Below are positions 1 to 64,000 of a stretch of DNA of 64,000 nt, piece by piece. Numbering within the stretch: position 1 is the first letter of the stretch; every line of letters starts with the position of its first letter. The position numbers were made by a program, and so were the translations under genes. Below the pieces are notes generated by a model. It was not told where the DNA came from, did no database searches, and was given only the letters and a program-made list of their open reading frames with translations. Origin of the DNA: Methylorubrum populi (GTDB lineage: Bacteria; Pseudomonadota; Alphaproteobacteria; Rhizobiales; Beijerinckiaceae); assembly GCA_036946625.1 (NCBI GenBank), contig JAQIIU010000002.1:1697501-1761500 (forward strand), in the 5' to 3' direction.

Positions 1-424
1 GTTCAACGCCAAGATGACCGGCCGCGACAACGTCATCTTCGTCTCCCGGATCTACGGGGAGGACCCGCGGCGGGTGCTCGAATTCGTCGAGGATTTCTCC
101 GAACTCGGCAGCTACCTGAACATGCCGGTGAGCACCTATTCTTCCGGCATGGGGTCGCGACTCGCCTTCGGCATGAGCATGGCGATCCCCTTCGACTGCT
201 ACCTCATCGACGAGACGCTGTCCGTGGGTGATGCGCGCTTCCAGAAGCGCTGCGCCGACATCTTCAACAAGCGGCGCGAGACTGCGGACGTGATCCTGAT
301 CTCCCACAGCATGGAGCAGATCCGCGAGTATTGCAGTCAGGCGATCATCCTCATCAACGGGCAGGCCGTGGTCTACGGCGACGTCAACGACGCCGTCGAA
401 GCCTACCGTCGCCTGAATAGCTGA
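1..424 (+). CDS. kpsT: Capsular polysaccharide ABC transporter ATP-binding protein, 5'-truncated by window edge
   Basis: The reading frame is open from base 2, so the gene begins before the window and only its C-terminal part (about 140 residues) is present. It carries the ABC signature YSSGMGSRLAFGMSMA, a Walker B run CYLIDETLSVGD and the switch histidine in LISHSMEQIREYC. The degenerate signature and short C-terminus match the KpsT/BexA/Wzt family that energises export of capsule or O-antigen chains across the inner membrane. The kpsE-like gene about 200 bases downstream on the same strand supports a capsule exporter; the permease gene is presumably outside the window. The family assignment is confident, the exported glycan is unknown. 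Confidence 0.88.
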   Translation, partial: FNAKMTGRDNVIFVSRIYGEDPRRVLEFVEDFSELGSYLNMPVSTYSSGMGSRLAFGMSMAIPFDCYLIDETLSVGDARFQKRCADIFNKRRETADVILISHSMEQIREYCSQAIILINGQAVVYGDVNDAVEAYRRLNS

Positions 425-629
425 AGGCTGCCGCGGGCGATCTTCAGAGACGCCCCGGGAGCATCCTTCGGCAGGAGCGATGCCGGCTCTTCCGGACGGC
501 GCGGGAACGAGCGTCACGCGGCGGACACGGTTTTGCCGTGAGACCGGGCGAGAGACGAAGGCGGTGCGATCCGCCGCCGACAAGCGAGCGGGCGCAGCCG
601 ACCGTGCGGCGCGGGCGAGCATTGAGGAC

Positions 630-1874
630 ATGAGCACCGAGATCAGCAGCCCGAGCGGTGCGCCGCTGACGACCGCCGACCGCTCCACCGCGGTCGCGGA
701 GTCGCTCAAGCGGTTCGCCCGCATCGCGCGCCAGTCCGACCACAAGAAGGGCATCCGTGCCTACCAGACGCATATCCGGCGCGATCCGTGGATCCCCGCC
801 CTCTTCCTGCTCGTCTTCGCGCTGCCGACCCTCGTCACCGCCGGGTACTTCTATCTCATCGCCTCGGACCGATACGTCACCGAAGCCCGCTTCGCCCTGC
901 GGCCGGCGCTCGGCAGCGTCGACAAGGTCCAGAACGACGAGACGGGCAGCAACAGCTCCCTGTCCAAGCAGATGATCGCGCAGGACACGCTGATCACGAC
1001 GAGCTACATCGCCAGCCGGCAGATGATCGAGACCATGGAGCGGCAGATGCCGCTGCGGGAGATGTTCTCGCGCGAAGGCATCGACTTCCTCTCGCGGTCG
1101 GATGCGGAGGAGCCGATCGAGCGCTTCATGCGCTACTGGCACAAGCGCGTTACGACCTCGGTCGATGCCAACGGCGGCATCATCCTGCTCAAGGTGCAGG
1201 CCTTCGATCCGCAGGAATCCTACAACCTCGCTCGGGCGATCCTGCAGGAGAGCGAGCGCATGGTGAACCAGCTCAGCCTGAAGGCGCGCAACGCCGCGCT
1301 CGCCGAGAGCGGCCACGAACTCGAAGTGGCGAAGGAGCGGATGCTGGAGGCGCAGCGCGCGATGCGCGACCTGCGCAACCGGGCCGGCGTGCTGGACGCG
1401 CAGTCGGCCAACAAGAACAACCTCATGGTCATCGCCGAGTTGCGCAAGAAGCGCATCGAACTCTCGGTCCAGCTCACGCTGAGCCTGCGCGACCTCGCAC
1501 CCGAGCGGCGCCAGATCCAGGATCTGAAGGCGCAGATCCAGGAGCTCGACGAGAACATCGAGAAGATCGAGCGGCAGATGACCAGCACCGATCCGGAGCA
1601 GCGCCGCCTGCTTTCGGAGGCGATGACGGAGTTCGAGGGGCTGGAGAACCAGCGCAAGAACGCGCTGCTGTATTACAACAAGGTGCTGGCGGCCAACGAA
1701 CAGGCGCGCATCGTCGCCAACCGCCAGATCGAGTTCTTCACGCCCGTGGTCGAGCCGGTCGTCCCCGTCTCGGCGATCGAGCCGCGTCGCCACCTGTTCA
1801 CGAGCATCGTCGCGCTGGTGGCGATGGCCGTGTTCGGCCTCGGCGTCGTGATCCGCAAGTATCTGTATGGCTGA
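630..1874 (+). CDS. kpsE: Capsule polysaccharide export inner-membrane protein, KpsE/BexC/CtrB family
   Basis: A 414-residue polysaccharide co-polymerase-type protein thought to link the ABC exporter to the outer-membrane channel during capsule export. One membrane segment lies at about residues 54-78 and a second at about 389-408. Between them is a long charged region rich in heptad-like Leu, Arg and Glu (about 200-340), expected to be a periplasmic coiled coil. A Pro-rich stretch (VVEPVVPVSAIEPRR) precedes the second membrane segment, as in Wzz/KpsE proteins. The frame stays open upstream to 480, but the ATG at 630 is preceded by a GAGG and begins the recognisable protein. It follows kpsT and probably belongs to the same operon. 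Confidence 0.85.
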   Translation: MSTEISSPSGAPLTTADRSTAVAESLKRFARIARQSDHKKGIRAYQTHIRRDPWIPALFLLVFALPTLVTAGYFYLIASDRYVTEARFALRPALGSVDKVQNDETGSNSSLSKQMIAQDTLITTSYIASRQMIETMERQMPLREMFSREGIDFLSRSDAEEPIERFMRYWHKRVTTSVDANGGIILLKVQAFDPQESYNLARAILQESERMVNQLSLKARNAALAESGHELEVAKERMLEAQRAMRDLRNRAGVLDAQSANKNNLMVIAELRKKRIELSVQLTLSLRDLAPERRQIQDLKAQIQELDENIEKIERQMTSTDPEQRRLLSEAMTEFEGLENQRKNALLYYNKVLAANEQARIVANRQIEFFTPVVEPVVPVSAIEPRRHLFTSIVALVAMAVFGLGVVIRKYLYG

Positions 1875-1955
1875 CGGACCGGGCCGAACGGCCTCGCCCT
1901 ACGAAAGCCGGTCGTACCCGCGACGACGGCGAGGCGATGGTTTTGCCGGAAAGGT

Positions 1956-2660
1956 TCAGCCGATCGCACCGGGCGGCCGGCGGGTCGGGGACGAGGCCGT
2001 CGGGTCGGCCGGCGTGGCCGGGTCCGGCAGAAGGGCGGGCTCCGGGTCCGGAGCGGGCGTGGCCGTGGCGGGCGGCGCCCCCGCGGTGCCGCCGGTCCAG
2101 CCCTGCGCGCGCCAACCCCGGGCCCGCTCGTCGAGATCGATCGCCCCGCCCCGCCGCATCAGCGCGATGACGCGTTCGGCGATGTCCCCTTCGGCCTGCA
2201 CCGTCACCAGCGTGCCGCCGCGCCGCACGCCCTCGGCATAGGTCTCCGCATCGGCCCCGCTCAGGCCGGCCCCGGCCAGGGCGCCGATCAGGCCGCCCGC
2301 GGCCGCTCCCAAGCCCGCTCCGGACAGGGCGGCGACGAGCCAGCCCGCCGCGATCACCGGACCGGCGCCGGGAATCGCGAGGAGGCCGAAGCTCGCGAGC
2401 AGGCCCGCCCCGCCGCCGAGCACGGTGCCCACCGTCGCCCCGGCCCCGGCTCCCTCGGCAGCCGGACTCTCGGGCGCGCGCACCGCGGGGTCAGGCGCCG
2501 ATCCGGGATCGTCCGCAGGCTGCCCCCCGGTCCGCTCGGCGGCATTCAGGGCGACGATGCCGATATCCGCCTGCGGCACGCCCTCGGCCTCGATGCGGTC
2601 CACGACACGGGCGGCATCCTCGTGGCTGTCGAACAGGGCGGTGACGGCGCGTGCTGCCAT
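1956..2660 (-). CDS. Stress-type protein with YflT-like N-terminus and glycine-zipper membrane region
   Basis: 234 residues. The N-terminus (AVTALFDSHEDAARVVDRIE) resembles the general-stress YflT/DUF1269-type domain, a short alpha/beta module that treats the protein as one 'slider' domain. The middle (about residues 72-145) is dense in Gly and Ala with hydrophobic runs, typical of a glycine-zipper membrane insertion. A further alpha/beta stretch (GGTLVTVQAEGDIAERVIALMRR style) follows, then a disordered Pro/Ala-rich tail. It is convergent with kpsE and leads away from flhA. No enzymatic motif is seen. The function is unknown; a role in envelope stress is only suggested by the family name. 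Confidence 0.7.
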   Translation of the reverse strand: MAARAVTALFDSHEDAARVVDRIEAEGVPQADIGIVALNAAERTGGQPADDPGSAPDPAVRAPESPAAEGAGAGATVGTVLGGGAGLLASFGLLAIPGAGPVIAAGWLVAALSGAGLGAAAGGLIGALAGAGLSGADAETYAEGVRRGGTLVTVQAEGDIAERVIALMRRGGAIDLDERARGWRAQGWTGGTAGAPPATATPAPDPEPALLPDPATPADPTASSPTRRPPGAIG

Positions 2661-2705
2661 GATGATCCCTCTCGCGATCCTTGGCCTTCCTTGCTCCCGC
2701 CGCCC

Positions 2706-3009
2706 TCACTCGGCGGCCACCTCGCCCCGGTCATCCACGCCGACGTTCAGGCTGCGGCCGGCATGCCCGGCGCGTCCGCGCCAGATACCCTGCCCGTCGA
2801 GATGCAGGTCGGCGACGTGGGAAAAGCCCATCCCGGCAAACCGTGCCCGCACCTGCGCGGCGGTGAAGCTGTTGGCACCGGGCTTCAACGGCGCGCCGAC
2901 CGCGCCGTGCGCCTTCTCCGCCGGAGAGGGCGCCGGCGCCTCCGGTTCCGGGGCGGCCTGGACCGATGCCGGATAGCAGCACGGCGAGGAGGAGGGAACA
3001 GGCGCGCAT
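2706..3009 (-). pseudogene. Small secreted PepSY-like protein, interrupted by an apparent single-base frameshift
   Basis: The ATG at 3009 opens a good signal peptide (MRACSLLLAVLLSG), but this frame then runs into low-complexity Arg/Gly sequence. From about base 2970 the neighbouring frame carries SVQAAPEPEAPAP, then an intact domain with NSFTAAQVRARFAGMGFSHV and QGIWRGRA, and ends at 2706. Removing one G near 2969-2972 would join the two into a classic signal peptide with cleavage after VQA and a PepSY-like domain of about 60 residues, similar to small periplasmic proteins common in Hyphomicrobiales. The frame break may be a real mutation or a sequencing error. The downstream part has no ATG of its own, only a TTG at 2888. 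Confidence 0.6.
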
Positions 3010-3111
3010 CTCGGTCACGTCCGCTGGAGCCCGGCGAGGCGCCGGACGGATGTGCCTGACCAAGCCGTTGCCGCCCGCCCGGGTTCCGCCCGAGTGCGGG
3101 CGGTGCGGGCG

Positions 3112-3126
3112 TTAACGCCTCGCTAA
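3112..3126 (+). promoter_or_regulatory. Candidate CtrA-binding box upstream of flhA
   Basis: TTAA, seven bases, then CTAA, followed by CC. The CtrA consensus is TTAA-N7-TTAA, so seven of eight fixed positions match with the right spacing. It lies about 77-91 bases before the flhA start, where activated promoters of CtrA-controlled flagellar genes would be expected. ctrA itself lies in this window. A GC-rich hairpin (arms 3071-3078 and 3096-3103) sits just upstream. Confidence 0.5.
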
Positions 3127-3202
3127 CCGTGCACCCGGCAAATCCTGCCGGGTGGGGCCTCTCGGGCGTGGTCCGCACGATTCGCGTCGGGGATGGAGCG
3201 GG

Positions 3203-5344
3203 ATGAGCGAGACGGCGGGCGCCGTACCGGCGGGGGCAGGCGGGCTCGGCGGCCTCGCGGCCCTGCGCATGCCGAATCGGGCCAGCCTCCAGGCGTTCTC
3301 GAAGCGCTCGGACCTGTTCTTCGCCGCGGCGGTGATGGGCATCCTCGTGGTGCTGATCTTCCCGCTGCCGGCCTTCCTGCTCGACCTGCTGCTGGCCGTC
3401 TCGATCATCATGTCGGTGCTGATCATGATGACGGGGCTGTTCATCGACAACCCGCTCGAATTCACCGTCTTCCCGACGCTGCTGCTGATCGCGACCATGC
3501 TGCGGCTGGCGCTCAACCTCGCCTCGACCCGGCTGATCCTCGGCCACGGGCACGAGGGCACCGCCGCGGCCGGGCACGTCATCGAGGCCTTCGGGCACTT
3601 CGTGATGGGCGGCAACTTCGTGATCGGGATCATCGTCTTCGCGATCCTGATCATCGTGAACTTCGTCGTCATCACCAAGGGCTCGGGCCGCATCGCCGAG
3701 GTGGCGGCCCGCTTCACCCTCGACGCCATGCCCGGCAAGCAGATGGCGATCGATGCCGACCTCTCCGCCGGCCTGATCGACGAGAAGGCGGCCAAGACCC
3801 GGCGCGCGGCGCTCGAAGAGGAATCCTCGTTCTTCGGCGCCATGGACGGCGCCTCGAAATTCGTGCGCGGCGACGCGGTGGCCGCGCTCCTCATCACCGG
3901 CATCAACGTGGTCGGCGGCATCATCATCGGCGTCGCCCAGCAGGGCCTCGGCTTCGCGGAGGCCGCCAAGACCTACACCCTGCTCACCATCGGCGACGGG
4001 CTGGCGAGCCAGGTGCCGGCGCTGATCGTCTCGACCGCGGCCGGCATCCTGGTCTCGAAGGCCGGCGTGAAGGGCGCCGCCGACAAGGCGCTCGGCAAGC
4101 AGATGGCGAACTATCCGAAAGCGCTCGGCATGTCGGCCGGCGTGATGGTGCTGATCGCGCTCCTGCCCGGCATGCCGATACTGCCCTTCCTCGCCCTCGG
4201 CGGCGCCTCCGGCTACGCGGCGTGGCGCATCGCCAAGACCCAACGCGAGGCGCCCCCCGCCGCGGCGGAGGGCACGCCCGGTGCCGCCGCCCCCGGCGCG
4301 GCGCCCGCGGAAGAGACCGTCACCGACCTCCTGAAGCTCGACGACCTCAAGCTGGAGATGGGCTACGCCCTGCTCGCCCTCGTCAACGGCGAGGGCCAGG
4401 ACCGGCTCACCGACCAGATCAAGGCCCTGCGCCGCCAGCTCGCGTCCGAACTCGGCATCGTCATGCCCTCGGTGCGCATCCTCGACAATGTGGGCCTGGA
4501 GGCCAACACCTACGTCGTGCGGGTGAAGGAGATCGAGGCCGGCACGGGTCAGGTCTTCCCCGGCCAGTTCATGGCGATGGACCCGATGGGCGGACAGGTG
4601 CAGCTCCCCGGCCAGCACCTGCTGGAGCCGACCTTCGGCCTGCCCGCGACCTGGGTCGACGCCTCGCTGCGGGATCAGGCGCAGCTCAAGGGCTACACCG
4701 TGGTCGATGCGGCCACCGTGATCTCGACGCATCTGACCGAGGTCATCAAGGCCCACGTCTCGGAGCTTCTCAACCACGTCGAGGTGCAGAAGCTGCTGCG
4801 CGAACTGCCCAAGGAGCACACCGAGCTCCTGAAGGAGGTGGTGCCCTCGCAGATCGCCACCACCGGCATCCAGCGGGTGCTGCAATTGCTGCTCGCCGAA
4901 CGGGTCTCGGTGCGCGATCTCGGCTCCATCGTCGAGGGCATCGCCGAAGTCGCCGGCCACGTGAAGAACCCGCGCGACATCGTCGAGCACGTCCGCGCCC
5001 GGCTCGGCCGCCAGATCTGCGCCCAGTACCAGGGACCGGACGGGACGCTGCCGATCATCACCCTGTCGCCGGCCTGGGAGCAGGCCTTCCTCGAATCGAT
5101 CGCCGGCGAGCGCGAGGAGCGCTACCTCGCCATGCAGCCCTCGCGGCTCACGGAGTTCGTCAACACGGTGCGCGACCGCTTCGAGCAGGCCGCCCGCATG
5201 GGCGAGATGCCGGTGCTCGTCACCTCGGTCCAGGCCCGGCCGTTCGTGCGCTCGATCATCGAGCGCTTCCGCCGCGAGACGCCGGTGATGAGCCAGGCGG
5301 AGATTCATCCGCGGGCAAGGCTGAGGACGGTCGGCTCCGTCTGA
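3203..5344 (+). CDS. flhA: Flagellar type III export apparatus protein FlhA
   Basis: 713 residues, the usual FlhA length. The N-terminal half holds about eight membrane segments and the FHIPEP-family signature around [14 protein letters not shown], followed by [19 protein letters not shown] cytoplasmic linker rich in Ala/Pro leads to the C-terminal domain (from about residue 380) that docks export substrates and chaperones. FlhA is the main gate component of the flagellar secretion system and works with the FliI ATPase encoded at 10.4-11.7 kb. The ATG at 3203 has GGAGCGGG just before it; an in-frame GTG at 3152 is less likely. A CtrA-like box at 3112-3126 suggests cell-cycle control. Confidence 0.97.
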
Positions 5345-5365
5345 ATCATTCTCTCGAACTTCCTC

Positions 5366-5389
5366 TGCGCCGCGGCAGCCGGCGGCGCA
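5366..5389 (+). terminator. GC-rich hairpin downstream of flhA
   Basis: Perfect 8-base arms TGCGCCGC and GCGGCGCA enclose an 8-base loop 21 bases after the flhA stop. Only a weak T run (GGTTT) follows, so intrinsic termination is plausible but not certain. Confidence 0.4.
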
Positions 5390-5544
5390 CGGGGAGGTTT
5401 GCGAAAGACGATGGCGGACAACTCGGCAAGCCCAGCAACTCAACCTCAGGAAGCATTTTTTCACCTTCGTTAAGAACCCGGAGTCTAAAAGCCCTCGCTG
5501 CCCTGCAACAAGAACCGATTTCCGGGGCGCAGAAGGGTTTGCCG

Positions 5545-7221
5545 ATGCTGCGTTTCGATATCCCGCGAAAGCTCTACGCCCTGGTTGCGCTGGCGGCCCT
5601 GAGTCTGCTGGCGATCTGCACCGTCGCGCTCAACTATCAGTACGACGCGATGTACGCGCAGCGCGTGAACCGCCTCTCGCTGATGACGGAATCCGCGCTC
5701 AACCTGATCGACCGCTACCACCGGCTCGCCCAGGCCGGCGAGATGACCGAGGCCGCGGCACGTGCGGCGGCCTATGCCGATGTCACGGCGATGCAACACG
5801 GCAGGGACGGCTACTTCTTCGTCTACGACCGGGCCGTCACCGTGGTCGCCCATGCCGACAAGGCGCTGCTCGGGCGCGACTTCAGCGCTCTCAAGGATAC
5901 GACGGGCTTCGGCTTCATCGCCGACGTGCTGCCGCGCGCCGTCCGCGACGGCGTGGCCTCGGTGGTGTACACGTGGAAGCGCACGCCGGACGCCGAGGCG
6001 ACGGCCAAGCTCGCCGTCTTCCGGTTCCATGCGCCCTGGGGCCTCTACGTCGCCACCGGCGTCCACATCGACGATTTGAAGGCGACGCTCTGGGAGCAGA
6101 TCCGGCGGCTCGGCATGATCGCGCTGGGCATCCTCCTCGTCCTCGGCGCGATTTCCTGGGCGATCATCCGCTCGATCGTGCGTCCGATGAACGCCCTGCG
6201 GGCGACGATGGGCCGGCTGGCACAGGGGCGCACCGAGATCGACCTGCCCGAGACGCAGCGGCACGACGAGGTCGGCGCGATGGCCCGCGCCGTGGCGGTC
6301 TTCCGCGACAACGCGATCGAGCGCGAGCGGCTGCAGGGGGCGCAGGACGCGGATCAGGCGCTGAAGATGCAGCGGGCCGAGCGCCTCAACAGTCTGATCC
6401 AGGGCTTCGAGGGCACGATCACCGGTATCGTCACCACCATTGGCGGAGCGGCCGCGCAGCTTCAATCGACCGCACAAGGCCTCGCCGGCACCGCCAATCA
6501 GACGTCCAGCCAATCGACCGCCGTGGCGACCGCGGCCGAGGAAGCGACTGCGAACGTCAACACCGTGGCGGCTGCGGCCGAGGAACTGGGCACCTCCGTT
6601 CAGGAGATCGGGCGGCAGGTCGACGGCTCGGCCGCCTTGGCCCGGACCGCCGTGGAGGAGGCGGACCAGACCGGCCTGCTCGTCCACGAGCTGAGCGAGG
6701 CCGCCGCCCGGATCGGCGACGTCGTCGCGCTGATCTCGCAGATCGCCGGCCAGACCAACCTCCTGGCGCTCAACGCGACCATCGAGGCGGCCCGCGCCGG
6801 TGAGGCGGGACGCGGCTTCGCGGTGGTCGCGGCGGAAGTGAAGGAACTGGCGAGCCAGACCGCGCGGGCAACCGACGAGATCTCGGGCCAGATCGCCCGC
6901 ATCCAGCGCTCGACCGGGGCGGCGGTCGGCGCGATCGGCGGGATCGCCGGACGCATCCGCGAGATCAGCGGCGTCTCGACCTCGATCGCTGCGGCCGTCG
7001 AGGAGCAGAGCGCGGCGACCCAGGAAATCGTGCGCAACGTGGCTCAGGCCGCCACCGGCACGGGCGAGGTGACCAGCAACATCACCGGCGTCGCCCGCGC
7101 TTCCGAGGAGACCGGCACCGCGGCGAGTCAGGTTCTGGGCGCGGCCTCCGAGCTGTCGCGCCAGTCGGAGCACCTGCGGGCCGAGGTCGGCCGCTTCCTC
7201 ACGACCGTGCAGGCCGCCTGA
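5545..7221 (+). CDS. Methyl-accepting chemotaxis protein with single Cache sensor domain
   Basis: 558 residues. An N-terminal membrane segment (about 12-30) is followed by a periplasmic domain with [11 protein letters not shown] and [14 protein letters not shown], the hallmarks of an sCache_2-type small-molecule sensor. A second membrane segment (about 190-212) leads to HAMP and then a long signalling hairpin containing the conserved tip around [22 protein letters not shown]. It should pass ligand occupancy to CheA/CheW. The ATG at 5545 gives a normal N-terminus ([13 protein letters not shown]); the frame is open far upstream only because it runs antiparallel-free through flhA in another phase. 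The ligand cannot be read from sequence. Its own promoter is likely because flhA ends 200 bases earlier with a hairpin. Confidence 0.93.
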
Positions 7222-7263
7222 GCGGCACCGGGCGGGCGGCTCGCGCCGGGGGCGCCGCCGATC

Positions 7264-7404
7264 TCAGGCCTGCCCCTCGATGGCGCGCAGGACGGCGACC
7301 AGTTGGTCGGCCTGCGGGCGCGTCAGCCCGGTGCTGATGATCGTGCCGTTCCGGCAGATCGAGCAGGTGCCGTCCTCGGCGACCCGTATCTTGATCGAAG
7401 CCAT
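7264..7404 (-). CDS. Short hypothetical protein with CxxC pair
   Basis: A 46-residue frame beginning MASIKIRVAEDG and containing CSICRNG, then a helical tail LTRPQADQLVAVLRAIEGQ. The CxxC could bind a metal or be redox active. The ATG at 7404 has GGATGGA a few bases before it; a second in-frame ATG lies at 7413. It lies between the chemoreceptor and the YbhN-like gene. Codon choice is typical of the genome, which favours a real gene despite its size. I do not recognise a function. Confidence 0.55.
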   Translation of the reverse strand: MASIKIRVAEDGTCSICRNGTIISTGLTRPQADQLVAVLRAIEGQA

Positions 7405-7633
7405 GATATCCATCCGGGAGCCGGCGCGGCTCCCATCCCGTCGAAGCTTAACCGTTCATGAAGGACCCGCAACCCCGCGCGTCCCGCCATCCACGGAAGC
7501 GGCGTGACGTAGGGATCGGCGGACGCGCCGTCACTGCGACAAAATGGACGGGGAACCGTGCGCTTGCGCCGGAAGCGCGGACGACGGCCGCCCCTCTCGG
7601 AACGGCCGCCGGCCCGCCTTCGGAGAGGTGCGG

Positions 7634-8689
7634 TCAGACCGCCTTCTTCTCCAGCCGCTCCTCGATCACGTGGCTGTCGAGGCCCGGCGCGACCAGCGGC
7701 GGCTCGGGCGGCACCGGCCCGGGCCCCTTGGTCAGCGCGCTCGACAGGCGCGAGCGCTCGAACAGCAGCACCACGACGATCGCCACCGCAAACGGAATCA
7801 GCAGGTAGAACAGGCGGAAGATCAGTACGGCGGCCAGGACCGGTGCCTTCTCGGCGTCGGTCTGGAGCTGCATCGCGGTGAAGAACACGAGTTCGAACAC
7901 GCCGAGGCCGCCGGGGGCGTGCGAGGCCAGAGCCACCGAGAACGAGGCGAGGAAGATGCCGAGCACCGCGATGAAGCCGGGGTTGAGGGCGTCGGGCAGG
8001 GCGAAGTAGATGATGCCGGCCGCGCCGAGCAGTTCCAGCGGCGCGGCGATGAGCTGGCGCACCATGATGCCGGGGCGCGGATACTCGATCTTGAAGTTGC
8101 GGATGGTCAGCGGACGGAAGCGCAGCACCGAGCCGATCACGTAGAGCGCGACGAAGGCGAGCAGGCCGAAGCCGACCAGCCGGGAGGTGGCGGGGTTGGT
8201 CAGCGCCGCGGGCAGCAGGTTGTCGAGCCGCGCCAGCAGGCCCGGATCGTAGACCAGCACGAAGCCGCCGAGCAGGATCGTGCCGAGCCCGAAGGTGAAG
8301 GAGCACAGGGCCACCAGCACCGCGACCTGCGCCGCCGACAGCCCCTTCGAGGTGTAGGCGCGGTAGCGCACCAGGGCGCCGGAGAAGACCGAGGCGCCGA
8401 TGTTGTGCGACAGCGCGTAGGTCGTGAACGAGCACAGCGACACGAACGGCCACGAGATGTGGCGCACGCCCAGATGCAGCAGCGCGATCCGGTCGTACCA
8501 GGCGAGCGCGGCGTAGGCGATCAGGGTCGAGACGGCGGCGAGCAGGAAGTGGTGAAGCGGGATGGCGGCGAAGGCCGCCTCGATGCTCGCCCAGGACAGG
8601 GTCTTCAGCTCGCCCCAGAGCAGGTAGCAGGATACCGCCACCGCCGCGAGGCCGATCAGGCCCCAGATGATTTCGCTGACTTTCTTCAT
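7634..8689 (-). CDS. YbhN/UPF0104-type integral membrane protein (LPG synthase TM domain family)
   Basis: 351 residues with about eight membrane segments and the family features SHNIGASVFSGALVRYR and SHAPGGLGVFELV. These belong to the lysylphosphatidylglycerol synthase transmembrane (flippase-like) superfamily, but the soluble aminoacyl-transferase domain of MprF is absent, so this is the YbhN-like membrane part alone. Lipid translocation is a guess from family membership. The start ATG at 8689 (MKKVSEIIWG) is preferred; an in-frame GTG lies at 8695. A short charged tail ends in EERLEKKAV. Confidence 0.85.
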   Translation of the reverse strand: MKKVSEIIWGLIGLAAVAVSCYLLWGELKTLSWASIEAAFAAIPLHHFLLAAVSTLIAYAALAWYDRIALLHLGVRHISWPFVSLCSFTTYALSHNIGASVFSGALVRYRAYTSKGLSAAQVAVLVALCSFTFGLGTILLGGFVLVYDPGLLARLDNLLPAALTNPATSRLVGFGLLAFVALYVIGSVLRFRPLTIRNFKIEYPRPGIMVRQLIAAPLELLGAAGIIYFALPDALNPGFIAVLGIFLASFSVALASHAPGGLGVFELVFFTAMQLQTDAEKAPVLAAVLIFRLFYLLIPFAVAIVVVLLFERSRLSSALTKGPGPVPPEPPLVAPGLDSHVIEERLEKKAV

Positions 8690-8982
8690 GAGCACCGGCC
8701 GCCTCTGTCGGGACCGGCCTCTCCTGCGTCACGGCCGCGCGCATCGCAAGCGGAACCGGAGTGACCGTCTCGATGCGGCGGGCTCTTGCCGCCCGATCGT
8801 GACGGTTTCATGCCGGATGTGGCAGCGCGTTCCTCATCGTCGAGACAAAACTCCCGATGACGGGGCTGCGCACAGGGCGAGCGTCATAGGAGCGCGACCG
8901 CAAGCCCTGCCCCATCGATCCTCGGGGACTATCGCGGCCTCGCATTTTGCAGGCGCGCCGACGCCGCTTTCAACAGCTCCGC

Positions 8983-9399
8983 TCAATCATCGGGTGGATT
9001 GCCGTCGTCGAGCATGCCCCTGAAGACGCGATAGGCGTCGGTCTTCGAGCCGTAGGTCCGCAACGTCGTCTCGTCATTCACCCAGGCGAAGACGAGCACC
9101 TTGGCCCTGCCGTCGTAGCGGAAGAACAGGCGGAAGCGGCCGTTGCCGAACTTGGCGCGGAACCAGTGCTTCCGCGCTTCCCCCAAGGTGCTGCCTTGGC
9201 GGTACTCGGGTCGGGCGGGATGTCCCGGCACCGTCTCGAAGATCAATTTGCGCAAAGCCGCGAGCAGCTTCGCGTTGGCTGCGCTGCCGTAACCGACCGG
9301 ATCCTTGACCCTGGCCTTCTCGACCACCGCCGTGAGCTTTTCGAGCTGATCGAGCAACAGGGGGTGAGCGAAGATCGTCCAGCCGTCGACGACGAGCAT
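8983..9399 (-). CDS. yhaV: Type II toxin YhaV, ribonuclease
   Basis: 138 residues matching YhaV, the RelE-fold mRNA interferase paired with PrlF: WTIFAHPLLLDQLEKL at the N-terminus, WFRAKFGNGRFRLFFRYD in the middle and FAWVNDETTLRTYGSKTDAY near the end. Conserved Arg, Lys and Tyr/Asp residues of the family are kept and the frame is intact, so an active toxin is expected. It starts 3 bases after the antitoxin stop, so the pair should be cotranscribed from the promoter upstream of prlF. Confidence 0.92.
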   Translation of the reverse strand: MLVVDGWTIFAHPLLLDQLEKLTAVVEKARVKDPVGYGSAANAKLLAALRKLIFETVPGHPARPEYRQGSTLGEARKHWFRAKFGNGRFRLFFRYDGRAKVLVFAWVNDETTLRTYGSKTDAYRVFRGMLDDGNPPDD

Positions 9400-9402
9400 C
9401 GG

Positions 9403-9729
9403 TCAGAGCGCGACCGGGCCGTCGATCGCCTCGTTCGGATCGACCTCGATCCCCGAGGCGAGCGCCGTCATGCGTTCGACGAGGCTTGCGGGAAAGGCGA
9501 CGATGCTCTCGCGCGGGTTGCGCTGCATGTCGCTGGCGAGGAAGTCGAGGAAATGCGCGATGACCGGATCCGCTTCCTCCTCGACACGGACGAGGCTCAC
9601 GCCCCGCTCGTCCACGAGATAGGCGATCTCCCCTCCGTAGCTCACGCCGAGCGCTTGGCGGACGGATTTCGGGATCGTGGTCTGACCCTTCGCCGTGATC
9701 TTGCTGCGCTCGCCGAGTCGAGCCGTCAT
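9403..9729 (-). CDS. prlF: Antitoxin PrlF, SpoVT/AbrB-type DNA-binding protein
   Basis: 108 residues. The N-terminal swapped-hairpin AbrB fold is seen in SKITAKGQTTIPKSVRQAL, the part expected to bind DNA. The C-terminal region (DPVIAHFLDFLASDMQRNP) is expected to neutralise YhaV. The ATG at 9729 has GGGAGG six bases upstream. An almost symmetric palindrome at 9750-9767 lies just before the gene, a good site for autorepression, which is the known behaviour of this family. The pair is lodged between a housekeeping membrane gene and fliJ, consistent with an accessory insertion. Confidence 0.92.
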   Translation of the reverse strand: MTARLGERSKITAKGQTTIPKSVRQALGVSYGGEIAYLVDERGVSLVRVEEEADPVIAHFLDFLASDMQRNPRESIVAFPASLVERMTALASGIEVDPNEAIDGPVAL

Positions 9730-9749
9730 CGCAGCCTCCCGTGCCGAAT

Positions 9750-9767
9750 GTAAGGAATACTCCTTAC
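9750..9767 (-). promoter_or_regulatory. Palindromic operator candidate of prlF-yhaV
   Basis: Perfect arms GTAAGGA and TCCTTAC separated by ATAC, 21 bases upstream of the prlF start codon. The site is AT-richer than its surroundings and sits where a core promoter would be. AbrB-type antitoxins bind such repeats, so autoregulation is inferred. Confidence 0.6.
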
Positions 9768-9794
9768 CGAAACGTGCTCCAAGGCACAACGGCG

Positions 9795-9823
9795 AAAGCC
9801 GGGTGCCGAAACAGCCCGGCTTT
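9795..9823 (-). terminator. Terminator of the fliI-fliJ transcript
   Basis: Perfect 9-base arms AAAGCCGGG and CCCGGCTTT around an 11-base loop, about 70 bases after the fliJ stop on the minus strand. The three T residues at the end of the stem are not extended by a longer T run, so strength is uncertain. Confidence 0.55.
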
Positions 9824-9891
9824 GATCAGCGCCGAATGCAGACCTCTACCGTGAAATCCGCCTCGGACCCGTGTCCGCCGGGTCGCCGCCC

Positions 9892-10296
9892 TCACGCCCG
9901 GGCGCGCAGACCGATCGCGTCCATCTCGGCCTGCTCGCGGGCGGCCTCGGCCGCGCGCTCGGCGGAACGCTCGCGATCCTCCAGGATCTCGACCTTCTTC
10001 AATTCCTCGAACGCCTCGCCCAGCTCGGCCTTCGCCTCGGCGAGCTGACCCTCCAGGGCGGCGGCCGACTGGCGCATGTTGTCCCGGCGGCCGGTCGCGG
10101 CGCGGGCATAGGTCGGGTAGGCGAAGTGGCCGGGATCGGAGATGCCGGCGCGGGCCTCCTCCTGGGCGACCTCGCGGTCGAGCTCGGCCGCCATGCGGTT
10201 GAAGTCGGCCATCATCATCTCGATCTGGGCCACCCGGCGACGCTTCTCGTCCACCTGGAACCGACGCAGCCGGATCAGCGTGTCACGCGATTTCAT
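9892..10296 (-). CDS. fliJ: Flagellar export protein FliJ
   Basis: 134 residues, almost entirely charged helix, starting MKSRDTLIRLRRFQVDEKRRR and continuing through long Ala/Glu/Arg heptads. FliJ is a short coiled coil that resembles the central stalk of F-type ATPases and couples the FliI ring to FlhA. It follows fliI by 92 bases on the same strand, the standard order. The ATG at 10296 matches the family N-terminus; the upstream in-frame extension to 10392 looks noncoding. The sequence family is weakly conserved, so context carries much of the call. Confidence 0.87.
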   Translation of the reverse strand: MKSRDTLIRLRRFQVDEKRRRVAQIEMMMADFNRMAAELDREVAQEEARAGISDPGHFAYPTYARAATGRRDNMRQSAAALEGQLAEAKAELGEAFEELKKVEILEDRERSAERAAEAAREQAEMDAIGLRARA

Positions 10297-10388
10297 GTCG
10301 GGCCATCCACTCCACGCTACGCTGGCACGCGGCTCGAGTTGCGCGGGCGTCCTTCCGGACCGTCGCCCCGACGCGTTTCGAAGTCGCT

Positions 10389-11747
10389 TCACCCGCCGCC
10401 GACGATGGCGGCCAACCGGGCGTAACCCTCGCCGATGGAGGTTGCTTCTTCCTTACCCTGCCCCAGAAAAGCCGTCAGATCGGGCATCAAGGCCACCGCC
10501 TCGTCGACTTCCGGCGACGAACCGGCGCGGTAGGCGCCGAGCCGGATCAACTCCTCCATGTCGGCATAGGTCGCGAGCACCTTTCGCGCACGCCGGACGG
10601 TGGGAAGGTGGCCCGGGTCGCAGGCCCGCGGCATGGTGCGCGAGACCGAGCGCAGCACGTTGATCGCCGGATAGCGCCCGGCTTCCGCGATGCGCCGCTC
10701 CATGACGATGTGGCCGTCGAGGATGCCGCGCACCGCGTCCGCCACCGGCTCGTTGTGGTCGTCGCCCTCCACCAGCACCGTGAACAGGCCGGAGATCGCC
10801 CCCTTCCCCGTGCCGGGCCCCGCCCTCTCCAGAAGGCGCGGCAACTCGGAGAAGACGGTCGGCGTGTAGCCCTTGGCGGTGGGCGGCTCGCCCCCGGCCA
10901 AGCCGATGTCGCGCTGGGCCATGGCGAAGCGGGTGATCGAGTCGATCATGCACAGCACCTGTGCGCCCTGATCGCGAAAATACTCGGCGACCGCCAGCGT
11001 CACGTAGGCCGCGTTGCGGCGCATCAGCACCGGCTCGTCGGAGGTCGCCACGACCACGACCGAGCGGGCGAGCCCCGCTGCGCCGAGATCGTCCTGGAGG
11101 AATTCCTGCACCTCGCGGCCGCGCTCGCCCACGAGGCCGATCACCGCCACGTCCGCGGCGGTGTAGCGGGCGAGCATGGAGAGCAGCACCGACTTGCCGA
11201 CCCCGGAGCCGGCGAAGATGCCCATGCGCTGCCCGCGGCACATGGTGAGAAAGGTGTTGATGCAGCGCACCCCGAGATCGAGCGGCGGCCCGACCCGCTT
11301 GCGCCCGTGCGCGGGCGGCGGATCGGCCCGCAAGGGATAGATCGCCGGCCCCTGCACCAGGGGGCCGAGCCCGTCGATGGGGCGCCCGAGGGCATCGACG
11401 GTCCGCCCGAGCCAAGCGGCGGAGGGGCGGATCGCGCCGGCCGCCTCGTCGCGCACCAGGGCCGGGCAGCCGCGGCGCACGCCCTCCAGCGAGCCGAACG
11501 GCATGGCGAGCGCGCGGTCGCCGGCAAAGCCGATCACCTCGCAGGGGACCGTCGCGGAGGCCGGCCCGCCGCGCGCCTCGACCACCACGTCGATGCGCCC
11601 GCCGAGCCGCATGGCGGCGATGGGGCCGGCGACCTCGACCAGCAGGCCGCGGATCGCCGTCACCCGGCCGAAGGTCTCCAGCGTCTCGACGGTCGAGAGC
11701 GTGGCGAGCGCCGCCGCCAGCCCTCCGGAGCCGGGTTCCTGCGTCAT
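10389..11747 (-). CDS. fliI: Flagellum-specific ATPase FliI
   Basis: 452 residues. Walker A GSGVGKS is at about 180-186, the catalytic-Glu region is [14 protein letters not shown] and Walker B lies in [21 protein letters not shown]. The N-terminal beta-barrel domain and the C-terminal helical domain are both present. FliI forms the hexameric ATPase that delivers flagellar substrates to FlhA. It is transcribed divergently from ctrA with a 455-base intergenic region, so both promoters lie there. fliJ follows on the same strand. Confidence 0.96.
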
Positions 11748-12024
11748 GCGTCCGATTCCGTTAACCGCGGCCCCGCCACCGAACCGGCCGATGTCTTAAC
11801 ATCGCGGGGCCCGCCGCCAAGTCTCCCCCCGCCAAGTCTCCCCTGCCGCTCCGGCGCGGTCACCGACCGGGGCATGGAAAAAAAAGATCGGCGACGAATG
11901 ACCGCCGTCTCCTTTCCGCAACAGACTCGTCAACCTCAGGCGACAGAAGGGGTTAGCTCCGACGGCCGTCCCGCAGACCCGGAAATGCCGCGGCAGAGGG
12001 AGAACAGATCGCCAACAGGGACGA

Positions 12025-12090
12025 GAATCGGGGCCGGACTCGAAAGGGACGACGCTTGCAAGCGGGATTCGGCTTTTGTTAACGGTTAAG
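12025..12090 (+). promoter_or_regulatory. ctrA upstream region: three GANTC sites and paired TTAA half-sites
   Basis: The 455 bases between fliI and ctrA hold no gene. GAATC at 12025-12029, GACTC at 12037-12041 and GATTC at 12066-12070 are CcrM methylation motifs packed into 46 bases. Two TTAA half-sites follow at 12079-12082 and 12086-12089, only three bases apart instead of the canonical seven. In Caulobacter, ctrA is regulated by methylation of GANTC and by CtrA itself; the arrangement here suggests the same logic. Binding at the odd TTAA spacing is unproven. Confidence 0.55.
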
Positions 12091-12202
12091 GAATAGCGTT
12101 TCGAAAGTGGGAATGAGGGAGCGTCCGCCGAGCCCATCGGCGGGCGACCGGCGGCGGCTTGTCTCAAGCGCCCCGAAACGGCCAGTCCGGGTGGGGATCA
12201 CG

Positions 12203-12904
12203 ATGCGCGTACTTCTGATCGAGGACGACAGCGCTACGGCGCAGAGCATCGAGTTGATGCTCAAATCCGAGAACTTCAACACCTATACGACCGACCTCGG
12301 CGAAGAAGGTGTCGATCTCGGCAAGCTCTACGACTACGACATCATCCTTCTCGACCTGAACCTGCCCGACATGTCGGGCTACGAGGTGCTGCGCTCCTTG
12401 CGCGTCGCCAAGGTGAAGACGCCGATCCTGATCCTGTCCGGCATGGCCGGCATCGAGGACAAGGTGAAGGGTCTCGGCTTCGGCGCCGACGATTACCTCA
12501 CCAAGCCGTTCCACAAGGACGAGCTGGTGGCGCGCATCCACGCCATCGTGCGCCGCTCGAAGGGCCACGCCCAGTCGGTCATCACCACCGGCGACCTGAT
12601 CGTGAACCTCGACCAGAAGACCGTCGAGGTCGCCGGTTCGCGGGTCCACCTCACCGGCAAGGAGTACCAGATGCTGGAACTCCTCTCGCTGCGGAAGGGC
12701 ACGACGCTGACCAAGGAGATGTTCCTCAACCATCTCTACGGCGGCATGGACGAGCCGGAATTGAAGATCATCGACGTGTTCATCTGCAAGCTGCGCAAGA
12801 AGCTGGCGAACGCTTCCGAGGGCAAGAACTACATCGAGACCGTGTGGGGCCGCGGCTACGTGCTGCGCGAGCCGGTCGAGGGCGAGGACCGCATGGCGGT
12901 CTGA
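12203..12904 (+). CDS. ctrA: Cell-cycle master response regulator CtrA
   Basis: 233 residues of an OmpR-type regulator. The receiver domain starts [20 protein letters not shown], has the phospho-acceptor Asp at 51 ([11 protein letters not shown]) and the conserved Lys in [11 protein letters not shown]. The winged-helix domain contains [17 protein letters not shown] and ends in [13 protein letters not shown], near identical to CtrA of other alphaproteobacteria. CtrA controls DNA replication, division and flagellar genes. The ATG at 12203 is preceded by GTGGGGATCACG. A box like its binding site is found before flhA in this window. Confidence 0.97.
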
Positions 12905-13098
12905 CGCCGCGCGATTCAGAAAGGTTCGGCCCGGGCGTCCTCTCAGCCAGGCCGGGAGGGAAGACTGGGCGAGGAGATCGCCGGGGCTGCGCGAGGAGCA
13001 GAGGGGTCTCTCCCGCCCTCCCAACACCAACAAACAGGCGGATCGTCCGGAGTCGATGGCTGGCGCGATGCGCCGATCACCGCCCGCACCGACCGACG

Positions 13099-13118
13099 AA
13101 CCCCGCTCCGGCGGGGTT
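13099..13118 (+). terminator. Hairpin terminator downstream of ctrA
   Basis: Perfect 8-base arms AACCCCGC and GCGGGGTT with a TCCG loop, followed by CTTCC. It lies about 195 bases after ctrA and could end transcripts from either side. The 441 bases from 12905 to 13345 show no convincing gene. Confidence 0.5.
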
Positions 13119-13345
13119 CTTCCGTTCAGGGGCTCCGCTCGGCGGCCGACGATCCGGGGGGGACGAGCGCCTGGACGACGGCGCGGGCGGCCGTGGCGTC
13201 GTCAGCGGCGAGCGAGCGGATCGTCAGGAGATCGCCGTCGAACCGATCCTGCTGATCCATCTCACCGCCGACAGGCCGGTCAGGCGGCATTCCGGATTGC
13301 GTGCCCGTCAGAATCAACGTTCCTCAGCCTTCCGGCCGAGGCGGG

Positions 13346-13591
13346 CTACGCCGTCTCCTCGCGGAAATACGGCTCGACGGCCCCCTTCAGCTTGACCGTC
13401 ATCGGGTTGCCGGTGCGGTCGAGCGTCTTGCCGGCGGAGAGACGCACCCAGCCCTCGCTGACGCAGTACTCCTCGACATTGGTCTTCTCGACGCCCTTGA
13501 AGCGCACGCCGACGCCGCGGGCGAGGACGGCCTCGTCGTAGAAGGGGCTGTTCGGGTTGACCGAGAGGCGATCGGGGAGCGTATCGGACAT
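13346..13591 (-). CDS. DUF3297 family small protein
   Basis: 81 residues, MSDTLPDRLSVNPNSPFYDE through VGVRFKGVEKTNVEEYCVSE and GWVRLSAGKTLDR to the stop. The NPNSPFYDE and GVEK..NVEEYC.SEGW motifs are those of DUF3297, a conserved single-domain family of Proteobacteria with no established role. The length equals the family norm. It stands alone, convergent with ctrA and divergent from the fitA gene. Confidence 0.85.
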   Translation of the reverse strand: MSDTLPDRLSVNPNSPFYDEAVLARGVGVRFKGVEKTNVEEYCVSEGWVRLSAGKTLDRTGNPMTVKLKGAVEPYFREETA

Positions 13592-13742
13592 GAGTCGGGC
13601 GTTCCTGGCAAACGTGCCGGCCGGTTACGGCAATCGGGCCGGACGGGCAATGGCGCGGCCCCGGAGCCTTCGCGGCGTTGAGCGCGTGACAGCATCGGCC
13701 TATCGTGCTGACTCTGCCGTCAGGTTCGTGTCGTGCTGTCCA

Positions 13743-14000
13743 ATGCCGTCCATCACCATCCGCAACGTTCCCGATGCGGTGCATCGCGCCCTACGCATCC
13801 GGGCGGCACAGCACGGGCGCAGCACCGAGGCCGAGATCCGCGCCATCCTCGAGCAGGCGGCCAAGCCCGAGGGCCGCATGAAGCTCGGATCTCTGCTGAC
13901 GGCGATTGCCCGCGAAGCCGGAGGATTGACGGAAGCGGAATCGGATCAGTTCGACCGACTGCGCGACCGAACACCGCCCGAGCCGATGCGCTTCGAGTGA
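13743..14000 (+). CDS. fitA: Antitoxin of FitA family, ribbon-helix-helix
   Basis: 85 residues starting MPSITIRNVPDAVHRALRIR, the Arc-type ribbon-helix-helix that pairs beta strands to bind operator DNA, with AAQHGRSTEAEIRAILEQA as the recognition-to-dimer helix. The C-terminal half should block the PIN-domain partner. It is intact and 21 bases upstream of a frameshifted fitB, so it may now be an orphan antitoxin. The ATG at 13743 begins the conserved domain exactly; upstream in-frame sequence is not conserved-looking. Confidence 0.88.
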   Translation: MPSITIRNVPDAVHRALRIRAAQHGRSTEAEIRAILEQAAKPEGRMKLGSLLTAIAREAGGLTEAESDQFDRLRDRTPPEPMRFE

Positions 14001-14021
14001 CCGTCGCGATGATCGACTGAA

Positions 14022-14449
14022 ATGATCGTCTTGGACACCAACGTCATTTCCGAACTGTGGAAGGTGGCGCCCCATCCCAACGTGCTGGCCTGGATTGATG
14101 CGCAGATCGTCGAGACGCTCTACCTCTCGGCCGTGACCGTCGCCGAACTTCGGCTCGGCATCGCGATGATGCCCGCCGGCAAACGGCAGATGACCTTTCG
14201 GGAGCGACTGGAGCGGGAAGTGCTGCCGGCTTTCGCAGGCCGTGTGCTTCGTTCGACTTTGATGCCACCGATCGCTACGCCGCGTTCATGGCGCAGGCCA
14301 AGGCAGCAGGGCGAGCCATCGGCCATGCGGACGGCTACATTGCCGCCGCGACCATACTCCGCGGGTTCACCGTGGCCACCCGCGACACCGCTCCGTTCGA
14401 GGCTGCGGGATTGGTCGTCATCAATCCCTGGACAATCGAGATTTCCTGA
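14022..14449 (+). pseudogene. fitB: PIN-domain toxin FitB/VapC, inactivated by a one-base frameshift
   Basis: The first 76 residues are a normal PIN domain: MIVLDTNVISELWK with the first catalytic Asp, then TLYLSAVTVAELRLGI with the conserved Glu, then LERLEREVLPAFAGRVLR-like sequence. At about 14250-14252 the frame breaks. In the next frame the protein continues correctly with FDFDATDRYAAFMAQAK, AIGHADGYIAAATILRG, TVATRDTAPFEAAGL and INPWTIE, ending at 14449. One missing base in the codon before FDFD explains it. The unshifted frame runs on to 14564 as nonsense that loses two of the acidic residues, so toxin activity should be lost unless the break is a sequencing error. Confidence 0.82.
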
Positions 14450-14475
14450 GGGCCGACATCGGCGCTTGGCCGGGA

Positions 14476-15138
14476 TCAATCGTCCGACACGTCCTTGGCC
14501 GCCCGCACCGCCGCGATCAGCTCCTCCGCCCGCCCGCTCTGGAGCAACGGCACCCATCGCGTGACCGTCTCGTGAGAAAAGTCCCACCATGCCGTCTCGA
14601 CGAGCGCCGCGGTCGTCGCCTCGTCGAAGCGGCGGTGCACGATCCGGGCCGGATTGCCGGCCACCACCGCGTAGGGCGGCACGTCCCGGGTCACGACGGC
14701 GCGGGCGGCGACGACCGCGCCGTGGCCGACGGTGACGCCCGACAGGATCATGCAGCCCGACCCCAGCCACACATCGTGCCCGATGCTCACGTCGCCGCGT
14801 GAGGCATGGTAATCCTGCGGTGCATCCGCCCCCGGCCACAATCCGGCCATGGCCGCGAAAGGATAGGTCGAGACCCAGTCGAGCCGGTGATCTCCGCCGA
14901 GCAGGATCTCGACCTTGTCGGCGATGGAACAATAGCGGCCGATCGTCAGGCGGCTGCCCGATTCGGGGAAGCGCACCTTCGGCCTTCCGTAAGAGTATGC
15001 CCCGATTGAGAATTTCCAGCGGCGGACGAGCTTTTCGAGATGCCGCCGCGTCTCGTTGTGCGGGTTGCGCCCCCGCCGCAGCCGTTGCAACAGATGCCTC
15101 AACAGCGCCCCCCGGAAGAAGAGGGTGCGGACGCGCAT
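14476..15138 (-). CDS. Hexapeptide-repeat acetyltransferase, Vat/CatB (xenobiotic acyltransferase) type
   Basis: 220 residues. An N-terminal region ([20 protein letters not shown]) leads to left-handed beta-helix repeats such as [30 protein letters not shown] and [33 protein letters not shown]. The catalytic His-type position lies in the loop [16 protein letters not shown], as in streptogramin and chloramphenicol acetyltransferases of the XAT class. The real substrate may equally be a sugar of a surface glycan. It overlaps the leader of the divergent maeB gene; the start at 15138 gives a plausible N-terminus although no strong ribosome site is visible. Confidence 0.82.
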
Positions 15139-15165
15139 AAACGAGCGGAAGAGGACGGCATCGCC

Positions 15166-17499
15166 ATGGCCGACAATATGTCCGAGGATCTGAAGTCCGG
15201 GGCGCTCGTCTATCACCGGCTGCCGAAACCCGGAAAGCTCGAAATCCAGGCCACCAAGCCGCTGGGCAACCAGCGCGACCTCGCGCTCGCCTACTCCCCC
15301 GGCGTCGCCGCCGCCTGCATGGCGATCCACGACGACCCGCAGGAGGCCGCGACCCTCACCATCCGCCAGAACCTCGTCGCCGTGCTCTCCAACGGCACCG
15401 CCGTGCTGGGCCTCGGCGACATCGGCCCGCTCGCCTCGAAGCCCGTGATGGAGGGCAAGGCGGTCCTGTTCAAGAAGTTCGCCGGCATCGACGTGTTCGA
15501 CGTCGAGGTCGACGAGAAGGACGTCGACAGGCTCGTCGACGTCGTCTGCTCGCTGGAGCCGACCTTCGGCGGCATCAACCTCGAGGACATCAAGGCGCCC
15601 GAGTGCTTCGAGGTCGAGGAGCGCTGCCGCGAGCGGATGAACATCCCGGTCTTCCACGACGACCAGCACGGCACGGCGATCATCGTCGCAGCGGCCGTCC
15701 TCAACGGGCTGGAACTCGCCGGCAAGCAGCTCTCCGACGCCAAAATCGTCACCTCGGGCGCGGGCGCGGCGGCCCTCGCCTGCCTCAACCTGCTCGTCTC
15801 GCTGGGCGCCACCCGCGAAAACATCACGGTCACCGACATCAAGGGCGTGGTCCACAAGGGCCGGGCCGAGCTGATGGACCGCTGGAAGGACGTCTACGCG
15901 CAGGAGACCGAGGCGCGCACGCTGGCCGAGGTGATCCCCGGCGCCGACGTGTTCATCGGCCTCTCCGCGGGCGGGGTGCTCAAGCCCGAGTACCTGGAGA
16001 AGATGGCCGAGAAGCCGCTCATCATGGCGCTGGCCAACCCGTACCCCGAGATCATGCCGGACCTCGCCCAGGAGCGCCGGCCCGACGCGATGATCTGCAC
16101 CGGGCGCTCGGACTTTCCGAACCAGGTCAACAACGTCCTGTGCTTCCCCTACATCTTCCGCGGCGCGCTCGATGTCGGCGCCCACGCGATCAACGAGGCG
16201 ATGAAGAAGGCCGCGGTGAAGGCGATCGCGGCGCTCGCCCGCGAGGCGCCCTCCGACGTGGTGGCCCGCGCCTATGGCGGCGAGGCCCGGCCGTTCGGGC
16301 CCCATTCGCTGATCCCGAGCCCGTTCGACCCGCGCCTGATCCTGCGCATCGCCCCCGCCGTGGCCAAGGCGGCGATGGATTCGGGCGTCGCCGGCCGGCC
16401 GGTCGAGAACATCCAGGCCTACGCGGAATCGCTCGACCGCTTCGTGCACCGCTCCGGCTTCATCATGAAGCCGCTCTTCTCCAAGGCGAAGGACGACCCC
16501 AAGCGCGTCATCTACGCCGAGGGCGAGGACGAGCGGGTGCTGCGCGCCGCACAGGTGGTGGCCGAGGATCGCGTCGCCCGGCCGATCCTGGTCGGCCGTC
16601 CGCGGGTGATCGAGACCCGCATCAAGCGCTTCGGCCTCGACCTCAGGCCGGGCGAGCATTTCGACCTGATCGATCCCGAGGACGATCCGCGCTACCGCGC
16701 CTACGTCTCGACCTATCTCGAGGTCGCCGGGCGGCGCGGCATCACGCCCGATCTCGCCCGGACGCTGGTGCGCACCAACAACACGGTGATCGGCGCGCTC
16801 GCGGTGCGCCGCGGCGAGGCGGACGCCCTGATCTGCGGGCTGGAGGGCCGGTTCGAGACGCGGCTGCGCGTCATCCGCGACATCATCGGGCTCTCGCCGG
16901 ATTCGCTCGATTTCGCCGGCATGAGCCTGATCGTGACGCAGAAGGGCGCCTTCTTCCTCGCCGACACCCATGTCCGCCAGGACCCGAGCGCGGAGGAGAT
17001 CGCCGACGTCGCCATCGCCTGCGCGAGCCATGTCGGCCGCTTCGGCCTGACGCCGAAGATCGCGCTCTTGAGCCACTCCGATTTCGGCCAGTCGGATTCG
17101 GCCTCGGCGAAGAAGATGCGCAAGGCCCTGGAACTGATCCAGGCCCGCGCCCCGCAGCTCCAGGCCGACGGCGAGATGCAGGCGGATTCGGCGCTGTCCG
17201 AACTCGTGCGCGACCGGGTGCTGCCGGGCTCGAACTGGAAGGGCGCGGCCAACATCCTCGTCTTCCCGAACCTCGACGCGGCCAACATCGCTTTCCAGTT
17301 CGCCAAGGTGCTGGCCGACGCGCTGCCGGTCGGCCCGCTGCTGATCGGCCCGGCCAAGCCCGCCCACATCCTGACGCCGTCGGTCACCGCCCGCGGCATC
17401 GTCAACGTCACCGCTGCGGCGGTCGTCGAGGCGCAGGCCGGGACGACACAGGAGACCGTGCCGGAGGCCGAGCCCGGCGCGGGATCGCTCTCGGAATAG
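15166..17499 (+). CDS. maeB: NADP-dependent malic enzyme with C-terminal phosphotransacetylase-like domain
   Basis: 777 residues. The N-terminal malic enzyme part (about 1-430) shows [54 protein letters not shown] and the nucleotide-binding [16 protein letters not shown]. It oxidatively decarboxylates malate to pyruvate. The C-terminal 340 residues resemble phosphate acetyltransferase ([33 protein letters not shown]) but in MaeB proteins act as a regulatory module, usually sensing acetyl-CoA. The ATG at 15166 follows GGAAGAGGACGGC; the frame extends further upstream but over the divergent gene. In C1-utilising bacteria this enzyme helps balance C4 and C3 pools. Confidence 0.95.
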
Positions 17500-17512
17500 C
17501 CTTTCACGACGT

Positions 17513-17549
17513 GGAGCCCGCCCCTGCTCCGAGAAGGGAGTTGGGCTCC
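17513..17549 (+). terminator. Possible terminator after maeB
   Basis: Arms GGAGCCC and GGGCTCC enclose a 23-base loop that contains a second small CTCC/GGAG stem, 14 bases after the maeB stop. There is no T run, so the call is weak. Confidence 0.3.
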
Positions 17550-17606
17550 AAGCTTGGCGGTCATTTTGCATTCAGAGCCACGCGTTGAACGCCCGTGGAG
17601 TCTGCA

Positions 17607-19046
17607 ATGTGCCGTGGTGACGATCCGACCTGTACCGCCTTTGCCGAGCATCGCCTGCGCTATCGGCGCGACATGGAGCCGGAGCGGCGGGCCTTCCTGA
17701 AGAGCGGCTTCGTCGCCGGCGGCGGCGCGGCGGCGCTCGCCGCGGGCGGCCTGTCCCTGGTGAGCCCGGCGCTGGCCCGGACCGGTGCGAGCCGGCTGAA
17801 GCAGACGGCGCACTACCACCTGCCGGCCCATGCCGAGACCGTGCACTGGGGCTACTTCTCGAAGACCCTCAAGCCCCAGGTCGAGATCGCCTCGGGCGAC
17901 TTCGTGACCATCGAGACCCTGACGCACCACGCCAACGACGACGCCGAGCGCATGGTGACCGGCGATCCGGGCGCCGAGAGCGTTTTTTTGTGGACCAAGG
18001 AGCGGAAGGGCGTTCCCCGGCGCGGCGCGGGTCCGGAGGATTCCAAGCTCGGGCCCGGCGGCGGGCTCGGCGTCCATATCTGCACCGGGCCGGTGGCGGT
18101 CCGCGGGGCGGAGCCCGGCGACGTGCTGGAGGTGCGCATCCTCGACGTGGCGCCGCGCCCCTCGGCCAACCCGAAGTTCAAGGGCCTGACCTTCGGCAGC
18201 AACGCGGCGGCGTGGTGGGGCTACCACTACAACGACATGCTGGAGGGACGTAAGCGCGAGGTCGTCACGATCTACGAGGTCGATGCGAGCGGCGAGCGCG
18301 ACTGGGCCAAGGCCGTCTACAGCTTCCCCTGGCCGGGCGTGACCGATCCGACCGGCCTGGAGCACCCGACGATCGACTATCCCGGCTTAGCCGTCGATCA
18401 CACGAAGACCAAGCGCGATTTCGACGTCCTGAAGGGCATCCGCGTGCCGATCCGCCCGCATTTCGGCACGATGGGCGTGGCGCCCGCCGAGGCCGAGATG
18501 GTGAACTCGATTCCGCCGAGCTACACCGGCGGCAACATCGACAACTGGCGCATCGGCAAGGGCGCGACGCTGTACTATCCCGTCGCGGTGCCGGGCGCGC
18601 TGTTCTCGGTGGGCGATCCCCATGCGAGCCAGGGCGATTCGGAACTCTGCGGCACGGCGATCGAGTGCTCGCTCACCGGCACCTTCCAGTTCATCCTGCA
18701 CAAGAAATCGGATCTCGCCGGCACCTCGTTGGAGGTCCTCGACTTCCCGATGATCGAAACGAGCGAGGACTGGGTGCTCTCGGGCTTCAGCTACCCGAAC
18801 TACCTGAAGGATCTCGGGGCGGACGCGCAGAACGCGATCTTCCGGAACTCCTCGATCGACCTCGCCATGCGCGACGCCTTCCGCAAGATGCGCCGGTTCC
18901 TGATGCACGCGAAGGGGCTGACCGAGGACGAGGCGATCTCGCTGATGTCGGTCGCGGTCGATTTCGGCATCACCCAGGTGGTCGACGGCAACTGGGGCGT
19001 CCACGCCATCGTCAAGAAGGCGATCTTTTCCGAACGATCGGCCTGA
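17607..19046 (+). CDS. Tat-exported acetamidase/formamidase family protein
   Basis: 479 residues. An RRAFLKSGF twin-arginine motif followed by a hydrophobic Ala/Gly run and ALA cleavage site indicates folded export through Tat. The mature part is of the FmdA/AmdA fold: THHANDDAERM, GVHICTGPVAVRGAEPGDVLEV, FGTMGVAPAE, IPPSYTGGNIDNWRIGKGATLYYPV and GDPHASQGDSELCGTAIECS. These enzymes release ammonia from short amides. The start at 17607 is chosen because GGAG lies six bases upstream; an alternative ATG at 17673 starts directly before the Tat motif. Cytoplasmic formamidases lack such a leader, so periplasmic use of amides is inferred. The actual substrate is not readable. Confidence 0.85.
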   Translation: MCRGDDPTCTAFAEHRLRYRRDMEPERRAFLKSGFVAGGGAAALAAGGLSLVSPALARTGASRLKQTAHYHLPAHAETVHWGYFSKTLKPQVEIASGDFVTIETLTHHANDDAERMVTGDPGAESVFLWTKERKGVPRRGAGPEDSKLGPGGGLGVHICTGPVAVRGAEPGDVLEVRILDVAPRPSANPKFKGLTFGSNAAAWWGYHYNDMLEGRKREVVTIYEVDASGERDWAKAVYSFPWPGVTDPTGLEHPTIDYPGLAVDHTKTKRDFDVLKGIRVPIRPHFGTMGVAPAEAEMVNSIPPSYTGGNIDNWRIGKGATLYYPVAVPGALFSVGDPHASQGDSELCGTAIECSLTGTFQFILHKKSDLAGTSLEVLDFPMIETSEDWVLSGFSYPNYLKDLGADAQNAIFRNSSIDLAMRDAFRKMRRFLMHAKGLTEDEAISLMSVAVDFGITQVVDGNWGVHAIVKKAIFSERSA

Positions 19047-19086
19047 TCGCAGCCGCTCCGCCTCGTGCGGCGCGCCGGAGCCGGGA

Positions 19087-19413
19087 TCAGGCCCGTCCGG
19101 CCGGCCTCATGTCGGCGAGGTCCGTGTGGGCCGGACCGGACAGGGCGGCGGCCAGCATCGCTTCGAGGACGATGAGATCGGCCTCCGGATCGGGCTCCCA
19201 GCCGCAGGTGCAGGGCCCGTCCGGGCCGTGGGCGGCGGCGACCTGCCGGTACAGCGCGCCGACGGTGCGGGCCGCAGCTTCCAGCGCCGCCATCACGTGC
19301 ATCGGCTCCCGCTGCAGCGCCTGCCAGAAGGCCACGGTGAGCGCCCGTTCGAGAGATCCTTGCGCGTGGCGCTCGGCGGCGTCGGGCGCGGCCATGACGA
19401 GACCCATGCTCAT
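19087..19413 (-). CDS. Hypothetical protein, translationally coupled to upstream gene
   Basis: 108 residues, MSMGLVMAAPDAAERHAQGS onward, mostly helical with GPCTCGWEPDPEADLIVLEA near the C-terminus. The CxC pair followed by an acidic helix is the only notable motif. Its ATG overlaps the stop of the gene at 19410-19697 (ATGA), which indicates an operon. It converges with the acetamidase gene 41 bases away. No family recognised. Confidence 0.6.
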   Translation of the reverse strand: MSMGLVMAAPDAAERHAQGSLERALTVAFWQALQREPMHVMAALEAAARTVGALYRQVAAAHGPDGPCTCGWEPDPEADLIVLEAMLAAALSGPAHTDLADMRPAGRA

Positions 19414-19697
19414 GCCCGCCCTCCTGCGCCCCCCCTCGCCCGCGCCTCGACCGCCGCCGACCGGGGCAAGGTCGCATCGCCCGGCTCCAGCCCGACCAGG
19501 GATTCGAGCCCGCCCCGGCTGAGAGCGAGGGAGGAGCCGTCCCACCACGCGAGACGTAAGGAGTCGAGCAGGACGTCGAGGGCGGCCAACGTCGCGGCGA
19601 GGCCGCCCAGCCCGCCGCGGACGGAAGACAGCGTATCGGCCGGGGATGGCCAGGAGCTGCCGTGGGAAGAGTTTGGAAACATGAAAATGTGCGCCAT
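19410..19697 (-). CDS. Hypothetical protein behind an AT-rich palindromic promoter region
   Basis: About 95 residues from the ATG at 19697 (MAHIFMFPNSSHGSSWPSP), with a hydrophobic Leu-rich helix (LAATLAALDVLLDSLRLAWW) and a variable tail rich in Arg/Gly. An in-frame TTG at 19733 could extend it by 12 residues. It ends with a 4-base overlap into the next gene. The start codon lies inside an inverted repeat (19691-19713), which may be an operator. I do not recognise the protein. Confidence 0.5.
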   Translation of the reverse strand: MAHIFMFPNSSHGSSWPSPADTLSSVRGGLGGLAATLAALDVLLDSLRLAWWDGSSLALSRGGLESLVGLEPGDATLPRSAAVEARARGGAGGRA

Positions 19698-19825
19698 GTG
19701 TTCATCATGGCGCCATCCGCCGTTATTGTGCAAGACTTTCCAAAAATATTGGAAATACTTTAATCGACATATGTTGTGTCACGATTGCAGTGTCGATTTA
19801 GAAGAATTCGACGCGTCCGAAAAAG
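19691..19825 (-). promoter_or_regulatory. AT-rich intergenic region with three inverted repeats
   Basis: This stretch is markedly AT-richer than the rest of the window. It contains GCGCCATG/CATGGCGC (19691-19698 and 19706-19713), TTTCCAA/TTGGAAA (19737-19743 and 19749-19755) and GTCGA/TCGAC further left of the VanX-like gene. The first overlaps the start codon of the downstream small gene. Probably the control region of the two coupled small genes; the regulator is unknown. Confidence 0.45.
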
Positions 19826-19867
19826 CCGCTGCCGCATCTCGGCTTGGCGAGGCGACACACTGCCGGC

Positions 19868-20548
19868 TCAGCGCACGGGCCGGTCGAAGGCGGTCTCGGG
19901 ATGGGGCTCTCCCTTCAGGGTGAAGTGCCACCATTCCTGCGCATAGGGGGCGAATCCGGCGCGAATCATCGCGTCCCGCAGGCGACGGCGATTGCGCGCC
20001 GGCTCCGGGCCGACACGGGACGAGTCCGTCGCCGAGGCCTCGTCGAACCGGTCGAAGGGCGTGCCCATGTCGAGCTCGGCACCGTCGGCGCGGCGCACCA
20101 GCGTCAGGTCCACGGTCGAGCCGCGGGAGTGCGACGAGCGCTCGGCGATGTAGCCGAGGCGGAACAGGTCCGCCTTGTCGATGCGCGGGTAGTAGGCGGA
20201 CTTCATGCGCGTATCGGCCGGATCGCGGGCCCAGGCCGCGAAATCGGCCACCGCCCGGAGCGGGCGGTAGCAGTCGAACACCTTGAGGCCGAGGCCTTCG
20301 GGCGCGAGCGCCACCTGCACGCGGGCCAGCGCCCGTGCCGCGGGCGGCGTGAGCAGGCAGCGGGGCGCCTCGTAGCCGGCGATGGGGCGCCCGACGAAGT
20401 TGTCGGAGCCGGCGTAGCGCATGTCGAGGCGGAGGCCCGGCACGAGCCGGGCGGCGTCGACGAAGGGGTTTTCCGGGAGAGCCGATACCGCACGCGGGCA
20501 TGAGGCGGCGAGTACGCCCAGGAGCAGGATTCCGCTGCGTGGGAACAT
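19868..20548 (-). CDS. D-Ala-D-Ala dipeptidase, VanX/DdpX type (peptidase M15D)
   Basis: 226 residues with a signal peptide (MFPRSGILLLGVLAASCPRA, cleavage near VSA). Zinc-site motifs SSHSRGSTVDLTL (His and Asp ligands) and QEWWHF (Glu base and His ligand) are intact, as is the substrate-binding KVFDCYRPLRAV. The enzyme cleaves D-Ala-D-Ala. In Gram-negative bacteria it is used for peptidoglycan-dipeptide recycling or as a nutrient enzyme, not for glycopeptide resistance, since no vanHA genes are nearby. An exported, periplasmic location is predicted. Confidence 0.9.
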   Translation of the reverse strand: MFPRSGILLLGVLAASCPRAVSALPENPFVDAARLVPGLRLDMRYAGSDNFVGRPIAGYEAPRCLLTPPAARALARVQVALAPEGLGLKVFDCYRPLRAVADFAAWARDPADTRMKSAYYPRIDKADLFRLGYIAERSSHSRGSTVDLTLVRRADGAELDMGTPFDRFDEASATDSSRVGPEPARNRRRLRDAMIRAGFAPYAQEWWHFTLKGEPHPETAFDRPVR

Positions 20549-20630
20549 GAGGCGGTGGCCTTGGATTCGCGCGGCACTCGGCGACGCGGATGTCGTGGAC
20601 GAGGGGCAGGCGCTGACCGTCCGTTCCGCG

Positions 20631-20999
20631 TCAGAGCACCTGGCGCATCACCATCAGCGCCAGCGCCAACCCGCCGATGCCCGCCAGCAGCGAGACCAGC
20701 ACGTAGGCGAGCGCCGCCGCCCAGTCGCCCCGCTGCATCAAGGTGAAGGCTTCGAGGGAGAAGGTCGAGAAGGTGGTGAAGCCGCCCAGGATTCCGGTGG
20801 CGATGAACAGGCGCACCTGGGGCGACCCGCCGCGCAGGGCGAACCAGCCGGCGACGAAGCCCATCAGCACGGAGCCGACGACGTTGATGCCGAGCGTCCC
20901 CCACGGGAGGTTCGAGCCGAGGCGGACGGCCGCGAGATTGACCCCGTGGCGCATCACGCCGCCGAGGCCGGCGCCGAGGAAGACGAGGAGGGTGTTCAA
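20631..20999 (-). CDS. crcB: Fluoride ion channel CrcB/FluC with TTG start
   Basis: 122 residues with four membrane segments and the Fluc hallmarks GLGGVMRHGVNL, WGTLGINVVGS and GFTTFSTFSLEAF. The dual-topology dimer exports fluoride. No ATG or GTG lies near the expected start; a TTG at 20999 gives LNTLLVFLGAGLGG, the usual family N-terminus, so an atypical start is assumed. The open frame continues upstream to 21308 through dispersed repeat DNA and is not likely translated. I looked for a fluoride riboswitch before it and saw none. Confidence 0.88.
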   Translation of the reverse strand: MNTLLVFLGAGLGGVMRHGVNLAAVRLGSNLPWGTLGINVVGSVLMGFVAGWFALRGGSPQVRLFIATGILGGFTTFSTFSLEAFTLMQRGDWAAALAYVLVSLLAGIGGLALALMVMRQVL

Positions 21000-21154
21000 G
21001 GCGTGGGACCCGGAGAGGATGGGGGAGAGAACCTGCGTGCAGGATTTTAGCGCGTCGGCCCACAGGATGGACACCGGCGTCCCGCGCGGTGCCGGTCTCC
21101 ATGTATTGCCTGCGCCGACGGATGGCTTCGGCGTCGCGACGCTGCCGGCGGATG

Positions 21155-21340
21155 ATGCCGTTTCCGATCGATCGCTTCGGGTTTGGCCCCACGCCGTCAT
21201 CGCGAGCGGCCGCGAAGCGATCCAGGGCACGACAGGTCCGGAAAGGGCGCGCCCTGGTTTGCCACGGCTTCGCCTCGCAAGGACGGTGTGGGTGACCCTC
21301 TCCGTCATTGCGATGCTCGGCGCAAGCGATCCAGCAACGC
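21155..21340 (+). repeat. Dispersed palindromic element family A, copy 1 (composite, right end altered)
   Basis: Starts with the family-A left end (CCGTTTCCGATCGATCGCTT) and carries the conserved core GCGGCCGCGAAGCGATCCAG and a GGCTTCGCCTCGCAAGGACG arm. It lacks the usual right terminus and instead runs into a second partial unit (CGTCATTGCGATG...GCAAGCGATCCAG). It fills the 425 bases between crcB and the oxidoreductase operon together with the terminator at 21366. Confidence 0.75.
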
Positions 21341-21365
21341 CACGTCCGCCCCGACGATCGACACC

Positions 21366-21401
21366 GAAAAACCCCCGCCGGCCGACAAGCCGCCGGGGGT
21401 T
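21366..21401 (-). terminator. Strong intrinsic terminator of the aldehyde oxidoreductase operon
   Basis: Thirteen-base arms (21370-21382 and 21389-21401) with one mismatch surround a 6-base loop. On the minus strand the stem is followed by a T run, 24 bases after the stop of the large subunit gene. Confidence 0.8.
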
Positions 21402-21424
21402 CGCCTCCCCGCGGGGCGTCGGCC

Positions 21425-23686
21425 TCAGCCCTCGGTGACGATCTTGTCCGGCGTGATCGGCAGGTGGCGGATGCGCTTGCCGGTGGCGTGGAAGACCGCG
21501 TTGGCGATCGCCGCGGCCACGCCGACGATGCCGATCTCGCCCAGGCCCTTCACCCCGAGCGGGTTCGCCTTGTCCTCCTCGTCGACGAAGATCACGTCGA
21601 TGTCGTGGATGTCGGCGTTCACCGGCACGTGGTACTCGCCGAGATTGTGGTTCATGAACCGGCCGATGCGGTGGTCGAGCATCGATTCCTCGTGCAGCGC
21701 CGAGCCGATGCCCATGACGATGCCGCCGAGAATCTGGCTGCGGGCGGTCTTCGGGTTGAGGATCTTGCCCGCCGCGATGGCCGAGACCACGCGGGTGCAG
21801 CGCACCTGCCCGAGTTCCTCGTCGATCTTCACCTCCGCGAAGATCGACGAGTGGGTGTAGGCCTCGTACCGCTTGGCGAAATCCTTGTCGGGCGCGGCCT
21901 CGCCGGTCGCCTCCAGCTTTTCGGTGTCGGCGGCCTTCATCACATCGGCCAGGGCAACGCTCTTCGACGGGTCGCCCGCCAACTCGATACGGCCATCCGA
22001 AAAGACCACGCGCTCGAAATCGGCGTTGGCGAGCGGCGAGTTCTCAAGCCCCCGCGCCAGCTTGAACGCCTGCTCGGCGATGTCGCGGCAGGCCTTCATC
22101 ACGGCGGTGCCGGAGGAGGCCGCGGTCCACGAGCCGCCCGCCACCGGCGCCTTCGCGAGCCGGGTGTCGCCGAGCTTCGCCGTGACGTGCTCCAGCGGCA
22201 GGCCGAGGGCGTCGGCGGCGATCTGGGTCAGGATGGTGTAGGTGCCGGTACCGAGATCGCCCGTCTGGTTGCCGATCTCGAGCCGGCCGTCGGCGGTGAG
22301 CACCGCGTGGGCGCTCGACGGCATCATCATCGATTCCCAGATGCCGGTCGCCATGCCCCAGCCGACCAGCTCCCGGCCCTCGCGCATGGACCGCGGCTGC
22401 GGGGTGCGCCGGCTCCAGCCGAAGCGCTCGGCGCCCTGGCGGAAGCAATCCTTCAGCGCCTTGGAGCCGAACGGCTTGTCCTCGGTCTGGTCGTGATCGG
22501 TGTAGTTCTTCAGCCGCAGTTCGATCGGGTCCCGGCCGGTGGCGTAGGCGAGTTCGTCCATCGCCGTCTCGATGGCGTAGACGCCGGTCACCGCACCCGG
22601 GGCGCGCATGTCGCCCGGCGTCGGCGTATCGAGCTTGGCCAGGCTGTAGGTGAGCGCGACGTTGTCGCATGCGTAGAGCACGCCCGACCAGTTGACGACG
22701 ACCTCCTGGTAATCCTCGTAAGCCGAGGTGCCCTGCACCGCGTCGTGCTTGAGCGCGGTGAGCTTGCCGTCCCGGTCGGCGCCGAGCGAGACGGTCTGGA
22801 GCGCCTCCGGGCGGTAGGTGAAGGACCACATCTGGTCGCGGGTCAGCGTCACGCGCACCGAGCGGCCGAGATCTTTTGCGGCGAGCATCGCCAGGAAGAG
22901 CTGGTATTGCGGGCGAAGGCCCGAGCCGAAACCGCCGCCGAGATAGGGGTTCAGGACCCGCACCTGCTCCGGCTTCAGGCCGAAGGCGCCGGCGATGTAG
23001 TCGTGGGTGTTCGCGACGCCCTGGATCTTGTCGTAGACCGTGTAGGTGCCGTCCTTCTCCACGACGACGGTGGAGGCGTGCGGCTCCATCGGGTTGTGGT
23101 GCTCGTCGGCCATCCGGTACTGGCCGCCGACGCGGATCTCGGCGCCGTCGAACGCCTTGGCCGCATCGCCCCAAGGCTCCGGCGGCGGCTTGATGCCGGA
23201 GCGCTTCGTCGGCGGGTCGTAGGAAACGCCCGCCTGCGCCGCGAGGTCGGTCTGCGGCGCGGCGACCGCGTAATCGACGCGGACCAGCGAGGCGGCATGG
23301 CGCGCCGTCTCGAAATCCTCGGCGACGACGAGCGCCACGGGCTGGCCCGAGAACACGATCTTGTCGCTCGCCAGCGCCTGGAACGGCGCGCCGGGGGGCG
23401 CCACCGCGTCCTGGTAATCCTCCGGGTCGTCGGAGGTGGCCGGGCGGTTCGCGTGGGTGATCACCTTGACGACGCCGGGCACCGCCTCCGCGGCGGAGGC
23501 GTCGATGCTCTTGATCCGGCCCTTGGCGACGGCGCTCGACACGACCACGCCGTAGGCGAGGTCGGGGGCGGCGAACTCGCCGGCATACTTGGCGAGGCCG
23601 GTGACCTTGGCCGGGCCGTCGACGCGGCTGACGGCGCTGCCGACGAACCGGTCGCGGCCCGCCGCCGTGCTGATCTGAACGGTCAT
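21425..23686 (-). CDS. paoC: Molybdenum cofactor-binding large subunit of aldehyde oxidoreductase, PaoC-like
   Basis: 753 residues of the xanthine oxidase family. Cofactor-contact motifs include NPYLGGGFGSGLRPQY and GSWTAASSGTAVMKAC, and the catalytic Glu lies in KGLGEIGIVGVAAAI near the C-terminus. Length and order fit PaoC/YagR of Escherichia coli, which oxidises aromatic and other aldehydes using a Mo-MCD cofactor. Genes run small (FeS), medium (FAD), large, all on the minus strand with tiny gaps. The insertion chaperone (XdhC/PaoD) is not in this window. The true substrate is unknown. Confidence 0.9.
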   Translation of the reverse strand: MTVQISTAAGRDRFVGSAVSRVDGPAKVTGLAKYAGEFAAPDLAYGVVVSSAVAKGRIKSIDASAAEAVPGVVKVITHANRPATSDDPEDYQDAVAPPGAPFQALASDKIVFSGQPVALVVAEDFETARHAASLVRVDYAVAAPQTDLAAQAGVSYDPPTKRSGIKPPPEPWGDAAKAFDGAEIRVGGQYRMADEHHNPMEPHASTVVVEKDGTYTVYDKIQGVANTHDYIAGAFGLKPEQVRVLNPYLGGGFGSGLRPQYQLFLAMLAAKDLGRSVRVTLTRDQMWSFTYRPEALQTVSLGADRDGKLTALKHDAVQGTSAYEDYQEVVVNWSGVLYACDNVALTYSLAKLDTPTPGDMRAPGAVTGVYAIETAMDELAYATGRDPIELRLKNYTDHDQTEDKPFGSKALKDCFRQGAERFGWSRRTPQPRSMREGRELVGWGMATGIWESMMMPSSAHAVLTADGRLEIGNQTGDLGTGTYTILTQIAADALGLPLEHVTAKLGDTRLAKAPVAGGSWTAASSGTAVMKACRDIAEQAFKLARGLENSPLANADFERVVFSDGRIELAGDPSKSVALADVMKAADTEKLEATGEAAPDKDFAKRYEAYTHSSIFAEVKIDEELGQVRCTRVVSAIAAGKILNPKTARSQILGGIVMGIGSALHEESMLDHRIGRFMNHNLGEYHVPVNADIHDIDVIFVDEEDKANPLGVKGLGEIGIVGVAAAIANAVFHATGKRIRHLPITPDKIVTEG

Positions 23687-23695
23687 GGCTGCTCC

Positions 23696-24712
23696 TTACT
23701 GGATGCGCTTGTCGGACTGGGACTGGGGCGTGCCGGCGGCGGCCTGCTCCAGGCCGCGGACGACGGCGCGGCGCGCCAGCTCGATCTTGAAGCCGTTGGT
23801 CGATTGCGCCCTGGCCTCCCGGAGGATCAGGTCGGCTGCCGCCTTGAAGGTTTCCCGCGTCGCCGGCTTGCCCTGGAGAAGGGTCTCGGCTTCCGCGTTG
23901 CGCCACGGCTTGTGGGCGACGCCGCCGAGCGCGAGCCGCGCGGTGCGGATCGTCGGCCCGTCGAGTTCGAGCGCAGCGGCGACCGAGACCAGGGCGAAGG
24001 CGTAGGAGAGCCGGTCGCGCAGCTTCAGGTAGGTGTGGTGACGGCCGGCAAAGCCCTTCTCCGGCAGGTCGATGGCGACGATGATCTCGCCGGGCCCGAG
24101 ATTGGTGTCCTTGGAGGGCTCGTCGCCCGGCAGGCGGTGGAACTCGCTGAACGGAATGGCGCGGTCGCCCTGCGGCCCGCTTACCTGCACGGTCGCCTCC
24201 AGCGCGGCGAGGGCCACGCACATATCGGACGGGTGCGTGGCGATGCACTTGTCGCTCGTCCCGAGGATCGCGTGGATGCGGTCGACGCCGCCGATGGCGG
24301 AGCAGCCCGTGCCGGGCTCGCGCTTGTTGCAGGGCGTGGCCGTATCGTAGAAGTAGTAGCAGCGGGTCCGCTGCAACAGGTTGCCGCCGGTGGACGCCGC
24401 GTTGCGCAATTGCGCCGAGGCGCCGGCCAGGATCGCGTCGGCGAGCAGCGGGTAGCGCTCGCGGATGCGGGCGTCGTAGGCGAGCGTGGCGTTGGTCACC
24501 AGCGCGCCGATGCGCAAAGATCCGTCACGCTCCTCGATCTTGTCCAGCGGCAGGCGGGTGATGTCGATCAGCTTGCCCGGCCGCTCGACATCGTACTTCA
24601 TCAGGTCGATGAGATTGGTGCCGCCGGCGATGAATCGGGCCGCCGGGTCGCCGCCCAGCGCCTGCACCGCCTCCGCCACCGTGCCGGGGCGGACGTAATC
24701 GAAGCGGTTCAT
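23696..24712 (-). CDS. paoB: FAD-binding medium subunit with extra iron-sulfur site, PaoB-like
   Basis: 338 residues. It starts MNRFDYVRPGTVAEAV with the FAD-domain motif ARFIAGGTNLIDLMKYDVERP. A Cys-rich insertion (LLQRTRCYYFYD, then PCNKREPGTGC and SDKCIATHPSDM) matches the extra 4Fe-4S loop that distinguishes PaoB and 4-hydroxybenzoyl-CoA reductase from ordinary family members. Electrons should flow from the Mo site through the FeS clusters to FAD. Its ATG overlaps the stop of the small subunit (ATGA), and its own stop is 9 bases before the large subunit start. Confidence 0.92.
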   Translation of the reverse strand: MNRFDYVRPGTVAEAVQALGGDPAARFIAGGTNLIDLMKYDVERPGKLIDITRLPLDKIEERDGSLRIGALVTNATLAYDARIRERYPLLADAILAGASAQLRNAASTGGNLLQRTRCYYFYDTATPCNKREPGTGCSAIGGVDRIHAILGTSDKCIATHPSDMCVALAALEATVQVSGPQGDRAIPFSEFHRLPGDEPSKDTNLGPGEIIVAIDLPEKGFAGRHHTYLKLRDRLSYAFALVSVAAALELDGPTIRTARLALGGVAHKPWRNAEAETLLQGKPATRETFKAAADLILREARAQSTNGFKIELARRAVVRGLEQAAAGTPQSQSDKRIQ

Positions 24713-25233
24713 CGGGCGTCTCCCTGGTGCATCACCTCTTCGATGGCATCGACGATGTTGGTGTAGGCGCCGCAGCGGCAGATGTTGCCGCTCATCGCCT
24801 CGCGAATCTCGTCGCGCGTCTTGGCGTGCCCCTCGTTCATCAGGCCGACCGAGGAGCAGAGCTGGCCCGGCGTGCAGTAGCCGCACTGGAAGGCGTCGTG
24901 CTCGACGAAGGCCTCCTGGATCGGGTGGAGGCTGTTCTTGCCCTCGCGCCGGGCGAGCGTGGCGAGCCCCTCGACCGTGGTGATCTCGGCGCCGTCCTTC
25001 ATCACGGCAAGCGTCAGGCAGGAATTGATGCGGGTGCCGTTCACGAGCACGGTGCAGGCGCCGCACTGGCCGTGGTCGCAGCCCTTCTTGGTGCCGGTGA
25101 GGTCGAGGCGCTCGCGCAGGAGGTCGAGCAGCGTGGTCCAGGGCGCGACCTGAAGCGCGCGCCGCTCGCCGTTGATCGTGAGCGTGATGCCGATTGTCCC
25201 GACGGCACCGGGCGAACCGCTGTCGATGAGCAT
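24709..25233 (-). CDS. paoA: 2Fe-2S small subunit of aldehyde oxidoreductase, PaoA-like
   Basis: 174 residues. It has the plant-type ferredoxin site GCDHGQCGACTVLVNG with its fourth Cys in INSCLTLAV, and the helical 2Fe-2S site FQCGYCTPGQLC with GNICRCGAYTNI. The ATG at 25233 (MLIDSGSPGAVGTIG) is the most plausible start; the frame is open to 25389, but no Tat motif appears there, in contrast to E. coli PaoA. The complex may therefore be cytoplasmic here. It is the first gene of the operon; the 290 bases upstream to the divergent dipeptidase gene contain the promoters. Confidence 0.92.
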   Translation of the reverse strand: MLIDSGSPGAVGTIGITLTINGERRALQVAPWTTLLDLLRERLDLTGTKKGCDHGQCGACTVLVNGTRINSCLTLAVMKDGAEITTVEGLATLARREGKNSLHPIQEAFVEHDAFQCGYCTPGQLCSSVGLMNEGHAKTRDEIREAMSGNICRCGAYTNIVDAIEEVMHQGDAR

Positions 25234-25525
25234 GGTTTCATCCGTGATGAGGCGCGGGCCCCGCACGGACGAAACGCGGCACGGTCGGTGTCGCGAGGGG
25301 CCGGGCGAGGAGCGCGTCTGGGAAGGACGCGGGCTCGGGGGCCCGCGCCGGGTCGTGTCGATAACCATTCCAAGGTGGCCCTGTTCCACTTGCCCTGCGG
25401 AGGGGGCACCGCAGCTCGATCACGGACCGGAGAGGCGCGCGGGCGCGCTTCCCGGCCGGGCGGGGTTACGTGAGACGAGAAGCTCGGCTAACGCTTCCCG
25501 CGCACGCCGACCTCGAGGAGCCGCC

Positions 25526-26911
25526 ATGGCCGACGCACTCGATCCCGTCCTCAACGACATCGACCGCGATCTGGACAATTCCCTGGAGCGGCTGTTCGCG
25601 TGGCTGCGCATTCCCTCGATCTCGACCGACCCGGCCTATGCCGGCCATTGCCGCGAGGCGGCGCAGTGGCTCGAAGGGAATCTCACCGCGCTCGGCTTCG
25701 AGACCAGCGTCGAGGAGACCTCGCTGCATCCGGTGGTGCTGGCGCACCGCCCGAAGCCGGGCGCGCCGCACGTGCTGTTCTACGGCCATTACGACGTGCA
25801 GCCGGTCGATCCGCTGAATCTCTGGCGGACGCCGCCCTTCGAGCCGCGCATCGACGGGACGGGAGATTCCAAAAAAATCGTCGCCCGCGGTGCCTCGGAC
25901 GACAAGGGCCAGGTGATGACCTTCGTCGAGGCCTGCCGGGCGCATCTCGCCATGAACGGCGACCTGCCGGTGGGCGTCACCATCCTGATCGAAGGGGCCG
26001 AGGAGAACGGCTCGCAGGGGCTGCCCGAATGGGTGCAGGCCAACCGCGACCGGCTCAAGGCCGACGTGGCGCTCGTCTGCGACACCGGCATGTGGGACCG
26101 GCAGACCCCGCAGATCACCACCTCGCTCAGGGGCTTGGCCTATTTCGAGGTCAAGGTGACCTGCGCCGACCGCGACCTCCATTCCGGTTTCTTCGGTGGT
26201 GCTGCCGCGAACCCGATCCATGTGCTGTCGAAGATCCTGGCCGACCTGCACGATGCGGACGGGCGCGTGACCCTGCCGGGCTTCTACGACGGCGTGCGCG
26301 AGCCGCCGCCCGAGTTGCTGGAACGATGGCGTGGGCTCGGCCTCACCGCGGAAAAGTTTCTGGGGCCCATCGGCCTCAAGGAACCGGCGGGCGAGCGCGG
26401 GCGCCTGCCGATCGAGCTGATCCAGTCGCGCCCGGCCTGCGACGTGAACGGCATCGTCGGCGGCTACACCGGCGAGGGCACGAAGACCGTCATCGCCGCC
26501 CAGGCCTCGGCCAAGGTCTCGTTCCGCCTCGTGGACGACCAGGACCCGGAGACGCTGGCCAGGACCTTCGAGGCCTTCGTGCGCGAGCGCGTGCCCGCCG
26601 ACGGCTCGGTGGAGGTGATCTGCTACAAGGGCTCGCGGGCGGTGGCCCTGCCCTACGACATGCCGCAGCTCGCCGCGGCGCAAGGAGCACTCTCGGCCGA
26701 GTGGGGCCGCGAGGCGGTGGCGGTGGGCGCCGGCGGCTCGATCCCGATCGTCGGCGACTTCAAGCGCATCCTCGGCCTCGACACCCTGCTGATCGGCTTC
26801 GGCCTCGACGACGACCGCATCCACTCGCCCAACGAGAAGTACGAGCTGACGAGCTTCCACAAGGGCACGCGCTCCTGGGCGCGGATTCTGTCGGCCCTCG
26901 CGGCAGCGTGA
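25526..26911 (+). CDS. M20 family dipeptidase / metallopeptidase
   Basis: 461 residues. Metal-site motifs are LFYGHYDVQPVDPLNLWRTPPF (first His and Asp), RGASDDKGQVMTFVEA (bridging Asp) and EGAEENGSQGL (catalytic Glu and metal Glu), with DRDLHSGFFGGAAANP marking the lid/dimerisation domain. This is the CNDP-like dipeptidase branch of M20. It probably cleaves dipeptides in the cytoplasm, as no signal peptide is present. GAGGAG six bases before the ATG at 25526 fixes the start. It is divergent from the paoABC operon. Confidence 0.93.
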   Translation: MADALDPVLNDIDRDLDNSLERLFAWLRIPSISTDPAYAGHCREAAQWLEGNLTALGFETSVEETSLHPVVLAHRPKPGAPHVLFYGHYDVQPVDPLNLWRTPPFEPRIDGTGDSKKIVARGASDDKGQVMTFVEACRAHLAMNGDLPVGVTILIEGAEENGSQGLPEWVQANRDRLKADVALVCDTGMWDRQTPQITTSLRGLAYFEVKVTCADRDLHSGFFGGAAANPIHVLSKILADLHDADGRVTLPGFYDGVREPPPELLERWRGLGLTAEKFLGPIGLKEPAGERGRLPIELIQSRPACDVNGIVGGYTGEGTKTVIAAQASAKVSFRLVDDQDPETLARTFEAFVRERVPADGSVEVICYKGSRAVALPYDMPQLAAAQGALSAEWGREAVAVGAGGSIPIVGDFKRILGLDTLLIGFGLDDDRIHSPNEKYELTSFHKGTRSWARILSALAAA

Positions 26912-26953
26912 GCGGTGCGACATCGATGAAAGCGGGGATTCCAACCCTCTCTC

Positions 26954-27062
26954 CTCATCCTGAGGTGCCCCTTGCGTCGGCAAGGAGCCTCGAAAGATCT
27001 TCCGGTTCCCGCGCGACTCCTGGACGATCCTTCGAGGCCGCTTCGCGGCACCTCAGGATGAG
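26954..27062. repeat. Inverted-repeat element family B, copy 1
   Basis: A 109-base unit bounded by perfect 16-base inverted termini CTCATCCTGAGGTGCC and GGCACCTCAGGATGAG, with a second stem near CCTCGAAAGATC/GATCCTTCGAGG. It lies between the dipeptidase stop and the glycan operon. Copy 2 (46134-46242) has the same length, so this is a discrete mobile-like unit. Confidence 0.85.
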
Positions 27063-27110
27063 GGCGCGGGTGGGAAATCGCCGGTTCGTCCAAGCCGGAC
27101 GCCCCGCGGC

Positions 27111-27806
27111 ATGAGCAGCGCCACGCTCTCGCCGCCGACAGGCGCGACAGGCGCCCCCATCCCCGGCCGCCTCGTCGAGGCCGCGCCCGGCGCCTTCGTC
27201 CTCCGGTTCCCCCTGCCGCCCTCGCTGCCGATCCCCCTGGACGTCGCGGCCCCCGAGGGGGTACGGCTCGTGACCTGGGCCTTCGCCGGGCTCGAAGCCG
27301 GGGCGCGGGGAGGGCCGACCGGCCTGCTGGCGCTCGAAGCGGACGGCCTCGCCCTCGGCGGCGGCCTGACCGTCGCCACCCACTTCCGCGACCTCACCGT
27401 GCATCCGGAACCCGCATCGGCGGAGGCCCTGGGCGCGGCCGAGCGGGCCCTGCTCGCCCGGGCGCTGCTCTCCGCCGGCCCGTCGGGCCTCGCGCCGCTC
27501 GGGCGCCTGTTCGGCCTCTTCGAGGCGGCGGTCGCCGCGCTTCCGGTCGCCGAGGATGCGCCGGCCCTCGCCGACGAGGCCGGCGGCTGGACCCTCGGCG
27601 GCACCGCGATCCCGCACGGCCTGCTGTTTCGCGTGCGCGCGGGCTGGGGCTGCGCCCGGGTCGTGCGCGCATCCCTCGGGCTCAAGCCGCATCCGCGCCA
27701 GCGGCTGACCCTCGCCCCCCTCTGGGGCGCGGCGCCGGAGGGCCTGCCCGAGCGCTCCTTCGCGCTCCACGCCCACGGCTTCACCGCGCTGACAGGGGTC
27801 TCCTGA
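27111..27806 (+). CDS. Hypothetical protein heading the glycosyltransferase operon
   Basis: 231 residues, rich in Ala, Gly, Leu and Pro, with no membrane segment or recognised catalytic motif. Weak beta-type repeats such as GTAIPHGLLFRVRAGWGCARVVRASL and a domain ending FALHAHGFTALTGVS are visible. The stop overlaps the next start (TGATG at 27804-27808), so it is coupled to the GT gene. A role in assembling or modifying the surface glycan is inferred only from operon position. Confidence 0.7.
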   Translation: MSSATLSPPTGATGAPIPGRLVEAAPGAFVLRFPLPPSLPIPLDVAAPEGVRLVTWAFAGLEAGARGGPTGLLALEADGLALGGGLTVATHFRDLTVHPEPASAEALGAAERALLARALLSAGPSGLAPLGRLFGLFEAAVAALPVAEDAPALADEAGGWTLGGTAIPHGLLFRVRAGWGCARVVRASLGLKPHPRQRLTLAPLWGAAPEGLPERSFALHAHGFTALTGVS

Positions 27807-29680
27807 TGTCGGGAGCGATCACGGACGAGCCCGCGATCCTCGTCCTCGCGCCGATGCCGGCGGCGCCCGCCGGCGCCGGCAACCGGCGCCGGCTCGCGGC
27901 CACCTGCGAGGCGCTGACCCGCGGTGGGTTCGCGATCGACCTCGCCTACTACGCCCACGAGGATCAGGTCTACCGCCGCTTCGGCCAGCACCCGCCGACC
28001 GATCTTTTGGCGATGGAGCGGACTTTTCGGAACGTCTTCCTGATCGAAGCCGACACGCTCATCCCGCTCAAGACGCGCTCCCATGCCTTCGGGATCGACG
28101 AATGGTGTCCCGACGAGGTGGGAGACTTCGTCGCGTGGTATTTTTCGCGGTATCCGGCGACCGGCGCCGTGCTGGTGAACTACGCCTTCCTCGCGCGCGC
28201 CCTGGAGCGGGTGCCGCCCGGCGTGACGACGCTCATCGACACCCACGACCGCTTTGCCGGCCGCCAGGCCCAGTACCGGCCGTTCCGCGCCGAGCCGAAC
28301 TTCTTCTACACCGACGCGGCCGGCGAGGCGGAGGGGCTGTCGCGGGCCGATGTCGTGCTGGCGATCCAGGCGGCCGAAGCGCGATCCTTCGCGCAGGCCA
28401 CCGACAGCCGCGTCCTGCTGCTGCCGCCGCACTTTCCCGCGCAGACACCCTTCGCGGTGCCGGAGCGGGTGGCGCGCATCGGCTTCCTCGGCCACGGCAA
28501 CGACCCGAACCTGTTCTCCATCGGCCGCTTCATCCGGGTCTGGCGCGAGGGTTGGACGCCGGAGCGGCCGGAGCTCGTCGTCGCCGGCGAGATCTGCCGC
28601 AGCCTGCACGGGGTCGAGGAACCCGGCGTGCGGCTGCTCGGCTATCTCGACCGGCTCGAAGACTTTTACGCGCAGGCCGATCTCGTCGTGGCGCCGATGC
28701 TGATGGGCTCCGGGCTCAAGATGAAGGTCGGCGAGGCGCTGTCCTTCGGCCGGCCCGTCATCGGTACGGAGATCGGCCTGGAGGGCTTCGAACCGAGCGA
28801 GCCGACCCATCGCTGCCGCGACGCGGAAGCCGTGAAGCGGGCGGTGCTGGAGGTCGCGCGCGATCGGGATGCGCTGGCGCGGCTCACACGGGCGAGCGAG
28901 GCGCTCTACGCGCACTACGCGGAGGTCGCGCTGGCGGCGGAGGCCGAGCTGATCGGGCTTCTCGGTTCGCACGAACATGGACGTGTTCCCCCCTCGCCCC
29001 ACGCGGGGAGAGGGATGTCCAACCCGGATGCGGCGGCGTCGATCGTCATGCAGGGCGGCGGCCTCGTCCTGACCCGCGAAACCTCCGCCCGCTCCCTGCC
29101 CGCGAGCGACCCCGATCGCGGCGTGCTGGTCGCGACGGAGCGGCGCCCCGGTCGCGGTACGGCGGAGGTCTACGCGCCGCAGCGGCAGCGCTGGTTCGCC
29201 CGCGCGGAGGCGTCCGCCGTCGGCGATCCGCCCGACCTCGGCGCGCTCGATGTCGCCCTCGCGCCCGAGTGGGTGCGCGAAAAGAAACTGCCCTCCGAAA
29301 CCCGCACCGCGCTCGCCCGCGCCTTCGCCGACATCCAGGCCGATTGGGAGACGGACGGGCGGGTCGTCGGCCGCACGCGCGATCGCGTCGAGATCGCGAC
29401 GCTCCTGCCCGGCGTGCTCGTCAACGGCCCCCACCCGGCGGCCGCCTTCCTGATCGCGGGCGAGCGCGCGAGCGAACTGCGCCTGGAGCGCGTCACGCCG
29501 CTCCACCATCGCGCGATCCGCACCTATTCGGATCGGACCGGGCGCCTGCCCGCCCCGGTGCCGGCGAGCCTGTCCTTGCGCGCCGCGGGACCGCTCCCGG
29601 AGGGCGGCGGGCGCCTGCTGTTCCTCACCGACGACGGGATCGGCCGGATCGCCCTCGCGGAGGAAGCCTCCGCCCCATGA
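27806..29680 (+). CDS. GT4-like glycosyltransferase with extra C-terminal domain
   Basis: 624 residues. Residues 1-390 form a GT-B type fold: ILVLAPMPAAPAGAGNRRRL at the N-terminus, VLVNYAFLARALERVP, and the C-terminal nucleotide-sugar region RIGFLGHGNDPN ... APMLMGSGLKMKVGEALSFGRPVIGTEIGLEGF. Residues 404-624 are a separate unrecognised domain beginning at an internal Met. The two parts are joined by PPSPHAGRG, which is encoded by a palindromic intergenic-type repeat at 28991-29014. The enzyme may therefore be a fusion. It overlaps neighbours at both ends (TGATG, ATGA). Donor and acceptor are unknown. Confidence 0.82.
   Translation: MSGAITDEPAILVLAPMPAAPAGAGNRRRLAATCEALTRGGFAIDLAYYAHEDQVYRRFGQHPPTDLLAMERTFRNVFLIEADTLIPLKTRSHAFGIDEWCPDEVGDFVAWYFSRYPATGAVLVNYAFLARALERVPPGVTTLIDTHDRFAGRQAQYRPFRAEPNFFYTDAAGEAEGLSRADVVLAIQAAEARSFAQATDSRVLLLPPHFPAQTPFAVPERVARIGFLGHGNDPNLFSIGRFIRVWREGWTPERPELVVAGEICRSLHGVEEPGVRLLGYLDRLEDFYAQADLVVAPMLMGSGLKMKVGEALSFGRPVIGTEIGLEGFEPSEPTHRCRDAEAVKRAVLEVARDRDALARLTRASEALYAHYAEVALAAEAELIGLLGSHEHGRVPPSPHAGRGMSNPDAAASIVMQGGGLVLTRETSARSLPASDPDRGVLVATERRPGRGTAEVYAPQRQRWFARAEASAVGDPPDLGALDVALAPEWVREKKLPSETRTALARAFADIQADWETDGRVVGRTRDRVEIATLLPGVLVNGPHPAAAFLIAGERASELRLERVTPLHHRAIRTYSDRTGRLPAPVPASLSLRAAGPLPEGGGRLLFLTDDGIGRIALAEEASAP
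28991..29014 (+). repeat. GC palindrome of intergenic type embedded in a coding gene
   Basis: CCCTCGCCCC-ACG-CGGGGAGAGGG-like palindrome, closely matching the noncoding copy at 38032-38057. It lies in frame inside the glycosyltransferase, and an ATG follows immediately at 29015. Confidence 0.65.
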
Positions 29681-31752
29681 GCGAGCCCCCCGCCGTTCCC
29701 CTGCTCGACACCGTCGATCCCGGCACCGGCCGCCGGGCCGCGCTCGCCGAGGCCGCCCTGATCTGGGACGCGATCTTCCGCAACGGCGTGCGCCTCGCCT
29801 TCGCGCCGCAGCCTGCGCCGGAGGTCTCCATCGTCGTCGTCGCCCGCGATGCCCGTCACCTCCTGGCGCTCACGCTGTACCGACTCTGCGCGAGCCAGAC
29901 ACTGGCCGACGTCAGCTTCGAGGTCGTGCTCGTCGACAACGCCTCCGCGCCCGAGACCCGCGCCCTCTACGACCGCCTCGACGGCGTGACGCTGATCGCC
30001 AACGCGACCAACACCGGCTTCGGCCCCGCCTGCAATGCCGGCGCGGCGCGGGCGCGCGGGCGCTTCATCCTGTTCCTGAACCCCGACGTCGACCTCCTGC
30101 CCGGCGCGCTCGCGGCCATGGTCGCCACCTTCCGCGACCATGCCGACACCGGCATCGTCGGCGCTCGCCTCGTCTTTCCCGGCGGCGTCCTCCAGGAATC
30201 CGGCGCGGGTTTTCGCGATGACGTGGGGCTCACCCATCCGCACGGCCGCGGCCACACGGACCCGTTCGCCCCCGAGCACGCCGCGACCCGCGATGTCGGC
30301 TACGTCTCCGGCGCCGTGCTGATGATCGCGCGCGCGCTGTTCGAAGACCTGGGCGGCTTCGATCCACTGTTCGCGCCGGCCTATTTCGAGGACACCGATC
30401 TCTGCCTGCGCTGCCATCAGGCCGGGCGGCGGGTGCTGGTGCAGCCGCGGGCCACCGCGATCCACTACGAGAACGCCACCAGCGCCCGCCGCGAGGACGT
30501 GGAGGCGCTGCTCGACCGCAACCGCGCCCGCTTCCTCGACCGGCACCGGGCCAGCCTGTTCGAGCAGGGCCCGCAGCCGCGGGGGAGCGGCCTCCTCGAC
30601 CACGATCCCTGGCGCCTGCGCGTGCTCTACGTCGACGACCGGGTGCCGCATCTCGACCTCGGCGCCGGCCTGCCGCGGGCCAACGCGATCCTCAACGCCA
30701 TGGCGGACCTGGGCTACGCCGTCACCTTCTTCCCGAACTACGAGGCGGATGCGGAGGAGCACCGGCGCTACCGCGACCTCGACGAGCGCATCGAGATCTT
30801 TTACGCGAGCGGCGACGACGGGTTTGGCCGCCTGATCGCCGAGCGGCGCGACCGCTACGACGTGCTCTGGGTGAGCCGGCCGCACAACATCCTGTTCGTG
30901 ACCCAGGCGCTCCACGCCGCCGGGCTCGATCCGCGCGGCTTCGCGCGCTCGCGGGTGATCTTCGATTCGGAAGCGCTGTTCGCCCTGCGCGACTTCGTGA
31001 CGGAGGCCGCCACGCAGGGCGGCGCCGTCGCCGCGGATCTGGCGTGGCAGGCGGCGCGCGAGACGCGGCTGTTCGGGCTCGCCGACGCGGTGGTCTGCGT
31101 GTCGCCGGCCGAGGCGCGGGTGCTCGCCCGCTACGCCGCCTGCAACCCGACCGTGCTCGGCCACGCCCTGGCGCGGCCCGAGGCGCCGACGCCGGGCTTC
31201 GCCGAGCGCGCCGGCTTCGTCTTCGTCGGCGCGCTCGCCCGCGAAGGCCAGCCCAACGTCGATTCCCTCGACTGGTTTTTCGGGAGCGTCTGGCCGCTCG
31301 TGCAGACGCGGCTGCCCGGCGCGACCCTCGCAATCGTCGGCGGGATCGCGCCGGAGATCCGCGAGCGCTACGCCCGCGAGGCGGGCGTGCGGGTCACCGG
31401 CCGGGTGCCGCGGACCGAGCCCCATCTCGATGCGGCTCGGGTGTTCCTGGCGCCCACCCGCTTCGCCGCCGGTATCCCGCACAAGGTCCACGAGGCGGCG
31501 GCGCAGGGGCTGCCCTGCGTCGTCACGCCGATCCTCGCCGATCAGGTCGGCTGGGAGGAGGGCGAGGGCTTCCTCGCACGCGACTGGCGCGATCCGAACG
31601 GCTTCGCCGAGGCGCTGGTGCGTCTGCACGAGGACGCCGCCCTGTGGCAGGCGGTCCGGGCCGAGGGTTTCAAAAGAATCGCCGCGGATTGCGACGCCGC
31701 CGCCTTCGCCGGGGCGATCCGCGGGCTGTGCGAGGCGCAGGTGGTGGCATGA
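29677..31752 (+). CDS. Bifunctional GT2-GT4 glycosyltransferase
   Basis: 691 residues. The N-terminal GT2 domain (about 48-280) shows VSIVVVARDARHLLALTLYR, EVVLVDNAS, NTGFGPACNAGAARARG and the metal-binding LNPDVD, then VSGAVLMIARALFEDLGGFD and the YFEDTDLCLR acceptor loop. The second half (about 305-690) is GT-B like: RVLYVDDRVPHLDLGAG, FDSEALFALRDF, then FVFVGALAREGQPNVDSLDWF and PTRFAAGIPHKVHEAAAQGLP. Such fused enzymes typically add two successive sugars. Coupled upstream (ATGA with the previous stop) and downstream. Confidence 0.9.
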   Translation: MSEPPAVPLLDTVDPGTGRRAALAEAALIWDAIFRNGVRLAFAPQPAPEVSIVVVARDARHLLALTLYRLCASQTLADVSFEVVLVDNASAPETRALYDRLDGVTLIANATNTGFGPACNAGAARARGRFILFLNPDVDLLPGALAAMVATFRDHADTGIVGARLVFPGGVLQESGAGFRDDVGLTHPHGRGHTDPFAPEHAATRDVGYVSGAVLMIARALFEDLGGFDPLFAPAYFEDTDLCLRCHQAGRRVLVQPRATAIHYENATSARREDVEALLDRNRARFLDRHRASLFEQGPQPRGSGLLDHDPWRLRVLYVDDRVPHLDLGAGLPRANAILNAMADLGYAVTFFPNYEADAEEHRRYRDLDERIEIFYASGDDGFGRLIAERRDRYDVLWVSRPHNILFVTQALHAAGLDPRGFARSRVIFDSEALFALRDFVTEAATQGGAVAADLAWQAARETRLFGLADAVVCVSPAEARVLARYAACNPTVLGHALARPEAPTPGFAERAGFVFVGALAREGQPNVDSLDWFFGSVWPLVQTRLPGATLAIVGGIAPEIRERYAREAGVRVTGRVPRTEPHLDAARVFLAPTRFAAGIPHKVHEAAAQGLPCVVTPILADQVGWEEGEGFLARDWRDPNGFAEALVRLHEDAALWQAVRAEGFKRIAADCDAAAFAGAIRGLCEAQVVA

Positions 31753-31764
31753 GTGGTGGCATGA
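31741..31764 (+). repeat. Tandem duplication of 12 bases at a start codon
   Basis: GTGGTGGCATGA occurs twice back to back, so the coupled ATGA start signal is doubled. The second copy offers a new in-frame ATG four codons later. Confidence 0.85.
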
Positions 31765-32648
31765 GCGCGCCCTCCCCTCTCGCGCGCCTCGTCGGCCTCG
31801 GCAGCGGCCTCCTGCGCCGCGCCGTGATCGGCCGCGTCCCGAAGCTGTTCGACGCCGCCTATTACCGCGCGCGCAACCCGGGCGTGGCGCGGAGCGGCCT
31901 CGACCCGTTCCTGCACTACGCGTGGTTCGGCGCGCGCCGGGACCGCAATCCGAACGCGGATTTCGACACCGCCTTCTACAGGCGCCAGAGCGGCCGCACC
32001 CGGCTCGATCCCCTGCGCCACTATCTGCGGACCGGAGCCGCCGCGGGCCTCGATCCGAGCCCCGCCTTCAGCACCGGCCTCTATCTCGCCCGCTACCCCG
32101 ACGTGGTGGCGGCCGGGATCAACCCGCTCCTGCATTTCCGCAACGACGGCCGGGCGGAGGGCCGCGAGGCTGCGCCCTCGCCGATCGAACCCGACCGCCT
32201 GCGGGCGCTGGACGGCGTGGCGGAAGATCACGTCCGCACCCTGCCGGAGGCGGAGGGCGGGCGCTTCGCCCTGACGCTGCTGCGGGAGAGCCCCCTCGAT
32301 GCAGGAGCGGACTTCGCCCCGCGCTTCTGCCTCCAGCTCTGCGTCGACGGTATCGAGTACGACGCCCTGCTCGACGCCTTTCGCGCCTTCGAGACGGGCG
32401 GGCAGGCGGCGGTGGCGCTGGAGATCGACACCGGCGACGGCCCGCATCCGCCGATGCCGACCCAGCTCCTCGCCTTCGAGCGCTGCTTCGTCTCCTGCTC
32501 CGGCGACGGCCGCACCGTGACTCTGCGCTACGCCGAGGTGCGAGCCTGGGACCTGCGCCTCAAGCGGCCGGGCGTGGCGGCGGTGTTTCCCGGCGGCGCC
32601 TTCGCCACGCGGGTGTTGGCGAAGGGCGAGGCGTGGCCGGCGGGCTGA
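31749..32648 (+). CDS. Unknown protein with three aromatic DPLxHY-type repeats
   Basis: 299 residues. Three related segments occur at about 34-60, 72-95 and 107-132: FDAAYYRARNPGVARSGLDP, FDTAFYRRQSG...LDPLRHYL and FSTGLYLARYPDVVAAGINP. Each reads as aromatic-YY/LY, NPGV/YPDV, then a Leu-Asp-Pro and aromatic HY/HF. Such repeats recur in alphaproteobacterial glycosyltransferase-associated proteins, but the function is not established. The remaining 150 residues are a beta-rich domain (FALTLLRES ... FCLQLCVDG ... LALEIDTGDG type) without known motif. It starts inside a 12-base tandem duplication (31741-31764), giving two possible starts (Met1 or Met5). Confidence 0.75.
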   Translation: MSGGMSAPSPLARLVGLGSGLLRRAVIGRVPKLFDAAYYRARNPGVARSGLDPFLHYAWFGARRDRNPNADFDTAFYRRQSGRTRLDPLRHYLRTGAAAGLDPSPAFSTGLYLARYPDVVAAGINPLLHFRNDGRAEGREAAPSPIEPDRLRALDGVAEDHVRTLPEAEGGRFALTLLRESPLDAGADFAPRFCLQLCVDGIEYDALLDAFRAFETGGQAAVALEIDTGDGPHPPMPTQLLAFERCFVSCSGDGRTVTLRYAEVRAWDLRLKRPGVAAVFPGGAFATRVLAKGEAWPAG

Positions 32649-32801
32649 CACATGGCCTCGGCTTCGCGATCCTGCCGGCGAAGGGTGTCGGGCCGCTCGC
32701 AAACCTCATCCGGCTGGCGTCGCGCTCTGGACCGCGACGCAGGCCGAACGAGAGGCACGCGCGTCATCCATGACCTAAGCGGCTGCGACGACGCGAATGC
32801 C

Positions 32802-33440
32802 CTACGAGCGCACCACGGCGTCGGAGGCGCCCGGGCCGAGCAGGGCCTCCTCCTCGTCGTCGGCTTCGCCGTCGATCTCGGAGTCGGTTTCGTCGTGACC
32901 GTCCACCCCGGCGGCCTCGGCAAGGTTGCGGGCGACCCGGCGCAGCAGCTTGCGCAGGCGGCGGCGCTCCTTGTTGTCGAAGTCTTCGAGCAGTTCGGCC
33001 TCGACCTCGTCCCAGATCCGCTCGATCGCCGCGGCCTTGGCCAGCCCCGTCTCGGTCAGGCGGACGCGCACGATGCGCCCGTCGCCGGCCTCGGCCCGGC
33101 GCTCGACGAAGCCGAGGGCGGCCAGCCGCGAGATCGTCTTCGAGGCGGTCGGCGGGCGCACCCGCAGCGTCGCGGCGAGATCCCCCATGGTCATGCTGCC
33201 GGCCGCCGCCAGCGCCTGCACCACCTGCTCCTGGCCGGCGAACAGGTCCAGCGCGGCGAGCCGGTCGCCGACCCGGGCGCGATGCAGCCGCGCGGCCTGG
33301 ACCAGAGCCCAGCCGACGCTCTTGGCCGCCGGGGGGCGCAGCCGCTTGACGGCCTTGCTCTCCTTCCCGCTTCGGCCGCCCGGCTGTCCGAGGGCCTCGC
33401 CGTGCGCCGACACGGCGACCGCTTCGTTTGCCGCCGACAT
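32802..33440 (-). CDS. MarR-type transcriptional regulator with acidic tail
   Basis: 212 residues. The winged helix has LDLFAGQEQVVQALAAAGSMT, LAATLRVRPPTASKTISRLAALGF (recognition helix) and the wing AEAGDGRIVRVRLTETG, which fit MarR. The C-terminus is strongly acidic (DGHDETDSEIDGEADDEEE), unusual for the family. It faces away from the glycan genes, between the repeat protein and the tandem-GT2 gene, and may control them or be unrelated. The ATG at 33440 has GGGAAA seven bases before it; extra in-frame sequence to 33500 is less likely coding. The inducer is not readable. Confidence 0.88.
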   Translation of the reverse strand: MSAANEAVAVSAHGEALGQPGGRSGKESKAVKRLRPPAAKSVGWALVQAARLHRARVGDRLAALDLFAGQEQVVQALAAAGSMTMGDLAATLRVRPPTASKTISRLAALGFVERRAEAGDGRIVRVRLTETGLAKAAAIERIWDEVEAELLEDFDNKERRRLRKLLRRVARNLAEAAGVDGHDETDSEIDGEADDEEEALLGPGASDAVVRS

Positions 33441-33694
33441 GATCCGGTTTCCCTTCGCGGACGCGCGAGCCTGAACACGGTCCGAAAAACGCTCAACCAC
33501 GGGCAGACTCTCAGGCTCACCCGCGCGACAGCATCTGACGGGTCGCGATGAAACTTAGATGACAAAGATCGATGGTGGTATCGCGAGCGGGCCGGCAAGA
33601 TACGGATCATGCGAGAGACGGCTTCACGGCGCGGCGGAATTGGTGGATTCCGGTGCCGCATGAGCTTCGACCGACCCCGAGACAGCGAGCGATC

Positions 33695-35884
33695 ATGGTG
33701 AGGCGCCGCGAGGCGCTGGGCCTCTATCCCCTGCGCGACCTGCGCCGAGTCGCGGAAGACGGCGCCTGGAGCGTGACCGGGCCCGATCCCGTCCTCGCCC
33801 TCGGCCCCGGGGCGGCGGTGGCGGCCCTGTCCGGCACCCGCATCCGCGTCCGCTGCCGCCCCGACGGCGTACGGCCGGTGCTCGCGGTCGAGGCGGAGGG
33901 CGAGACCGAGCCGCGCCGCTACCGCTTGAGCCCGGGCGAGGCCGGCACCGACGACCTGATCCGCATGCCGCCCGGCACCCGCGCGCTCCGCCTGGAGGTC
34001 GCCGGGGCGGAAGCCCGGTTCCGGCTCGACGCCGTGCGGGTCGAGCCGGCGGGGCGGATCGAGGCCGGCCTCCTCTCGGCCCGCAGGATCCTGGAGCGGC
34101 TGCCGCCGCAGGAGCGCCGCCCCTTGCGCCTGCTGCGCCGGGCGTTCGGCCTGCTGCGCAGCGTGCCGCCGGGCGAGATCCGGCGGCGCCTGTCCCGCGC
34201 CGCGCAGACCCGCCGCCCGCCGCCCGGCTACGCCGCCTGGATCGCAGCGGTGGAGGCGCCGGCGCAAGCCGCGGCCGAGGCCTGCGCCGCGAGGCTCGCG
34301 GCCCTGCCGGAGCGCCCGCTGATCTCCGTGCTGATGGCCGCGGGCACGATCGATCCGGCGCCCCTCGCGCAAGCCCTCGCGAGCCTGACGGCGCAGAGCT
34401 ACCCGGATTGGGAGCTGCTGCTGGTGGCCGACCCATCGGCTGCCCTGCCCGGGCTCGCGGCCGAAGAGCCGCGGCTGCACCTGCTGCCGCCTCCGCCCGG
34501 CGGCACGGCCGCCGCCCTTGACGCGGGCCTGGCGCGGGCGGGCGGCGCCTACGTCGCGCTGCTGGAGCCGGATGCGCGGCTGGCGCCCCACGCGCTGCTC
34601 GCCTTCGTCCGGCGGTTGGCGACCGAGCCCGGCCTCGACATGCTCTATGCCGACGAGGATCGGATCGGCCCCGGCGGCGAGCGCCGCGATCCGCACTTCA
34701 AGCCGGACTGGTCGCCCGAGACCCTGGAATCCGGCTTCTACACCGGCCCGTTCAGCCTCGCCCGCACGTCCCTGGTGCGGGCCGTCGGCGGTTTTCCCGC
34801 CGAGAGCGAGGGCGCGCCGGCCTACGATCTGGCCCTGCGCCTGACCGAGCGGACGAGGCGCGTCGGGCACGTCGCCCAGGTGCTCTGCCATCGCCGCGGC
34901 GATGCGATCGATCCGGAAGCCGCCGCCCGGGCTCTCTCCGGGCGAGCGCACCGCACCGGCGGGCTCGATTCCGTCCGCGCGCTCGCTCCCGGCCATTTCG
35001 CCCTCAGGCGGACGCTCGCGGCGCGCCCGCGCGTCTCGATCGTGATCCCGACCGCCGGGCACGACAGCACCGTCGGCGGGAAGAGCGTCGACCTGCTCGC
35101 CGCCTGCCTCGCCGGCATCCGCGCGACGAGCATCTACGAGGCCGTCGAGATCGTGACGGTCGACAACGGCGACCTGCGCCCGCAGACCCGCGCCGCGGTC
35201 GAGCGGTTCGGCGCACGCCCGGTGACCTGGGAAAACCCCGTCTTCAACGTCGCCGCCAAGATGAACCTCGGGGCGAAGGCGGCCACGGGCGCGGTGCTGA
35301 TCTTCCTCAACGACGGCATCGCCTGCATCACGCCGGACTGGATCGAGGCGATGCTGGCGCTGCTGGCCATTCCCGGCGTCGGCGCGGTCGGCCCCAAGCT
35401 GCTGTTCGAGGACGGCAGCCTGCAGCATGCCGGCGTGGTGTTCGGCGAGGGCCTGCCGGACCATGTCCGCCGCGGCTTTCCCGGCGACGATCCCGGTTAT
35501 CACGGCTCCAGCCTCGCCAACCGCAACGTGCTGGCCGTGACCGGGGCCTGCATGATGGTGGGCCAAGCCGATTTCGAGTCGGTCGGCGGCTTCGACGAGG
35601 GATACGCGATCAACTACAACGACATCGACCTGTGCCTGCGGCTCGGCGAGCGGGACCTGCGCACGGTCTACTGCGCCGATGCGGCCCTGCATCACTACGA
35701 GAGCCGCAACCGCATCCCGACCGTCGATCCCGCCGAGCAGGCCCGCTTCCGCAAGCGCTGGGGCGCGCGGCTCGCCTGCGACCCGTACTATCCCGACGCC
35801 TTCGGCATCCGCCCGCCGGCCTTCGAACTCGACGCCGAACGGTTTCCGGCAGCCGCGCGGCGCATGGTAGAGGCGTGGCGATGA
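33695..35884 (+). CDS. Glycosyltransferase with two GT2 domains
   Basis: 729 residues. The first 200 residues are an Arg-rich, beta-type region without known motif. GT2 domain one (about 205-400) has LISVLMAAGTIDPAPL, LLEPDARLAPHALLAF and MLYADEDRIGPGGERRDPHF. GT2 domain two (about 445-700) has VSIVIPTAGHDSTVGG, EIVTVDNGDLRP, VFNVAAKMNLGAKAATG, IFLNDGIACITPDWIEAML and AINYNDIDLCLRLGERDL. This architecture is typical of O-antigen/rhamnan-type synthases that act on growing chains. The ATG at 33695 is chosen over open sequence from 33572. It precedes the CDP-sugar cassette by 250 bases. Confidence 0.9.
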   Translation: MVRRREALGLYPLRDLRRVAEDGAWSVTGPDPVLALGPGAAVAALSGTRIRVRCRPDGVRPVLAVEAEGETEPRRYRLSPGEAGTDDLIRMPPGTRALRLEVAGAEARFRLDAVRVEPAGRIEAGLLSARRILERLPPQERRPLRLLRRAFGLLRSVPPGEIRRRLSRAAQTRRPPPGYAAWIAAVEAPAQAAAEACAARLAALPERPLISVLMAAGTIDPAPLAQALASLTAQSYPDWELLLVADPSAALPGLAAEEPRLHLLPPPPGGTAAALDAGLARAGGAYVALLEPDARLAPHALLAFVRRLATEPGLDMLYADEDRIGPGGERRDPHFKPDWSPETLESGFYTGPFSLARTSLVRAVGGFPAESEGAPAYDLALRLTERTRRVGHVAQVLCHRRGDAIDPEAAARALSGRAHRTGGLDSVRALAPGHFALRRTLAARPRVSIVIPTAGHDSTVGGKSVDLLAACLAGIRATSIYEAVEIVTVDNGDLRPQTRAAVERFGARPVTWENPVFNVAAKMNLGAKAATGAVLIFLNDGIACITPDWIEAMLALLAIPGVGAVGPKLLFEDGSLQHAGVVFGEGLPDHVRRGFPGDDPGYHGSSLANRNVLAVTGACMMVGQADFESVGGFDEGYAINYNDIDLCLRLGERDLRTVYCADAALHHYESRNRIPTVDPAEQARFRKRWGARLACDPYYPDAFGIRPPAFELDAERFPAAARRMVEAWR

Positions 35885-35964
35885 TGGCGACGTTCGATCA
35901 CGGGATGCCCCCAGGCGCGGGCCGGTCCTCCATGGCGCGAAACCGAAAGGCGCCGCGTGCCCGG

Positions 35965-36095
35965 ATCGCTTCGCGGACGCTCGAACGCCCCTTCCGGCGC
36001 CGTCGCGCTTCTGGATTGCCTCGCCATTCGGCTCGCAATGACGGGGTGGGTCCGCTTCTCCGTCATTGCGAGGCGGGGCCGAAGCCATCCGGCGG
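35965..36095. repeat. Degenerate family A repeat fragments
   Basis: Core-like pieces ATCGCTTCGCGGACGCTC, CTGGATTGCCTCGCCATTC, GGCTCGCAATGACGG and CCGTCATTGCGAGGCG occur within the 250 bases between the tandem-GT2 gene and rfbF. No complete copy is present. Confidence 0.55.
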
Positions 36096-36134
36096 CACGA
36101 CGGCGCCGCCCTTCTCTCGCATCGGAGACCGCCC

Positions 36135-36902
36135 GTGAAGGCCGTGATCCTGGCGGGCGGACTCGGCACGCGGCTCTCGGAGGAGACCGTGGTGCGCCCC
36201 AAGCCCATGCTGGAGATCGGCGGACGGCCGATCCTCTGGCACATCATGCAGATCTTCGCCGCCCACGGCGTGAGCGAGTTCGTGATCTGCCTCGGCTACA
36301 AGGGCTACGTCATCAAGGAGTTCTTCCTCAACTACCGCCTGCACCTGAGCGACGTCACGCTCGACCTCGGCCGGGGCGACGTGCAGTTCCACCGCTCGGC
36401 CGCCGAGGACTGGAAGGTCTCGCTGATCGAGACCGGCGACGCCACCATGACCGGCGGGCGGCTCAAGCGCGTGCGCGACTACCTCGGCGAGGACGATTTC
36501 TTCATGACCTACGGCGACGGCGTCGCCGACATCGACCTCACCGCGCTCAGCCGCTTCCACCGGGCGCACGGGCGCCTCGCCACCCTGACGGCGGTGGTGC
36601 CGCCGGGCCGCTTCGGCGCGCTCGACCTCGACGGCGATTCGGTCCGCAGCTTCCGCGAGAAGCCGGCGGGCGACGGGGCGACCGTCAACGGCGGCTTCTT
36701 CGTGCTCTCGCCGCGTGTGCTCGATCGGATCGAGGGCGACGCCACCGTGTGGGAGAACGAGCCGCTGGAGCGCCTCGCCCGCGAGGGGCAGCTCCACGCC
36801 TACCATCACACCGGCTTCTGGCAGGCGATGGACACCTTGCGCGACAAGAAGCACCTCGAAGAACTCTGGGCCCGAGGTGACGCCCCGTGGAAGGTGTGGT
36901 GA
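36135..36902 (+). CDS. rfbF: Glucose-1-phosphate cytidylyltransferase
   Basis: 255 residues: VKAVILAGGLGTRLSEETVVRPKPMLEIG at the N-terminus (nucleotide-binding P-loop of sugar nucleotidyltransferases), MTYGDGVADID (metal-binding Asp) and GGFFVLSPRVLDRIEGD later. It makes CDP-glucose from CTP and glucose 1-phosphate. GTG at 36135 is the start, with GGAG eight bases before it; the frame before it is repeat DNA. Its stop overlaps the start of rfbG (TGATG), the standard arrangement for the CDP-6-deoxyhexose pathway. Confidence 0.96.
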   Translation: MKAVILAGGLGTRLSEETVVRPKPMLEIGGRPILWHIMQIFAAHGVSEFVICLGYKGYVIKEFFLNYRLHLSDVTLDLGRGDVQFHRSAAEDWKVSLIETGDATMTGGRLKRVRDYLGEDDFFMTYGDGVADIDLTALSRFHRAHGRLATLTAVVPPGRFGALDLDGDSVRSFREKPAGDGATVNGGFFVLSPRVLDRIEGDATVWENEPLERLAREGQLHAYHHTGFWQAMDTLRDKKHLEELWARGDAPWKVW

Positions 36903-37996
36903 TGGGTGCGCTCAACCCCGATCCCGCCTTCTGGGCCGGGCGGCCTGTCCTGCTGACCGGCCATACCGGCTTCAAAGGCGCGTGGCTGAGCCTGTGGCTG
37001 GCGCGGCTCGGCGCCCGCGTCACGGGCTTCGCCCTGAGCCCCGAGACCCGGCCGAACCTGTTCGAGGCGATCGGCTTCCCATTGCGGGCCTCGCGCATCG
37101 GCGACATCCGCGACGCCCGCGCCATCGCGGACGCGGTCGCGGCGTCCGAGCCCGAGATCGTCATCCACATGGCGGCCCAGGCCCTGGTGCGGCCCTCCTA
37201 TGCCGACCCGGTCGGCACGTTCGCGGTCAACACCATGGGCACCGTCCACCTGCTGGAAGCGGTGCGGGCGGCGCCCGGCGTGCGCGCCATCGTCGTGGTG
37301 ACGAGCGACAAGGCCTACGAGAATCGCGAATGGCCCTACGCCTACCGCGAGACCGAGGCGATGGGCGGGCGCGATCCCTACAGCGCCTCGAAGGGCTGCG
37401 CCGAACTCGTCACGAGCGCCTACCGCGCCTCGTTCTTCGGCGCGGGCGGCCATCCGGCGCGGATCGCCAGCGCCCGGGCGGGCAACGTCATCGGCGGCGG
37501 CGACCGGTCCCTCGACCGGCTGATCCCCGACATCGTGCGCGCGTTCGAGGCGGGTGAATCGGTCGAGATCCGCGCGCCCCACGCGATCCGCCCCTGGCAG
37601 CACGTGCTGGAGCCGCTCGCCGGCTACCTGCGGCTTGCCGAGTGCCTCGCGGGCGCGGACGGCGCGGCCTTCGCGGAGGGCTGGAACTTCGGGCCGGCGG
37701 ACGAGGATTGCCGCCCGGTCTCGGACCTCGTCGCGCGGCTGGCGGCGGGCTGGGGCGACGGGGCCGCCTGGCATCTCTCGCAAAAGCCCCACCCGCACGA
37801 GGCGACCTATCTCAAGGTCGATGCCTCCAAGGCCCGCGCCCGGCTCGGCTGGGACCGGCGGCTCACCCTCGACGCGGCGCTCGACTGGACCGCCGCATGG
37901 TATCGCGCGGTCGCCGCCGGCGCCGATCCGAGGGCCCTGGTCGAGACCGAGATCGCGCGCTACGAGGCGTTGGGACGGCAGGGAGCGCTCCAGTGA
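36902..37996 (+). CDS. rfbG: CDP-glucose 4,6-dehydratase
   Basis: 364 residues of the extended short-chain dehydrogenase fold. The NAD site is VLLTGHTGFKGAWLSLWLARLG, the catalytic YSASK variant is RDPYSASKGCAELV, and VVTSDKAYENREWPYAYRET is typical of RfbG. The product is CDP-4-keto-6-deoxyglucose. The C-terminal part ends with domain-typical KVDASKARARLGW. It starts at the TGATG junction with rfbF. Confidence 0.96.
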   Translation: MGALNPDPAFWAGRPVLLTGHTGFKGAWLSLWLARLGARVTGFALSPETRPNLFEAIGFPLRASRIGDIRDARAIADAVAASEPEIVIHMAAQALVRPSYADPVGTFAVNTMGTVHLLEAVRAAPGVRAIVVVTSDKAYENREWPYAYRETEAMGGRDPYSASKGCAELVTSAYRASFFGAGGHPARIASARAGNVIGGGDRSLDRLIPDIVRAFEAGESVEIRAPHAIRPWQHVLEPLAGYLRLAECLAGADGAAFAEGWNFGPADEDCRPVSDLVARLAAGWGDGAAWHLSQKPHPHEATYLKVDASKARARLGWDRRLTLDAALDWTAAWYRAVAAGADPRALVETEIARYEALGRQGALQ

Positions 37997-38031
37997 TACC
38001 ATTTGCCGGTCGCTTCGCGTGCTCGCACATC

Positions 38032-38057
38032 CCCTCGCCCCGCGTGCGGGGAGAGGG
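38032..38057. repeat. Intergenic GC palindrome, relative of the coding copy at 28991
   Basis: CCCTCGCCCC-GCGTG-CGGGGAGAGGG type palindrome in the 100 bases between rfbG and the methyltransferase gene. Confidence 0.6.
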
Positions 38058-38096
38058 AGGCGCCGGCCGAGTTCGCTTCGACTTGTCGGAATCCGT

Positions 38097-39326
38097 ATGA
38101 CCCGTCCGACCTGCCGCGCCTGCGGCGCCGCCCTCACCCGGACCTTCTGCGATCTCGGCCTCTCGCCGCTCGCCAATTCCTACGTCACGCCCGAGCGGCG
38201 CCACCGGGGCGAGGTCTTCCACCCGCTCCACGCCTATGTCTGCGACGCCTGCTGGCTGGTGCAGCTCGAAGCCTTCGAGAGCCCCGAGGCGATCTTTTCG
38301 GATTACGCCTACTTCTCCGGCTTCTCGGCGGGCTGGCTGCGGCACGCGGAAGGCTACGTTTCCGCGATGATCGAGCGCTTCGGCCTCGGGCCGGACAGCA
38401 AGGTCGTCGAGGTCGCGAGCAACGACGGCTCCCTGCTGCAATACTTCGTCGCCCGCGGCGTACCGGCGCTCGGCGTCGAGCCGGCGGCCAACGTCGCGCG
38501 CGCGGCGGTCGAGCGCGGCGTGCCGACGGAGGTCGCCTTCTTCGGCCGCGACACCGCCCGGCGGCTCGCCGCAGCGGGCCACATGGCCGACCTGACTGCG
38601 GCCAACAACGTGCTCGCCCACGTGCCCGACATCCTCGACTTCGCCGCGGGCTTCGCCGAGATCCTGAAGCCGGAGGGCGTGGCGACCTTCGAGTTCCCGC
38701 ACCTCCTGCGGATGATCGAGAGGCGGCAGTTCGACACGATCTACCACGAGCACTTCTCCTACCTCTCCCTCGGCGTGGTGATCGGCATCCTGCGCCGGCA
38801 GGGCCTGCGGGTGTTCGACGTCGAGGAATGGCCGACCCACGGCGGCTCGCTGCGCGTCTTCGCCTGCCACGAGGCGGCCCCGCACCGGCCGACCCCGGCG
38901 CTGGAGCGCGTGGTGCTCGGCGAGTGGGGCGCCAACCTGTTCGACCCGTCCGGCTACGACGGCTTCGGGACGGCGGTGGCCGACATCAAATGCGCGGCCT
39001 TGCGCTTCCTGATCGAGGAGCGGGCGGCGGGCCGCACGGTCTGCGCCTACGGCGCGGCGGCCAAGGGCAACACCTTCCTCAACTCTTGCGGCATCGGCCC
39101 GGAACTGATCCGCGCCGTCGCCGACCGCTCGCCGCACAAGCAGGGCACGTGGCTGCCCGGCAGCCGCATCCCCGTGGTCCCGCCCGACGACCTGCTGGCG
39201 ATGCGCCCCGACACGGTGCTGATCCTGCCCTGGAACCTCAAGGACGAGATCGCCGGCGAGATGGCGGCGATCCGCGCATGGGGCGGCCGCTTCGCCGTGG
39301 CGATCCCCGAACTGACGGTGTTCTGA
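38097..39326 (+). CDS. Sugar C-methyltransferase with zinc ribbon, NDP-hexose type
   Basis: 409 residues. An N-terminal zinc-binding module (CRACGAAL ... FCDLGLSPLANSY ... YVCDACWLVQL) precedes a Rossmann SAM domain (VVEVASNDGSLLQYFVARG) with ANNVLAHVPDILDFAAGFA and FEFPHLLRMIERRQFDTIYH. The third part (THGGSLRVFACH, AYGAAAKGNTFLNSCG) is the C-methyltransferase C-terminal domain of TylC3-like enzymes. Such enzymes methylate carbon 3 of 4-keto-6-deoxy sugars. Placement right after rfbFG points to a CDP-linked branched sugar. The ATG is at 38097. Confidence 0.93.
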   Translation: MTRPTCRACGAALTRTFCDLGLSPLANSYVTPERRHRGEVFHPLHAYVCDACWLVQLEAFESPEAIFSDYAYFSGFSAGWLRHAEGYVSAMIERFGLGPDSKVVEVASNDGSLLQYFVARGVPALGVEPAANVARAAVERGVPTEVAFFGRDTARRLAAAGHMADLTAANNVLAHVPDILDFAAGFAEILKPEGVATFEFPHLLRMIERRQFDTIYHEHFSYLSLGVVIGILRRQGLRVFDVEEWPTHGGSLRVFACHEAAPHRPTPALERVVLGEWGANLFDPSGYDGFGTAVADIKCAALRFLIEERAAGRTVCAYGAAAKGNTFLNSCGIGPELIRAVADRSPHKQGTWLPGSRIPVVPPDDLLAMRPDTVLILPWNLKDEIAGEMAAIRAWGGRFAVAIPELTVF

Positions 39327-39345
39327 TGGTCCTGTCCGACCATCC

Positions 39346-39445
39346 CGTCATCGCGAGCGTGAGCGAAGCGATCCAGGGGCTCGCCCTCTCCGGAGAAGGC
39401 GGCGGTGCCGGATCGCTTCGGCTCCGCCTCGCAATGACGGCGGCA
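39346..39445. repeat. Partial family A repeat
   Basis: CGTCATCGCGAGCGTGAGCG and GAAGCGATCCAGGGG on the left with CGGATCGCTTCGGCTC and CGCCTCGCAATGACGG on the right form a hairpin-like unit within the 166 bases between the methyltransferase and epimerase genes. Confidence 0.6.
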
Positions 39446-39492
39446 GCCTGGACGAAAGGCTCTCTTATGGGCCGCCACGGTCCGAGAGCCTC

Positions 39493-40026
39493 ATGATCTT
39501 CGAGGAACGCGCGCTGCCCGGCCTGTTCCGCGTCCGGCCCGAACCGCACGCGGACGAGCGCGGCTTCTTCGCCCGCACCCACTGCGAGGAGGAATTTTCC
39601 GAGCGCGGGCTGATCGGGCGCCTCGCGCAGTCGAGCGTGTCGTTCAACCATCGCCGCGGGACCGTGCGCGGGATGCACTTTTCCCGTGAGCCCCATGCCG
39701 AGACGAAGCTCGTGCGCTGCACGGCCGGCGCGATCCACGACGCGGTGGTGGACCTGCGGCCCGACTCGCCGACCTACCTGCGCACCGCCCACGTGACGCT
39801 TTCGGCGCGGAACCGCGACGCCCTCTACGTCCCGGCGGGCCTCGCCCACGGCTTCCAGACGCTCTCCGACGATACGGAAGTGCTCTACATGATCGACCGG
39901 CCGTTCGTGGCCGCCGCCGCCGACGGCGTGCGCTGGGACGATCCCGCCTTCGCCCTCGCGTGGCCCGAGCCGGTGACCGTGATCTCGGCCCGCGACCTCG
40001 CCCTCCCCGATTGGGCGGGGCGGTGA
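39493..40026 (+). CDS. RmlC-type NDP-4-keto-6-deoxyhexose 3,5-epimerase
   Basis: 177 residues with the cupin motifs DERGFFARTHCEEEF, QSSVSFNHRRGTVRGMHF and VRCTAGAIHDAVVDLR, then LYVPAGLAHGFQTLSDDTEVLYMI. The catalytic His of HF.R and the Tyr/Asp pair common to RmlC are in place. It should epimerise C3 and/or C5 of the CDP-4-keto-6-deoxy sugar. Its stop overlaps the next gene's GTG (GTGA), supporting one operon with the reductase. Confidence 0.9.
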   Translation: MIFEERALPGLFRVRPEPHADERGFFARTHCEEEFSERGLIGRLAQSSVSFNHRRGTVRGMHFSREPHAETKLVRCTAGAIHDAVVDLRPDSPTYLRTAHVTLSARNRDALYVPAGLAHGFQTLSDDTEVLYMIDRPFVAAAADGVRWDDPAFALAWPEPVTVISARDLALPDWAGR

Positions 40027-40952
40027 AGCGCGTCCTCGTCACCGGCGGGGCCGGCTTCGTCGGCCGCCACGCGGTGGCTGCGCTCGCCGCCCGCGGCTTC
40101 GAGATCCACGCGGTCGGGCGAACCCGGCCGGAGGGGGTGCACGCCTTCCGCGCCGCCGACCTGCTCGATGAAGGCCAGCGCCGCGCCGCCGTGTGGGGGC
40201 TCGGCGCGAGCCACCTCCTCCACCTCGCCTGGGTGACCGAGCCCGGCCGCTACCGGCAATCGCCGGACAACCTCGCCTGGACGGCCGCGAGCCTCGACCT
40301 CGTGCGGGCGTTTCGCGAGGCGGGCGGTGCCCGCGCGGTCGTGGCGGGCACCTGCGCGGAGTATGATTGGACGGGAATGCCGGGCATCGCCGACGGCCGC
40401 TTGTCGGAATCCGCCCTCTGCAACCCCACGACGCTCTACGGAGCCGCCAAGGACGGCCTGCGCCGCATCCTGCAAGCCTACGCCGCGACCGCCGGCCTCT
40501 CGCTGGCCTGGGGGCGGCTGTTCTACCTCTACGGCCCGGGCGAGACAACGGGCCGGCTCGTCGGCGACGCGGCGCGGGCGCTGCTCGCGGACCGGCGCCT
40601 CGCCACCAGCGAGGGCCGGCAGCGGCGCGACTTTCTCCATGTCGCCGATGCGGGCGCCGCCTTCGCGGCCCTGCTCGACGCGGCCGTCGAAGGGCCGGTC
40701 AACATCGGCTCGGGCGAAGCCGTGCCCGTGCGAAAGGTCCTGGAAACGATCGGCGCGCTGACCGGCCGCCCCGACCTGATCGACTTCGGCGCCCGTCCGC
40801 TCGCCCCCACCGAACCGGCCTGCATCGAGGCCGACATCCGCCGCCTGACGGAGGACGTCGGCTTCTGCGCACGCTACGGCTTGGAGGGCGGCCTGAGCGA
40901 GACGGTCGAGGGCTGGCGCGGGGCGCTCAGCAATGCGGCATCAGCCCCTTGA
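40023..40952 (+). CDS. NAD(P)-dependent epimerase/reductase of the CDP-sugar pathway
   Basis: 309 residues. The nucleotide motif RVLVTGGAGFVGRHAV is complete, the active site YxxxK appears as LYGAAKDGLRRIL, and GTCAEYDWTGMPG is typical of the sugar-nucleotide 4-reductase/epimerase group. It likely performs the last ketone reduction to give the final CDP-branched deoxyhexose. GTG at 40023 overlaps the previous stop. The gene's end overlaps the convergent response regulator by 26 bases. Confidence 0.88.
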   Translation: MKRVLVTGGAGFVGRHAVAALAARGFEIHAVGRTRPEGVHAFRAADLLDEGQRRAAVWGLGASHLLHLAWVTEPGRYRQSPDNLAWTAASLDLVRAFREAGGARAVVAGTCAEYDWTGMPGIADGRLSESALCNPTTLYGAAKDGLRRILQAYAATAGLSLAWGRLFYLYGPGETTGRLVGDAARALLADRRLATSEGRQRRDFLHVADAGAAFAALLDAAVEGPVNIGSGEAVPVRKVLETIGALTGRPDLIDFGARPLAPTEPACIEADIRRLTEDVGFCARYGLEGGLSETVEGWRGALSNAASAP

Positions 40953-41325
40953 GCCGGGCCAGGATGTCCTCGCCCGCGCAGGGGCGCGCGATGAACGCGG
41001 CGCCCTGCGGCATGCGCTCGGGATCGGGCGAGGCGCGGCCGGACACGATCAGGATCGGCAGGGTCGGCCGGGCCTGGGCGACGGAGGTGGCGAGTTCGAA
41101 CCCGTCGACGCGGCCCGAGAGCTGCACGTCGGTCACGAGGCCGCAGATGTCGGGCCGGGCCTGAAGGATCGACAGCGCCCGCTCGGCGGACGCGCATTGC
41201 AGGGTGTCGTAGCCGCCCTCTTCCAGCACGTCGCCGAGATCCATGATGGTCAGGGCCTCGTCCTCGACGAGGAGGATGACGGGACGGTCGGCTTCCGGAT
41301 TCGTCGTCTCGGTCTCGCTCGCCAC
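40927..41325 (-). CDS. Single-domain response regulator
   Basis: 132 residues, receiver domain only. VILLVEDEALTIMDLGDVLEE gives the acidic pocket, LVTDVQLSGRVDGFELA the phospho-acceptor Asp, and LPILIVSGRA the switch Thr/Ser position. The Lys region (AAFIARPCAGEDIL) has Arg-Pro in place of the usual Lys-Pro, so the canonical lysine is missing. GTG at 41325 with GGGGAGAG nine bases upstream is the chosen start. Such orphan receivers often partner HWE kinases; one lies at 59.2-60.7 kb, but a link is only a guess. Confidence 0.85.
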   Translation of the reverse strand: MASETETTNPEADRPVILLVEDEALTIMDLGDVLEEGGYDTLQCASAERALSILQARPDICGLVTDVQLSGRVDGFELATSVAQARPTLPILIVSGRASPDPERMPQGAAFIARPCAGEDILARLKGLMPHC

Positions 41326-41540
41326 CTTCGGCTCTCCCCGATTGTCCCACCGACCCAAGTTCTTCACCGGCTTGACGGTTTCCCGGTCCGGAAACCGTCG
41401 CGCCGCCGCGATGATCCAACGAGAAACCCCGCTGCGGGTTGCAGGGTCCCTGCAAAGGCTTCCCCGGCGGATTCCTGCAGGCTCCCTTGAGGGATCGGCC
41501 GGGTCAACCCCTCGCGGTCTCGGCGACAGAGCCATCGCTC

Positions 41541-41629
41541 GAAGCCGCCTGAGCGGCTTCGCGGCGCCAAGGGACACGACCAAGAGCGCCGCGCGGAGCG
41601 GGCTTCTCAGGACCCTGGTCCTGAGAAGC
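41541..41629. repeat. Two perfect palindromes in the intergenic region before bioA's end
   Basis: GAAGCCGC-CTGA-GCGGCTTC (41541-41560) and a 28-base palindrome with 13-base arms GCTTCTCAGGACC and GGTCCTGAGAAGC around CT (41602-41629). Neither has a T run. They fill part of the 561-base gene-free stretch 41326-41886, which also holds a family A copy and the bioA terminator. Confidence 0.65.
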
Positions 41630-41687
41630 ATCGAGCGGAGCGAAAGCCCAAGGGGCCGAGATGTCCGCGGAGGCGGGCGCCGGCGAC

Positions 41688-41856
41688 TGATACGATATCC
41701 GGTCGATGACTTCGGCCTGTCCTGCGTCATCGCGAGGCGAAGCCGTGGCGATCCAGGGCGCGCCCTTTCCGGACCTGTCGCGCCCTGGATCGCTTCGCGG
41801 CCGCTCGCGATGACGGAGGGGGGCCAAACCCGAAGCGATCAATCGGAAACGGTATG
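41688..41856 (-). repeat. Dispersed element family A, copy 2 (inverted orientation)
   Basis: A 169-base copy, read on the minus strand relative to copies 3 and 4. It shares the left end GGTATC-type, CGTCATCGCGAG core, GAAGCCGTGGCGATCCAGGG arm and its mirror CCCTGGATCGCTTCGCGG, and the other terminus near CATACCGTTTCCGAT on the opposite strand. Confidence 0.8.
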
Positions 41857-41865
41857 AGGCGGGCC

Positions 41866-41903
41866 AAGAAAACCAGGGCCATCGCTTCAAGCGATGGCCC
41901 TGG
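41866..41903 (-). terminator. Intrinsic terminator overlapping the bioA stop codon
   Basis: Perfect 15-base inverted arms (41873-41887 and 41889-41903) around one central base. On the minus strand the stem is followed by TTTTCTTGG. The bioA stop (41887-41889) is inside the stem, so the end of the coding sequence itself builds the terminator. Confidence 0.75.
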
Positions 41904-43146
41904 TCTCGGCGACGACCGCCGTCACCGCCTCGATCAGGCGGTCGAGGTCGCCGGCGTCGATGGTGAGGGCGGGCGTGAGGTAGACGACGTCGCCGAACGG
42001 CCGCACCCAGACGCCGCGCTCGACGAACCGGCGCTTCAGGTCGGCGAGATCGGGGGCCTTCGCGAACTGCACCGCGCCGATGGCGCCGAGCACCCGCACC
42101 GCCCGGACGCCGGGACGCCGGTCGAGCGTCCGGAGGCCCGCCTCCAGGCGCGCGGCGAGGGCGCGGGCTTGGGTCAGGCGCGGCTCGGTCTCGAACAGGT
42201 CGAGGCTGGCATTGGCCGCCGCGCAGGCGAGCGGGTTGGCCATGAAGGTCGGGCCGTGCATCAGCGCCGCCGCGGGATCGTCCGACCAGAAGGCGGAAAA
42301 GATCTCGGTGGTCGCGACGGTGGCGGCGAGCGCCATCGTGCCGCCGGTGAGCGCCTTCGACAGGCAGAGGATGTCGGGCACGATGCCGGCCTGCTCGCAG
42401 GCGAACAGCGTTCCGGTGCGGGCGAACCCCGTGAAGATCTCGTCGGCGATGAGCGGCAGGCCGTGGCGGCGAGCGAGGCGCGCAATCGCAGCCAACACCT
42501 CCGGCGGATGGGTCAGCATCCCGCCCGCCCCCTGCACCAGCGGCTCGACGATCACCGCCGCGAGTTCGTGGCGGTGGCGGGCGAGCGCCGCGTCGAGGGC
42601 GGCTTCCTGCTGGGCCGTGCGTGGAAGCTCACAAAAAACCTGCGTCGGCAAGTAGGCGCCGAAACGGCGGTGCATCCCCTCCTCGGGGTCGCAGGCCGAC
42701 ATCGCGCCCAGGGTGTCGCCGTGATAGCCGCCGCGGAAGGCGAGCACGCGGGTGCGGCCGGTCTCGCCGCGGTTGAGCCAGAGCTGCACCGCCATCTTCA
42801 GGGCGACCTCGACCGCGACCGAGCCGGAATCGGTGAAGAAGACGTGGTTGAGTTCCCCCGGCAGCAGGGCGGCGAGGCGCGCGCCCAAGCGCTCGGCCGG
42901 GGCGTGGGTGAGCCCGCCGAACATCACGTGCGGCATGCAGGCGAGCTGGTCGGCCATCGCCGCCGCGATATGCGGGTGGTTGTAGCCGTGCACCGCCGTC
43001 CACCACGAGGCGATGCCATCGATCAACTCGCGCCCGTCACCGAGCGTGATGCGCGAGCCCCGCGTCGCGACCGCTTCCAGCGGCGGTGCGGCGGATTTCA
43101 TCTGGGTGTAGGGGCGCCAGAGAGGGTGGCTGTCGAGCCCGGTCAT
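41887..43146 (-). CDS. bioA: Adenosylmethionine-8-amino-7-oxononanoate aminotransferase
   Basis: 419 residues of the class III aminotransferase fold. HPLWRPYTQMKSAAPP and SWWTAVHGYNHPHI are diagnostic for BioA; the PLP lysine lies in DILCLSKALTGGTMALA and the Asp in LIADEIFTGFARTG. It aminates KAPA to DAPA using SAM in biotin synthesis. It starts 94 bases after gcvP on the same strand, with a hairpin between them. The ATG at 43146 gives the standard N-terminus; a TTG at 43182 would add 12 Pro-rich residues. Confidence 0.94.
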   Translation of the reverse strand: MTGLDSHPLWRPYTQMKSAAPPLEAVATRGSRITLGDGRELIDGIASWWTAVHGYNHPHIAAAMADQLACMPHVMFGGLTHAPAERLGARLAALLPGELNHVFFTDSGSVAVEVALKMAVQLWLNRGETGRTRVLAFRGGYHGDTLGAMSACDPEEGMHRRFGAYLPTQVFCELPRTAQQEAALDAALARHRHELAAVIVEPLVQGAGGMLTHPPEVLAAIARLARRHGLPLIADEIFTGFARTGTLFACEQAGIVPDILCLSKALTGGTMALAATVATTEIFSAFWSDDPAAALMHGPTFMANPLACAAANASLDLFETEPRLTQARALAARLEAGLRTLDRRPGVRAVRVLGAIGAVQFAKAPDLADLKRRFVERGVWVRPFGDVVYLTPALTIDAGDLDRLIEAVTAVVAETRAIA

Positions 43147-43196
43147 GCGCTGTGGATTGCGGGGCGGCGGCGGCGGAGTCAAACGGCGCCCGCGAT

Positions 43197-43220
43197 CCCT
43201 CCCCCGCGGAGGGGGGAGGG
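43197..43220 (-). terminator. Hairpin between gcvP and bioA
   Basis: CCCTCCCCC and GGGGGAGGG arms around a short GCGGA loop. No T run on the minus strand. It could attenuate read-through from the gcv operon into bioA or be a dispersed palindrome. Confidence 0.35.
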
Positions 43221-43239
43221 GTATCGCATGCGGAAGCCC

Positions 43240-46083
<2,844 letters not shown>

Positions 46084-46133
46084 GGGGAGGCCTTTCGAAG
46101 GCGGATGCCGCGCGCCTCGTCCCTCCCATCCCC

Positions 46134-46242
46134 CTCATCCCGAGGTGCCGCAAAGCAGCCTCGAAGGAGGGCTCCAGGGATCATGGCGGGTTCCGGAGGT
46201 CTCCTTCGAGGCCTCCGCTGCGCTCCGGCATCTCAGGATGAG
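46134..46242. repeat. Inverted-repeat element family B, copy 2
   Basis: 109 bases, exactly the length of copy 1 (26954-27062), with the same inverted termini (CTCATCCCGAGGTGCC and GGCATCTCAGGATGAG) each differing by one base, and an inner stem CCTCGAAGGA/TCCTTCGAGG. It lies inside the gcv operon between gcvH and gcvP. Confidence 0.85.
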
Positions 46243-46272
46243 GGGACGGGTGGGAAGGGCTCCGGCCGACGC

Positions 46273-46635
46273 CTATTTCGCGAACGCCGCGTAGGCCGCC
46301 GCGTCCATCAGCGCGTCCATGGCGGAGGCGTCGTCGAGCTTGAGCCGGTAGAGCCAGCCCGCGCCCTGCGGATCGGCGCCGACCGAGGCCGGGTCGGCCA
46401 CCGCCGCCTCGTTGACCTCCGTCACCGCGCCCGAGAGCGGCGCGTAGACGTCGGAGGCCGCCTTGACGGATTCCACCACGGCCGCCGCCTCGCCCTTGGC
46501 CAGCTTGGCGCCGACCTTCGGCAACTCGACGAAGACGAGGTCGCCGAGCTGCTCGGCGGCGTGGGCGGTGATGCCGACCGTGGCGACGTCGCCGTCGAGG
46601 CGCAGCCATTCGTGCTCGTCGGTGAAACGCAGCAT
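46273..46635 (-). CDS. gcvH: Glycine cleavage system H-protein
   Basis: 120 residues starting [20 protein letters not shown]. The lipoyl-lysine lies in [20 protein letters not shown], as expected for the shuttle protein. It is 28 bases after gcvT and shares its orientation. All conserved H-protein residues seem to be present, including the Glu-Ser-Val-Lys core. Confidence 0.96.
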
Positions 46636-46663
46636 GGTTCGAGCTCCTGACACGAGAGGGAAA

Positions 46664-47842
46664 TCAGCCGCGCTTGAAGCCGGCCGGGACGAAGGGGAGC
46701 GGGGCGGCGGCGAGCGGGAGACGCCGGCCGCGCACCTCGGCGAAGACGCGGGTGCCGGGCGCGGCGAGCGCGGTCGGCAGGAAGCCCATGGCGACCGGCG
46801 CCCCGACGCTCGGCCCGAAGCCGCCGGAGGTGACGCGGCCGACCGGCTCGCCGCCCTCTTCCGCGGCGAAGAGCGGGGCATCCGCCCGCACGGGGGCCCG
46901 GCCCTCCGGACGCAGGCCGACGCGCCGCCGGGACGGCCCGGCTTCCATCTCCGCCAGGATCCTTTCCGATCCCGCAAACCCGCCCGCGCGGGCGCCGCCG
47001 CGGCGGCGGGCAGGCGAGATCGCCCAGGCGAGGCTCGCCTCGACCGGGCTCGTGCCGGAGCCGATGTCGGCGCCGTGCAGCGGCAGCCCGGCCTCGAGGC
47101 GCAGGGAATCGCGGGCGCCGAGGCCGACGGGCAGCACATCCGCATCGGCGAGCAGCGCCTCGGCCACCGCCTCGACCCGATCGGCCGGCACGGCGATCTC
47201 GAAGCCGTCCTCGCCGGTGTAGCCGGAGCGGCTGACGAGGCAGGGCGTGCCGAGAATCGCGACCGCGCGCACATCCATGAACCGCATCGCCTCGATTTCG
47301 GGCGCGAGGCGCGCGAGTACGTCCGCCGCCTTCGGCCCCTGGAGCGCGATCAGCGCATCCGGCACGAGCGCCACGTCGAGGGTGTCCGGACAATGCGCCC
47401 GGATGAACGCGAGATCGGCGGCCTTGTTGGCGGCGTTGACGACGACGTGGAGCCGGTCGGGCAGGCGCGCGACCATCAGGTCGTCGAGGATGCCGCCGGC
47501 CGCGTCGGTGAGGAAGCCGTAGCGCTGGCGCCCGACGGGAAGGCCGAGGATGTCGATCGGAACCAGCGCTTCGAGGGCCCGGGCCGCCTCCGCCCCGTCG
47601 CCGGAGCGCGGCGTCAGTGCGATCTGGCCCATATGCGACACGTCGAAGAAGCCGGCCGCGGCCCGCGTGTGCAGGTGCTCCTTCAAGAGCCCCGCCGGAT
47701 ACTGAAGCGGCATCGCGTAGCCGGCGAACGGCACCATCCTGGCGCCGTGGCGCAGGTGGAGCGCGTGCAGCGGCGTCTGCGCCGGCGGATCAGCGGAAAC
47801 GGGGGCGGCAGGGCTCACGGCCCCGGCAGCTTGCAGGCTCAT
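46664..47842 (-). CDS. gcvT: Aminomethyltransferase, glycine cleavage T-protein
   Basis: 392 residues: [53 protein letters not shown] and [20 protein letters not shown] are T-protein motifs. It transfers the methylene group to tetrahydrofolate. The ATG at 47842 has GGAG seven bases ahead. The gene is first in the operon and lies directly after the glycine riboswitch. A Pro/Ala-rich patch before the helical C-terminal domain is common in these GC-rich species. Confidence 0.96.
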
Positions 47843-47887
47843 CGGGCACTCCACGACAGACGGTTCCTGCCCGCCGGCCGGCTGGCA

Positions 47888-48084
47888 AGGTGCCCCCATC
47901 TGTCGCGCTTACCTGAGAGCTTCCCTCACTCGCGGAGATGAGCGAGGTTTCTCCTTCGGTGGACGCCGGACGGCGCCTCTCTCCAGATTGTCCAACGATA
48001 CGGTGATTGTGCCTGAGAGTTTCCGGGGGTGGTTGCTCCGACGGCGCCATGACCCCTCTTCCGAGCGGCCTGGGCTCTCCCGTG
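47888..48084 (-). promoter_or_regulatory. Tandem glycine riboswitch of the gcv operon
   Basis: Read on the minus strand, two glycine aptamers follow each other. The first has GGGAGAGCCC, then GCCGTCGGAGCAA and ends at GGAAACTCTCAGGCA. The second has GGAGAGAGGCG, CCGAAGGAGAAACC and ends GCTCTCAGGT, about 48 bases before the gcvT start. The conserved GGAGCAA/CCGAAGG and ACTCTCAGG elements are the signature of the RF00504 class. Binding glycine is expected to switch the operon on. Confidence 0.92.
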
Positions 48085-48424
48085 TCGTCTGTATCGGACG
48101 CCGACGAGGTTCGCACTTTCGGCTTTCCCGCGCAAGGAGAGGCCGGTGACGATCAGCGCATCATGTTGCGCCGGCGGCAGGCTTTGCGGAAGCGCCGTTC
48201 GCCGAACAGGTAGGATTGGGCCGGCCCGGCCAGGGCTGGCGAGCGGCCACGCGGCGACCGGCGGCAGGAGAGCGAAAGCGAAGCGGCGCGGCATGGATAC
48301 GATCCGGTCGGTCCCGAGCACAGGGGCCTGGGAACGCGCCGATCCGCGCCGGGTTCGCCCGGCCTGTCCGCCGTCGGCCCTCCGCCGGCTTGACATCCCT
48401 CCGGCACCGTCGCCTTCAGGCGCC

Positions 48425-49630
48425 ATGGCCCATCACCCGTCTCATGCCCCGTCCCGGAGCCTCGACGCCTTCGCCCGGGAAAAACTCGCCGGCCTGGAAG
48501 CCGCCGCCCTGCGCCGCCGCCTCGCGACGACCGCCCGCGGTCCGGATGCGGCGGCGGAGCGGGCGGGCCGCCGGCTCGTCTCGTTCTCCTGCAACGACTA
48601 TCTCGGCCTCGCCCACGATCCGCGGGTGATCGCCGCCGCCGCGGAGGCGCTCGCCCGCTACGGAGCCGGCGCGGGTGCCTCGCGGCTCGTGACCGGCAAT
48701 TCGCCCCCGCTCGCGGCCCTGGAGGAGCGCCTCGCCCGCCACAAGGGCAAGGATGGGGCGCTCGTCTTTGGCTCGGGCTATCTCGCCAATCTCGGCATCG
48801 CCCCCGCCCTGGCCGGTCGCGACGACCTGATCCTGATCGACGAACTCGGCCATTCCTGCCTGTTCGCGGGGGCGAGGATGTCGGGCGCCAGGACCCTGCG
48901 CTTCGCCCACAACGATCTCGCGCATTTGCGGACCCTGCTCGCCGAGCATCGCGGCACGGCGCGGCGGGCGCTGATCCTGACCGAGCGGGTCTTCAGCATG
49001 GACGGCGACCGGGCGCCGCTTCCCGAGATCCTGGCGCTGGCGGACGACTACGACGCCTGGACCCTGGTGGACGACGCCCACGGCCTCGGCGTGGTCGAGC
49101 CCGGCCAGCGGGCGCCGCTCGAAATGGGCACGCTGTCGAAGACGCTCGGCTCCTACGGCGGCTATCTGTGCGCCTCGCGGCCCGTGATCGACCTGCTGAC
49201 CAGCCGGGCGCGCAGCCTCGTCTACACCACCGGCCTGCCGCCGGCGTCCGCAGCGGCCGCGCTCGCCGCCCTCGACATCGTCGAGTCCGAGCCGGAGCGC
49301 GCCGCCCGGCCGCTGGCGCTCGCCCGCCGCTTCACCGCGCGGCTCGGCTTGGCCGAGGCCGAGAGCCCGATCGTGCCGGTCCTCGTCGGCGCGGCGGACG
49401 CCGCGCTGGCGCTCTCGGCGGCGCTCGAAGCGCGCGGCTTCCTCGTCGTCGCGATCCGCCCGCCGACGGTCGCCCCCGGCACCGCCCGCCTGCGCGTCGC
49501 CTTCTCGGCGGTCCACGACGAGGGGCAGGTCGATGCCCTGGCCGAGGCGCTGGCCGAACTCGCGCCGGAGCGCGTCCAGGCCGGCCGAGGCCGCCTCAGG
49601 CCGACGGAGCCAGCCGGCGGATCGAGGTGA
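48425..49630 (+). CDS. bioF: 8-amino-7-oxononanoate synthase
   Basis: 401 residues of the alpha-oxoamine synthase fold. RLVSFSCNDYLGLAHDPRV and GAGASRLVTGNSP match BioF; the PLP lysine is in MGTLSKTLGSYGGYL and DDAHGLGVV precedes it. It condenses pimeloyl thioester with alanine in biotin synthesis. Transcribed divergently from the riboswitch-gcv promoter. ATG at 48425 is chosen; upstream in-frame Met codons lie in noncoding-looking sequence. Its last 35 bases overlap the convergent NlpC/P60 gene. Confidence 0.9.
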   Translation: MAHHPSHAPSRSLDAFAREKLAGLEAAALRRRLATTARGPDAAAERAGRRLVSFSCNDYLGLAHDPRVIAAAAEALARYGAGAGASRLVTGNSPPLAALEERLARHKGKDGALVFGSGYLANLGIAPALAGRDDLILIDELGHSCLFAGARMSGARTLRFAHNDLAHLRTLLAEHRGTARRALILTERVFSMDGDRAPLPEILALADDYDAWTLVDDAHGLGVVEPGQRAPLEMGTLSKTLGSYGGYLCASRPVIDLLTSRARSLVYTTGLPPASAAAALAALDIVESEPERAARPLALARRFTARLGLAEAESPIVPVLVGAADAALALSAALEARGFLVVAIRPPTVAPGTARLRVAFSAVHDEGQVDALAEALAELAPERVQAGRGRLRPTEPAGGSR

Positions 49631-50456
49631 CGGCGCCGAAACTCCTGGCGGCGATGCGCTCCACCGCCTCGCGCAGGGGCTCGACCGCGACGGCCATGTG
49701 GTGGCCGTTGGCGTGGATCAGGCGGTCGGCGTCGAGCATCAGCCCGACATGGCCCTTCCAGAACACGAGGTCGCCGCGGCGCAGGCCGTCGAGCCCCGGG
49801 GGCAGGGTTTCTCCGAGGGCCCGCTCCTGCTGGTCGGCGTCGCGCGGGCAAGCGCGCCCGGCCGTCTCCAGGCAGAGCTGAACGAGCCCCGAGCAATCGA
49901 GGCCGAGGCTGGTGCGCCCGCCCCAGAGATAGGGCGTGCCGACGAGCCGCTCGGCGGTGGCCGCGAAGTCGGGCTCGGCGGCGCCGAGCGGCGCCGCGTG
50001 GCCGGCGAAGACGTAGCCGCCCCGGGCGAGGCGCCAGTACGCGCCCTCGCGCACTTCCGCCGCGAAGGCCGCGCCGAGGCCGAGATGGGCGAGGTGCGGG
50101 CGCTTCAGGTCGGGCGCCGGGTAGACGAAGGTGCGAAGCGCCGCGACCCGATGGGTCGGAGCGGGGTCGGCGGGGCCGAGCGCCGCCGCCGGCAGGTAGC
50201 CGACATAGCGATCACGATCGATCTGGACCCAGGCGAAGCCGTCGCGGGTCTCGAACACCGTCACCGCATCGCCCATCACCGCCTCCGTATCGAGGCCGGC
50301 CTCGGCGGACGGGGCGCGCCGCAGGGGCGCGGAGGGCACGACGACCCGGGCGGGCTCGCCCGCGACGTAGCGCTCCGCCGCGACGATCCTCCGGAGGCGG
50401 AGGTCGGCGAGATCGGGCCGGGCGGGCGGGAGGCGGGGATCGGAGGTGTCGGACAT
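49596..50456 (-). CDS. NlpC/P60 peptidoglycan hydrolase with SH3-like repeats
   Basis: 286 residues. Two SH3-type modules precede a C-terminal NlpC/P60 peptidase (from about 160): LVGTPYLWGGRTSLGLDCSG with the catalytic Cys, GDLVFWKGHVGLMLD with the His, and LIHANGHHMAVAVEPL with the third residue. It should cut peptide stems of peptidoglycan. No signal peptide is visible; such proteins are exported by other routes or act on recycled fragments. Convergent with bioF with a 35-base overlap. Confidence 0.92.
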   Translation of the reverse strand: MSDTSDPRLPPARPDLADLRLRRIVAAERYVAGEPARVVVPSAPLRRAPSAEAGLDTEAVMGDAVTVFETRDGFAWVQIDRDRYVGYLPAAALGPADPAPTHRVAALRTFVYPAPDLKRPHLAHLGLGAAFAAEVREGAYWRLARGGYVFAGHAAPLGAAEPDFAATAERLVGTPYLWGGRTSLGLDCSGLVQLCLETAGRACPRDADQQERALGETLPPGLDGLRRGDLVFWKGHVGLMLDADRLIHANGHHMAVAVEPLREAVERIAARSFGAVTSIRRLAPSA

Positions 50457-50768
50457 CGCAAGGCGTTGCCTGCCGCAGGATCGGGGCGGGAATCGGGTCG
50501 ATCCGTTCGGCCCGCGCAGGGAACCGTTGCCGATCGTGGCTGCGATGCAGGAACCCCTTCGCTGCACTGCCGCGACATTTTGACCGCCACCGCGAAGGCC
50601 GGCATCGCCTCCGTGCCAACGAATGTGCTGGCATCGCGAGAAATTCGGCGCGCATCCTGCATGCTCGACGAGCGGGAGCGTCCGCCCGGCAAGCCATGCG
50701 GCCGGCGGTCCGTCACGTCCGATTTGAGTGCACTGCACAAACCGGGCGGACCATCCTAAGATCGGTGC

Positions 50769-51140
50769 ATGAAGACCGCGAGTCGTACCGTGAAGAAGAG
50801 CCCCAAGAGCTTCCAGGACCTGCCGCCGATCCGGGTGCGGCGTGAGCCGCCGACGGTGGCCGAGGCGGTCGCCGCCGCCCAGGACCTCGCCGACGATGTC
50901 GAGCAGCAGGTCGAGATCGCCTGCGGGCTGATCGGTCTGAGCGCGGACGAGGTGCGCCCGCACGTGGCCGCCGCCGCCAAGGCCGCGGCGGCGCGGCCCG
51001 CGCACCGTCCGCAGGAGCAGCGCATCCTCGCCGCCGGCAGCCCCAACCGCGCCCCGCCGCGGGCGGTGATCGTCGAGCGCCGCAGCCGCCCGACCGTGGT
51101 GGTCGAGCGCCGCATCCGACCCCTCGACCCGCGGCGCTGA
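50769..51140 (+). CDS. Hypothetical basic protein
   Basis: 123 residues. Central acidic helix (TVAEAVAAAQDLADDVEQQVE, a span with a Ser/Asp-rich turn after it) lies between Lys/Arg-rich ends; the tail VIVERRSRPTVVVERRIRP repeats a VERR motif. Codon bias is typical for the genome. The 312 bases upstream (50457-50768) show no gene. I do not recognise a family. Confidence 0.6.
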   Translation: MKTASRTVKKSPKSFQDLPPIRVRREPPTVAEAVAAAQDLADDVEQQVEIACGLIGLSADEVRPHVAAAAKAAAARPAHRPQEQRILAAGSPNRAPPRAVIVERRSRPTVVVERRIRPLDPRR

Positions 51141-51519
51141 GGTCTTTTCCCGCATCGTCTCCTCGGACGAGCCGGCAATGCCGATCGCGTGTGTCCCGGC
51201 CGGCGACGGGATTCGGGTCGATCGAGTCGATGCCGCCACGCTTCGGAAGCCTTGGCGGCGGTTCCGTCAGCCGATCCCGTCACCGACCGAATCGCCGTCG
51301 AGCGCGCCCCGGACACCACGATACGGTTCCGGAAGCCGCTCGGCCCCGACGGGAAGCTCCGAGAGCCTGTAACGGCGGCGGACGGGGAGACAGGCGTCTT
51401 CCACCGGCTTGGCAACGATCGCTCCGCCCTTCACGTCGAGCGAGGGCGAGGTCCCGGCATCCGCTCCGATCCGCGCCGGCAGAGCGGAAGGAAGCGTGTG
51501 CCGCCATCGTCGAGCCGCC

Positions 51520-52236
51520 TCAATCCCCCGTCTGCACCGACCACGTCGCGTGGCGCACCTCCGGCCGCTTCTCCAGATCGGCGACCACGGCGTCGAGATC
51601 CTTGGCCAGCACCGTGGTCGCCGTGAGGGTGGCGATGACGTCGACCGCCTCCTCGCCGCGCTCCTCCACCTCGGTGCCGCCGACGGGATAGTCCGCCGCC
51701 TCCAGCCGCTCGACCAGGAGGTCGCGGGCGGGGCCGGCGGCATCGGCGGCCACCGTCACCTGCACCTCGTAGGTCGCTTCCGTCGCGCTTTCGTCGATCG
51801 GGATGCGGTCGATCAGGTTGACGAGCGGGCGCAGCAGCGTGTTGCCGGCGAGCACCGCGGCCGTGACGAAGCCGGCCTCCAGCGGCAGGTCGGCCCCGGC
51901 GAAGGCGCCGACCGCGGCCGAGCACCAGAGGGTCGCGGCGGTGTTGAGGCCGCGCACGTTCATCCCCTCCTTCATGATCACGCCCGCGCCGAGGAAGCCG
52001 ATGCCGGAGATCACGTAGGCCACGGTGCGGGTCGCGCCCTCGCCGCCGGTCAGCCGCATGCCGAGGTCGACGAACGCCGCGGCCCCGACCGCCACCAGCA
52101 CGGCGGTGCGCAGGCCGGCCGTGCGCTGGCGATACTGCCGCTCGGCTCCGATCAGGGTGCCGAGGCCGAAGGCGACGACGAGGCTGACGCCGGAATTCAA
52201 GGCTTCGGGTGTGGGAACGGGAAAGGGGCCGGGCAT
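51520..52236 (-). CDS. MgtC/SapB family membrane protein
   Basis: 238 residues. Four to five membrane segments in the first 140 residues include LVVAFGLGTLIGAERQYRQRTAGLRT and VISGIGFLGAGVIMKEGMNVRGLNTAATLWCS, which are the MgtC/SapB signatures. The C-terminal ACT-like domain (VQVTVAADAAGPARDLLVERL) is cytoplasmic. MgtC-type proteins affect magnesium starvation and ATP synthase in other bacteria; the role here is unknown. ATG at 52236 is the start. The 379 bases between 51141 and 51519 hold nothing I can support. Confidence 0.92.
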   Translation of the reverse strand: MPGPFPVPTPEALNSGVSLVVAFGLGTLIGAERQYRQRTAGLRTAVLVAVGAAAFVDLGMRLTGGEGATRTVAYVISGIGFLGAGVIMKEGMNVRGLNTAATLWCSAAVGAFAGADLPLEAGFVTAAVLAGNTLLRPLVNLIDRIPIDESATEATYEVQVTVAADAAGPARDLLVERLEAADYPVGGTEVEERGEEAVDVIATLTATTVLAKDLDAVVADLEKRPEVRHATWSVQTGD

Positions 52237-52410
52237 GGCATTCTTCGTCTCGGCGGGTCTCTTCCGCTGTCGCACGAGCATGACGGTTGCATGACGGCGC
52301 CTCGCCGAAAGCGACCGGCCACGGTCAATTTGCCCGAGAGAACGGAGCGCGGCGCGGGATTGACGGGCCGCCCGGGCAGCGGGCACACCGGCAACATTGT
52401 GGGATTTATA

Positions 52411-52436
52411 AGAACAACTCAACCAAGAACAACTCA
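52411..52436. repeat. Direct repeat of an 11-base motif between divergent mgtC and catalase genes
   Basis: AGAACAACTCA occurs twice, 15 bases apart, in a short AT-richer stretch of the 475-base intergenic region 52237-52711. It may be an operator for the divergent promoters or a trace of repeat expansion. Confidence 0.4.
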
Positions 52437-52711
52437 CGTGGAGGAGACGCGTACGAGGCAGGATCTTTCCCCTGCGACGCTTGCGCAGCTCTGCCCGGCT
52501 CGGCGCGCCTGCGGGGCGCTCGCATGAGCGGCGAGATTCTGGCCCGGCGGCCCGCGGCGACGGGGGCGCTCGCGCCGGAGCCCCGGCTCGCGCCCCTGGA
52601 CGGGCCGCTCGCGCAAGCGTGACCGCACACCGATGAACGGCCGCGTCCGACCTTGGTTTGGTTCCAGGCTGGACCCGCTCCGGGGGCCGGCGGTTCCATC
52701 GGAGTCCGGAC

Positions 52712-53803
52712 GTGAGCGCTGCGAAGCCGATCCCCTATCACCCCTCGGTCGAGCAGCCGCGCACCGACGAGGCCGACGTCCACGCCCAGATGCTGGCGAC
52801 CTTCGCGAAGATCCAGGGCGTCACCTTCGAGGATTACGGCCGGGCGGTGCGGGGCGTGCACGCCAAGTCGCACGGCCTGCTCACCGGCCGCCTGGAGGTT
52901 CTCGATGGGATCCCGCCCGACCTGGCCCAGGGCCTCTTCGAAAAGCCCGGCTCCTACGAGGCGATGCTGCGCTTCTCCACCAATCCCGGCGACATTCTGG
53001 ACGACAGCGTCTCGACCCCGCGGGGCCTCGCCCTCAAGATCGTCGGCGTCGAGGGCGAGCGTCTCGAAGGCGCCGAGGGCACGACGCAGGATTTCGTGAT
53101 GGCCAACGCCCCGGCCTTCACGGCACCGGACGATGCGGCCTTCCTGAAGAGCCTGAAGCTGCTCGCGGCCACCACCGACACGCCGCAGGTGTTCAAGAAG
53201 GCGTTCTCGGCCGTGCTGCGCGGGGTCGAGACGGTGCTGGAGGGCCTCGGCACCAAGAGTCCGACCCTGATCGCGATGGGCGGCCACCCGGAGACGCATA
53301 TCCTCGGCGAGACCTTCTACAGCCAGGTTCCCCTGCGCTGGGGCAACTACGTCGCCAAGGTCGCCGTGGCGCCGGTCTCGCCCGAACTGACCGCCCTCAC
53401 CGGCGCGCGCCTCGACGTCAACGGCCGGCCCAACGGCCTGCGCGAGGCGGTGTCGGCCTACTTCGCCGAGCACGGGGGCGTGTGGGAGTTGCGGGCACAG
53501 TTGCGCACCGACGAGGAGACGATGCCGGTCGAGGACGCTTCCAAACCCTGGCCGGAGGACCGGAGCCCCTACGTCGCCGTCGCCCGCCTCACCGTGCCGC
53601 GCCAGGAATCCTGGAGCGAGGAGAAGGTGCGCCGGATCGACGACGGCTTCGCCTTCAATCCCTGGCACGCGCTCGCCGCGCACCGGCCGCTCGGCTCGAT
53701 CATGCGCGCGCGCCGGGCCGCCTACCCGGCCTCCGCCGGCTTCCGCGCGGAGCGCAACGGCTGCCCGATCCACGAGCCGGGCGGGATTTCGGGAATCCGA
53801 TAG
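52712..53803 (+). CDS. Catalase-family heme protein, SrpA-like
   Basis: 363 residues, shorter than a typical monofunctional catalase. VRGVHAKSHGLLTGRLEV carries the distal His region and AMLRFSTNPGDILDDSVSTPRGLALKIV the family core, as in the SrpA-like minimal catalase group. The distal-side Tyr region of classical catalases is less obvious; peroxide or organic-peroxide activity is inferred from family. GTG at 52712 with GGAG seven bases before it is the best start; the frame is open further upstream. It ends in a Cys-containing tail (NGCPIHEPGG). Confidence 0.82.
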   Translation: MSAAKPIPYHPSVEQPRTDEADVHAQMLATFAKIQGVTFEDYGRAVRGVHAKSHGLLTGRLEVLDGIPPDLAQGLFEKPGSYEAMLRFSTNPGDILDDSVSTPRGLALKIVGVEGERLEGAEGTTQDFVMANAPAFTAPDDAAFLKSLKLLAATTDTPQVFKKAFSAVLRGVETVLEGLGTKSPTLIAMGGHPETHILGETFYSQVPLRWGNYVAKVAVAPVSPELTALTGARLDVNGRPNGLREAVSAYFAEHGGVWELRAQLRTDEETMPVEDASKPWPEDRSPYVAVARLTVPRQESWSEEKVRRIDDGFAFNPWHALAAHRPLGSIMRARRAAYPASAGFRAERNGCPIHEPGGISGIR

Positions 53804-53912
53804 AGCGCTGTCGGCACGGCAAGACCCGGCTCACCGCATCCCGGCCCGGACGGCTCTTCCGGCGCCGCCGCGGCGCTGGATGGCTTCGCCTGACGGCTCG
53901 CAATGACGGTGT

Positions 53913-54079
53913 GATACAGTTTCCGATCGATCGCTTCGGGTTTCGCCACACTCCGTCATCGCGAGCGGCCGCGAAGCGATCCAGGGCGCGCCATATCCGG
54001 AAAGGTCGCGCCCTGATTTGCCACGGCTGCGCCTCGCAAGGACGGAGGAGAGGCCGAGGTCATCAACCGGAGTCGTATG
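53913..54079 (+). repeat. Dispersed element family A, copy 3
   Basis: A 167-base copy with left end ATACAGTTTCCGATCGATCG, the GCGGCCGCGAAGCGATCCAG core, GGAAAGGTCGCGCCCTG and the right end AACCGGAGTCGTATGA. It lies in the 518-base gene-free stretch 53804-54321 after the catalase, with a second degenerate copy just before it (about 53845-53910). Confidence 0.82.
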
Positions 54080-54321
54080 AGTCCTGCCTCTTCCGTCATC
54101 GTGAGGCGAAGCCATCCAGAACGCGACAAGAGCCGGATAGAGCCGGATGAGACTTTCGCGGCCCTCGAAAACCTTCTCTCGGGCATCCGGCGGCGCTCCC
54201 GAAGCGGGCGCGGCCGTGCTCCAGCGCCGGTGCATCGCTCCTGCGCATCGCGGCGGGATGCGCGCGCCTCCGGCTTGGTTTACGGCCTCGATCCGGACGA
54301 GGGACGATCGGGAGCGACAAC

Positions 54322-55245
54322 GTGTCCGCGAAACAGGGCGCCAAGGCGGGGCAGTCCGTGGCCCGCGACCCGCGGCGCCTCGGCGGCATCGCCCTGATGT
54401 GCGTCGCGCCGGTCTTCTTCGCGAGCCTCGACGCCACCGGCAAGATCCTGGCCGCCCACGGCGTCGACCCGCTGCTCACCACCTTCATGCGCTACGCGGT
54501 CAACGTCGCGCTCGTGACCGCCTTCCTCAATCCGGCGACGCGGCCGGGCGTGGCGCGCTCGCGCCGACTGCCGCTGCAGATCCTGCGCTCGCTGCTGCTG
54601 TTCGGCTCCACCGCCTGCAACTTCCTGGCACTGCGCTCGCTGCAACTGGCCGAGACGATCTCGATCCAGTTCGTCGCACCGCTCACCGTGGCGCTGCTGG
54701 CCGGGCCGCTGCTCGGCGAGTGGTCCTCGCGGATGCGGCTCGCGGCGGTGGCGACCGGCTTCGTCGGTGTGCTCATCATCGTGCGGCCCGATGCGGTCGC
54801 GGCCAAGCCCGCGATCCTGTTCAGCCTCGGCGCCATGCTCTGCTACGCGGTCTACGTGATCGTGACGCGCAAGCTCGCGGCCTACGACACCACGGCGACG
54901 ACGGTATTCTACACCGGGCTCGGCGGTTTGGCGGTGATGAGCCCGCTCCTGCCCTGGATCTGGGCGCCGCCGCCGACGGCGAACGTCTGGGGCCTCCTGA
55001 TCGCGGTCGGGCTGTTCGGCACGATCGGGCACTGGCTGCTGGTGCTGGCCCATGCGCGGGCGCCGGCGAGCCTGCTCGCACCCTTCATCTACACGCAGAT
55101 CCTGTGGTCGGTCCTGCTCGGCTATCTCGTGTTCGGCGACCTGCCGAGCGCCTGGACGCTCGTCGGTGCCGGCGTCATCGTAGCCTCGGGACTCGCGCTG
55201 CTCGCCGAGGATTCCTTCGTTCGCCGACGTGCGCGGAAGGGATAG
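54322..55245 (+). CDS. EamA/DMT family transporter
   Basis: 307 residues with ten membrane segments in two EamA repeats. Typical spots are SLDATGKILAAHGVDPLLTT, FRYAVNVAL-type FMRYAVNVALV and LAETISIQFVAPLTVALLAG in the first half, and FIYTQILWSVLLGYLVFGDLPS in the second. These carriers export metabolites or drugs; the substrate is unknown. GTG at 54322 with GGGAG before it is the start. Downstream it meets the convergent His-rich protein gene. Confidence 0.92.
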   Translation: MSAKQGAKAGQSVARDPRRLGGIALMCVAPVFFASLDATGKILAAHGVDPLLTTFMRYAVNVALVTAFLNPATRPGVARSRRLPLQILRSLLLFGSTACNFLALRSLQLAETISIQFVAPLTVALLAGPLLGEWSSRMRLAAVATGFVGVLIIVRPDAVAAKPAILFSLGAMLCYAVYVIVTRKLAAYDTTATTVFYTGLGGLAVMSPLLPWIWAPPPTANVWGLLIAVGLFGTIGHWLLVLAHARAPASLLAPFIYTQILWSVLLGYLVFGDLPSAWTLVGAGVIVASGLALLAEDSFVRRRARKG

Positions 55246-55266
55246 CCCGACCGCGCGCGCTCATCC

Positions 55267-55542
55267 TCAGCGGTGGTGACGGCGGCGGTGATGGTGGTGG
55301 CGGTGCGAGCGCATGTTGGTGCGGTAGGCGCGCCGGCCCGGATCGATGCCGAGCACGCCGTTGACGCCGCCGACCGCGCCGCCGACGGCGCCGCCCACCA
55401 CCGCGCCGACCGGACCGGCGACGCGATCACCCTCGGCCGCGCCGCGGCGCATGCCGCCGGGAACGCCCTGGGCCTGGGCCTCGCCGGCCAGCGGCAGGAG
55501 GCAGAGCATCAGTCCGGCAGCGGTGATGGCGAGACGTTTCAT
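55267..55542 (-). CDS. Small exported glycine-zipper protein with His-rich tail
   Basis: 91 residues. A signal peptide (MKRLAITAAGLMLCLLPLAG, cut after AQA), a Gly-rich zipper (VGAVVGGAVGGAVGGVNGV) and a tail of clustered His and Arg (RSHRHHHHRRRHHR) are seen. It may bind metal or attach to the outer membrane; no family name is certain. Confidence 0.75.
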   Translation of the reverse strand: MKRLAITAAGLMLCLLPLAGEAQAQGVPGGMRRGAAEGDRVAGPVGAVVGGAVGGAVGGVNGVLGIDPGRRAYRTNMRSHRHHHHRRRHHR

Positions 55543-55670
55543 GGCGGCGATTCCTCATTGGGAACGGAGACTTGCCGGCCCGATCCGCTCGGGATCGTCG
55601 CCGGATGCCTCACAACGGAGCTTGGCCCTTTCCGGTTCCGGTAAGCCGCCTTGCCGTCATCGACTTGGGT

Positions 55671-55716
55671 AAAAAACGCCGAAGCGACGGCCTCCCCGCG
55701 GAGGCCGGCGCTTCGG
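55671..55716 (-). terminator. Strong intrinsic terminator after the CYTH-like gene
   Basis: Nested arms CCGAAGCG/CGCTTCGG (55679-55686, 55709-55716) and GGCCTCC/GGAGGCC (55689-55695, 55700-55706). On the minus strand the stem is followed by TTTTTT, 36 bases after the stop at 55752. Confidence 0.87.
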
Positions 55717-55751
55717 ATGACGTCGATGCCTGCGCGGGCGGCCCGCGCCGC

Positions 55752-56813
55752 TCAGGTCTGCTGCGTGCGCCGGGGCCGGACCTGCCAGCGCTCGAAGGCC
55801 TCGGCGACCTCCTCGTCGCGGCTCGGCTCCTGCGGGTTGCGGATGGCGGCGCCGAGCGCCTTGGACAGGCTCTCGATCACGTCGTCGATGCGCGCATCCG
55901 GCGGCAGCTTCTCCGACTCGGCGGACGGCGGCTTCGGAGCCTCGGGCTCCTCCGGCCTAGCGGCCTCGACCGGCGGGGCCTCCGGCTCGAGCGCGGGCGC
56001 CTCGGGGGCGGCAGCCCCCTCGGCCTTGGGCTCTTCGACCCTGGGTTCCTCGTCCTTCGGCGCTTCGGAAGCGGGCTCCGGTGCGGTCTCGGCCGGGAGA
56101 GGCTCTTCGGACTGAGCCTGTTCCTCCGGCTTGGCCTCGGGCGCCGCCGCGGGTTCCGCCACGGCCGCGGCCAGCAACGCCTCCGGGACCGGGGCGGGCT
56201 TCGGCGCCTCGGCCGGGCGCGGCGGGATCCCGGCCTCGCGCGGCGGCGCCGAGGGCTTCGGCGGCGAGAAGGGCGGGCGGGCGGAGCCGAAGCGCGGCTC
56301 GATCAGATCGAGCACCGCGTCGAGGGCAGCGTTGCCGAGGGGGATGTCGCCCGGGCTCGGGATGCCGGTGAGCGCGATGGCTTGACCGTCATAGGCGTTG
56401 TCCGCCGTCACCTCGGCACCGAACCACACCGGCGGCGTGAAGCCCTGGGCGGCCCCGGTATCGGGGAAGACGAGGCTGACGATGTCGAGGCCCGAGGGGC
56501 GGACGTAGCGGTCGACCAGCGCCTCGCCCGCGCCGCCGAGCGAGACCGTGGTACGCTCGTAGATCGCGCGGCCGGCGCAGACGTCGAGGAGCGCCTCGCC
56601 GTGGGCGCGCGGCACCTCCGTGCGCTCCTCGGCCATGGCCCCCTCGCCGCCGGTCATCAGCACGAGGAAGCAGTTCGCGCCCTGCACCCGCACGAACGAG
56701 GTCCGCCCGGCCTGCGGCGCGAAGTAGCCTTCGGTGACGCGGGCACCGCCGCGCTCCTTGCGCAGAAGGCGGACCAGCGAGGGCGCCACGAGAAACCGGC
56801 GAACGACACTCAT
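55752..56813 (-). CDS. CYTH-like domain protein with long disordered acidic tail
   Basis: 353 residues. The first 145 resemble the CYTH/triphosphate tunnel fold: RRFLVAPSLVRLLRKERGG, RVTEGYFAPQAGRTSFVRVQ, FLVLMTGGEG and YERTTVSLGGAGEALVDRYV. Several charged tunnel residues of active enzymes seem to be missing (ExExK is not intact), so it may be non-catalytic. Residues 160-350 are Pro/Ala/Glu-rich and low complexity, ending in a short helical segment. It has a strong terminator right after it. The match is my pattern reading and should be tested. Confidence 0.6.
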   Translation of the reverse strand: MSVVRRFLVAPSLVRLLRKERGGARVTEGYFAPQAGRTSFVRVQGANCFLVLMTGGEGAMAEERTEVPRAHGEALLDVCAGRAIYERTTVSLGGAGEALVDRYVRPSGLDIVSLVFPDTGAAQGFTPPVWFGAEVTADNAYDGQAIALTGIPSPGDIPLGNAALDAVLDLIEPRFGSARPPFSPPKPSAPPREAGIPPRPAEAPKPAPVPEALLAAAVAEPAAAPEAKPEEQAQSEEPLPAETAPEPASEAPKDEEPRVEEPKAEGAAAPEAPALEPEAPPVEAARPEEPEAPKPPSAESEKLPPDARIDDVIESLSKALGAAIRNPQEPSRDEEVAEAFERWQVRPRRTQQT

Positions 56814-57073
56814 TCACTTCCCTCCGCAGGTCGGCCTGTCCCGGTCCGGAACCGTCCCCGGACACTCGACCGTCGAACGCCCTGCCCGAACGCCGAGCCG
56901 CTCGCGGGCGAGACCGGCGGTCGCCCGCCGTTCCGTTGCGGGCGGGCCACGAAGACCGGGGCGTTAACCTCTTCTTCACACGGCCCTTCATGGCGAAGTG
57001 TTGAGCCCGAAACAACCATGCGGCAAGCCTGGAGGCCGAAAAGGCGTGGAATTCGCCGGCTCGCCCCGTGAAT

Positions 57074-57490
<417 letters not shown>

Positions 57491-57578
57491 GTCGCGTTCC
57501 TCCGGTACGTTTCTCGTTTGCCAAGATGGGGCCAAGCCCCGCTTCTCGCGAGTGCGACCCTCCCGCGCAAGAACCGAT

Positions 57579-57747
57579 GATACCGTTTCCGATTGATCGC
57601 TTCGGGTTTGGCCACCCTCCGTCCTCGCGAGCGGCCGCGAAGCGATCCAGGGCGCGACAGGTCCGGAAAGGGCGCGCCCTGGATCGCCACGGCTTCGCCT
57701 CGCGATGACGCAGGACAGGCCGAAGTCAGCAACCGGATGTCGTATGA
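57579..57747 (+). repeat. Dispersed element family A, copy 4 (reference copy)
   Basis: A 169-base unit: left end GATACCGTTTCCGATTGATC, GCGGCCGCGAAGCGATCCAG, GGAAAGGGCGCGCCCTGGAT, GGCTTCGCCTCGCGATGACG and right end GCAACCGGATGTCGTATGA. Its termini are imperfect inverted repeats. It lies in the 289 bases between msrB and the YihY-like gene. Confidence 0.85.
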
Positions 57748-57779
57748 CATGTCGTCCGATCGATCGGGATGCCCGCCCG

Positions 57780-58940
57780 TCAGGCCGCGGCGCCCACCGT
57801 ATCGGCCATGCGCGCGCCGCGCCGGCCCAGCGGCTTCTGCGGGCTCGTGGTCGAGTCGCGGGCGGTCTGGTGCTCGATCTCGGCATTGATCTCGCCGCCG
57901 AGCAGCACGATCGTCGCCGAGATCCAGATCCAGGTCATGAAGCCGATCACGGCGCCGAGCGAGCCGTAGGTCTCGTTGTAATTGCCGAAATTGGCGACGT
58001 ACCAGGAGAACAGGATCGAGGCGACGAGCCAGAGCAGGCCGGCGACGATGCTGCCCGCGCCGACCCAGCGCCAGCGCGCCCGCTCGCGGCTCGGCCCGTA
58101 GCGGTAGAGCACCGCGAGCCCGCCGAGCAGGACGAGGAACAGCCCCGGCCAGCGCGCCATGGCGATCAGGCGCGCCCCGTCGCCGAAGCCGAGGAAGTTG
58201 AACACCACCGGCAGCACCACGATCGCCGTGAGCGACAGGACGATGAACAGCAGCGCGCCCGCGGTGAAGGTCAGCGAGCGGACGTTGAGCCAGAAGAAGT
58301 TGCGCTTCTCCTCCTCCTCGTAGACGACGTTGAGCGCATCGAACATCGCCTTCATGGCGGCGTTGGCGCTCCACAGCGAGAGCATCAGGCTGGTGAAGAA
58401 GGTGAATCCCAGCGCGCCGCCGCCCTTGGCCGAAATGCGCCTGACCTGCTCGCCGATGATGTCGATGGCCCCGCTCGGCAGCACGCCGTGCAGCGCCGAC
58501 AGGTGGTCGTTGATCGCGTTCACGTCGGCGACCAGGCCGTAGCAGGTCACCAGGGCGGCGATCGCCGGGAACAGCGAGAGCAGGGAGTAGAAGGTGACCC
58601 CCGCCGCCACCGAGAGCACCCGGTCCTTGTTGAATTCGAGGTAGACGCGAGTGGCGACGTCCCACCAGCCGGTGGACGGGATCTCGCCGGGATGGTCGGC
58701 ATCGCGCCCGCGATCGCGCTGCGTTTCCGCCACCCAGCGGGCCGAGCGTCCCTCGTGGGATCGGGCGCCGCCGTTGCCCTCCCCGACCGGCCCGGACGGC
58801 GCCGCTTCGCCGGGCGCGTCGGGCCGGCGCCGGGGCGCGGCGGCAAGCGCGATCAGCGCCGCGCCCATCATCAGGGTCCAGAGCACGGAGGCCGTGCCCT
58901 CCGCGGGCACGCGGGAGGGAGAAGGCGGGGAAGACGGCAT
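57780..58940 (-). CDS. YihY/BrkB family membrane protein
   Basis: 386 residues. An N-terminal low-complexity segment of about 95 residues leads to six membrane segments with the UPF0761 signatures [39 protein letters not shown] and [23 protein letters not shown]. Proteins of this group were once named ribonuclease BN by mistake; their transport role is unproven. The start at 58940 is kept for want of a better one. Confidence 0.9.
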
Positions 58941-59225
58941 CGTTCGGCGAGGTCGGGCGCAGGCGCCTGGGGCTGACCCCGATCAAACGCCGGTCAGGCT
59001 TGGCCGTTCCCTCGAAGCCGGGTGCACCCTCCGGAAAAGCCGATGCCGGGCAAGGCGCTGGCGCGCCGCATGCGTCGCGCGCAGCCGTCGGACGGGCGAA
59101 TGGAGTCGGATCGCCTGCGCGCCTCATCCGGTCTGCGTCGCGCCCTGGATCGCGACGGTGACCGGTTCGCACGACCTCCAACGCCGTCACTCGCGATCGC
59201 GGTTGACGCGGAACGACGACAAAAA

Positions 59226-60692
59226 TCAGCCGACCTCGCGCTCCGGCAGCGGCGCCTCGACGGTGAGGACGAGGCCGCGGGGCCGGTAGTCGATCCGGGC
59301 CTCGCCGCCGAATTCCGCGGCCAGCACCCGCTCGATCATCCGCGTGCCGAAGCCGACGCGCGACGGCTTCTCGACCGGCGGCCCGTCGAGCTCCTCCCAG
59401 CGCATCAGCAGCCGTCGCGGCGCCGCACCGTCGATCTCCCAGTTCAGGATCACCCGGCCGGACTCGTTGGAGAGGCCGCCGTACTTCACCGCGTTGGTGG
59501 CGAGTTCGTGCAGCGCCATCACCACGGCGAGCGTCACACGGGCGGTGAGGCGCACCTCCGGCCCGCCGGCCCGGATGCGGTTGCGCGGGCTGACGCGGAA
59601 CGGCGCGAGCGCGCTCTCCACCGCCTCGGCGAGGGTGGCGCCGGCGGTCGTCTCCGAGGTCAGGATGTCGTGGGCGTTCGCCAGCGAATTGAGGCGCGCA
59701 TCGAGGGTCCGGCGCGCGTCGTCGAGCGAACCGGCGTTGCGCAGGGTCTGGTGGGCGATCGACTGGACCGTGGCGATCGAGTTCTTGACCCGGTGCTTCA
59801 TCTCGGCGGCGAGCAGGGCGCGCTGCTCGTCGGCGCGCTTGCGGTCGGTCACGTCCAGCGAGATGCCGGCCATGGAGAGCGGCGCCCCGTCGGCCCGGTA
59901 GTAGGCCCGGCCGCGCAGTTGCACCCAGCGCACCTCGCCGCAGGGCGCCGAGACGCGATGCTCGACGTCGTAATCGGAGCGGCGGTCGATCGCCGCCTGC
60001 ATCGCCGCCTGCATCCGCGCGCGATCCTCCGGCACCACCGCCTCGACGAGGTCGTCGTAGACGAAGGGCTCGCCGAGCGGGCGGCCGAAGTTCTGCTTGC
60101 ACAGGTCCGAGGCGACGAGCCGGCGCTCGGCGAGGTCGAGGCTCCAGGCGCCGAGGCGGCCGGCGGCGAGCATGAATTCGAGGCGGTGCTCGCTGCGGGT
60201 GAGGTCGTCGTTGCGCCGCTCGACCTCCTGCTCCAGGGCGTCGCGGTCGCGCTGGAGCCGCACCAACCGGTCGCGCTCCAGGGTCACGTCGAACTGCGAG
60301 GCGAAGAAGTAGGTGAGCTGCCCCTCGTCGTCGAAGACCGGCGAGATCAGCAGGCGGTTCAAGAACACCTCGCCGCTCTTCTTGTGGTTGAGCAGCTCGA
60401 TCTCGACCGGCACCCGCCGCTCGATCGCGTCACGGATGCGGGCGACGTCGCGCGCGTCCGTCTCCGGTCCCTGCAGGAAGCGGCAGTTGCGTCCCAGGAT
60501 CTCCTCGCGGCCGTAGCCGGTGAGCTTGATGAAGGCCTGATTGACGAAGACGATCGGGTTGTCGGGCCGGTGCGGGTCGGTGATGAGCATCGGCATCCGC
60601 GTCGCCTTGACGGCGGCGGCGAACGGATCGGAGCTGTCGGAGACGCGGACCAGCTCGGCATCGATCCGGTCCTGCTCGATACGGCTGGTCAC
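59226..60692 (-). CDS. LOV-PAS-HWE blue-light photoreceptor histidine kinase
   Basis: 488 residues. A LOV domain (about 30-135) has the flavin-adduct motif GRNCRFLQG with Cys70, then NHKKSGEVFLNRLLISPVF. A second PAS-like domain spans about 170-290 (FMLAAGRLGAWSLDLAERRL, VRWVQLRGRAYYR). The kinase belongs to the HWE group: phospho-acceptor His in AEMKHRVKNSIATVQSI, N box LHELATNAVKYGGLS, the WEE segment and GFGTRMIERVLAAEFGG. It should start a light-driven two-component signal; its partner may be a short receiver such as the one at 40.9 kb. GTG at 60692 is chosen from the family N-terminus; GGAGAG lies ten bases upstream. Confidence 0.95.
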   Translation of the reverse strand: MTSRIEQDRIDAELVRVSDSSDPFAAAVKATRMPMLITDPHRPDNPIVFVNQAFIKLTGYGREEILGRNCRFLQGPETDARDVARIRDAIERRVPVEIELLNHKKSGEVFLNRLLISPVFDDEGQLTYFFASQFDVTLERDRLVRLQRDRDALEQEVERRNDDLTRSEHRLEFMLAAGRLGAWSLDLAERRLVASDLCKQNFGRPLGEPFVYDDLVEAVVPEDRARMQAAMQAAIDRRSDYDVEHRVSAPCGEVRWVQLRGRAYYRADGAPLSMAGISLDVTDRKRADEQRALLAAEMKHRVKNSIATVQSIAHQTLRNAGSLDDARRTLDARLNSLANAHDILTSETTAGATLAEAVESALAPFRVSPRNRIRAGGPEVRLTARVTLAVVMALHELATNAVKYGGLSNESGRVILNWEIDGAAPRRLLMRWEELDGPPVEKPSRVGFGTRMIERVLAAEFGGEARIDYRPRGLVLTVEAPLPEREVG

Positions 60693-60935
60693 GTTCGAAC
60701 GACTCTCCGCGGTTTGTACGAGGCACCCACCGCGGACCCGCGGCGGCATCCACGTCGCCGGCACGGTTGGCCCCCGGAGCACGGGCAGGCTCTTAACATT
60801 CCTGCCGCGAAGCATCGCATCACAGGCTTGAGAGCGCCAGCGCCCGGCGCAGCTCGGGTCTTCGCTTCGGGCGATCCGTCATGCCGGCACCGTCGGCGGG
60901 AGAACGATGGTCGTCAGCGGCGCGCGCCGTGATCG

Positions 60936-62468
60936 TCAGCCGCGGTAGAGCTCGGCATGGGTCTCGCGCAAAAGATTCTTCTGCACCTTGCCCATGGCGT
61001 TGCGCGGCAATTCCGGCGCGAACACCACGCGCTTCGGACACTTGTACTTGGCAAGCCGCCCTTCCAGCGCCGCGAGGATGGCCGCCTCGTCGGGCGCTCC
61101 CTCGCCGGGCACCACCACCGCGGTGACGCCCTCGCCGAAATCGGGATGGGCGAGGCCGATCACCGCGGATTCGACCACCCCCGGCAGCGCGTCGATCTCG
61201 GTCTCGATCTCCTTCGGGTAGACGTTGTAGCCCCCCGTGATGATGAGATCCTTGCCGCGGCCGACGATGTGGACGTAACCGTCGCGGTCGACCTTGCCGA
61301 GATCGCCGGTGACGAAGAAGCCGTCCGCCTTCAGCTCGGCGGCGGTCTTCTCCGGCATGCGCCAGTAGCCCTTGAACACGTTCGGGCCCTTCACCTCGAT
61401 CATCCCGACCTCCTCGGGGCCCAGCGGCGCCCCGGTCTCGGGCTCGACCACGCGCAGGGCGACCCCCGGCAGCGGGAAGCCGACCGTGCCGGCCCGCCGC
61501 CGCCCCTCGTAGGGGTTCGAGGTGTTCATGTTGGTCTCGGTCATGCCGTAGCGTTCGAGGATGGCGTGGCCGGTGCGCTCCGACCAGTCTCGGTGCGTCT
61601 CGGCGAGCAGCGGCGCCGAGCCGGAGACGAACAGGCGCATGGGCGCCGCCGCCTCCCGGGTCAGACCCGGCTCCTTGAGGAGCCGCGTGTAGAAGGTCGG
61701 CACCCCCATCATCGCGGTCGCCCGCGGCATCAGCTCCAGGATTTTCTTGGCGTCCAACCGGGGGAGGAACAGCATCGTGCCGCCGGTGGCCAGCACGACG
61801 TTGGTGGCCACGAACAGACCGTGGGTGTGGAACACCGGCAGGGCGTGGATCAGCACGTCCCGGTCCGTGAAGTGCCAGTACTGCGCCAGGACGAGGGCGT
61901 TGGAGGCGAGGTTGTCGTGGCTCAGCATGGCGCCCTTCGAGCGCCCGGTCGTGCCCGAGGTGTAGAGGATCGCGGCGAGATCGTCCGCGCCGCAGGGCAC
62001 GTCGGCGAAGTCGGGGCTTCCCGCATCGGCGGCCCGGGCGATGCTGCCATGCCCGGCGCCGTCGAGGGTGCGCACCTGCGGCACGCCGGCCTGGGCCGCG
62101 ACCGCCGAAAGGTCGGCCGCGCGGGCCGGATCGCACACGAACAGGGCCGGCTCGGCATCGCCGAGGAAGTAGGCGATCTCCGGCCCGGTATAGGCGGTGT
62201 TGAGCGGCAGGAAGACCGCGCCCGCCCGCACCGCGCCGAGATAGAGGAAGATCACCTCGGCGCTCTTCTCGACCTGCACCGCGACCCGGTCGCCGGGCTT
62301 CACCCCGAGACCCCGGAGCGCGCTCGCATAGGCGCCCGAACGGGCCAGCAGGTCGGCGTAGGTGTAGCGGGTGCCGTCCGGCGTCTCGATGAAGACCTTG
62401 GCGCCGGGCTCGGCCGGGAGATGGCGGCGCACGAGGTCGAACAGGTGGTTGACGGACGGGTCGGCCAT
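60936..62468 (-). CDS. matB: Malonyl-CoA synthetase
   Basis: 510 residues of the adenylate-forming family. P-loop ILYTSGTTGRSKGAMLSHDN, RYGMTETNMNTSNPYEGRRR and KGPNVFKGYWRMPEKT match MatB, and GRGKDLIITGGYNVYPKEIE holds the C-terminal Lys region (ending MGKVQKNLLRE). It makes malonyl-CoA from malonate, ATP and CoA. AAGGAAA before the ATG at 62468 marks the start. No malonate transporter or decarboxylase lies next to it, so it stands alone here. Confidence 0.95.
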   Translation of the reverse strand: MADPSVNHLFDLVRRHLPAEPGAKVFIETPDGTRYTYADLLARSGAYASALRGLGVKPGDRVAVQVEKSAEVIFLYLGAVRAGAVFLPLNTAYTGPEIAYFLGDAEPALFVCDPARAADLSAVAAQAGVPQVRTLDGAGHGSIARAADAGSPDFADVPCGADDLAAILYTSGTTGRSKGAMLSHDNLASNALVLAQYWHFTDRDVLIHALPVFHTHGLFVATNVVLATGGTMLFLPRLDAKKILELMPRATAMMGVPTFYTRLLKEPGLTREAAAPMRLFVSGSAPLLAETHRDWSERTGHAILERYGMTETNMNTSNPYEGRRRAGTVGFPLPGVALRVVEPETGAPLGPEEVGMIEVKGPNVFKGYWRMPEKTAAELKADGFFVTGDLGKVDRDGYVHIVGRGKDLIITGGYNVYPKEIETEIDALPGVVESAVIGLAHPDFGEGVTAVVVPGEGAPDEAAILAALEGRLAKYKCPKRVVFAPELPRNAMGKVQKNLLRETHAELYRG

Positions 62469-62587
62469 CTCGCGTTTCCTTGCCACGGTCCTTCGGCGGA
62501 TCCTTAGCTCCCGCATTGGCGCGGGCGCGCGCTTCGTTCAAGCGCGAACACGCGCGGCGACGGCGCAAGTCCCCGTCGGAAGACTTC

Positions 62588-62703
62588 ATACCAACCGGCG
62601 ATGATCCCGACGCATCGCCGGTCGCCCGCGCGAAGGCGCGGCGGCGGGCGTCCGCCGGATGCGGGGAAGACGACCATCGGTCGGCTTCCCCGCCGCTTGG
62701 TAT
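62588..62703 (-). repeat. Inverted-repeat element family C, copy 1
   Basis: A 116-base unit bounded by ATACCAA and TTGGTAT. It is the inverted counterpart of copy 2 (63231-63346), sharing GCGTCCGCCGGATGCGGGGA and TCGCCGGT segments. Its last base is part of the stop codon of the secreted protein gene at 62703. Confidence 0.85.
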
Positions 62704-63167
62704 CACTGCGTCGGAATGCGCCCGACCGAGCAGAGGGTGCGCAGGGCTCCCGCGCTGTCGGTGTAGCAGCTCGCCGACCAGCCGCTCTGCTGGATGAAGG
62801 ATTTGCGGCCCTCGCGCAGCGCCGTCCGGTAGGCCCGCATCAGGATCGGCTGCACGGTCTGCGCCGGCTCGCCGACCACGAGCTCGGCCGCGACCGTCAG
62901 CTCGCGAAAATACTCGGCCGACGGCGTCGGGTCGCTCGAGGCCGCCTGCACGATCGGCTGGGCGCGGCAGGTGAGGTCGAGCCGGACGCCGCTCGCGGCC
63001 CGGACGTCGATGCTCGGGCCGACCCGGCGCCCGGCCTTCTTCGCCCCCGTCGCCCCGGCGATGCGGGCGGCGAGCGCGTCGCACGCGTCGGCCCGTGCGG
63101 GTGTCGACCAGACGGGCGCCGACAGGAGCAGGGCGGCGAGAAGGGCGGGGAGAAGCGGGCGAAGCAT
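62703..63167 (-). CDS. Small exported protein of unknown function
   Basis: 154 residues. A signal peptide (MLRPLLPALLAALLLSAPVW, cut after ARA) is followed by a basic Ala/Arg segment and a domain with LDLTCRAQPIVQAASSDPTP, YFRELTVAAELVVGEPA, SFIQQSGWSASCYTDSAGAL and a closing CSVGRIPT. Four Cys in the mature part suggest disulfides in the periplasm. No family recognised. Its coding region lies between inverted copies of family C, and its stop overlaps one. Confidence 0.8.
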   Translation of the reverse strand: MLRPLLPALLAALLLSAPVWSTPARADACDALAARIAGATGAKKAGRRVGPSIDVRAASGVRLDLTCRAQPIVQAASSDPTPSAEYFRELTVAAELVVGEPAQTVQPILMRAYRTALREGRKSFIQQSGWSASCYTDSAGALRTLCSVGRIPTQ

Positions 63168-63230
63168 CGCGGCCGGTGGGCTTTCTGGGTCGGAGCGGAC
63201 GACAGGGCGGGAGCTTTGGCCGGCCTTCTT

Positions 63231-63346
63231 ATACCAAGCTGCATGGAATCCGACCGATGGCCGGCTTCCCTGCGTCCGGCGGACGCCCGCCGCCGCGCCT
63301 TCGCGCGGGCCACCGACGATGAGTCGGGATCATCGCCGGTTGGTAT
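63231..63346 (+). repeat. Inverted-repeat element family C, copy 2
   Basis: 116 bases from ATACCAAGCTGCATGG to ATCGCCGGTTGGTAT, the same length as copy 1 and in the opposite orientation. It lies in the 422 bases (63168-63589) between the small exported protein gene and the partial gene at the right edge; no other gene is visible there. Confidence 0.85.
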
Positions 63347-63589
63347 TAAGGCATCGCTCCGGCTCTGGCGTGCGCTTTCTCCGCCGGGCGCGGCGGGGAA
63401 GCGACGCCCGCTCCTGTGGATCGCTTCACGAAGGTCTCGACGCGGCAACGGCTTGGGCTGTGGATATCCGTTGGGGAAGAATGTGGACGAACGGCCAGGG
63501 TTGACCCCGGCCGGCGGGCGGCGGCAAACCGGCCCGTCGCGCCGGCAGACACGCGGGACGAACGGCGGGATTGAACGGGAGGAGCGAGA

Positions 63590-64000
63590 ATGGCAGCCGA
63601 GCGCGCCGCGTCTGCGTCGTGGACGATCCTGATCGCGACGGGCCTCGCGCTCGCCGCACCGGCCGCGGCGCAGCAGCCGGCCCAGGGCGAGGCATCCGCC
63701 CCCCGGCAACCCCTTGCCCGCAGCCGGACGAAGGCGCCGAGCCAGCCGGCCCAGCCGATCCAGGTCTGGGACGCGCGCATCGAGGGCGGCGACCTGCGCA
63801 TCACCGGCGGTGTTCGCCGGAGCGGCGTGACCGTGATCCTCGACGACGACATCTCCGTCCTGTCCGACCGGCGCGGACGCTTCGAGTTCCGCCTGCCCTA
63901 CCGGCCCGCGACCTGCGTCGCGGTGATCAAGGCCGGCGAGGACGAGCGGGAGGCCGTGGTCGCCAACTGCGCGCCGGAGGGGCCGGCCGGCAAGGCGGGC
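63590..64000 (+). CDS. Exported protein of unknown function, truncated by window edge
   Basis: The frame is open to the end of the window (137 codons visible). A signal peptide (MAAERAASASWTILIATGLA, cut near AAA) is followed by a Pro/Ala/Gln segment, then WDARIEGGDLRITGGVRRSG and VTVILDDDISVLSDRRGRFE, which look like a beta-sandwich of the kind seen in carboxypeptidase-regulatory-like or Ig-type domains. GGGAGGAGCGAGA precedes the ATG at 63590. The gene continues past the window, so no function is assigned. Confidence 0.6.
   Translation, partial: MAAERAASASWTILIATGLALAAPAAAQQPAQGEASAPRQPLARSRTKAPSQPAQPIQVWDARIEGGDLRITGGVRRSGVTVILDDDISVLSDRRGRFEFRLPYRPATCVAVIKAGEDEREAVVANCAPEGPAGKAG

Follow-up and report, generated by a model that had tools for sequence, protein, structure and literature searches.

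A CcrM site overlapping the left half-site position of a predicted CtrA box in the putative proximal ctrA promoter of Methylorubrum populi

Genomic Setting and Loci Compared

The window considered here, a continuous stretch of 64,000 nucleotides from Methylorubrum populi, carries ctrA, the gene of a response regulator of 233 aa (12203..12904, plus strand) composed of Response_reg and Trans_reg_C domains and identified by the NCBIfam model NF045991 with 422 bits against a cut-off of 350. Its start codon is the ATG at 12203; fliI and fliJ are opposite in direction to ctrA, and the divergent fliI starts at 11747, leaving an intergenic region of 455 bases. A sequence-only reading had placed a cluster of CcrM sites (GANTC) in the promoter region of ctrA, and the NF045991 match downstream, opening with that ATG, bears this location out. 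The genome (4.79 Mb, 3 contigs) contains a single CtrA match at E 1e-120 or better and encodes GcrA together with a CcrM-like methylase (N6_N4_Mtase and RAMA domains) whose gene adjoins mutY; methylation-linked control of ctrA, to which the same reading pointed, is known in Caulobacter. Among the named relatives covered (the best 80 of 588 candidates), Methylorubrum thiocyanatum comes closest by CtrA, at 100 percent identity, and the window therefore probably belongs to the M. extorquens group.

Only 11 TTAA tetranucleotides occur in the 64 kb, 4 of them in the ctrA-fliI intergenic region; two of the tetranucleotides, at 11761 and at 11796, lie close to the fliI start on its upstream side (11748-11800) and might serve the divergent flagellar genes as CtrA half-sites. 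A terminator-like stem with a T run (11889-11907, minus strand), directed towards fliI, stands between that gene and the ctrA promoter. Farther off, Pfam identifies a PrlF antitoxin and YhaV toxin pair (8986-9789, minus strand), and on the plus strand at 13746-14564 a FitA-like ribbon-helix-helix antitoxin is followed by a PIN-domain frame matching positions 1-60 of 120 only; the PIN toxin gene may be broken here.

Several samples of ctrA loci were compared. The named set comprises the window and the best 80 of 588 CtrA candidates (81 loci) and leans to near relatives. The genus set was formed by 80 main copies from the 106 Methylobacterium genomes with a CtrA match, two of which (L152 and L168) were too short, leaving 78, and 20 further copies from the genus, chosen by lower identity, represent presumed paralogs. 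A broader sample of the order includes 69 further loci drawn across 47 families. From 150 pooled loci, 126 unique anchored ones were retained after 17 without an anchor and 7 duplicate segments had been left out; the tree comprises 109 loci, with L231, which lacks the anchor, left out. The named set overlaps the others (locus L003 contains stretch L096), and counts from different sets are not additive.

Results

The cluster that had been noticed, three GANTC sites followed by TTAA-N3-TTAA, is present as described: GAATC at 12025-12029, GACTC at 12037-12041 and GATTC at 12066-12070 span 46 bases from first to last, and TTAA tetranucleotides begin downstream of them at 12079-12082 and 12086-12089. 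With 114 GANTC in the window overall, three within 46 (or 60) bases are met at this one place only. In order-1 simulations of the 455-base intergenic region, a GANTC cluster appeared in 115 of 3000 runs, TTAA-N3-TTAA in 3 and both together in none of 3000, so that the cluster count alone is weak evidence and the TTAA pair a less weak one; simulation of the whole window gave a mean of 4.05 GANTC clusters versus the 1 seen, implying that the order-1 model over-predicts them. The case that the site exceeds chance is made by comparison with relatives.

This comparison dissolves the trio as one unit, since site 3 (GATTC, 12066..12070, unstranded) is order-wide while the arrangement with sites 1 and 2 occurs in 17 of the 78 genus loci only. 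The order-wide element reads CTTGC-N6-GANTC-N8-TTAACCATT-N6-yAGnnT and takes in, from the window's cluster, just GANTC site 3 and the first TTAA. Columns of the named set (window plus best 80 of 588) give the profile CTTGC, 6 free positions, GAATCAG, 2 free, TTTGTTAACCATT, 6 mostly free and yAGCnT. In the window it comprises the conserved -35-like CTTGC 5' of GANTC (12055..12059, plus strand; T, T and G kept at 79, 78 and 78 of 81 loci), the predicted right CtrA half-site TTAAC (12079..12083, plus strand; 80-81 of 81 per column) and TAGCGT as a probable -10 hexamer of the yAGnnT type (12094..12099, plus strand; A at position 2 and T at position 6 in 74 of 81 each), all counted over the window plus the best 80 of 588.

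The core spacing GANTC-N8-TTAA was found in 65 of these 81 loci (window plus best 80 of 588), at -107 to -160, in 62 of the 78 genus loci and in 27 of the 69 broader order loci from 17 families, one of which (L278) carries it unusually far out, at -250. Being missing from the other 42 of 69 and from 16 of 78, most of the latter reading GGAnCAG, the element is not essential, and GANTC is dispensable in many lineages. In the named set (window plus best 80 of 588) N8 dominates among GANTC-TTAA spacings (65), N15 (44) and N24 (35) coming next because of an upstream tandem GANTC block, and none of seven control palindromes produced a peak equal to that of N8, the best reaching 25. An E. coli-type promoter scan of the region found no promoter. 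Taken as the signature of a genome-wide regulon, GANTC-N8-TTAA failed, its 8 places being equal to the reversed control; neither is the element class-wide, as its exact spacing was met, besides the window's own, in 1 of 29 ctrA loci, the best-scoring of 91 matching among 142 genomes. That locus (L216), lying outside the order and encoding a CtrA 77 percent identical, has GANTC-N8-TTAAC with TTTGTTAAC.

A full CtrA box, TTAA-N7-TTAA, is absent from the 64-kb window. Its predicted counterpart here has TTAAC as the right half and, seven bases before it, a left half-site position reading TTCG (12068..12071, plus strand), which GANTC site 3 overlaps. The left half position is ATCA in most relatives with GANTC and ATTA in many relatives without it; GANTC-less loci often show AAATTAG or GAATTAG there, that is TTA-N7-TTAAC, near the S. 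meliloti CtrA consensus TAA-N7-TTAAC (PMC3616915), and GAATTAG is a single transition apart from GAATCAG. The 126 unique anchored loci fall into 79 with GANTC, 31 with the left half as TTA/TAA-N7-TTAAC, 3 with TCA without GANTC and 13 others. Given T at +3, C at +4 is paired with GA at 0-1 in 79 of 82 loci, and T at +4 in 10 of 32 (counts that ignore relatedness), so the C is retained as a letter of GANTC. Judged from these alignments, GANTC is seated on the left half-site position of the predicted CtrA box and is maintained as GANTC. The register of GANTC over the box holds across the order, the box being predicted and its left half weak in the window, where CtrA may contact the right half-site alone, TTCG being a poor left half.

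The flanking parts of the element behave differently in these classes (126 anchored loci). CTTG in its strict form is present in 75 of 79 loci with GANTC, 7 of 31 with the left CtrA half, 1 of 13 others and 0 of 3 with TCA, while the downstream -10 is kept in every class (74 of 79, 25 of 31, 12 of 13 and 3 of 3, respectively). The tree of 109 loci, for which the looser criterion TTG was used, requires at least 14 changes of GANTC and at least 6 of TTG; TTG is present in all 80 GANTC loci and in 18 others that lack GANTC. For the link between TTG and GANTC, 7 or 4 independent pairs were supporting and none against (median p 0.25 and 0.125), too few to be significant.

The start of transcription was placed by homology. 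Two strong starts, TSS2 and TSS6, are described for S. meliloti ctrA (PMC3616915), lying at -69 and -291 as taken from reporter names and text (PMC5928217). In g300 and g274, the two genera nearest Ensifer adhaerens L075, which their identity suggests are probably Ensifer and Sinorhizobium, GANTC has its G at -110 (11 loci) or -111 (3 loci) in all 14 loci; the TSS2 equivalent falls at +41/+42 from this G in 14 of 14, 7-8 bases past a -10-like CAGCCT, and at the matching distance these loci carry CCTTGC-N6-GAATCAG-N6-TTAACCATT-N6-CAGCCT, a sequence read in relatives. Carried to the window, the TSS2 register makes TAGCGT the -10, sets the predicted start at about 12107 (12104..12108, plus strand) and gives the CtrA halves the positions -39 and -28. 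The element would accordingly represent the proximal ctrA promoter with a start near 12107, and with a predicted box at about -39 and a conserved -10 downstream it resembles, by register, P2 of Caulobacter. For S. meliloti, depletion of CtrA is reported to lower P1 mildly and to have no significant effect on P2 (PMC4433202).

The second TTAA (12086..12089, plus strand) is mainly a genus-level trait, with the N3 pair present in 61 of 78 genus loci. The 81 loci of the named set (window plus best 80 of 588) contain 15 such pairs, 14 of them at the element, namely in 10 Methylobacterium loci including the window and in 4 outside the genus, which read TTAACCATTAA (L039, L044 and L061) or TTAACCTTTAA (L025). 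The pair is probably not a CtrA site of odd spacing: only the first TTAA is order-wide, and the position of its partner half falls on GANTC site 3, at a distance of 11 bases on the upstream side. As a class of CtrA operator, TTAA-N3-TTAA was rejected as not enriched genome-wide, having 3 places versus 9 in the reversed control; the corresponding numbers for TTAA-N7-TTAA are 22 versus 12. The pair is probably the half-site TTAACCATT (TTAACGGTT in the window) followed by AA. Kept in most of the genus, it may nevertheless matter there, perhaps as a second half-site that would obstruct polymerase at about -21.

The full three-site arrangement, found in 17 of 78 genus loci, is confined to the extorquens group, to which sites 1 (GAATC, 12025..12029) and 2 (GACTC, 12037..12041), both unstranded, are specific. 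The three GANTC sites are maintained in near relatives: in 18 of 18 sequences G, A, T and C of sites 1 and 2 are invariant (8 of 8 fixed letters) and N varies. Against the fixed letters, 0 of 2 Ns and 7 of 26 neighboring positions are invariant (Fisher 3.5e-4, a guide only, as positions are taken as independent and the sequences are related), with N changing between GAATC and GACTC in site 1 and between GACTC and GAGTC in site 2, in one sequence each. Mean identity of this region is 80 percent, and that of its flanking stretches 60 and 98 percent. Grouping the loci by the core 3' of site 3, or by the leader, and leaving sites 1 and 2 out of account yields the same 17, hence the invariance was not made by the choice of loci. 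Sites 1 and 2 thus appear to be under selection as GANTC. At 12000-12016, GAGAACAGATCGCCAAC or a near-copy persists in several Methylobacterium species outside the extorquens group, amid surroundings that are not conserved.

Additional CtrA copies exist in the genus: 29 of the 106 Methylobacterium genomes with a CtrA match show two or more at E 1e-120, as many as 6, and split assemblies may account for some of them. The 20 lower-identity copies (L171-L190; 85-96 percent, 14 on contigs under 70 kb) were considered as carriers of GANTC-N8-TTAA and discarded (0 of 20). Any GANTC within 150 bases was seen for 4 of the 20 versus 65 of the 78 main copies, and 19 of the 20 have TTAA 54-60 bases before the start codon, often as TTAACGGTTTGTT.

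Another block, GANTC-N4-GANTC, is located at about -220 to -290 of ctrA in 78 of 150 order loci and in 0 of 78 genus loci; NNTT comes next in 71 of its 78 cases, and it occurs with and without fliI as a neighbor. The named Ensifer loci possess this tandem upstream, unlike Methylobacterium. Its window counterpart near 11946-11957 has no GANTC, and in S. meliloti the block would be part of the leader transcribed from the -291 start. Near it, some Rhizobiaceae show an inverted repeat on visual inspection; an RNA hairpin in this place was dismissed after RNAalifold, run on 43 sequences, gave no pair in which both sides had changed. Rfam yielded no match at the gathering threshold in 9 loci and, for window positions 11500-13200, only two sub-threshold matches, both downstream of ctrA.

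Discussion

We favor, with moderate confidence, the interpretation of the core 12055-12107 as the proximal promoter of ctrA, in which a predicted CtrA box with an embedded CcrM site provides methylation-sensitive autoregulation. What we observe is the sequence, how far it is conserved, the register of its parts and the selection that preserves the GANTC letters, and the start is assigned by homology; CtrA binding, methylation, the direction of its effect and a role of GcrA are inferred. The box would consist of the right half TTAAC at 12079 and of the left half position 12068-12071, overlapped by the CcrM site GATTC (12066-12070). Phosphorylated CtrA would occupy about -39 to -24 and assist RNA polymerase at TAGCGT, the -10. 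The methylated or hemimethylated state of the CcrM site within the box would alter CtrA binding or compete with it, and readers of methylated GANTC, such as GcrA, would perhaps compete too. Transcription of ctrA might thereby be coupled to passage of the replication fork, and in the extorquens group two more selected GANTC, at about -82 and -70, would add methylation input.

Two ctrA promoters of Caulobacter crescentus resemble this arrangement in part. Published positions (PMC4287350) put GANTC of P1 at -29 (-28 in the text of the same paper) and the CtrA half repressor TTAA at -14, while P2 has a full CtrA motif, TTAA-N7-TTAA, with its 5' end at -39. With P2 the window shares the N7 register of half-sites and the positions -39 and -28 relative to the TSS2-inferred start; unlike in P2, a CcrM site overlaps or takes the place of the left half, which reads TTCG in the window. 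With P1, compared by its published positions, it has in common a GANTC just over one helical turn 5' of a CtrA half-site, yet the distance from the start of GANTC to TTAA is 13 bases here and 15 (or 14) in P1, and the S. meliloti start lies further downstream.

The latter likeness allows a different promoter to be drawn on the same letters, which we regard as possible and rather doubtful. CTTGC would be the -35, GANTC would lie in the spacer and TTAAC over the -10 (with a TSS2-type start GANTC lies at -41 to -37), so that GcrA and sigma-70 would activate the promoter when it is methylated or hemimethylated and phosphorylated CtrA would repress it via the half-site, with a start near 12091-12093. 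Caulobacter P1 indeed combines GANTC with a downstream TTAA half repressor, the window offers TTGCAA-N17-TTAACG, and CTTG tracks GANTC (75 of 79) and is mostly missing with the CtrA left half (7 of 31). However, TTAACG is a poor -10, the mapped TSS2 of S. meliloti falls about 15 bases further downstream, and the TTG-GANTC link is not significant on the tree. An extended GcrA motif, YGAKTCK, is quoted for Caulobacter, with no such preference reported in Brevundimonas subvibrioides (PMC7987155); GGATTCG of window site 3 agrees with six of the seven motif positions, missing the Y, but the common GAATCA does not fit it. Tentatively, the two promoter types may also be superimposed and share TTAAC, a proposal that overlaps both the favored interpretation and the P1-type one: CtrA would shut the CcrM/GcrA-dependent start and open its own about 15 bases downstream, forming a compact toggle. 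Such a design agrees with conservation of both sets of elements, the -10 in every class and CTTG mainly with GANTC, and one Caulobacter CtrA box is thought to activate P2 and repress P3 (PMC4287350). Against it, the literature covered documents no second start at this place; in S. meliloti, TSS3 would lie between TSS2 (-69) and TSS4 (-112) if starts are numbered by distance, and the authors consider processing for it (PMC3616915).

The original proposal of a new operator, with unusually spaced TTAA-N3-TTAA joined to three CcrM sites, now looks improbable, even if the pair persists in 61 of 78 genus loci while adjacent bases change: the 4 pairs at the element outside the genus (best 80 of 588) are what a half-site with a fortuitous AA behind it would give, there is no enrichment genome-wide, and the first TTAA is explained by its 11-base register with the left half. 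It is more improbable still that the cluster arose by chance with sites 1 and 2 neutral. The 115 of 3000 simulations and the absence of the arrangement from the other 61 of 78 genus loci would suit such an origin, but not GANTC letters that stay invariant, with N varying, in a region of 80 percent mean identity.

The promoter with an embedded CcrM site, which we prefer, touches on several published results. In a synthetic promoter whose GANTCs overlap CtrA boxes, CtrA shields GANTC from CcrM (PMC5172544), and the local hypomethylation described in this paper for competition of CcrM with CtrA or MucR likewise concerns GANTC inside a CtrA box; the CtrA case there is a synthetic construct, whereas here the overlap is natural, with a predicted box, and is located at ctrA itself. 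In the open-licence literature covered we found no description of positional conservation of this element. Site counts gave no conclusion on methylation control in a 2010 study (PMC2877005), and a 2021 study found GANTC in 50 percent of Rhizobiales promoters within 300 bp before ctrA (PMC8116508), as against at least one GANTC within 300 bp in 144 of our 150 loci. The covered portions of the S. meliloti and Ensifer methylome papers PMC11711589 and PMC8725594 do not discuss the ctrA promoter.

More speculatively, the ctrA promoter in much of Hyphomicrobiales could be a natural methylation-gated autoregulatory switch, in which the transition between GAATTAG and GAATCAG would repeatedly trade the CtrA left half for a CcrM site, promoters driven by CcrM/GcrA and by CtrA would be superimposed on one TTAAC, and the extorquens group would have added two selected CcrM sites. 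The matter bears on the timing of ctrA expression in this order, as S. meliloti CtrA has little effect on its own promoters and the authors expect other factors (PMC4433202). A CcrM site on a CtrA half-site position is a concrete hypothesis that can be tested by single-base changes, with natural relatives carrying either version, and it would be the natural counterpart of the competition between CtrA and CcrM demonstrated with a synthetic promoter (PMC5172544).
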